27,888 nucleotides of DNA from a virus, in IMG/VR virus record IMGVR_UViG_3300042339_000576, positions 1 to 27,888 of that record. The stretch is one strand, 5' to 3'. The notes under the pieces were generated by a model that worked only from the letters and a program-made list of their open reading frames with translations, searched no databases and was not told where the DNA came from. Positions within the stretch are counted from its first letter, which is position 1; every line of letters starts with the position of its first letter. The position numbers were made by a program, and so were the translations under genes. Below, piece after piece: positions 1 to 27,888 of the stretch.

Positions 1-438
1 TGCACTTGTCAAACCTTCACCAATAAGAGAACCTGCGTTTTTGTTAGCCAATATTGCAGTATAACCAGCATTCTTATTTCCAGATGGAGAAGTTGTTGGT
101 GTTATTGGGAATTGACCCGATGTTGTTTTAGCCGCTATTATAGTAACATTCAATGAAACTTGTGGAATTTTTGTAGTATTCTTTGGTAATGTAACCAATT
201 TATACTTCAATACTTGAGTTTCATCTGGTGATGCTTCTAAAATAGGAGTAGCTTTTATTGATGCATCATAGTAAGCAGAACCCTTTGGGTGTGCTGCATC
301 GTATAAAGCGTAATCAATTTCATCATCACCCAAAGCAAATTGTGTAATGTTTAATGATTGTCCGGATGCTAACTTCTCTCTTCCTTTTTTTGTAAGAATA
401 GCATCAACAGTAATTGTAGTATTATCTAAATATCCCAT
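1..438 (-). CDS. Phage structural protein, C-terminal end outside the window
   Basis: An open frame of 146 codons runs from an ATG at 438 to the window edge, so only the N-terminal part is visible. The protein starts MGYLDNTTITVDAILTKKGR and continues with an acidic stretch (GDDEIDYALYD near residue 40), then mixed beta-type sequence. The N-terminal pattern (short hydrophobic start, DAILTKKGRE, then ALGDDEIDY) resembles conserved virion proteins of uncultured T4-like phages, recalled from memory and not searched. No catalytic motif is visible. It is the last gene of the structural block seen here and follows the giant tail protein by 63 bases. Those bases hold an A-rich leader and a TATTTATT element 19 bases before the start, a one-base variant of the recurring candidate late promoter. 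A tail or baseplate role is inferred from position. Confidence 0.75.
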   Translation of the reverse strand, partial: MGYLDNTTITVDAILTKKGREKLASGQSLNITQFALGDDEIDYALYDAAHPKGSAYYDASIKATPILEASPDETQVLKYKLVTLPKNTTKIPQVSLNVTIIAAKTTSGQFPITPTTSPSGNKNAGYTAILANKNAGSLIGEGLTSA

Positions 439-457
439 ATTTGTATTTTATATCATT

Positions 458-465
458 AATAAATA
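458..465 (-). promoter_or_regulatory. Variant of the TATTTATA candidate late-promoter motif
   Basis: On the coding strand the bases read TATTTATT, one mismatch from the TATTTATA found upstream of other genes here. It lies 19 bases before the start codon at 438 in a very AT-rich spacer, so chance occurrence is possible. Confidence 0.3.
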
Positions 466-501
466 TATAATATATAATTTTTTACTTTTTTTTTAACTTT
501 A

Positions 502-3500
502 TTAATCAACAACCAATATCGGTTCGTTGTTAGGTCTTCCATTCTCATTAACACGTAGGATAGTAGGATTAGATACGAACTCTTCAACCGCTGCTCTACC
601 ATCAATAGTAGTTGCAGTTGTTTGTTTAGCACCTTTGAAGAATGTGTTTTCCAAACCTATGCTTCTATCTTTATTATATATATAGTGAGATTTTAAATAT
701 CCACTCGCAGTTGTGATAGAAACTATATTTACATCACTAGCTAATGAAGCAGTTTGGTATCCCTCTTGTAATATTAATTCTTGTGTAAAGACATCTGTTA
801 ATATATCTTCATAAATTGAGCCAGAAATTCCACCAACATTCATAGGTATTATCAAATCACTTCTACGAGTAACTACAAATCCTCTTACTTTTCTGGATTT
901 ATATGTACCATCATAATCTTCATAATTTAACCTAGCCCAACCATTGTCAAAATAAGTATTATATCCAACATCACTATATAATTCACCTACATTTACAATT
1001 GTACTGCCTAATAATTCAAATTCAGCCGTTAAACTTCCTGATATTATTCTAGTATCAATAGATGCGGTTTGATTGGTTTCGTAGTAATTATCAACCAAAA
1101 CTAAATTATCTATATCTAATGTGTTAATTGTAGTTTCATAACTATCATTTTCAGCTTCTAATACATTTGATGTTGCTAAACTTAAAGATGCTTCGTAATT
1201 ACCAAACTCACCAACCAATAATGTAGATGCAGTCAACATTAAATTAGCATCGTATATATTCACATCACCACTAATTAGTGTAGTATCTGTAATTACAATA
1301 GTAGTATCTGCGTTTGATGATGTATATTCGGTAGTTACCGGCCGTATTCTATGCTTACTTCTTTCTAATAAGTGTGGTGCTATTAATAAACCAGTTGTAG
1401 CTTTAACCCTTGCAGGTATCATCTCTTTAAGGTTTAGAAATAACGATTTGTCATAAAGACGAACTAAATTGATAAATTGATAAATATCTCTTTCACCTAT
1501 TCTTTCAAAATAGTAGTTTCTTAAATCGGCTAAATCTTTGTAAGTGTCCTGATACTGGTCATCGTATGCCCCAATATAATCATCTATACTAACTCCACCA
1601 AATGATTTAGCAATATCCAAATCTAAATCTTTATTTGGAGAGAAAAATAATCCTAATCTATTGCTATCACGCTTTGATGTTTCGTATGCTTTTTTAGTTG
1701 AACGCGATTTGTATGATAAATCACTTATTAGAGTTTGGTCCTCAAATCTTACTTTGTTAGAACTATATCGAGATGCTCCTGAATTTGGTATTTCCAAACT
1801 AACAGTTCTATCTATAATTTCATATTGGTATGGATATGCTGCTATATTATTAAACCCACTTGCACTTACATATGTTTGATATGTATTTTTTGGTGCTACG
1901 TTTTTAACAGATGCCGTCAATGCCAAATTCTTTGGCCACTCAAAATCTAAACGAACTTGTAAATCGGTTGTAGATGCTGATATATGATTACCATTTATAG
2001 CTTCCGGATGCAAAACGTGTAAGTCAAATGCACTTTCACTCAATGCAGTATTCCACATACGGAACTCATCCATTTCACCTACATAATTACCACCCAATTG
2101 TATAGTTGAACCAGTATTCCAAGGAGCACTACCTATTCCAAACGAATAACTTCCGGATTTTATTATCCTATCCTTTTCACCATTTTTATAGTAAAGTGTG
2201 AATGTAGAATCAGTACCAATTGCTTCTCTATTTAATAATATACTATGGTAGTTTCCATCGTAGAATTGATATTGATTTGTTACATAGGTTACTGTTAAAG
2301 CAGGGGAACCTGATGTAAATGTTAATTCTAAACTACCAGATGTTTGTGAGGAATGATTACCCGGTACTAATGATAGTTTAAATGAACTACCCGAAACTAA
2401 AGTCATTCCACTACCAGAATACGCGGGTTTGATTCTTAACTCAATTGCGTTTGAACCACTCCAATTTGTAGTTAAATACGAACCGCTTATGAAATTTAAA
2501 TTTGCAGTTTGTGTATCGTATATATATTTTGTAGACTCTAATGCATCATCGGTATCCGGTCCACCAAACTCTATAATAGATAAGTTAGAGTTAGCAATTC
2601 CATAGCAATTTAATAGAGCTTGAATACCACGCTTTGTACCTTTGTGTTTTAATAAATAAGGTAAGTTATTAGCAATTCTTCTCCAAATTGATTTGGTTCT
2701 TTGCTCTGGTGTATTTTCTTCAACTACATTCCCATCTGCATCTTTTCCAAATGCATATTTCCATAGTTGTTGATTTGAGTTTAGATTTTTTGCATCCCAA
2801 CCAAATGATTTTAGATAATCATATAAGAAATCATCATGAATACCATAATCATTTGTTTCCGTTATGTTCTTTGTTTCGGCCATACCTTTTATGTAAGACC
2901 AAATAATATCAAAGTGATGACCAATCATATCTAAAAACAACAAATAACTATCATTATCACCACTATCTATAAGATGTAATGGTATATTGTTTTTTAATAA
3001 GTTTCTATTGTTTTTATCATAATTATCAGCAATAGATAACGTAGAGTTAAACCAATTAGTTGTTGTACCAGAACCAGTTGGTGCATACTGAACAATGTAG
3101 TTTCCATTTGCATCAAATGAACCAGTTGTAAATTTACCAGCAAATAAACCGACCTTTGGAAAATTTGAAACAGATGATGATACCACATAGTTTTCCCAAC
3201 CATCAAATGCATTTAATAAATTTACTTTTTTTGTTTCATATGATGTTATTTCATTTATAATACTAACAGAGCCGGTAAATGTTTGTAAATGAAAAATCCT
3301 ATCATCATAGTATTCTAATAATTCTTTTTTGTATTTAAAGTTGGCTAATCTTTCAACCGCCGAACTATATTTTACAAAATTATTAAAATCACTATAATCT
3401 ATATTGACCTTATCTACCTCAAATAAATTATCGTATAAGTATTTATCAACAATTTGTTGTGATGATGTAGAACCGGAAAGAATAAGTTGGTCTAACGATT

Positions 3501-5691
3501 CAAACGATGTTGATTGTTCTTTAACAAAATCTACATCTATATCAAAATTAGGACCTCTTAAATATTTTAAATTTTGCTCACTTTCACTTGTTATTGTAAT
3601 TGTTCTTACAATTGGCAAGGCCATTATTTTACTAATCCACAAACTATCATTTTTAGTAATAGTTGTCGGTAATGGTTCGTATAATTTTAAAACAATACTT
3701 CGTTGTATATCAACAGGTATTTGATTTCCTAATTCATCAATTCTAAAATTAGTAAATGTTGAATTATCTTCATCCCAGTTTGATATTACAATTTGTTTAT
3801 CTTCTTTATCAAATTCAGCAAGATGATTTAAATACTTTGGAGTATCTTCTAAATTAAAATCAATATTACTAATTATTGAATTATAAAAATCTTGTTTTAA
3901 TTTATCGGTTGAAATATAAAGAGGAGGCTCCGTTACTGATATTGTAATTTTAGTTTCATCACCACGAATAGCTTCCATTATGGATTGACCATTCACATTA
4001 CTTTCATCGTATGGAACAAATATCAAATCAATTTTTGATGATGAATTTAAAGCGCCTTTGCTTTTTAAATCATTAAAATTAAAGTTTAATGTATCTGCTT
4101 TACCATACTTGCCAATTATATTTTTATCTTCCTCACTGGTGTGATATACAATTACATAATCTGCGGTATCTGAACGATATGTTGTACTAAATGGGTAATC
4201 TCCCAACGTATATGTTGGAATTGTTATTGAATCTGGAAAATCTAAATCGTTAATTAATGGTACATCATATCCTTCACTTAAATTTATGGTAGTGTAGCCA
4301 GGATTTGGTGCATCTCCAAACACACTATTAGTTGATATAAAAGCAACTTTAAATGAACCAATGTTATTATTAAAATCAGCTTTTAAATCTAATGTAATTA
4401 CCTTATTTTCGTATATACTACCAGCAGTAGCACCAATTACTCTTTGAGCAAACGGAGTTTTAACAATAACACCTTCTGCATTTCTTATTGCAATTGGTAC
4501 TTGTATCGTTTGTGTTTTATATTTTGAACGTAAAGTTGTACCTGAAATTTTAAAATTAGGCTGTAATGAATCGACTTGAACACCAGCGATTTTGTTTTCG
4601 CTTGGTTTCAAATCAACCATAACATTTATGTTACGGATTAATTTGTTTGATGGTATAATCAATCTACCATCTCTAAATCCATCTGTTGTAAAATTATCAT
4701 CCCCGGCATAAGCCCATTTTAATCCAACTAAATCATAGTTACCAGTATTTGATACTGAAAATGAAACATCCCGTAATTCTCTATTGTCGGTTGTAATAGT
4801 AGCACCATCATCTGTTTTTAATAATAATGGTGATGATAAATCTGCACTATCAACTCTAATGTTAAACGGAGATTGTCTATAATTTGTTACAAATCCAAAT
4901 TCTTGCTTTACTGTATAGGTTGTTCCACCAGCAATAGTTTTTGATTTGGTTTTAGTAGATGGGGGATTTTGAATTACCTGATATTTATAATTTAATTCAA
5001 GAGTTGCTGGTGTTTTTGGAAAAAATATTGGTTCTTTTGGCGTACTACCCTCTACTTCATTTAAAACCAAACCATCACCGCTTTTACCAATTATAAATCT
5101 ATTTAAAATGGTGTATTTATTTGTATCATAATTTGGAAAAATTATTGTACTATCATTTAATTTATCTAAATTAAATTGAGTAGTACTACCCTCTTCTACG
5201 ATTTGACCATTTATAGTGTAAGTTGTAGTTCCTTTTGATACTGAATTATTTACTACCTTTACATTGATTGTTTTAACTGGACGGGTGATTGGTACATCTA
5301 CATTTTTACCAGCGTTGTTATCTAAATAATTTATATTAACAACATCTTTCATTAATTTATCAATAGCGGTTTGCGATGATAAATCTTGCGTAGGATTGGT
5401 TGATGATATAACCTCCCTAGAACCATCAGCTCTTGTTAAAGTAATACCACTTTGTATTGGCCCAATAGTATCACTACCCAACATTGTGAGTGGATTTATA
5501 TTACCAATATTAGCAGCTATACCTGCCGTCAATGCGGCTTGGCCTTCGGCGGTGTTTATACCACCAGGAGCATTAAATCCTTCTACGATTTTTGCCAAAT
5601 CAGCTATCATCTGTGCGATGCTGGCTTCGTATGTATCGTAGGGTATTCCCAATTTATCCGCTTCCGCCTTTTGCTCTGGTGTTAAAGCCAT
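502..5691 (-). CDS. Very large tail/baseplate protein with LamG-like lectin domain (1729 aa)
   Basis: This 1729-residue protein is the largest in the window. The first 950 or so residues are beta-rich and repetitive with no motif I can name. Around residues 1003-1033 there is a helical segment (LPYLLKHKGTKRGIQALLNC) that recurs in baseplate or tail proteins of uncultured phages. At about 1060-1230 follows a concanavalin A/LamG-type jelly roll, with the usual tail end of that fold (QLGGNYVGEMDEFRMWNTAL). The C-terminal 500 residues are again beta-rich. It lies in the baseplate operon beyond gp6, where T4 has gp7-gp10, but I see no direct similarity to those. A LamG fold suggests glycan binding, so a role in host-surface recognition or as a baseplate rim component is inferred. 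The start ATG at 5691 follows an A-rich leader and a TAATTATA element 18 bases upstream. Confidence 0.8.
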   Translation of the reverse strand: MALTPEQKAEADKLGIPYDTYEASIAQMIADLAKIVEGFNAPGGINTAEGQAALTAGIAANIGNINPLTMLGSDTIGPIQSGITLTRADGSREVISSTNPTQDLSSQTAIDKLMKDVVNINYLDNNAGKNVDVPITRPVKTINVKVVNNSVSKGTTTYTINGQIVEEGSTTQFNLDKLNDSTIIFPNYDTNKYTILNRFIIGKSGDGLVLNEVEGSTPKEPIFFPKTPATLELNYKYQVIQNPPSTKTKSKTIAGGTTYTVKQEFGFVTNYRQSPFNIRVDSADLSSPLLLKTDDGATITTDNRELRDVSFSVSNTGNYDLVGLKWAYAGDDNFTTDGFRDGRLIIPSNKLIRNINVMVDLKPSENKIAGVQVDSLQPNFKISGTTLRSKYKTQTIQVPIAIRNAEGVIVKTPFAQRVIGATAGSIYENKVITLDLKADFNNNIGSFKVAFISTNSVFGDAPNPGYTTINLSEGYDVPLINDLDFPDSITIPTYTLGDYPFSTTYRSDTADYVIVYHTSEEDKNIIGKYGKADTLNFNFNDLKSKGALNSSSKIDLIFVPYDESNVNGQSIMEAIRGDETKITISVTEPPLYISTDKLKQDFYNSIISNIDFNLEDTPKYLNHLAEFDKEDKQIVISNWDEDNSTFTNFRIDELGNQIPVDIQRSIVLKLYEPLPTTITKNDSLWISKIMALPIVRTITITSESEQNLKYLRGPNFDIDVDFVKEQSTSFESLDQLILSGSTSSQQIVDKYLYDNLFEVDKVNIDYSDFNNFVKYSSAVERLANFKYKKELLEYYDDRIFHLQTFTGSVSIINEITSYETKKVNLLNAFDGWENYVVSSSVSNFPKVGLFAGKFTTGSFDANGNYIVQYAPTGSGTTTNWFNSTLSIADNYDKNNRNLLKNNIPLHLIDSGDNDSYLLFLDMIGHHFDIIWSYIKGMAETKNITETNDYGIHDDFLYDYLKSFGWDAKNLNSNQQLWKYAFGKDADGNVVEENTPEQRTKSIWRRIANNLPYLLKHKGTKRGIQALLNCYGIANSNLSIIEFGGPDTDDALESTKYIYDTQTANLNFISGSYLTTNWSGSNAIELRIKPAYSGSGMTLVSGSSFKLSLVPGNHSSQTSGSLELTFTSGSPALTVTYVTNQYQFYDGNYHSILLNREAIGTDSTFTLYYKNGEKDRIIKSGSYSFGIGSAPWNTGSTIQLGGNYVGEMDEFRMWNTALSESAFDLHVLHPEAINGNHISASTTDLQVRLDFEWPKNLALTASVKNVAPKNTYQTYVSASGFNNIAAYPYQYEIIDRTVSLEIPNSGASRYSSNKVRFEDQTLISDLSYKSRSTKKAYETSKRDSNRLGLFFSPNKDLDLDIAKSFGGVSIDDYIGAYDDQYQDTYKDLADLRNYYFERIGERDIYQFINLVRLYDKSLFLNLKEMIPARVKATTGLLIAPHLLERSKHRIRPVTTEYTSSNADTTIVITDTTLISGDVNIYDANLMLTASTLLVGEFGNYEASLSLATSNVLEAENDSYETTINTLDIDNLVLVDNYYETNQTASIDTRIISGSLTAEFELLGSTIVNVGELYSDVGYNTYFDNGWARLNYEDYDGTYKSRKVRGFVVTRRSDLIIPMNVGGISGSIYEDILTDVFTQELILQEGYQTASLASDVNIVSITTASGYLKSHYIYNKDRSIGLENTFFKGAKQTTATTIDGRAAVEEFVSNPTILRVNENGRPNNEPILVVD

Positions 5692-5709
5692 TTTGTATTA
5701 TTTCTTTAC

Positions 5710-5717
5710 TATAATTA
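5710..5717 (-). promoter_or_regulatory. Variant of the TATTTATA candidate late-promoter motif
   Basis: The coding strand reads TAATTATA, one mismatch from TATTTATA, and lies 18 bases before the start of the 1729-residue protein. The 54-base gap it sits in is the longest inside the structural block from 5746 to 502. Weak on its own. Confidence 0.25.
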
Positions 5718-5745
5718 TCACTTTTTAGGATTTTGGGTTTCTATC

Positions 5746-7383
5746 CTATGAGGTGATTGATGAATCAATAAATAAATCATTACTTCTACCACCATCGCCT
5801 GCGCCTCCACCTCCTCCGCCAGACGAAGTAGTGGTTGTTGGAGCTGCTGCTCTTGTAGGTGTGGTTATTACTTCTCCACCACCACAACCAGCTCTTGCAT
5901 TCTTTGTAACATTACCATTAACAGTTCCAACATTTGCACAAACAATTCTATTTCCTCTGGCTGGAACTACCATAGTCAATAGTGTTGCGTTAGGACCAAC
6001 ATTATATGTTACGGTCTGGTCACTATCCGTTTCATTATCTAACGTATAGTAGAATTGAGATGGTGATATAGAAGTGGATGTACCTTGTGGTATTACTGGT
6101 TCTAATGGAATTACTGGAGGGCCGATTGGTGCGCCTGGTGTGAATCCATAATCACTTGTTTCAAATCCTGGATTTATTGCCTCTGGTGGTTTTCTACCAG
6201 GTATTACATCTGAAACCAAAACAGTTCCCGCAGGTTCTCGGTATATAGTTGGTGGAACATATGGTTCTCTACGTGGCTCTTTATCTTGTGGTAACTCTTT
6301 CTTTTTCTCTTCTTCGTATATAACTCTATCCGCTAATTTAGTTGTTGTTCTATTTGTTTGGTTAGGATTTACGCCGGTGGAATCTTGTATAGATTGTAAT
6401 TTAGTAACTGAATTATATCCAGTATTTAATAAAGATTGTAATTCTTTCGATGGTCTATATTCACCAATTACTTCTTTAAATAACAAACTATATATTTTTT
6501 TAGGAAGTCTTTCAATATTATATTCAACCGAATCGTGTAATCTATTTTCTATAATTAGTCTAAATTCTGCAGTTGATACAAAATCATCTAAATCAATTGT
6601 AGCACTTATTTGTTGCCCATAATCAACCGAACCCAATCTAAATTGTTTTCCATTGATTTCATTTATAACCGATTCACGGAAATTTACATAAACTTTATTT
6701 TTGAAATTCGTATAACCATCTGGTCCACCGAAAATAAAGTCTTTGTTTATTACTTCAATATATTTTGGTCCAAAAGATGATATAAAATAATCATCTATAA
6801 GTGTTGATATGTTTAATTCTATTTTATCTAAAAATGCTTGTATTTCTTTATAAGATTGACGAAGCTCAACTACGTTATCCATAAAAGAATAATATCTATC
6901 TTCCAAATCCACATTAATACTGCTATCGGAGCCTAACAATGGTAATACTCTAATTTCAGTTCGTGATGGTGATACTTCATGTATCCAAACTCTTTTCTTT
7001 TTATTTTCGTTTCCTACATAGTTTTTAACAAATGCAAAACTTACTCTAAACTCACCATTTCCATATCCTGCGTCAAATACCAATTTCTCAACATCAATTT
7101 CAAATATTTTTTCACCAGTTGTTGTATCTAATGACTGTTTTAAATATTTGAATAGTTCATCTTTGTGGATATATCTAACTTTAACACCATTAGTTTGTTC
7201 TAATAGATTATTTGAAATATCATATAAACGGAACTCAATAGCATCATTTTTTGATAATCCAAAATCATCTACACTTTTAGCGGATGTTTTAAATATATTT
7301 AAATCAGCAGGTTTTATTAGTTGAGCAGTTTGCTCTAACTCCTGATTTATTTTTTCGATATTTTTAAAATCTTTTATTGCCAT
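5746..7383 (-). CDS. Baseplate/tail protein with proline-rich linker and glycine-run C-terminus (545 aa)
   Basis: Function unknown; a structural role is inferred from its place in the baseplate operon between the coiled-coil protein and the giant LamG protein. Residues 1-350 look like a folded alpha/beta domain. They are followed by a charged then proline-rich linker (about 355-435, with repeated PP and IPLEPVIP-type stretches), a small beta domain (about 438-503) with cysteines at 482 and 500, and a threonine/alanine-rich tail holding a run of six glycines (522-527). This bead-and-linker layout is common in tail proteins that reach outward from the baseplate. It starts 2 bases after the stop of the upstream gene, so it is probably translationally coupled. 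No enzymatic motif was seen. Confidence 0.75.
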   Translation of the reverse strand: MAIKDFKNIEKINQELEQTAQLIKPADLNIFKTSAKSVDDFGLSKNDAIEFRLYDISNNLLEQTNGVKVRYIHKDELFKYLKQSLDTTTGEKIFEIDVEKLVFDAGYGNGEFRVSFAFVKNYVGNENKKKRVWIHEVSPSRTEIRVLPLLGSDSSINVDLEDRYYSFMDNVVELRQSYKEIQAFLDKIELNISTLIDDYFISSFGPKYIEVINKDFIFGGPDGYTNFKNKVYVNFRESVINEINGKQFRLGSVDYGQQISATIDLDDFVSTAEFRLIIENRLHDSVEYNIERLPKKIYSLLFKEVIGEYRPSKELQSLLNTGYNSVTKLQSIQDSTGVNPNQTNRTTTKLADRVIYEEEKKKELPQDKEPRREPYVPPTIYREPAGTVLVSDVIPGRKPPEAINPGFETSDYGFTPGAPIGPPVIPLEPVIPQGTSTSISPSQFYYTLDNETDSDQTVTYNVGPNATLLTMVVPARGNRIVCANVGTVNGNVTKNARAGCGGGEVITTPTRAAAPTTTTSSGGGGGGAGDGGRSNDLFIDSSITS

Positions 7384-7385
7384 TA

Positions 7386-8396
7386 TTAGTATGCTAAATT
7401 TCTTTTACTCATTGTTTGATTATATACATAATAGCAATATTTCTTACCAACATTATGAATAATTTTTCCTATGAAATTATCATTAGGTAATTCACCCATC
7501 TCATATGCCATATGTTCTGTCCAAGGTTTAACTATCGTATAAATCCATTTGGTATATTTAGGTTTTTCTTTCATAAACTTAACCACATCCTTTGCCCACA
7601 TCATATAACCTAATACTAATTTTGGTTCTTTATCAAACATCATATTACCATATCGTTCATCCGCATTCCAAATGTGCTGTGGTAAATAACCTTGATTATA
7701 TAGTTCGTTACAAATAATTTTCTTTTTCTTTGTTTTAGATAATTCCGATTGTATTCTTATAGATTGTTCAGCTGCTGCTCTAGCTTGCGCTTGTGAATTT
7801 GAAGTCTGTGCTTCTGCTAACGCCCGTTGCGAATCAATTAACGATGATTGAACGGATTCCAATGAAGCACCTGCCGCTTTTACCAAATTATTTAAAGTAT
7901 CTATTTGTTTTAATAAAGCAGTTTTTTGTGCGGTTAGACCAGATGTTTCGGCTTCCAATCCCGTTCGTTCCGCATTTTCTGAAATTGATTTTTGTATAGC
8001 AGTTGATAATCCTGTTCTCAATTCACTAACTATATTATTTTGTGCTGCCAAATTGTTTTCTAAATTTGCATTTGTTATTTTAAGGAAATCGTTTGAAACG
8101 TACAATGAACCACTATCCGAAGTTTTTTGATTTAATTTTTCTGTTAAATCTGCTATTTCAGTATTTAAATTTGTAATTTCTCTATTTAATTCCGCATTTA
8201 ATTCCACCTCCGCATCATATATTGGCTTTGGTACTAAATCTAAATTTGGAGTTGGTAATGGTTTAATTAATTCCGTAACCTTTGTATCAACAGATTTTTC
8301 AACCTGAATACTATTTAAGTCATCGGTATATAATTTAGTTGATAGTGTTTCGGATAAGCTATCACTATAATTTATATTTGTTCTATCTATTGCCAT
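7386..8396 (-). CDS. Coiled-coil tail protein with conserved C-terminal phage domain (336 aa)
   Basis: Residues about 62-225 form a long Glu/Gln/Ala/Ser-rich coiled coil with heptad-like spacing, and this suggests a trimeric fibre. Residues 226-336 form a compact domain beginning KKKIICNELYNQGYLPQHIW and including GYMMWAKDVVKFM and PWTEHMAYEMG. I recall this domain (CNELY..G, IW.AD..YG, GY..WA, PW...MAY..G) from tail-fibre or tail-spike C-termini and stand-alone proteins of many aquatic phages; it was not searched. The start ATG at 8396 shares its A with the stop codon of the DNRLRE-like gene (TAATG). A tail-fibre or fibre-chaperone function is inferred from the coiled coil and context. Confidence 0.75.
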   Translation of the reverse strand: MAIDRTNINYSDSLSETLSTKLYTDDLNSIQVEKSVDTKVTELIKPLPTPNLDLVPKPIYDAEVELNAELNREITNLNTEIADLTEKLNQKTSDSGSLYVSNDFLKITNANLENNLAAQNNIVSELRTGLSTAIQKSISENAERTGLEAETSGLTAQKTALLKQIDTLNNLVKAAGASLESVQSSLIDSQRALAEAQTSNSQAQARAAAEQSIRIQSELSKTKKKKIICNELYNQGYLPQHIWNADERYGNMMFDKEPKLVLGYMMWAKDVVKFMKEKPKYTKWIYTIVKPWTEHMAYEMGELPNDNFIGKIIHNVGKKYCYYVYNQTMSKRNLAY

Positions 8397-9505
8397 TATT
8401 TGATTATTTCAAAATCACCCAATTCAAATTCTTCTTCGTTATAATCTTCAACAACTTTCACCATTAGATTATATACTCTACCATAAGCAAAATTAGTAAA
8501 GTCTAGACGAATGATATTACTATCTGTTCCTACTAATACTTTTGAATTTACATCGTATGGTACAATTGTTTCTTTTGTAATCGTATCTTTTATAGTATAA
8601 TAACTTTCTGTTGGTAATTTATATCCAGTTTGATATTCAAATGTTGGATAAACATTTCCAGATGTTATCGGGTTAAATTGTTTAATTGGATATAACTCTC
8701 TCGCTAATAATTTTATTTGTACTTTTTGTCCTAACTTGTATTGGTTTTTTAAATTAGATGAATAAACTCTATATTGTCTAGTACCAACAGCTGCTAAACT
8801 ACCTGTTGATGGTGATGTTTCTTGCCAACTAATTTTTAATTTTGGTTGGTAGATGGTATTTGTTTCTTTTGAGAAAAACTTTATAGAACCATAATCAACT
8901 CTATCTTCTTCTGCTTCTGAATTATATTTGATAATTAAGCCATTGTTAGCATAACTACCACTTAACCAAACACGAAGTTGTTGTGTAATATCAAAAGTTA
9001 CATCACCTAACTCATATGAGTATGTATTACTATCAGCTGATTGTGTGTGCCAAGTACCACCATATCCAGTCCAAGAACCAGTTGTTCCAGCAGTAAAAGA
9101 TGCGGTAATACCATTTATATCATCATTCCATATAGATGTTGTATCATCACCATTACGATAAATCCAAGTTACACCATTTGTAGATATTTTATCAAAACGA
9201 GTACCAGTACCATTTTCCCAACTCTGTGAGATTGGGTATGCTTGTAATGTAATTGTTGCGGGTATTTCATTTGCTTCTGCTAACTTTAATTCTAACGATG
9301 CAGTAAAAGAACCGGATGGAATTTCACCACTAGCTACACTACGAGATATGGCAGTTAAATCAAACTTTATTAAAGTTCTAGCAATATCTTTTGTATCACC
9401 ATAGTATTGTTTAGATACTTCTAATATCTCATCAATACCAGTATTTTGGTATGGTTGTTGTAAGTATATACTTGCATCCGATGATGCTGTGTAAAATATG
9501 TTCAT
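8396..9505 (-). CDS. DNRLRE-domain-like tail protein (369 aa)
   Basis: Residues 1-230 follow the pattern of DNRLRE domains of secreted and adhesive proteins: an early DASIYLQQPYQNTG, then ARTLIKFDLTAI, a pair of beta strands with SASL-like spacing, ISQSWENGTGT and GVTW, DITQQLRVWLSG, a GLIIKY strand, and a closing QPKLKISWQ. About 135 further residues of beta-rich sequence follow. Known DNRLRE proteins are beta-sandwich surface proteins, so a glycan-binding or rim-forming role in the tail is likely but inferred. The gene is directly downstream of gp6 and overlaps its stop by one base (TAATG), and the next gene begins in the same way. T4 has gp7 at this place, but no resemblance to gp7 is visible. 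Confidence 0.75.
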   Translation of the reverse strand: MNIFYTASSDASIYLQQPYQNTGIDEILEVSKQYYGDTKDIARTLIKFDLTAISRSVASGEIPSGSFTASLELKLAEANEIPATITLQAYPISQSWENGTGTRFDKISTNGVTWIYRNGDDTTSIWNDDINGITASFTAGTTGSWTGYGGTWHTQSADSNTYSYELGDVTFDITQQLRVWLSGSYANNGLIIKYNSEAEEDRVDYGSIKFFSKETNTIYQPKLKISWQETSPSTGSLAAVGTRQYRVYSSNLKNQYKLGQKVQIKLLARELYPIKQFNPITSGNVYPTFEYQTGYKLPTESYYTIKDTITKETIVPYDVNSKVLVGTDSNIIRLDFTNFAYGRVYNLMVKVVEDYNEEEFELGDFEIIK

Positions 9506-11520
9506 TATAGTGCTCTTCCTTTAATATCTGTGTTTGGAAATTTAATTTCAAAGATTGCAGGGTCTAAAGATGGATAAACCATTTTGTTACGAGTTGCCTC
9601 TTTAATGTTGTAAGCGTATGTAGAATAATTACTACCTCTTAAATTTACAACTTCCACATTTTGAACGGAAGATACACCATCTATATTTGCTATTTCCAAT
9701 TCAATCTCACTTAAATTTATAGGTTCGTTCATTTGCCATTTTGTAATATCAAAATAGTTTATTAATGCTTGATTGGCTTTTAATAAAACTTCTCGTTTAT
9801 TGTAGTTGGAAAATACTGTAATCTCATAGTTTATACCAATATTAATAACAAATCCATCTAACATATTAACCGCATCTGTCAACATTCTATATTCTTCTAA
9901 ATATGTTTTTAGATTTTGTCTAACTGCATCATTTAGTGTGGTGAGGTTGCCATTAACATCATATCCCAAAAGATACATATTGATAGCAAATGGATTATTA
10001 AACTCCGCGTTTATAGATTTTTGTTGTAAAATATATCTTTCAATCTGGTCACCTATTTCCGTATCACTTTTACCTACTGATGATTTTACTAAATTTAAAA
10101 ATTGTTGCCTAGCAGTATCATCTCTTAAAACCGATTGTACCTTTGTATCATCCAATGCAGTATCTTGTGCTACATAAACTTTTGCAACACCACCGAATTG
10201 AGCATCCATAGCAAGTGTTCTAATTTCGTAATCTTTACGAGTTACTGCTCTATTTTGAGAACCATAGTTTGCTATTGCGTTTTCTCTAATTTCTTCAATA
10301 GTTTCACCACCAGCTCCACCTACTGCTGGTTCTAAATTAGTAACCGCTACCGATTGTTTTGATTGGTTATATTGTGGTAATGATATTGGTGTATATTGTA
10401 TCAAATCTTCATCAAATTCAATTAAATTAATTGTTGATAAATCACCACTTTGTACATTTGACGAAATACCACCACCAGATAAATAATTAATTGTTAATGT
10501 AGTCTGTGATGGTGCTATACCATATGTTGATGTTTTTAAAAAATGTGTTGGGTCAAATGTTTCACCAAGTTTATCAATTGAATTGTTTAAACCCAAACCA
10601 ACATTTTTAGTAGATGGTATTAATATCTCATCACTTACATCCCCACTACCACCACCAAAACGTAATTCAATATCACCAGTATCCATTACTTTTGTTGTAA
10701 ATCTGCGAGGTGTGCGGATTAATTTTAATAAATATGGTACAGATTCTCTATATTGTGATAACGTTGGGTCGTTTGATTCTACATTTGGTATTTTTACATA
10801 TATCATGTCTTGCGCCAAATAAGGAACTTCGTAGTATTTATTACCATTGCTATCAACCACATTACTTATTCCAATAAAGTTAGTATCACTTATTGATACG
10901 ATTGGGTTTTTTATAAAACTAAAAAACTCTTGCGTTACAGATTTTGATTCTGCGCTTATTGCTTTTACTTTTTTTGTTATAAGATATAATAGTGGCTTAA
11001 CACCATCTGTTTGAAATACACTAACCTCTCTATCAGTTGCATCATTAAAATCTACATCATCGGTAGTTGTAAAAATCAAATTAGTATTTAGAGTAGATTT
11101 TACTTGCATACCCTGTTTAATCTTCAACGCATAAGTATAATCAGGTTTATTATTAATACCACTTCCTGTACTTGGAACGGTTTGATAAACTGATAAAGTT
11201 GTTGTTGCTGGCTTTGATAATTTTGGTTTGTATCCTAAATTTTGTGCTTGAGTTAAAACGTTTTTATAGTTTCCAGCTAAATTAATAAATGATTCTTTTA
11301 ATTGAGCATCTGTATAATAAGAAAGAACATCACCAACAAATGCAGCTTGTTCCAAAAACATCATACCAGGCGATGCTTCATTAAAATCGTTAAACGTATC
11401 AGCATAGTATGTTTTCGTAAATTCAATAAGAGATTGACGGAGTGATGCAAAATCTCTATTAAGATATTTTATATCTTTATTGTTTTTACCCCAATTTTTT
11501 TCGGTAGGTAGTAGTGCCAT
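9505..11520 (-). CDS. gp6: Baseplate wedge protein, T4 gp6 / baseplate J family
   Basis: gp6 forms the inner ring of the contractile-tail baseplate and joins the wedges around the hub. The N-terminus has the family signature FNDFNEASPGMMFLEQAAFV followed by GDVLSYYTDAQLKESFINLA. The middle holds GGAGGETIEEIRENAIANYG and NRAVTRKDYEIRTL, as in baseplate J-type domains. The C-terminal part (NISEIELEIANIDGV-like, here INLSEIELEIANIDGVSSVQ) also matches the family. Its length of 671 residues is close to that of T4 gp6 (660). It follows gp25 directly, an order also seen in many contractile tails. Together these make the assignment secure. Confidence 0.93.
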   Translation of the reverse strand: MALLPTEKNWGKNNKDIKYLNRDFASLRQSLIEFTKTYYADTFNDFNEASPGMMFLEQAAFVGDVLSYYTDAQLKESFINLAGNYKNVLTQAQNLGYKPKLSKPATTTLSVYQTVPSTGSGINNKPDYTYALKIKQGMQVKSTLNTNLIFTTTDDVDFNDATDREVSVFQTDGVKPLLYLITKKVKAISAESKSVTQEFFSFIKNPIVSISDTNFIGISNVVDSNGNKYYEVPYLAQDMIYVKIPNVESNDPTLSQYRESVPYLLKLIRTPRRFTTKVMDTGDIELRFGGGSGDVSDEILIPSTKNVGLGLNNSIDKLGETFDPTHFLKTSTYGIAPSQTTLTINYLSGGGISSNVQSGDLSTINLIEFDEDLIQYTPISLPQYNQSKQSVAVTNLEPAVGGAGGETIEEIRENAIANYGSQNRAVTRKDYEIRTLAMDAQFGGVAKVYVAQDTALDDTKVQSVLRDDTARQQFLNLVKSSVGKSDTEIGDQIERYILQQKSINAEFNNPFAINMYLLGYDVNGNLTTLNDAVRQNLKTYLEEYRMLTDAVNMLDGFVINIGINYEITVFSNYNKREVLLKANQALINYFDITKWQMNEPINLSEIELEIANIDGVSSVQNVEVVNLRGSNYSTYAYNIKEATRNKMVYPSLDPAIFEIKFPNTDIKGRAL

Positions 11521-11521
11521 A

Positions 11522-11944
11522 TTATACTGTTATATTTAATGAGTCTCTTGAATTGTTACCAGCAAATGATAAGGTATAATCCAATTGAATATCTATTCTA
11601 TTATTATCTTTTGATGCATCATTAGATGATATGTTAATACCATTTATTGTTATAAAGGGTAGCCAAGTTGAAATTGAATCTTGTATTTCGGCTTGTATAT
11701 ATGCATAAGCATCTTGTCCATCTTGTTCAAATATAACCTTTCTTAAATCACATCCAAAATCTGGTATTCCCAATCTTTCTCCTCTATTAGTTAAAATCAA
11801 ATTTTTAAGGTCTGATTTTATTTGTTCTTTTGTGGTATATGTAACAGCAAAGAATCCATTATTTCCAACAGTAAATGGAAGAGATACACCAACACTTTTG
11901 TCTTGGGTATCTATAATTAATGGTTTCTGTATAACGTATGCCAT
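11522..11944 (-). CDS. gp25: Baseplate wedge protein, gp25/GpW-like
   Basis: gp25-like proteins are small baseplate wedge subunits that link to the sheath and help start sheath polymerisation; they are shared by phages, type VI secretion and pyocin-like particles. The diagnostic segment is present at about residues 45-72: IKSDLKNLILTNRGERLGIP followed by DFGCDLRKVIFEQ. The length, 140 residues, is close to T4 gp25 (132). The protein starts MAYVIQKPL, and the following VGVSLPFTVGNNGFF resembles the family's N-terminal strand. The ATG at 11944 shares a base with the previous stop (TAATG), and gp6 begins 1 base after the stop. Operon coupling with gp6 matches the fixed stoichiometry of these wedge proteins. 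Confidence 0.92.
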   Translation of the reverse strand: MAYVIQKPLIIDTQDKSVGVSLPFTVGNNGFFAVTYTTKEQIKSDLKNLILTNRGERLGIPDFGCDLRKVIFEQDGQDAYAYIQAEIQDSISTWLPFITINGINISSNDASKDNNRIDIQLDYTLSFAGNNSRDSLNITV

Positions 11945-12378
11945 TATTTCTTATTAAACTTCTTAACTAATTGTGAGTAATCTCTTGTCATTGCTTTCAT
12001 CAACACATCAACTCCCTCTGGATTCTTATGTGCCATCATTCTTGCTTGCTCTAATACCGATGGTCCACCTGCGGAAGCACCAAATTGGTCTGCCATATTT
12101 GATTCCTCACCAAATGAGTTATCACCATATCCTAACATATCAGGTGTAATTCTTGGAGTATGTGGATTTGCACTTCTTTTATCAAATCTCATTTCTCCCC
12201 AACTTCCATCATCCTTTGATACTGCTTGGTAATTTTCTTTTATTTGTGGTTTAGATGGTGTTTCCAATTCTTCGTTTAACACCTCACGTACCGCTTTGCG
12301 GATTTCTTCTTTAAGAGTTTTTTTCATATCTTCTCTTAAAACCTTAACTAAACCTTTAATTAATTCTGTTTGATTCAT
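11944..12378 (-). CDS. Small charged helical protein in baseplate operon (144 aa)
   Basis: Not recognised. The first 40 residues are an amphipathic helix rich in Lys, Arg and Glu (KVLREDMKKTLKEEIRKAVR), probably a coiled coil. The middle is polar and glycine-rich (WGEMRFDKRSANPH and DMLGYGDNSFGEESNM), and a second short helical region (LEQARMMAHKNPEGVDVLMK) closes the protein. There is no membrane segment and no catalytic motif. It lies immediately before gp25 and overlaps it by one base (TAATG). Candidate roles are an adaptor, chaperone or minor baseplate component; this is inference from position. An exact TATTTATA motif lies 21 bases upstream of the start, so a transcript could begin here. 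Confidence 0.75.
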   Translation of the reverse strand: MNQTELIKGLVKVLREDMKKTLKEEIRKAVREVLNEELETPSKPQIKENYQAVSKDDGSWGEMRFDKRSANPHTPRITPDMLGYGDNSFGEESNMADQFGASAGGPSVLEQARMMAHKNPEGVDVLMKAMTRDYSQLVKKFNKK

Positions 12379-12399
12379 AATAAATTGTAGTTTATCTTA

Positions 12400-12407
12400 T
12401 ATAAATA
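12400..12407 (-). promoter_or_regulatory. Candidate phage late-promoter motif TATTTATA
   Basis: The coding strand reads TATTTATA in CATATATTTATATAAG, 21 bases before the start at 12378. It is one of five exact minus-strand copies in short gaps directly upstream of genes. The element is the reverse complement of the T4 late -10 box TATAAATA, so its orientation needs experimental proof. Confidence 0.4.
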
Positions 12408-12426
12408 TATGTTATATGTTTTTTGG

Positions 12427-12990
12427 TTATTCTATTATAGTGTATCCTTGCCAAGTCAAAATACCTGGTCCAGGAGGAGCGGTGGGTGGATATTGTGATA
12501 TTGTATTACATATGCCACCAATTGTTGTTAAATGTATTTTTGCAGCTAATACAATAATTTCTAAAAATGTATTTATAGTTGTAGACGGTAAAATTGGTAT
12601 TGGGGTTTCTATCCAAACGCCAGGATTTATTACAGTATTAGAAACAACTGATAGATTTAGTATAGTACCTGGTGCTGGTATTAGTGGTGGTATTTTTCCC
12701 AATTCAACACCAACCCAATACGAAATTATTGCTTTACCATATAATGCAAGCGATTGGTTATAGAAATCTTCACTTTTTGAATTAGTACCTTGCATTAAAG
12801 CTAATATTAAAGTAGATTTCATTAATTCAGTATTACCTTTTATTGCTGTGTTTTTTGTAATTATATCAAAGCCACGCTTAACACATTCATCATATTTTTT
12901 TACAAAGAAATCGGCATAATCTTCAACGGAATCCCAATTTGGGTTTTCCATTTTGGATGCCAATTCTAATTTAAAAATAGTCCAAGACAT
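12427..12990 (-). CDS. Uncharacterised baseplate-operon protein (187 aa)
   Basis: Function not recognised. It starts MSWTIFKLELASKMENPNWD. Residues 1-90 are helical with a pattern of FKLELA, DFFVKKYDEC and TLILALMQG. The second half is proline-rich and hydrophobic (IPPLIPAPGT, TPIPILPSTT, YPPTAPPGPG), ending in WQGYTIIE. I recall proteins of this layout near the spike gene in T4-like aquatic phages, but no search was possible. The hydrophobic stretch near LEIIVLAAKIHL is too short and mixed to call a membrane segment. The start overlaps the stop of the spike gene (TAATG), so the two are likely to be made together. A role as spike-associated or hub protein is inferred. Confidence 0.72.
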   Translation of the reverse strand: MSWTIFKLELASKMENPNWDSVEDYADFFVKKYDECVKRGFDIITKNTAIKGNTELMKSTLILALMQGTNSKSEDFYNQSLALYGKAIISYWVGVELGKIPPLIPAPGTILNLSVVSNTVINPGVWIETPIPILPSTTINTFLEIIVLAAKIHLTTIGGICNTISQYPPTAPPGPGILTWQGYTIIE

Positions 12991-14279
12991 TATATAAGAT
13001 AATTTGTTTTAGAAAGACAATCCTTTAACTGATTACCTATTTCGGTAAATGCCTGTCTATTTATAGGACCAGGGGCAGACGGACCTGATGGAGTTGCTAT
13101 TTGCATTTGATTTATAGCATCTATAAGTTGTGCAATTAAATTTGTAAATTTATTACCCAATACCATTTGTTGATTTACACTACCACCACCTAACATAATT
13201 TTACCATTCTCAACCTCAAACACCATATCATTTCTATTTTTTGCAGTAAAATACATATCACCATTATGTGTAGTAAAATCAATAGAATCAGTATCTATAC
13301 TAACTACATCATTTGCAAATATAGAAAGTTTCTTTTTAGAAAACAAATATAAATCTTCTGCCTTTGAAGATATTGTTACTCTATCGGAATTTATTACGAT
13401 TTGGTCTCCCTTCGCTTCACTTGGAAATTTGTGAGATGATTTTGAATAATTTACTACTGGTTTATATTTTGTAACATATTTTCCACTTGTTATATGTAAT
13501 GATGTTCCATCTTCATTAATATCTTCATCAACTATATCATATATCTTTTTAGACATATTATCAATCGATTCTCCATTACGAATTATAACAGCCGGGTCAA
13601 AAATTCCATTTGTTTTATCATCGTGTAAATATCCACTCAAACGAATTGAGTTTCCAAATCTACCTTGTATAACATTATCACCTTCTCTTAAAGATAATTG
13701 ATGTATTTTTAAATCTCTCTTAAAATAATCGCCCTGAAATCCTTTTCTTATGGTTTTTTTAATTGCACCATTTGATTCATTTGAGTTTGAAATACCCGTA
13801 GCTGCAACTTCGTTTACTTGTGATGCTTGTGTTTGAGAACTATCATTTTCATTTGAATTTTTTTTTGTAAGAGATAATAAAGATGGATTTGTGTTAAAAT
13901 TAACAGAGTTACTATAATTTGTAAGTGTATAATACCATATACCAGATATTTGCTGAACAAATACCATCTCACCAATTACAGGTACCAATAAATTGTTTTT
14001 GTTTAATGGTATAGCAACTGGTAAATTGTTTTCATTTAATTCAGCACCCGATGGAAATTTAAATTTAATACCACCATATATGTTTGCATTTTTTGTAACA
14101 TAATCATCCGATTGGTACTCTTCGTATGCTTTATTTATTGGATTTAGGGTATTATCATCAATATCATCAAACGATGTAATGACACTATGAACAATAGCAG
14201 CCTTTTCAGTATGCGTTTTTCCATAAGATGTTACAGATGATGTTGAGGTATGTCCTCTGTGATAATCAAACCCAGCCAT
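12990..14279 (-). CDS. gp5: Baseplate central spike / hub protein, gp5-like without lysozyme
   Basis: The protein forms the puncturing spike under the tail tube. Residues about 90-135 (LLVPVIGEMVFVQQISGIWYY) fit the OB-fold of gp5-type and VgrG-type proteins. GRFGNSIRLSG (near 205) and DPAVIIRNGES match spike proteins of T4-like cyanophages as I recall them. Residues about 285-385 are a beta-helix ladder of short hydrophobic strands (QIVINSDRVTISSKAEDLYL and the IDFTTHNGDMYFTAKN region), then MVLGNKF and a helical C-terminus. T4 gp5 has 575 residues with a lysozyme domain between the OB-fold and helix. Here there are 429 residues, and no lysozyme catalytic pattern is visible. It follows the 138-residue protein with no gap, and the next gene overlaps its stop (TAATG). 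Confidence 0.85.
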   Translation of the reverse strand: MAGFDYHRGHTSTSSVTSYGKTHTEKAAIVHSVITSFDDIDDNTLNPINKAYEEYQSDDYVTKNANIYGGIKFKFPSGAELNENNLPVAIPLNKNNLLVPVIGEMVFVQQISGIWYYTLTNYSNSVNFNTNPSLLSLTKKNSNENDSSQTQASQVNEVAATGISNSNESNGAIKKTIRKGFQGDYFKRDLKIHQLSLREGDNVIQGRFGNSIRLSGYLHDDKTNGIFDPAVIIRNGESIDNMSKKIYDIVDEDINEDGTSLHITSGKYVTKYKPVVNYSKSSHKFPSEAKGDQIVINSDRVTISSKAEDLYLFSKKKLSIFANDVVSIDTDSIDFTTHNGDMYFTAKNRNDMVFEVENGKIMLGGGSVNQQMVLGNKFTNLIAQLIDAINQMQIATPSGPSAPGPINRQAFTEIGNQLKDCLSKTNYLI

Positions 14280-14696
14280 TTATTTAATCCCCTGTCTTAA
14301 TTGTTCTAATTCTTGTTCTATTTCTTCTAACTTATCATCAGTCTTTTGCTCAATCTTTGTTGCAGTATCTTCAATTTCTTCCATTAACTGCTTTCTATCC
14401 TCATCACTTAACCAACCATCTTCACCATTACTCTTACCTTCCGCAAGAATCAATCTTTGAGCAATCGTAGCCATTTTAACCAAATGGTCATCGTTACTAA
14501 TTGACGCATTTATTAACTGCGTAATCATTGGTGTTAGTTGTATAGCATCCTGTGGGTTACGAATTAGTTTTCGTAGTTCCTCAATAAGACCTGAAATGTT
14601 TTTCTTTTTACCTTGTTGGTTTTCGTATATATCTTTTAATAGGGAAGAAAAAGATTTTCCCTTAAAGATTTCAAAATCCATATCAATATTACCCAT
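14280..14696 (-). CDS. Small helical structural-operon protein (138 aa)
   Basis: Function unknown. The start is placed at the ATG at 14696 (MGNIDMDFEIFKGKSF), because the longer open frame to 14753 begins inside the terminator hairpin. The sequence is almost wholly helical: FKGKSFSSLLKDIYENQQG, then ELRKLIRNPQDAIQLTPMI, NDDHLVKMATIAQRLI, and a glutamate-rich coiled coil at the C-terminus (about 105-138). I recall similar short proteins (FKGKSF..L..DIY, then NDD.LVKMA..IQR) in T4-like cyanophages, also near the spike gene, but cannot verify this. It heads the structural operon, with a TATTTATA motif 17 bases upstream, and is adjacent to the spike gene. A scaffold or baseplate assembly function is possible. 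Confidence 0.75.
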   Translation of the reverse strand: MGNIDMDFEIFKGKSFSSLLKDIYENQQGKKKNISGLIEELRKLIRNPQDAIQLTPMITQLINASISNDDHLVKMATIAQRLILAEGKSNGEDGWLSDEDRKQLMEEIEDTATKIEQKTDDKLEEIEQELEQLRQGIK

Positions 14697-14713
14697 AATA
14701 ACTCTTTGTTTAG

Positions 14714-14721
14714 TATAAATA
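14714..14721 (-). promoter_or_regulatory. Candidate phage late promoter before the structural operon
   Basis: TATTTATA on the coding strand lies 17 bases before the ATG at 14696 and just downstream of a terminator. A new transcript must therefore start here or further down to make the structural genes efficiently. No host-type TAnnTTTG element was seen in this gap. Confidence 0.5.
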
Positions 14722-14731
14722 TTATACATAG

Positions 14732-14756
14732 AAAAAAGGTGGTACAAGACCACCTT
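14732..14756 (-). terminator. Rho-independent terminator after the sigma-factor gene
   Basis: On the minus strand a perfect 8-base stem, AAGGTGGT and ACCACCTT, encloses the 5-base loop CTTGT and runs directly into TTTTTTC. The stem lies at 14736-14743 and 14749-14756, five bases after the sigma-factor stop codon. The plus strand has no T-run after the stem, so it acts in one direction only. Confidence 0.9.
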
Positions 14757-14760
14757 CTAA

Positions 14761-15489
14761 CTATCTTTTAATTGTTTTTGCCCAAAAGGGGTCATTTACA
14801 TCATCCATTATATCACCATCATCTAAAAACTGGTCATACAACTTAACTTGTGTTTCTTTCATTTTAGCCACAACCTTCGTAATGTAGTGTGTTTTATGAC
14901 CTGTCATTTCTCTTACCAAAAGATATAAAGACTTCTTATTGAAACTTTCTATATACTCTGCTCTACGAAATAACTCTAAAATAGAATCTGCAATTTGAAT
15001 ATCTCTTTTCTTTGTAAAAATACGATTTAGATTCTCATCCCAATATTGAAGCATTCTATTGTTAAATATTTTGAACTCTTCATTATGTTGTGTTTCTTTA
15101 AAATCATTTTCAGGATTCCAATTCTCTGGCATCTCTGAAATCTTTGATGTACTTTTATATCGTTTGTAGTTTGAGTTGTTATTTAAGATTAAATAGTTTC
15201 TAACTGCAATCGTAAAGTATGAGAATGCTTTTCCTTTATCTTGTTGGTATTTGTGTATTTTTTCCAATAAGAAAGAAATAACTTCTTGTTTCGTATCTTC
15301 TTTATCATCATCAAAGTAAGTAAATTTCCAAGTATTTAAAACATTTTCCGCTAACTTATAAAAAGAATAGTAGATGTGGTCTCTAAACAATAAGTTTCGT
15401 TCTCTTTCGCTTGATGAGTTATTATACGCTATAATAGCAGCTTCGGTTTCTTCCGTAAAGTAACGGGTATCTTTTTTCTTCCTTCCCAC
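14761..15489 (-). CDS. gp55: Late-transcription sigma factor, T4 gp55-like
   Basis: gp55-type factors direct host RNA polymerase to phage late promoters, acting in T4 with the sliding clamp and gp33. The N-terminal pattern FTEETEAAIIAYNNSSSERE, then FYKLAENVLNTWKF, followed by DTKQEVISFLLEKIHKYQQD and AFSYFTIAVRNYLI, matches the gp55 core (sigma region 2-like). The length is 242 residues against 185 in T4. The C-terminus (DPFWAKTIKR) does not obviously carry the T4 clamp-binding tail. The start is a GTG that overlaps the stop of the previous gene (TAGTG). A GAGGAGGA stretch upstream is part of the Lys/Glu codons of that gene and may or may not help initiation. A terminator follows the stop codon immediately. 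Confidence 0.88.
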   Translation of the reverse strand: MGRKKKDTRYFTEETEAAIIAYNNSSSERERNLLFRDHIYYSFYKLAENVLNTWKFTYFDDDKEDTKQEVISFLLEKIHKYQQDKGKAFSYFTIAVRNYLILNNNSNYKRYKSTSKISEMPENWNPENDFKETQHNEEFKIFNNRMLQYWDENLNRIFTKKRDIQIADSILELFRRAEYIESFNKKSLYLLVREMTGHKTHYITKVVAKMKETQVKLYDQFLDDGDIMDDVNDPFWAKTIKR

Positions 15490-15761
15490 TATTCCTCCTC
15501 TTTTTTACCAAACTCCGAATTTAATAGTTGTTCGTTTTTTTCTACTATTTCCTTTAAATCTGCAAATACAGAACCCACTTCATCATCTGATTGAAATGCG
15601 CCGGTGGAATCTATTTCTTTCATTGTATTATAAATTCCTTTGAATATAGTTAAGTTGTTTTCAATCTCATCTTCCAATACTTCTAATTTGCGAAATAGAT
15701 TATAATTCACATATAAAGAACCAATAAAGAGTGAGGATATTATAAATATTGTTACTATCAT
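15489..15761 (-). CDS. Small membrane-anchored protein coupled to the sigma factor (90 aa)
   Basis: Function unknown. Residues 2-20 (IVTIFIISSLFIGSLYVNY) form a single membrane helix. They are followed by a soluble charged part with probable coiled coil (LFRKLEVLEDEIENN), then YNTMKEIDSTGAFQSDDEVG and VFADLKEIVEKN. The SDDEVG...F..L segment resembles short proteins next to gp55 in other T4-like phages as I recall them; this was not searched. The stop codon overlaps the GTG start of the sigma factor, so translation of the two is probably linked. It begins 1 base after the deformylase stop. Its role could be regulatory or structural; the sequence does not decide. Confidence 0.8.
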   Translation of the reverse strand: MIVTIFIISSLFIGSLYVNYNLFRKLEVLEDEIENNLTIFKGIYNTMKEIDSTGAFQSDDEVGSVFADLKEIVEKNEQLLNSEFGKKEEE

Positions 15762-15762
15762 A

Positions 15763-16380
15763 TTAAATTACTTCATATCCCATTTGTAGGTATTCCTGAA
15801 CTTTCTTCTTTTTAATCATTTCAGTTTTACCTTGTGGAGATTTTAACATTAATTTTTCATTTCTACCTAAAGTTTCGTAAGAAGTTTTTTGAATGGTAGT
15901 GGTATATTGTCTATCACGAATAGTTAAACCATTTAAGTGGTCAATCTCATGTTGAACACAAACTGATTCTAACAAATCAACATCATCCATTAACTCATAC
16001 CCATCTTTGTATTCTCTACGAGATGTACCAAAGTGTAACTCTTCTGAATAGTTATCAGCTTTGATTGTAACCTCATAGTTACGAATTGTTTTTAATGGTT
16101 TTTCTAATGTCTTTGGAATAGATAAACAACCTTCTAAATAAATTAAAGTATCCTCACTACTTTTAACGATAGTAGGATTTACTAAAATCATAGGTTCTTC
16201 TCTTACATTGATTACACAAATTCTTTTATTTAACCCAATTTGATTTGCACTCATACCCAAACACTTATGTTCTGCAATAGCAGTTAAAAGTGCAGCAGAT
16301 GCTAACTCTTCTTCAATCTTACTAAATTTGGTATTAGGGATTGGTTGTTTTAACGCATGAATATCGGTTACTAATTTCAT
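15763..16380 (-). CDS. def: Peptide deformylase with C-terminal extension
   Basis: Peptide deformylase removes the formyl group from the initiator Met of new proteins, using a metal ion. All three motifs are present: GMSANQIG (42-49, motif 1), EGCLSIP (83-89, with metal-binding Cys), and QHEIDHLNG (143-151, with the two metal-binding His and catalytic Glu). There is an insertion before motif 3 (FGTSRREYKDGYELMDDVD). Beyond residue 170 there is a basic tail of about 35 residues (KSPQGKTEMIKKKKVQEYLQ then MGYEVI) not found in ordinary bacterial enzymes. Phage-borne deformylases are known in aquatic T4-like phages. It is the first gene of a unit with the membrane protein and the sigma factor, transcribed from a host-type promoter at 16406-16437. 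Confidence 0.93.
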   Translation of the reverse strand: MKLVTDIHALKQPIPNTKFSKIEEELASAALLTAIAEHKCLGMSANQIGLNKRICVINVREEPMILVNPTIVKSSEDTLIYLEGCLSIPKTLEKPLKTIRNYEVTIKADNYSEELHFGTSRREYKDGYELMDDVDLLESVCVQHEIDHLNGLTIRDRQYTTTIQKTSYETLGRNEKLMLKSPQGKTEMIKKKKVQEYLQMGYEVI

Positions 16381-16405
16381 TTCTTTTATTTTTTATTTAC
16401 TTTTA

Positions 16406-16437
16406 CAAATATACAACTTTTAAATGATTTTACCAAA
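16406..16437 (-). promoter_or_regulatory. Bacteroidota-type promoter before the deformylase-sigma unit
   Basis: On the minus strand TTTG (16434-16437) is followed after 20 bases by TATATTTG (16406-16413), a full match to the TTTG-N19/20-TAnnTTTG promoter of Bacteroidota. It lies 25 bases before the ATG at 16380, and the leader between is A-rich with no Shine-Dalgarno sequence. Confidence 0.85.
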
Positions 16438-16444
16438 TAATTAA

Positions 16445-17092
16445 CTATATTTTATTAAAATACCCACCAATATCGAATTTTGAGTTCATATTTATAGAAC
16501 CAGCTTCGTTTGGTACAAATTTTTGTGGGTCTACCAATCTAAAATCAACAGAAACTCTTGTTGAATCAGTATCATTGTTTTTATTACCATGCATTAGATT
16601 TGCACCATTGAATATCAATATTTCACCATATCTTACATAATATGGTTTATAATCACCTTTATCCTCTTTACTTTCCATCCAAATGGTGTTATTAGTCCAA
16701 GCATCTGTAAATGGTAGCCAAAAATTTACCTCACTTGCTCCATGATTGTATGTTTTATCTTTATGCCATTCACCCACACCCAAATTTCCATCTGCTAACT
16801 GAACTCTAAATGATGGAATTGATTGATAAATTACTTCTTCATATTCAAAACGTTCTTTTAGTTCTTTAACTAATTCTAAATAAGTTGGTAAAAACTCATT
16901 TTGAAACTTTTCATAATATCGCTTGTGCCAGATGGTAGATTGGTCTTTTTCTCTACTCAATAAATCGTAATGTTGTATTTTGTGTAAATTCTCCAAACTT
17001 TCACCATTTGTTTCTAGTATTTTGGATACGATGTTCCTAAATGGATATTTTTGTACATCATATGTAATCTTATAGGGTATAGGTAAATACAT
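16445..17092 (-). CDS. 2-oxoglutarate/Fe(II)-dependent oxygenase-like protein (215 aa)
   Basis: Probable non-haem iron oxygenase that uses 2-oxoglutarate to hydroxylate or otherwise oxidise a substrate. The facial triad is visible: H110 and D112 in GEWHKDK, and H168 in NLMHGNKNN, with R179 or R185 (DSTRVSVDFR) as the 2-oxoglutarate-binding Arg. The jelly-roll strands before and between (SFRVQLADG, EVNFWLPFTDAW, GEILIFNG) fit the family. The substrate is unknown. It is the last gene of the sugar operon and starts 2 bases after the glycosyltransferase, which suggests it modifies the same sugar or a carrier of it. A DNA-base hydroxylase is an alternative, but no DNA-binding part is visible. Confidence 0.8.
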   Translation of the reverse strand: MYLPIPYKITYDVQKYPFRNIVSKILETNGESLENLHKIQHYDLLSREKDQSTIWHKRYYEKFQNEFLPTYLELVKELKERFEYEEVIYQSIPSFRVQLADGNLGVGEWHKDKTYNHGASEVNFWLPFTDAWTNNTIWMESKEDKGDYKPYYVRYGEILIFNGANLMHGNKNNDTDSTRVSVDFRLVDPQKFVPNEAGSINMNSKFDIGGYFNKI

Positions 17093-17094
17093 AA

Positions 17095-17733
17095 CTAAAA
17101 TAATTTATATTTTTCTTTTAATTTTAAATCGTTTTGTTTAATTTTGTTGATTTCATCATCATTTGCAAGTGCCTCATGTGTTAATGATACTGAACCATTT
17201 ACTTTGAAATTTACTAATTTGTAGTTTTGCTTACCATAGTTTCTGTTTTTAACAAATAACCAATCATCTTGTCCCCAAATCATCATTTCTTCTGGTATTG
17301 GAATCCAACTATTTTTATGTACAAATAATACACAACCATATCCACCATTACGATGTTCTATTGGTTCTAATCCAATTTCATAGTTAGTTTCGGCCATATG
17401 ATGGTTTTTTTCATCCATACCAATCAAACCTACCTCTTCTGTAATAAAATCACTTAAAGAATACAATATATTCCAATCCATCCAATTATCATCGTTTAGA
17501 ACCAACAACTTATCATATTGTGCCATAGCTGCACCTTTATTCCAAGGAGCAGTTACATATGTATTTCTACCTTCCAAAATATGTTTTAATTTTGGTAAAT
17601 CCGTAATCGGTGTTTTGTTTGTAGTATTATCAAACAAAAGAATCTCACCAATTAATGGGTGAGAATCTAATTCTTTAAGTGTTTCTTTTAATCTATCACA
17701 CTTCCATAGAGTGGGTATAATAACTGAATACAT
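17095..17733 (-). CDS. Glycosyltransferase family 2-like protein (212 aa)
   Basis: The protein has the GT-A layout: VIIPT at 4-8, LLFDN at 32-36, a probable metal-binding NDDN at 80-83 (KLLVLNDDNWMDW), and an acidic GQDDWLF at 154-160 where GT2 enzymes have their catalytic base region. It would transfer a sugar from an NDP-sugar to an acceptor not shown by the sequence. At 212 residues it is short, with only the catalytic domain and no membrane segments. Its ATG overlaps the stop of the upstream gene (TAATG) and the next gene follows by 2 bases, so it belongs to the operon of the epimerase and the methyltransferases. The acceptor could be virion protein, DNA or host surface; no evidence decides between these. 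Confidence 0.8.
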   Translation of the reverse strand: MYSVIIPTLWKCDRLKETLKELDSHPLIGEILLFDNTTNKTPITDLPKLKHILEGRNTYVTAPWNKGAAMAQYDKLLVLNDDNWMDWNILYSLSDFITEEVGLIGMDEKNHHMAETNYEIGLEPIEHRNGGYGCVLFVHKNSWIPIPEEMMIWGQDDWLFVKNRNYGKQNYKLVNFKVNGSVSLTHEALANDDEINKIKQNDLKLKEKYKLF

Positions 17734-18470
17734 TATAATATATTGTTATGTAAATCTAAATATTTATTTAATTGTTTATCACCTATTGTTTCTTTTGTTA
17801 TATATTTTTTCCATATGGTTGGCATATATGAGTTCCAATTATAGCTTTCGCTACATAATGTAACGTGTGATTTTGATACATCTACCATTTTTCCAGGATA
17901 ACCTTCTACTGAAAATCTTCCTTTTTCAAAACTATCCCACCCATCTATACTAAATAATTTTTCTGTATTAAACCAAAAAAATGTTCCACTATAATGCCAA
18001 TTAGTTGTAACCCAAGGAGGACATGGTACAGTTATTTGCATTATACCACTAAATGTTTTATCATTTGTTAAATTGTATTCAATATTAGATAAATAATGTT
18101 CTTCTAAATTAAAAAAATACATTGATAATAACCAAATTTTTACTATATTATTTCCATTTCCACCACTTTTACTACCTTTATTATGTCCAAAAAATGTGAT
18201 TGAATTTTTATTTTTAATTTCCTTTAAAGATTGAATAAAATACTCCGATTCTCTTGTTTCCGAATTGTTTTGTACAATTTCAATATCACAATTAGGAAAT
18301 AATTCAATTAAATGTGAATTATTTTTAGACATATCATCTACTGCAATTTTTATAATCCTTTGTCCATTAAATGTTGATAAATAGCGATTTAATAAATTAA
18401 TATTATAATTTGCAAATTCATTTATTTCGGAATTTTCAAAATAACAATAATACACTAGATTTTTAATCAT
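17733..18470 (-). CDS. Glycosyltransferase-like protein of uncertain family (245 aa)
   Basis: The early part YYCYFENSEIN... looks like the N-terminal strand and loop of a nucleotide-sugar enzyme. FFGHNKGSKS (about 93-102) followed by IVKIWLLSMYFF, and HYSGTFFWFNTEKL (about 159-172), recall hypothetical glycosyltransferases of capsule clusters in which HNKG and GTFFW recur. EGYPGKM (about 189-195) is another conserved-looking segment. I cannot name the exact family. It lies between a methyltransferase and a GT2-like gene in the sugar operon. The base composition is very AT-rich and similar to the neighbouring methyltransferase gene, so the two may have been acquired together. Assignment as a glycosyltransferase is likely but not proven. 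Confidence 0.65.
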   Translation of the reverse strand: MIKNLVYYCYFENSEINEFANYNINLLNRYLSTFNGQRIIKIAVDDMSKNNSHLIELFPNCDIEIVQNNSETRESEYFIQSLKEIKNKNSITFFGHNKGSKSGGNGNNIVKIWLLSMYFFNLEEHYLSNIEYNLTNDKTFSGIMQITVPCPPWVTTNWHYSGTFFWFNTEKLFSIDGWDSFEKGRFSVEGYPGKMVDVSKSHVTLCSESYNWNSYMPTIWKKYITKETIGDKQLNKYLDLHNNIL

Positions 18471-18473
18471 TTG

Positions 18474-19037
18474 CTATATTTTTTTAATTATTATCAATAC
18501 ATCATCATACCTATCTTTATTTTTTCTCAAATCAATATATTCATATGATATTCCCAATAAATTACATTCATTATCAAAAAATTTCTTTTCATTATCCCAA
18601 TCTTGTATATCTTCGATTATAAGAGTTCCACCTGATTTAATTTTTTTAAACCACTCTTTTATAGATATTAATTGGGTATTTAAAGTATGCGGACCATCAT
18701 CTATTAAATAATCTAAAGAATTATCAGCAAATTTATTAATAGTATTAATATCATATGCATCTTCGTATAACATGGTTACATTTGGAATGGTATTGACAAA
18801 ATCTTTATCATTTTCATTCATTTCATGTCCATTATCAATTCCAAAAATTGATGAATTTATAAACCAATTACTTAATAATTGTAAAGAATCTCCCCTTCTT
18901 ACACCAATTTCTACAATAGTTAATTTTTCTGTTTTTTTATCAGTAAATTCATTTGAATAATAACCATCAATATAATCGTGTAAAGTACCTTTATCACTTT
19001 TTGGTTCTAGTTTGTTGTAATAATCTGCAAATGTCAT
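18474..19037 (-). CDS. Class I SAM-dependent methyltransferase-like protein (187 aa)
   Basis: The Rossmann-fold motif I is seen as IVEIGVRRGDSLQLL (about 40-54), then SSIFGIDNG (motif II, acidic end), SLDYLIDDGPHTLNTQLISI (motif IV region) and GGTLIIEDIQDWD (motif V/VI). The DDGPHT segment is typical of the macrocin O-methyltransferase/cephalosporin hydroxylase-like group (Methyltransf_24), which often acts on sugars. The start is set at the ATG at 19037 (MTFADYYNKL); a longer reading from a TTG at 19061 would overlap the epimerase gene by 13 bases and pass through an 11-base A-run. The leader before the ATG is almost pure A. The gene is markedly AT-rich: for example 10 of 60 bases are G or C at 18481-18540, against 20 of 60 at 19141-19200. 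Confidence 0.8.
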   Translation of the reverse strand: MTFADYYNKLEPKSDKGTLHDYIDGYYSNEFTDKKTEKLTIVEIGVRRGDSLQLLSNWFINSSIFGIDNGHEMNENDKDFVNTIPNVTMLYEDAYDINTINKFADNSLDYLIDDGPHTLNTQLISIKEWFKKIKSGGTLIIEDIQDWDNEKKFFDNECNLLGISYEYIDLRKNKDRYDDVLIIIKKI

Positions 19038-19048
19038 AATTTTTTTTT

Positions 19049-20041
19049 TTAGTTTTTCCAAAATGAGTAAATACCATTATCTATCTCATACGAATCCCAA
19101 ACGAATTGTTCTCTTTTAGGTTGTTTTTGAGCCCACTCCCACATATCCTTCAATCCATCTTCTAATTCGGTTTTGTGTTCAAATCCCAATATATCAATCG
19201 ATTTCTTCCAAGTTGGAATGGCATGTTTAACTTCATGTCTACCTTCTTTATATTCGATTGTACCACCACCAATTACTTTTTGTAATACTTTACACGCATC
19301 GTTGATTGTAAATTCCTCTACACCACCTAAATTGATAATTTGATTTGATGCTTCTGGTAAAATAGCAGATTTCCATAGTGGTTCAACAATATCATCAATA
19401 CAACTAAATGCTCTCGTTTGTTCTCCATCACCAAATATAGTCATTGGTTTACCATTTAAGTGCTGATACATCCAAATACCTAAAACATTTCTGTACTTAT
19501 CCCAAATGTTTTGATTTCTACCATACACATTATGTGGTCGGATAATACACCAATCTAAACCATGCTGTTCTCCTGCAATTTGTATATCCATTTCACAACC
19601 ATATTTTGCCACACCATATGGGTCAATTGGTGCTTGTTGTTGGTTCTCATCAAAGATACCACCTTCGCCATGTCCATATACTGCAAGAGTAGAAGTGAAT
19701 ACCAATCTTTTAACATTATATTTAATACAATTATTTACTATTTTAGCAGTTGCAACTAAATTGTTTTCATAGTTGTACTTTCTGATAAACGGTGATAATC
19801 CTTCGGCCGCATAAGCTGCTAAATGAAATACATAATCAAACTTATATACCTCAAAACAATTTTCAATTGGGTGATTGACAATATCTTGATTCCAAAATGT
19901 TACCTTTGGATTAATATTTTCTTTATATCCACCACTTAAATCATCAATACCTACTACTTCTGCTTCTGGTACATTTTCTATGATGTAATCTGCTAATCTA
20001 CTGCCTAATAATCCAGCTACACCTGTAATTAATACTTTCAT
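19049..20041 (-). CDS. NAD-dependent nucleotide-sugar epimerase/dehydratase (330 aa)
   Basis: This extended SDR enzyme would convert an NDP-sugar, for example by 4-epimerisation, using bound NAD. The N-terminal nucleotide-binding motif is MKVLITGVAGLLGSRLADYI (Gly at 7, 10 and 13) and VVGIDDLSGG (29-38). The catalytic pattern is TSTLAVYG (116-123) with Y142 and K146 in DPYGVAKYGCE. RPHNVYGRNQNIW and FGDGEQTRAFSCIDDIVEPL fit the substrate half of the family. The exact sugar cannot be told from the sequence. It starts at an ATG that overlaps the stop of the upstream methyltransferase-like gene (TAATG). It supplies a sugar donor for the downstream glycosyltransferases, a reading supported by the shared operon. 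Confidence 0.92.
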   Translation of the reverse strand: MKVLITGVAGLLGSRLADYIIENVPEAEVVGIDDLSGGYKENINPKVTFWNQDIVNHPIENCFEVYKFDYVFHLAAYAAEGLSPFIRKYNYENNLVATAKIVNNCIKYNVKRLVFTSTLAVYGHGEGGIFDENQQQAPIDPYGVAKYGCEMDIQIAGEQHGLDWCIIRPHNVYGRNQNIWDKYRNVLGIWMYQHLNGKPMTIFGDGEQTRAFSCIDDIVEPLWKSAILPEASNQIINLGGVEEFTINDACKVLQKVIGGGTIEYKEGRHEVKHAIPTWKKSIDILGFEHKTELEDGLKDMWEWAQKQPKREQFVWDSYEIDNGIYSFWKN

Positions 20042-20601
20042 TATTTCCTCTTTAATATAGTTAAACCATTGTTATTTGTATATCTTTCGTGCAATTCCCA
20101 GTGTGGATTTGCTTCTAAAAACTCTTCAATTGCTTTCCACAATCCCATACCTTCTTCAAACCAATCATCTCCCGTTGTATATCTTTCTCCAATAAATTCA
20201 TAAGTTGTTGTATCGTGAAATGCAATATACTTTCGTGCTTTATTACCATGTAATTCCAATTCAATTTTTAATTGGTCATAGTGATGTAATGTATCTATGA
20301 ATAAAAAATCAGTTTCTTCGATTATTAAATCACGAGTATCGGCTCTCTCAAACTTAAAATCAATCCCATGCATTTCTGCTAATTCGTATGCAACATTGAT
20401 ACCGGGTGCATCATTATAATCATATGAAATTAAAGTTTTGGGATTACCCATCATAAACGCAAATGTGGATACTACCCAACGGACTCCCATTTCGGTAATA
20501 TGCTCACATTCTTCTGCATATTTTTTTAATGTAGGTAAATGTTCGTTAATATCAGATGGAGTATGACACTTTTGTTCGTAAATCCTTTCTAGTGGAGACA
20601 T
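20041..20601 (-). CDS. Methyltransferase-like protein (186 aa)
   Basis: The protein has a Rossmann-type methyltransferase pattern: HITEMGVRWVVSTFAFMMGN (about 34-53; motif I with only one Gly of the usual loop), LISYDYND (motif II), and ETDFLFIDTLHHYDQLKIEL (about 95-114). FHDTTTYEFIGE then follows the central strand. HHYDQ and FHDT are typical of the CmcI/Methyltransf_24 type. The degenerate glycine loop (EMGVRWVVS) may mean weakened cofactor binding. The first 50 bases overlap the 3' end of uvsE in another frame; no later Met is suitable, so the overlap seems real. The epimerase start overlaps its stop (TAATG). It probably acts on the sugar pathway, but the substrate is unknown. Confidence 0.78.
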   Translation of the reverse strand: MSPLERIYEQKCHTPSDINEHLPTLKKYAEECEHITEMGVRWVVSTFAFMMGNPKTLISYDYNDAPGINVAYELAEMHGIDFKFERADTRDLIIEETDFLFIDTLHHYDQLKIELELHGNKARKYIAFHDTTTYEFIGERYTTGDDWFEEGMGLWKAIEEFLEANPHWELHERYTNNNGLTILKRK

Positions 20602-21517
20602 GTTTAATTGTTAATTCATTAATAAAAGGTAGGATAGCTAATTCTTTAGCTTTTGCTTCTACCATAACATCTACATCAATATTATAAGTATCTGGTAGGT
20701 TTGTAATATAATCTGAATGTGCTTGTGGTTTTATTTTTGCATCACTTTCATGTAAAGCTTTTGATTCTGAATAGTGAACTTCTGGCTTTACACCTGATTT
20801 GTTCCAAGTAGATACTGCAAGGATAAGAGCTTGTTGTTCGGTTAAATCACCGGTACAAAATTGGTGGTGGTGGTAATCGAATACAATTGGAATACCAATC
20901 TTATGATGAATGTACATTAAATCTGCAACAGAGTACATAGATGCCTTATCATCATTCTCTATTGTCAATCGTTTCTTTACACTGTCAGAGAGTTTCTCAA
21001 AGTTCTCACAGAATCTATCCATCGCAGAGATTTTATCTCCGTAGACACCATTACAATGAATATTAATATTGTTGTATGGAGTTTTAGATAATCCCATCAA
21101 ATCAAATACTTTACCATGTAGTTCTAAATCTGTGAAAGTGTTTTGGACTACTTTTGGATTGGGAGAAACCAATACGTTGAAAGGACCTGGATGTGAATTA
21201 ATACGCAAACCATTTTCTGTTGCATAAGTACCGCACCCTTTGAGTATATTTGCTATTTTATTGTAATCAGGTAAATCTTCTAAATTGTACTCACTACCCC
21301 ACGGAAATACATCGGATGAAATGCGGAATAGTTTAATACCATTCTTAACATTCCATTTTAGAATTTCAAATAAATCACGTGAATTTTGCAATCCTAATTC
21401 GGAAGCATATTCAATACCACGTTCGTTAAATGTTTTTTTGACCATACTACGATTGGTAGTAATGCGTGGAGTTTGTGCTCCCAATGTCATATTGATACAA
21501 GCATAACCTAAATTCAT
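20552..21517 (-). CDS. uvsE: UV damage endonuclease UvsE
   Basis: UvsE cuts the DNA backbone 5' of UV photoproducts and other lesions, allowing repair by host or phage enzymes. It is a TIM barrel with three metals. The start MNLGYACINMTLG is typical, and metal-binding positions are visible: H109 (INSHPGPF), H154 (NIHCNG), E187 (TIENDDK), D214 and H217 in FDYHHHQF, H249 (EVHYSES) and H267 (QAHSDY). The length of 321 residues is normal for the family. The gene begins the operon of sugar-modification genes and has a host-type promoter 30 bases upstream. UV repair in a phage suits a lit, probably aquatic, habitat; this is inference. Confidence 0.95.
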   Translation of the reverse strand: MNLGYACINMTLGAQTPRITTNRSMVKKTFNERGIEYASELGLQNSRDLFEILKWNVKNGIKLFRISSDVFPWGSEYNLEDLPDYNKIANILKGCGTYATENGLRINSHPGPFNVLVSPNPKVVQNTFTDLELHGKVFDLMGLSKTPYNNINIHCNGVYGDKISAMDRFCENFEKLSDSVKKRLTIENDDKASMYSVADLMYIHHKIGIPIVFDYHHHQFCTGDLTEQQALILAVSTWNKSGVKPEVHYSESKALHESDAKIKPQAHSDYITNLPDTYNIDVDVMVEAKAKELAILPFINELTIKHVSTRKDLRTKVSYSI

Positions 21518-21547
21518 ATTTTTATAGTTTATAGTTTAACTTAAAAT

Positions 21548-21579
21548 CAAATATACAAATAATTTTTGATAAATCCTAA
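21548..21579 (-). promoter_or_regulatory. Bacteroidota-type promoter before uvsE
   Basis: On the minus strand TATATTTG (21548-21555) is a full -7 match. Twenty bases upstream stands TTAG (21576-21579), a three-of-four match to the -33 TTTG. It ends at the stop codon of the zinc-ribbon gene and lies 30 bases before the uvsE ATG. Confidence 0.7.
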
Positions 21580-21819
21580 TTAAATTTCCCATTTATTTTC
21601 AGGACAACCAGTTTTTTCTGGTACAAACACTTTTGCTCTTAATACACATCCACATTGTCCGCAAATCTTAACCATACCAACTCCCAAATCTACCTCTTTC
21701 ATAAAAGGACAAGAATTACAGGTTTCTAATCGTTGTGCAGCAATAGCAGATTGTTCTAATGTTGGGTCTACCATAACCGCATATGCATTGAATATTTCTT
21801 TTACTTTTGACAATTTCAT
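21580..21819 (-). CDS. Small zinc-ribbon protein (79 aa)
   Basis: Cysteines at 34, 37, 53, 56, 58 and 72 form a zinc-binding pattern: CNSCPF, then CGQCGCVL, then a late CPENKW. The N-terminal half (IFNAYAVMVDPTLEQSAIAA) is helical. Similar proteins (C..C......CG.CGC.L..K......CP..KW) are common as small genes in large phages and are recalled as DUF6171-like; the function is unknown. Binding to nucleic acid or protein is possible. The gene starts 1 base after the stop of the four-helix membrane protein, so it shares its transcript. The downstream uvsE promoter overlaps its end. Confidence 0.82.
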   Translation of the reverse strand: MKLSKVKEIFNAYAVMVDPTLEQSAIAAQRLETCNSCPFMKEVDLGVGMVKICGQCGCVLRAKVFVPEKTGCPENKWEI

Positions 21820-21820
21820 A

Positions 21821-22876
21821 TTAATAACTTTTTTGTGTAAAATCTTCTCCGTCTTTTAATTTATCCAAATCCCTTTGATTTCCTTTTTGAGTACGCATCC
21901 AATACTTTATAGCATGTCTATCGTTAATCCATAACGATTTATTATTCCAATCAAAATCAGATAAGGTATAATATGGTGCTTTTGATGTTATTGAAACAGT
22001 TTCTTCTGTATCTTCGAATTTGTTTATATTTTCATCTACAATTTTCCCATCGTATTCCAAATCTCCATAAATTTCGTAGTTTTTATCAACATCTTCAGTA
22101 ATCTGTTCGTTATTTGTATATTCTACCACTTTTTTTGGTTTTTTCTTTCTATCTTGCTCCAAAGCAGTGTTAAATGCAATCAAAAGTGTTACCGCCATCG
22201 GGTCAAACACAAAAATTAGTAAAAATATGAAGAATTTTACAACTGAATTGATTGGTAAGTCGAATGATTCGGCAATAAACTTAAATCCACCGATTTCTCG
22301 CTCTAAATCTAGGTTGTTATTCTTAATTTCGTTGATTTTTATGTTCCAAACTGCCATTGAGTCATTCAAAACACCAATTTTAGTGGATAATTTAGTAATT
22401 TGCCTATCTCTGTTGTCAATTGAACGGATTAATCGGTTGTTTACCTTACCACTACCTAACAAAGTACCTGAATTTTGTTGTAGATTACCCATTTGTGAGT
22501 TAAGTTGAGCAATTTGTTGCTCATTTTGGGTAATTTTACTCTGAAACACACCTATCTCTCTACTAACCACATCACTTTTTAACGATGTTGATTGATATGC
22601 GTTGGATAAGAACCCAAAAATACCAGCTGATGTGATTACAACCAGTATAAGAACACCTAAAAGTAGATATGTTCTTAATAATTTGTTAGTAGTATCCCAA
22701 TATTGGTGTAGGTAGGACGCGGAAACGAGTTTAGCAATCTCCAAAGATGTTCCCATCACTGCAACTGCTAAACTTGCTCCACTAAATAATAATGCTAAAC
22801 CCGTTACTGAAAAGAATGCTGCACATCCGGCAACTGTTAGTGCCGCCAATCCAACTAATATAGTAAATGGTTTCAT
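21821..22876 (-). CDS. Membrane protein with periplasm- or cytoplasm-facing coiled coil (351 aa)
   Basis: Function unknown. Membrane helices are visible at about 4-21, 23-42 and 66-90, then a long coiled coil at about 105-200 (VSREIGVFQSKITQNEQQIA) and a fourth helix at 214-238 (FFIFLLIFVFDPMAVTLLIA). A basic stretch RKKKPKK (243-249) follows, and the C-terminal 100 residues are acidic and end in a small WMRTQKGNQ-type segment. The FVFDPMAV.L..AFN segment recurs in membrane proteins of many large phages as I recall them. The repeated helix pairs with a coiled coil between suggest a membrane-reshaping or superinfection-related protein, but this is a guess. It is cotranscribed with the 63-residue gene and the zinc ribbon. 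Confidence 0.8.
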   Translation of the reverse strand: MKPFTILVGLAALTVAGCAAFFSVTGLALLFSGASLAVAVMGTSLEIAKLVSASYLHQYWDTTNKLLRTYLLLGVLILVVITSAGIFGFLSNAYQSTSLKSDVVSREIGVFQSKITQNEQQIAQLNSQMGNLQQNSGTLLGSGKVNNRLIRSIDNRDRQITKLSTKIGVLNDSMAVWNIKINEIKNNNLDLEREIGGFKFIAESFDLPINSVVKFFIFLLIFVFDPMAVTLLIAFNTALEQDRKKKPKKVVEYTNNEQITEDVDKNYEIYGDLEYDGKIVDENINKFEDTEETVSITSKAPYYTLSDFDWNNKSLWINDRHAIKYWMRTQKGNQRDLDKLKDGEDFTQKSY

Positions 22877-22882
22877 TTGTTT

Positions 22883-23074
22883 TTAGTATGGTCCTTCGTT
22901 GTTCTCCAAATCAACTAGCTCTCTAATCTTTTGAGAGGTATAGCCAATTTCTTCGATTAACTTAATTGCATCGGATTGTGTAGCTTGTGTTTCACTTTTT
23001 GCAATTTTCATTAAGTAGTCTGTACGAACATCCACTCTTGATAATAGTTCTCTAACTTGGTCTCTGTATTTCAT
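22883..23074 (-). CDS. Small helical protein (63 aa)
   Basis: Not recognised. The protein (MKYRDQVRELLSRVDVRTDY..., ending ELVDLENNEGPY) is charged and helical, with no membrane segment or motif; two helices of about 25 residues are likely, perhaps a dimeric coiled coil. Similar short proteins occur in T4-like cyanophages as I recall. It is the first gene of a three-gene unit with the membrane protein and the zinc ribbon. Upstream lie a TATTTATA motif (15 bases away), a terminator-like hairpin, and a host-type promoter at 23138-23169, so its leader may be regulated. Confidence 0.75.
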   Translation of the reverse strand: MKYRDQVRELLSRVDVRTDYLMKIAKSETQATQSDAIKLIEEIGYTSQKIRELVDLENNEGPY

Positions 23075-23089
23075 AAAACATTTATTTAT

Positions 23090-23097
23090 TATAAATA
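23090..23097 (-). promoter_or_regulatory. Candidate phage late-promoter motif TATTTATA
   Basis: The coding strand reads TATTTATA 15 bases before the ATG at 23074 and downstream of a terminator-like hairpin. This would let the three-gene unit be transcribed again late, when the upstream promoter is blocked by the hairpin. Confidence 0.4.
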
Positions 23098-23101
23098 TGG
23101 T

Positions 23102-23130
23102 AAAAAATAAAAGGGTAGAAAATCTACCCT
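23102..23130 (-). terminator. Terminator-like hairpin after hsp20
   Basis: On the minus strand a perfect 8-base stem AGGGTAGA/TCTACCCT with a TTT loop (23112-23119 and 23123-23130) is followed by TTTATTTTTT. It would end transcripts of hsp20, whose stop codon is 26 bases upstream. It also lies at about +1 of the promoter at 23138-23169, so it may instead cap that transcript as a 5' stem. Confidence 0.8.
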
Positions 23131-23137
23131 CTTATTA

Positions 23138-23169
23138 CAAATATACGAAACAAATTTTACTTTAACAAC
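23138..23169 (-). promoter_or_regulatory. Bacteroidota-type promoter at the end of hsp20
   Basis: The minus strand shows GTTG (23166-23169, three of four to TTTG), a 20-base spacer and TATATTTG (23138-23145). The -33 part lies inside the last codons of hsp20. The likely start point, about 7 bases after the -7 box, is right at the foot of the hairpin at 23112-23130. Confidence 0.7.
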
Positions 23170-23540
23170 TTTATTTGTAGTTTTTTTGCTAATGTATCCT
23201 CTTTCTTTGGAATAACGATTAAAAGGACACCATTTTTGATTGAGCACTCTGCTTTTTCTAAATCGTAATCTTTGTTGATTGTAATTGCATCATCAATCTC
23301 TTTAATTAAATTGGATTGGATACTTTCAACATCTTCTTTTTTAGCCTTTACTTTTAAAATGTTGTTGTTGGCTTCTACTGTAACATCTTCTTGTCCATAT
23401 CCCAATACGGAATAGGCAATTTCTAACTGCACATCATCTTTTGATTGATATACCGCATTTTGTGATAAACGAACTACCGAAGATTTTTCGGTTGTTGGTG
23501 CGTTTTGTAATCTACTCATTTCTTGTAATAATTCAAACAT
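23157..23540 (-). CDS. Small heat-shock protein, Hsp20/alpha-crystallin family
   Basis: Hsp20 proteins are ATP-independent chaperones that hold unfolding proteins. The alpha-crystallin domain covers about residues 30-118: QLEIAYSVLGYGQEDVTVEA, then NNILKVKAKKED, the edge strand ITINKDYDLEKAECSIKNGV (with the family's AECSIKNGVL pattern), and LLIVIPKK. The C-terminal QIKLLK may serve as the short IxI-type tail that binds neighbouring subunits. At 127 residues it is short but complete. Hsp20 genes are common in T4-like cyanophages, where they are thought to help during virion production. The leader is A-rich, and I found no clear host-type promoter in the 89-base gap upstream, but a palindrome is there (23614-23626). 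Confidence 0.92.
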   Translation of the reverse strand: MFELLQEMSRLQNAPTTEKSSVVRLSQNAVYQSKDDVQLEIAYSVLGYGQEDVTVEANNNILKVKAKKEDVESIQSNLIKEIDDAITINKDYDLEKAECSIKNGVLLIVIPKKEDTLAKKLQIKLLK

Positions 23541-23613
23541 ACTATTTTTATTTTAGGTTAAACAATTAAATTATACCATAGTATTATCAATTGCCATACC
23601 ACATATAATACCC

Positions 23614-23626
23614 TGACAAATTGTCA
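23614..23626. repeat. Palindrome TGACAA-N-TTGTCA upstream of hsp20
   Basis: A perfect inverted repeat with 6-base arms and a single central base lies just after the stop of the HD-domain gene and 74 bases before hsp20. There is no T-run beside it, so it is not a terminator; it could be a protein-binding operator. Short palindromes also arise by chance. Confidence 0.35.
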
Positions 23627-23629
23627 TAA

Positions 23630-24274
23630 TTATTCATTATTTTGTGACTCAATTACTGTACTCATATGGTCAGCCCAATGCATAATGTAAGGAATTTTAT
23701 ATTTCATTCGTTTAGTAGTATCAAATACTTTTAAATATTTAACATTATCCTCATCATACATACCATCTGTAAGTTTCATACCAAAGTATTCGGCTTCCGA
23801 AACCTCAATACCATATTGCTGTAATAAAAACATAGTTCTATCGGTATGAGTCATATGAGATATATCTGGGTTAGCTATGTAAACTTTACCTTGATTTTTA
23901 ACATGCCAATCAGATTGGTTTACAATGTAGTATGGTTTACCTTTAGTTCCCAATTTACCTAAATCGTGATGTAATGCACAAAAGATTAATTCTTCATCTG
24001 TAAAATCGGTGATACCACCCATAGAAACAAATAGTTCTTTTACTTTCAATGCATTCTTACATACATTAAATATGTGGTCAATATACCCACCTTCATAGCA
24101 ATTGTGGTATCCTTTGTTTCCGCTAGCAGGTGATAGTGCTAAACTGATACCCAACTCTTCTTCAGAATACATAAGTAGTAATCTTTCTAATCTATCTCCG
24201 CTAAAATATTTTCTGATGATACCAATGAATCTTTCGTAATTTTTTTGTAACTCTTCGTTTGTATATTTTTTCAT
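23630..24274 (-). CDS. HD-domain phosphohydrolase (214 aa)
   Basis: HD-domain enzymes use bound metals to cleave phosphate esters, often of nucleotides. The motif series is present: H67 in EGGYIDHIFN, H103 and D104 in FCALHHDLGK, H143 in HMTHTDRTMF, and D202 in HWADHMST. H57 (GYHNCY) may also take part. The fold is helical throughout and the length fits a single-domain HD protein. Phages carry such proteins in nucleotide metabolism and in defence or counter-defence contexts; neither is proven here. It starts 2 bases after the stop of a 108-residue gene that has a host-type promoter, so it probably belongs to that transcript. Confidence 0.85.
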   Translation of the reverse strand: MKKYTNEELQKNYERFIGIIRKYFSGDRLERLLLMYSEEELGISLALSPASGNKGYHNCYEGGYIDHIFNVCKNALKVKELFVSMGGITDFTDEELIFCALHHDLGKLGTKGKPYYIVNQSDWHVKNQGKVYIANPDISHMTHTDRTMFLLQQYGIEVSEAEYFGMKLTDGMYDEDNVKYLKVFDTTKRMKYKIPYIMHWADHMSTVIESQNNE

Positions 24275-24276
24275 AA

Positions 24277-24603
24277 CTATTTTTTCTTTTGTACTAAATT
24301 TTCTTGTGTAATTATTTTATATAATAACTCTACATCTTCTTCTGTTTCTAAAAGAGGGAGTTCCCCGTAATCAAATACTGAAATTTTGTATTCACCCTTC
24401 TTTACACCAATCATGTTACATTCATCTGAAGCAGTACTTAATAAAGCAGGACGAGCTGACATATCACCATCCCAGTTATTAGGTAAAGGTAAAATGTAGT
24501 AGTGATAAACTTCACCAGTATCATCATTTTCTTCTTCGTGTTTTATAGCGTTCCATTTTTTAAAGGAAGCATCTGTAATAGGTGTTTTCGGAAATGTTAG
24601 CAT
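24277..24603 (-). CDS. Uncharacterised protein (108 aa)
   Basis: Not recognised. The sequence (MLTFPKTPITDASFKKWNAI then KHEEENDDTGEVYHYYILPL, NNWDGDMSARPALLSTASDE) has short beta strands and acidic turns and a helical C-terminus (EEDVELLYKIITQENLVQKK). There is no membrane segment. It is the first gene after the promoter at 24631-24662 and is followed 2 bases later by the HD-domain gene, so it may act together with it. The function cannot be inferred. Confidence 0.72.
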   Translation of the reverse strand: MLTFPKTPITDASFKKWNAIKHEEENDDTGEVYHYYILPLPNNWDGDMSARPALLSTASDECNMIGVKKGEYKISVFDYGELPLLETEEDVELLYKIITQENLVQKKK

Positions 24604-24630
24604 GAAATAATATATTTTTTAATTTGAACT

Positions 24631-24662
24631 CAAAGTTACGAAATTTCGAGCACATAATCAAA
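24631..24662 (-). promoter_or_regulatory. Bacteroidota-type promoter before the 108-aa/HD-domain unit
   Basis: The minus strand shows TTTG (24659-24662), a 20-base spacer and TAACTTTG (24631-24638), a complete match to the consensus. It lies 27 bases before the ATG at 24603 in the 72-base gap after the 137-residue gene. Confidence 0.88.
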
Positions 24663-24675
24663 TAATTTCAGACTT

Positions 24676-25089
24676 TTATTTTGAAGCAGTAACTAATGTA
24701 GGTTCAGTTTGTTTTTTAGCTCTTTTTCTTTTTGGTTTTACAGCTATTAACTCTTTAACTTTTATGTCAACAATAAGGTCTCTGATTTCAGCGCAGATTT
24801 CATACTCTTCCGTTTTTTCGTAGTATTTAATTAGTTCAGCTAAAAACAAAGTGTAGTCCTTTGATTTGATTGTTGCGTAGATTTTTGTTTCTTGGAAACG
24901 TAGGATGGCAACCTCATCCAGCTTATGTTCAAGTGAATACTTTATAGTATCATACAGATGTGGGAATATAGTATCTTTATTATCGGAAATATATTGTTTG
25001 ATGGATTCCGAAGCATCCTCTCCAAAATAATCTTTCCAATCAACTTTAGCGTACATATCCGTAATTTTTAATAACTTGCGTACATCCAT
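24676..25089 (-). CDS. Helical protein with UVR-like motif and basic tail (137 aa)
   Basis: Function unknown. The protein is mostly helical. Residues 88-109 (KYYEKTEEYEICAEIRDLIV) fit the short UVR pattern (EFE.AA.IRD.I) known from UvrB, UvrC and McsA, where it binds partner proteins, but a single short match may be chance. The C-terminus is very basic (AVKPKRKRAKKQTEP, about 116-130), as in nucleic-acid-binding tails. It follows the 460-residue gene by 19 bases and has a TATTTATA motif 7 bases before the ATG, which is too close for a normal leader. The host-type promoter of the next unit begins after its stop. Confidence 0.72.
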   Translation of the reverse strand: MDVRKLLKITDMYAKVDWKDYFGEDASESIKQYISDNKDTIFPHLYDTIKYSLEHKLDEVAILRFQETKIYATIKSKDYTLFLAELIKYYEKTEEYEICAEIRDLIVDIKVKELIAVKPKRKRAKKQTEPTLVTASK

Positions 25090-25096
25090 ATTCCTA

Positions 25097-25104
25097 TATA
25101 AATA
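25097..25104 (-). promoter_or_regulatory. TATTTATA motif directly before a start codon
   Basis: An exact coding-strand TATTTATA lies 7 bases before the ATG at 25089. If used as a promoter the RNA would be almost leaderless, so this copy is the least convincing of the exact ones. Confidence 0.25.
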
Positions 25105-25108
25105 TAAG

Positions 25109-26491
25109 TTAATTACCTTTAAGGAAATCTTTATTAGCAGCTTTTAACGTTTCCGTAGTTTGACCTGCTGCATTTTTAATCATACTCACACCTTCACTTA
25201 TACTAACATTACCAATTGTAGATATTGTTTTAATTGATTTTGCGTTACTAACCGCAGATTTACTCAAAGATACTACATTACTAACACCTGATTTTGCAGA
25301 TTTTCCTAACGATATTACATTAGAAACTCCTGATTGTACAGAGTTTGCTGCTGATTGTGCTTTATTTGCGGCAGATTGAGCAGATTCTGCCAATGCTTTT
25401 ATTTTAAATTTATTAGACTTTGGTTTAACCATTGTCGTTTTTGGTACTTTTATAGACATTTGAGGTATAACCGGCTTTTTGAATATACTAACTACATTAC
25501 TGATTCCACCTTCTACCATACCAACTGCATTATCACCAGCGTTCTCTAAATTTGCTAAACTCTTTTTTGCCAGGCTTTTTGCTTCTTCGGCTTGTTTTAA
25601 TACCTTTTGTTTTTTTAATTGTGAAAGTTTATCTAATCCCATTTTAATCAAAGGTGTGGCAATTGCCAATCCTCCTATTATTTGGCCAACAATTTTTGGT
25701 GCTTTGTTTATGGCTGTTTCTATTGTTATATTGTTCTTATATATTGAATTTACATCTGTTAAAGTTTTATCTGTGGTATCTTTTAAAAAATCAGGTAATT
25801 GTAAAATAGATTTAATTGTAGTATCTTCAATTTTTATATTTTCTTTACTATTTAACAAACTTTCTTTAAATTTACCACTACCATCGAAATAATTTGATAT
25901 AAATGTAAAATCTCCTAAAATTCTATTTGATTTACCCCCACGTGCTTTTACAATATCTTCCGTAACCATTTGAACGTTTTTATCAACAAAAATTATATCA
26001 TTTTGTTCTTCAAATAAATACAATATTTGTTTTAATATATCCTCATCAATTGGATTACCACTCCCATCAAACCCAGCATAACTTTTAATACCAGTTGAAC
26101 CCGCATTTCCTATTTTAGATAATTCACTACCTTTTTCGGTTTCAAATTTTGTTTTTAAGTATTTTATTAAACCATTACCACTATTTGTAAAATCAAGTTT
26201 AATAATAGTTATATCTTTTATTGTATAATATGGATTATTTTCGTTGTATGCGATTTGTAAATCTTTATATATATGTTGAGGAATATATACTACCTGTGGG
26301 TTTGTACCACCTACTATTTGAATAGCAAAGTTAATTGCCTTTTTTGGAGACACAAACACTTTGTAATTGAGTTGTTCATCTGGATTCTTTGTTGGTAAAA
26401 AAAGTACATTCTTTTCAAAGTTTCCCCTAAACTCAATAGTTTCACTATCTTCGGTTAGATAGTACCCATAAGTATTTGTTGCATTTTTCAC
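25109..26491 (-). CDS. Unknown protein with Ala/Ser-rich C-terminal repeats (460 aa)
   Basis: Not recognised. Residues 1-235 are a mixed alpha/beta region (FAIQIVGGTNPQVVYIPQHI, FIDSKN-type strands such as NDIIFVDKNVQMVTEDIVKA). A hydrophobic segment IVGQIIGGLAIATPLIKMGL (about 265-284) could enter a membrane. Beyond that the protein is an Ala/Ser/Lys-rich, probably helical tail. It includes two adjacent 14-residue repeats, SGVSNVISLGKSAK (387-400) and SGVSNVVSLSKSAV (401-414), and a related GGISNVVSIFKK earlier. The start is a GTG at 26491, since an in-frame stop lies three codons upstream; it begins 2 bases after the stop of the 44-residue gene. Such tails suggest an extended structural or membrane-active protein. 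The true role is unknown. Confidence 0.72.
   Translation of the reverse strand: MKNATNTYGYYLTEDSETIEFRGNFEKNVLFLPTKNPDEQLNYKVFVSPKKAINFAIQIVGGTNPQVVYIPQHIYKDLQIAYNENNPYYTIKDITIIKLDFTNSGNGLIKYLKTKFETEKGSELSKIGNAGSTGIKSYAGFDGSGNPIDEDILKQILYLFEEQNDIIFVDKNVQMVTEDIVKARGGKSNRILGDFTFISNYFDGSGKFKESLLNSKENIKIEDTTIKSILQLPDFLKDTTDKTLTDVNSIYKNNITIETAINKAPKIVGQIIGGLAIATPLIKMGLDKLSQLKKQKVLKQAEEAKSLAKKSLANLENAGDNAVGMVEGGISNVVSIFKKPVIPQMSIKVPKTTMVKPKSNKFKIKALAESAQSAANKAQSAANSVQSGVSNVISLGKSAKSGVSNVVSLSKSAVSNAKSIKTISTIGNVSISEGVSMIKNAAGQTTETLKAANKDFLKGN
25250..25333 (-). repeat. Tandem 14-residue coding repeat in the 460-aa protein
   Basis: Two 42-base units encode SGVSNVISLGKSAK and SGVSNVVSLSKSAV. The units match better in protein than in DNA, so the repeat is older than a recent duplication. 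Confidence 0.6.
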
Positions 26492-26493
26492 TA

Positions 26494-26628
26494 TTATCTA
26501 CCTTGACCTCTATACTTTTTAGGCTTTTCTTCGTATTTACTATACGATTTCTTTGCCTTTCCTTTTGTTCTTTTGCCGAAAGTTACCTTTTTATTACCAG
26601 TTCCAGCACTCACTTTAGCTTTTGCCAT
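26494..26628 (-). CDS. Small, highly basic protein (44 aa)
   Basis: The 44-residue frame starts MAKAKVSAGTGNKKVTFGKR and ends KPKKYRGQGR. Sixteen of 44 residues are Lys or Arg, and there is no hydrophobic segment, so binding to nucleic acid or to acidic capsid surfaces is plausible. I recall short phage proteins with FGKR...GKAKKS and a C-terminal YRGQGR in uncultured phage genomes, not verified here. It lies 2 bases before the GTG of the 460-residue gene and 46 bases after a strong terminator. A TATTTATA motif lies 27 bases before the ATG. Confidence 0.7.
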   Translation of the reverse strand: MAKAKVSAGTGNKKVTFGKRTKGKAKKSYSKYEEKPKKYRGQGR

Positions 26629-26655
26629 AGTCTTAATTGTTATAGGTTTATTTCC

Positions 26656-26663
26656 TATAAATA
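26656..26663 (-). promoter_or_regulatory. Candidate phage late-promoter motif TATTTATA
   Basis: An exact coding-strand TATTTATA lies 27 bases before the 44-residue gene and 10 bases after the terminator, so transcription of the 44- and 460-residue genes probably restarts here. No host-type promoter is present in this gap. Confidence 0.45.
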
Positions 26664-26673
26664 TCGTAGACAC

Positions 26674-26706
26674 AAAAAAAGTAGTAGATAAAATCTACTA
26701 CTTTTT
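26674..26706 (-). terminator. Strong rho-independent terminator
   Basis: A perfect 14-base stem (26676-26689 with 26693-26706) has a 3-base loop. On the minus strand the core GTAGTAGAT/ATCTACTAC is followed by seven T residues, and on the plus strand by five, so it can act in both directions. It ends the candidate noncoding RNA. Confidence 0.92.
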
Positions 26707-26733
26707 GATAATCGAGTTAAACATAAAATCTTT

Positions 26734-26815
26734 GTACGGGAGGTTGGTGGGGTTTGGGTTTCGTTTCTTTGGGAGTAACTATGGACCAAATATATAATCC
26801 CCACCAACATCGTAC
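26734..26815. repeat. GC-rich inverted repeat forming a long stem
   Basis: The arms are 26734-26738 with 26811-26815 (5 base pairs) and 26743-26752 with 26799-26808 (10 base pairs), separated by internal bulges of 4 and 2 bases and a 46-base loop. All 15 pairs are perfect Watson-Crick. It is the core of the candidate noncoding RNA. Confidence 0.85.
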
Positions 26816-26842
26816 TTTATCGTAACCTTAATTTGTATAAGT

Positions 26843-26873
26843 CAAAGATACGAAAATTTATTCACTAAACAAA
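26843..26873 (-). promoter_or_regulatory. Bacteroidota-type promoter of the candidate noncoding RNA
   Basis: The minus strand shows TTTG (26870-26873), a 19-base spacer and TATCTTTG (26843-26850), a full consensus match. The next gene with a credible start lies 215 bases away, beyond a terminator, so the promoter is likely to serve the RNA itself. Confidence 0.85.
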
Positions 26874-27014
26874 ATCTTTTAAGGTTTTTTTATAAAATTG
26901 TATTATATAAAGAACTATCGGTAAATATTGTAGAAATCGTTGTATTATTCTTCTTTTGGTACGGAAATGTTATATTTATATACAAATAATACAAAATATA
27001 AATTTATAAAAACA
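26874..27014. other. AT-rich stretch between the RNA promoter and the right-end genes
   Basis: This part holds no gene that I can support. It contains a plus-strand TATTTATA (26973-26980) 34 bases before the possible small gene at 27015, and A/T-rich leader sequence. No plus-strand TTTG-N19/20-TAnnTTTG promoter was found. Confidence 0.5.
26973..26980 (+). promoter_or_regulatory. Plus-strand TATTTATA motif
   Basis: Exact TATTTATA on the plus strand 34 bases before the possible small gene at 27015. It is the only plus-strand copy in the gaps between genes and matches the only plus-strand gene candidate, which is suggestive but a single case. Confidence 0.3.
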
Positions 27015-27149
27015 ATGCAATTACTTTTAATTCTTACCTTATGTGCCAGTTTAGTTAGTGGTATAGTAGTTAAATTCAATAACGATAGACCTACAAAATA
27101 CCGCTCTCACCAAAAAAATTTAGATAATAATAAATTGTGGCCTAACTAA
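27015..27149 (+). CDS. Possible small secreted or membrane protein (44 aa)
   Basis: This is the only plus-strand gene candidate. The frame starts MQLLLILTLCASLVSGIVVK and continues with a polar end (NNDRPTKYRSHQK...LWPN). The N-terminus is a signal or membrane helix, and the Cys at position 10 could be a lipid-attachment site (LTLCA), weakly. The ATG has an A-rich leader (TTTATAAAAACA) like other genes here, and a plus-strand TATTTATA lies 34 bases upstream. It would converge with the minus-strand 55-residue gene and overlap its end by 8 bases. A longer reading from 26940 starts with an unlikely segment. It may be spurious. Confidence 0.45.
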   Translation: MQLLLILTLCASLVSGIVVKFNNDRPTKYRSHQKNLDNNKLWPN

Positions 27150-27309
27150 AAAAGAAAGCCATAACCAATACTATCACAAAAAATGAACCTGTTTCTTTAC
27201 GAAATTTAGAAGTTCTCAAAAAATACAATCCATTTTCTTTTAAACTATAAATTAAATTTATAGAATAATAACCAAAAAGAAATGCAATAGCATCACCAGT
27301 ATGTATCAT
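27142..27309 (-). CDS. Small membrane protein (55 aa)
   Basis: The frame encodes MIHTGDAIAFLFGYYSINLI and ends SFFVIVLVMAFFFS. Two membrane-type segments are visible (residues 7-22 and about 41-55) with a short basic loop (LRTSKFRKE) between. The ATG shares bases with the TGA stop of the upstream gene (ATGA), the classic coupling arrangement, which supports it as a real gene despite its size. The function is unknown; small membrane peptides of phages include holin-like and superinfection proteins, but nothing here points to either. Confidence 0.7.
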   Translation of the reverse strand: MIHTGDAIAFLFGYYSINLIYSLKENGLYFLRTSKFRKETGSFFVIVLVMAFFFS

Positions 27310-27539
27310 TGTATGTATTGTGATAGTAGACGATATGAGTATTGTAACATATACTCTTCAAAATCTTTTTTGTTTGCAAAATCAACCGATTCTGTTTTAA
27401 TATAATCAGTACAAAAAGAAGCCAATTGTTCTGGCTCCTCTTCTATATCTGTTTGTAAATCTTTTATTGCTTCTTTATATCCAATTTGATAACCAGAATC
27501 ATACAATTCCAATAAATCTACTGCGGTATTAGATACCAT
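27306..27539 (-). CDS. Uncharacterised protein (77 aa)
   Basis: Not recognised. The chosen start (MVSNTAVDLLELYDSGYQIG) overlaps the end of the KTSC gene by 11 bases. An ATG at 27560 would add seven residues (MNIQNSH) and lengthen the overlap to 32; a still longer reading only repeats out-of-frame KTSC sequence. The protein is acidic and helical (DLQTDIEEEPEQLASF), with an aromatic C-terminus (YMLQYSYRLLSQYIQ). There is no membrane segment. The stop codon overlaps the ATG of the 55-residue membrane gene, so it is part of a tightly packed cassette. Confidence 0.68.
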   Translation of the reverse strand: MVSNTAVDLLELYDSGYQIGYKEAIKDLQTDIEEEPEQLASFCTDYIKTESVDFANKKDFEEYMLQYSYRLLSQYIQ

Positions 27540-27759
27540 GTGAGAGTTTTGTATATTCATAAAGGTTATAAAAAAGATTTCTAAATGCAGTACCCTTTGA
27601 ATCGGCTGCTTCAAACTCTTCATACTTTTCTAGTGGAACTTGCTTATAAATATAAGATACCCCATGCTTAAAATGTACTGTCAATAATCGTGTCTCCGTA
27701 TCGTAAGATGATGAATGGATTGTACTACTTTGTTCTGCTGAATTAAATTCTCTAATCAT
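27529..27759 (-). CDS. KTSC-domain protein (76 aa)
   Basis: The sequence matches the KTSC domain: an early EQSSTIHSSSYDTETRLLTV (S..I....YD.....L.V), then HFKHGVSYIYKQVPLEKYEE (F..G..Y.Y..VP...Y..F), EAADSKGTAFRNL and the closing YNLYEY. KTSC is a small domain found alone in phages and bacteria, and also attached to lysyl-tRNA synthetases; its role is not known. Here it forms the whole protein. Its ATG overlaps the stop of the upstream membrane gene by 8 bases, and the next gene overlaps its own end, so the four genes at this edge are likely one translation-coupled set. Confidence 0.88.
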   Translation of the reverse strand: MIREFNSAEQSSTIHSSSYDTETRLLTVHFKHGVSYIYKQVPLEKYEEFEAADSKGTAFRNLFYNLYEYTKLSHGI

Positions 27760-27888
27760 TTTCTTTTTTGTTTTTAGGTTTATAAAATATTTCCATAAAA
27801 GTGGTTACTAATAAAATTAGTATAAAGGGCGTCCATAAAGGAGCAAACACTACTATCCAAGGTATATCTATGTACCACTCAATTTTTA
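27752..27888 (-). CDS. Small membrane protein, N-terminal part outside the window
   Basis: An open frame with no start inside the window ends in TAG at 27752-27754. The visible 44 residues include WYIDIPWIVVFAPLWTPFIL then ILLVTTFMEIF, a long membrane segment, and a basic end KPKNKKEND. The FAPLW.P pattern recalls small membrane proteins of large phages and bacteria, not verified. Its end overlaps the KTSC start by 8 bases in a different frame. Confidence 0.7.
   Translation of the reverse strand, partial: KIEWYIDIPWIVVFAPLWTPFILILLVTTFMEIFYKPKNKKEND

Follow-up and report, generated by a model that had tools for sequence, protein, structure and literature searches.

A predicted small RNA on the minus strand of the window (the whole stretch of 27,888 nt analysed here, a 27.9-kb fragment of a phage genome) carries in its loop a segment, CCAUAGUUACUCCC, which is the exact complement of GGGAGUAACUAUGG; in each of the two long relatives of this phage (195 and 148 kb), the latter comprises the Shine-Dalgarno-like element, the spacer and the AUG of the same orthologous gene. 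Judged from sequence and conservation, the RNA is probably a trans-encoded antisense regulator, made by the host RNA polymerase, that would block translation of a lysis-type membrane protein. The first-pass annotation had proposed at this place a noncoding RNA with a host-type promoter and terminator, and this part of it is supported, at the level at which sequences can support it; the roles suggested there (regulation of host functions, action as a decoy, counter-defence) are not those to which the evidence leads, the loop being matched to the translation start of a gene that belongs to the phage group itself.

The transcription unit and its conservation

The phage represented by the window has T4-type baseplate genes, and nearly all of its large genes lie on the minus strand. 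It was compared with four related IMG/VR contigs, L004 (195 kb), L005, L006 and L007 (148 kb); the 195-kb relative is also referred to as G001, and the two long relatives as G001 and G002. Searches with the stem pattern and with the loop pattern found the promoter, the RNA and the terminator in all four, in the same place as in the window. One of the four exact matches to the stem pattern among viral contigs, L003, proved to be a chance palindrome in an unrelated phage and was rejected. The features of the locus are as follows.

26870-26873, minus strand: TTTG, the -33 element of a Bacteroidota-type promoter (match to the consensus of PMC6847099)
26843-26850, minus strand: TATCTTTG, the -7 element of this promoter, common to the five phages
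26676-26838, minus strand: predicted small RNA of about 165 nt, its ends placed from the promoter and the terminator
26811-26815, minus strand: 5' arm of the outer stem, GUACG (from the fold)
26799-26808, minus strand: 5' arm of the inner stem, GUUGGUGGGG (from the fold)
26763-26791, minus strand: invariant block of 29 nt in the apical part, AUUUGGUCCAUAGUUACUCCCAAAGAAAC, identical in the five phages
26771-26787, minus strand: antisense element, GGUCCAUAGUUACUCCC, in which the final 14 nt (26784-26771) exactly complement GGGAGUAACUAUGG
26743-26752, minus strand: 3' arm of the inner stem, CCCCACCAAC (from the fold)
26734-26738, minus strand: 3' arm of the outer stem, CGUAC (from the fold)
26676-26706, minus strand: intrinsic terminator with a 14-bp stem, a 3-nt loop and a T run (from the pairing and a compensatory change)
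26656-26664, minus strand: ATATTTATA, late-promoter-like motif of the next gene, outside the RNA (from motif enrichment)
26494-26628, minus strand: downstream gene for a basic protein of 44 aa (MAKAK...), found in many phages devoid of the RNA

The elements described earlier are present, and the strand, absent from the first-pass annotation, is minus for all of them. What had been described as a full-consensus promoter indeed agrees completely with TTTG/TANNTTTG, the consensus published for Bacteroidota, the last G of which is numbered -5 (PMC6847099); TTTG and TATCTTTG are separated by a 19-nt spacer, and the same numbering places the predicted transcription start at about 26838. The two long relatives contain more promoters of the TTTG/TANNTTTG class than expected (28 against 5.4 and 23 against 3.6). 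The terminator of 14 base pairs was likewise found as described, its pairs lying between 26706 and 26676 with T's thereafter; terminator-like sites number 2 in 2.4 kb, against 0.6 expected from shuffling, and in L005 a compensatory change turns a U-A pair of the terminator into C-G. The whole unit folds with a z of -5.1, none of 200 shuffles being as good, and with a z of -2.4 when the terminator is left out. At the sequence level, it thus has the promoter and terminator of its own that are expected of an independent transcription unit.

The outer and inner stems are parted by an AU/CUCC internal loop. The stem of 15 pairs (5 outer and 10 inner) reported previously is present in the window, but its perfect pairing does not extend to every relative, the inner stem of L007 having one U-U mismatch, one G-U pair and an inserted G which adds a pair. 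The search for compensating changes in the arms, recommended by the first-pass annotation, gave no covariation support in a comparison of the five phages, the mismatch and the G-U pair of L007 resulting from two changed bases; since the main stem hardly varies, it provides no covariation test. The patch between the 29-nt block and the stem differs among the five phages in both length and letters.

Across the four relatives, identity of the RNA to that of the window amounts to 86-96%, that of the neighbouring 44-aa gene to 77-92% and that of the upstream intergenic DNA to 77-100%. In L004, the RNA (91%) exceeds both the gene (85%) and the intergenic DNA (77%), whereas in L007 its conservation does not exceed theirs; protein identity of the next gene is just 51-53% in L004 and L005. 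Outside this group, no copy bearing the loop pattern was found in the cellular genome contigs searched, and INPHARED contained no relative of the RNA among isolated phages. A covariance model, the other check proposed earlier, revealed no convincing RNA in 63 other related records, many of them fragments; none of its four weak matches (E 0.4-0.9) shows any of the loop. When RNAs with a changed loop were sought by way of the conserved 3' portion, the search gave no contigs other than the four relatives compared here.

That the unit could not be assigned to a known family by the first-pass annotation agrees with the lack of any Rfam match at gathering cut-offs, and the GOLLD model (RF02032) scores it at 10.9 bits against a family cut-off of 150. 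A likeness to 6S RNA was considered and dropped, as the promoter-like TANNTTTG of the window loop is not kept in L004, L006 and L007.

Two readings in which the structure would not act as a separate RNA have to be weighed here. The structure lies directly upstream of the 44-aa gene with the terminator between them, and it could on that ground be taken for a cis-acting leader, an attenuator or a riboswitch, of this gene; yet the gene has its own late-type motif, ATATTTATA, situated between the terminator and its start, most phages with the gene are devoid of the RNA, and no alternative antiterminator pairing is apparent by eye, so that neither a tie to the downstream gene nor the dependence on read-through typical of such elements was found, and we consider this reading very unlikely. 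That the unit encodes a short peptide instead of acting as an RNA is scarcely credible: each of the five sequences has a frame that starts from an ATG near the stem, but in L007 it meets a stop at codon 7, and in the window it shifts register and passes through the terminator, and all positions of the loop block are conserved, including the silent ones. The earlier statement that the region holds no credible gene is in agreement with these stops and shifts of the RNA-strand frame in the relatives. Because the downstream gene often occurs without the RNA and has its own motif, we read the RNA, most simply, as a separate unit that would be served by the host polymerase.

With regard to the motif of the neighbouring gene, ATATTTAT(A) is enriched about 7-9 fold within 70 bases upstream of open reading frames in G001 and G002 and is a candidate late promoter motif; a 242-aa gene of the window (14761-15489), matched by no library, is reminiscent of a gp55-like late sigma factor.

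Complementarity to a distant translation start

On the contigs of the two long relatives, the RNA and its putative target are 71-153 kb apart. The duplex has 17 bp, 14 of them Watson-Crick and 3 G-U pairs, and covers the GGGAG element, the spacer, the AUG and a part of the second codon. GGGAGTAACTATGG has exactly one further perfect copy in each long relative; both copies have the orientation required of a target, and both are at the start of one and the same gene. The target gene lies outside the window fragment, and we assume that the phage of the window carries it beyond this fragment.

The loop was scanned against the start regions of all open reading frames of at least 45 aa in the two genomes (465 and 364 frames), and, the antisense strand of the RNA itself being set aside, the target gene ranked first in both, with duplex energies of -26.6 and -26.5, the means being about -9. 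The predicted duplex of -25.1 kcal/mol remains favourable after the costs of opening the RNA (about 5) and the mRNA (2.6-4.0) are considered. The pairing region is conserved and accessible, and the RNA is encoded away from the target, with a short complementarity near its translation start, as is expected of trans-encoded base-pairing small RNAs.

How often such a match would arise by chance was estimated with shuffled loops. A 14-nt complement shared by the start regions of both genomes was obtained with 7 of 20,000 of them, and with 0.7% of shuffles in which CCAT and CTCCC were held fixed, the two long genomes being related, so that they do not count as two independent observations, and showing no covariation of loop and site between records. 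The observed best energy was reached by 1 of 80 and 3 of 80 dinucleotide-shuffled loops in the two genomes, and by 3 of 80 in each when CCAU and CUCCC were kept. The best duplex energy in a genome is alone weak evidence, and it is therefore the exact-match statistic that carries the argument.

The mRNAs of Bacteroidota are normally devoid of Shine-Dalgarno sequences. In the two long relatives, a Shine-Dalgarno-like 4-mer is present at only 20 of 203 and 12 of 161 open reading frames of at least 100 aa; since few frames have even a 4-mer, the strong element of the target is unusual. Among 79 homologs of the target which were compared, GGGAGTAACTATGG occurs in 12 of the 12 closest orthologs (85-100% identity) and in none of the 67 more distant ones, most of which have no Shine-Dalgarno-like element; the leaders of three of the latter (L187, L192 and L212) are of the GGAGTAA type. 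L178 differs in the base that immediately precedes the 14-mer, but not in the 14-mer itself. The site is found in a single clade only, to which the two records with both loci belong; these come from related phages. In sample 3300027754, the RNA and the site were found on two separate contigs, L006 and L179. Ten other contigs bear the site; the RNA locus is outside their coverage, and absence of the RNA from them is uninformative because its neighbour gene is missing there too.

Leaders like AGGAGTAA also precede further genes, and phages devoid of the RNA have them too; part of the match could be a matter of shared leader style. Such leaders, of the form AGGAGTAA(C), were noted upstream of a MAKAK-type gene in L151 and L152, and at the homologs of the target in L187, L192 and L212.

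The target gene and the proposed regulation

The target gene encodes a protein of 99 aa, which begins with MGFFK(D/E)LFDDDNNINEKSVVGFASFG... and, according to its hydropathy, has two hydrophobic segments and a charged tail, features which, together with the small size, are also those of holins. Its AlphaFold model consists of two long helices at low confidence (mean pLDDT 60). No family profile names the protein, and since none of the holin profiles matches it, we call it a lysis-type membrane protein, a description drawn from its sequence features and gene neighbours, and refrain from classing it among the holins. The homolog in Flavobacterium phage immuto, gp192, has a GH19 endolysin gene directly after it and then a holin gene; in L218, the homolog is followed by a small membrane protein and then a GH19 endolysin. 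In the RNA-bearing phages, the endolysin is encoded elsewhere, and the target belongs to a cluster which comprises membrane proteins, secreted proteins and a class-3 lipase.

The gene set of this cluster is unusual for a phage. In L172 (9060-11543 and 1006-7839), it includes a TonB-dependent-receptor-like outer membrane protein of 827 aa, the class-3 lipase and secreted proteins of large size, which match cohesin and C-type lectin weakly. In G001, the target is directly followed by a gene for a homing-type endonuclease (HNH_3 and NUMOD4; L157, 723-1178, minus strand), which is absent from this position in G002.

In the mechanism that we propose for this T4-type phage of Bacteroidota, the host RNA polymerase would transcribe the RNA from the host-type promoter, and the GC-rich stem would display the loop with GGUCCAUAGUUACUCCC. 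Early in infection, this loop may pair over 17 bp with the distant mRNA of the same phage, occluding its start region and keeping ribosomes off, so that the small lysis-type membrane protein would be held down until late. Relief could come late in infection, as the target mRNA accumulates and outruns the RNA. It is possible, and we put it forward tentatively, that such a phage times its lysis by a dedicated trans-acting RNA, and that its target gene has gained a GGGAG start which would mainly be a landing site for it.

Other partners of the loop could also be imagined. The RNA might repress more broadly, pairing with several phage mRNAs of a small late regulon that have GGGAG near their starts, the membrane protein being one member only. 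A second orthologous gene of the target's cluster, with GGGAGAAATTATGAG, gives -23.1 and -22.5 (rank 4 and rank 2) and its leader is kept in four phages, while a 530-aa gene with GGGAGGCATTATGG scores -23.8 in G001; these duplexes are interrupted, however, and an unbroken 14-nt match including the spacer occurs in one gene only, which makes the regulon unlikely in our opinion. The partner might instead belong to the host, be it an mRNA, a small RNA or a protein, with the match to the phage gene a coincidence. Pairing with the target explains just a part of the invariant 29-nt block, and the scan covered phage genomes; nevertheless, the low chance odds of the shared 14-nt match and its placement exactly on the start codon render a host partner improbable. 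The second cluster gene (L172, 512-1006), with GGGAGAAATTATGAG at its start partly complementary to the loop, is a possible second target.

Relation to known phage RNAs

Few phage RNAs act on lysis genes, and the one against an endolysin listed in a 2025 review is cis-encoded (PMC12197685): PAK_P4as15 of Pseudomonas phage PAK_P4 is an antisense RNA of about 550 nt that fully overlaps its target, the endolysin gene. It resembles the antisense RNA proposed here in being encoded by a phage and in its presumed action, repression of the translation of a lysis gene with a delay of lysis; the window RNA differs from it in being about 165 nt long, structured, and located 71-153 kb from a lysis-type gene of another kind. 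The sar RNA of P22 and the c4 RNA of P1 and P7 control antirepressors of temperate phages (PMC12197685), and they too are phage antisense RNAs whose complementary segments, placed in loops in c4, block synthesis of a phage protein; here, in contrast, the T4-type phage seems to be virulent, and the putative target, a small membrane protein, is encoded at a distant locus. These RNAs are the nearest phage relatives in function, and none of them is both encoded at a separate, distant locus and directed against a lysis-type gene. In type I toxin-antitoxin systems with a trans-encoded RNA, such as IstR-1/TisB, translation of a small hydrophobic protein is prevented by pairing of the RNA with its mRNA. 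The window RNA would likewise pair with such an mRNA, but RNA and target do not form an adjacent addiction module, and the target is in a lytic phage gene cluster.

No trans-encoded phage RNA directed against a holin-like gene was found in the literature searched, most subscription journals lying outside it. If the proposed function is true, large phages would have a further layer of lysis control, exerted by a trans-encoded RNA on a defined 17-bp target, and Bacteroidota would provide a case of a regulatory RNA made by a phage whose partner can be named.

GOLLD RNA (RF02032), a large structured phage noncoding RNA found near tRNA genes, occurs in the 195-kb relative, and its sequence and structure are unrelated to those of the window unit. 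Both long relatives have a near-complete set of tRNA genes (about 25; L252, 1651-9670, corresponding to about 41.6-49.7 kb of G001, and L267), and G001 encodes GOLLD RNA (294 bits) together with a tmRNA (RF00023). Host-type promoters of the form TTTG-N19/20-TANNTTTG are situated upstream of several tRNA genes of G001 and of its tmRNA.
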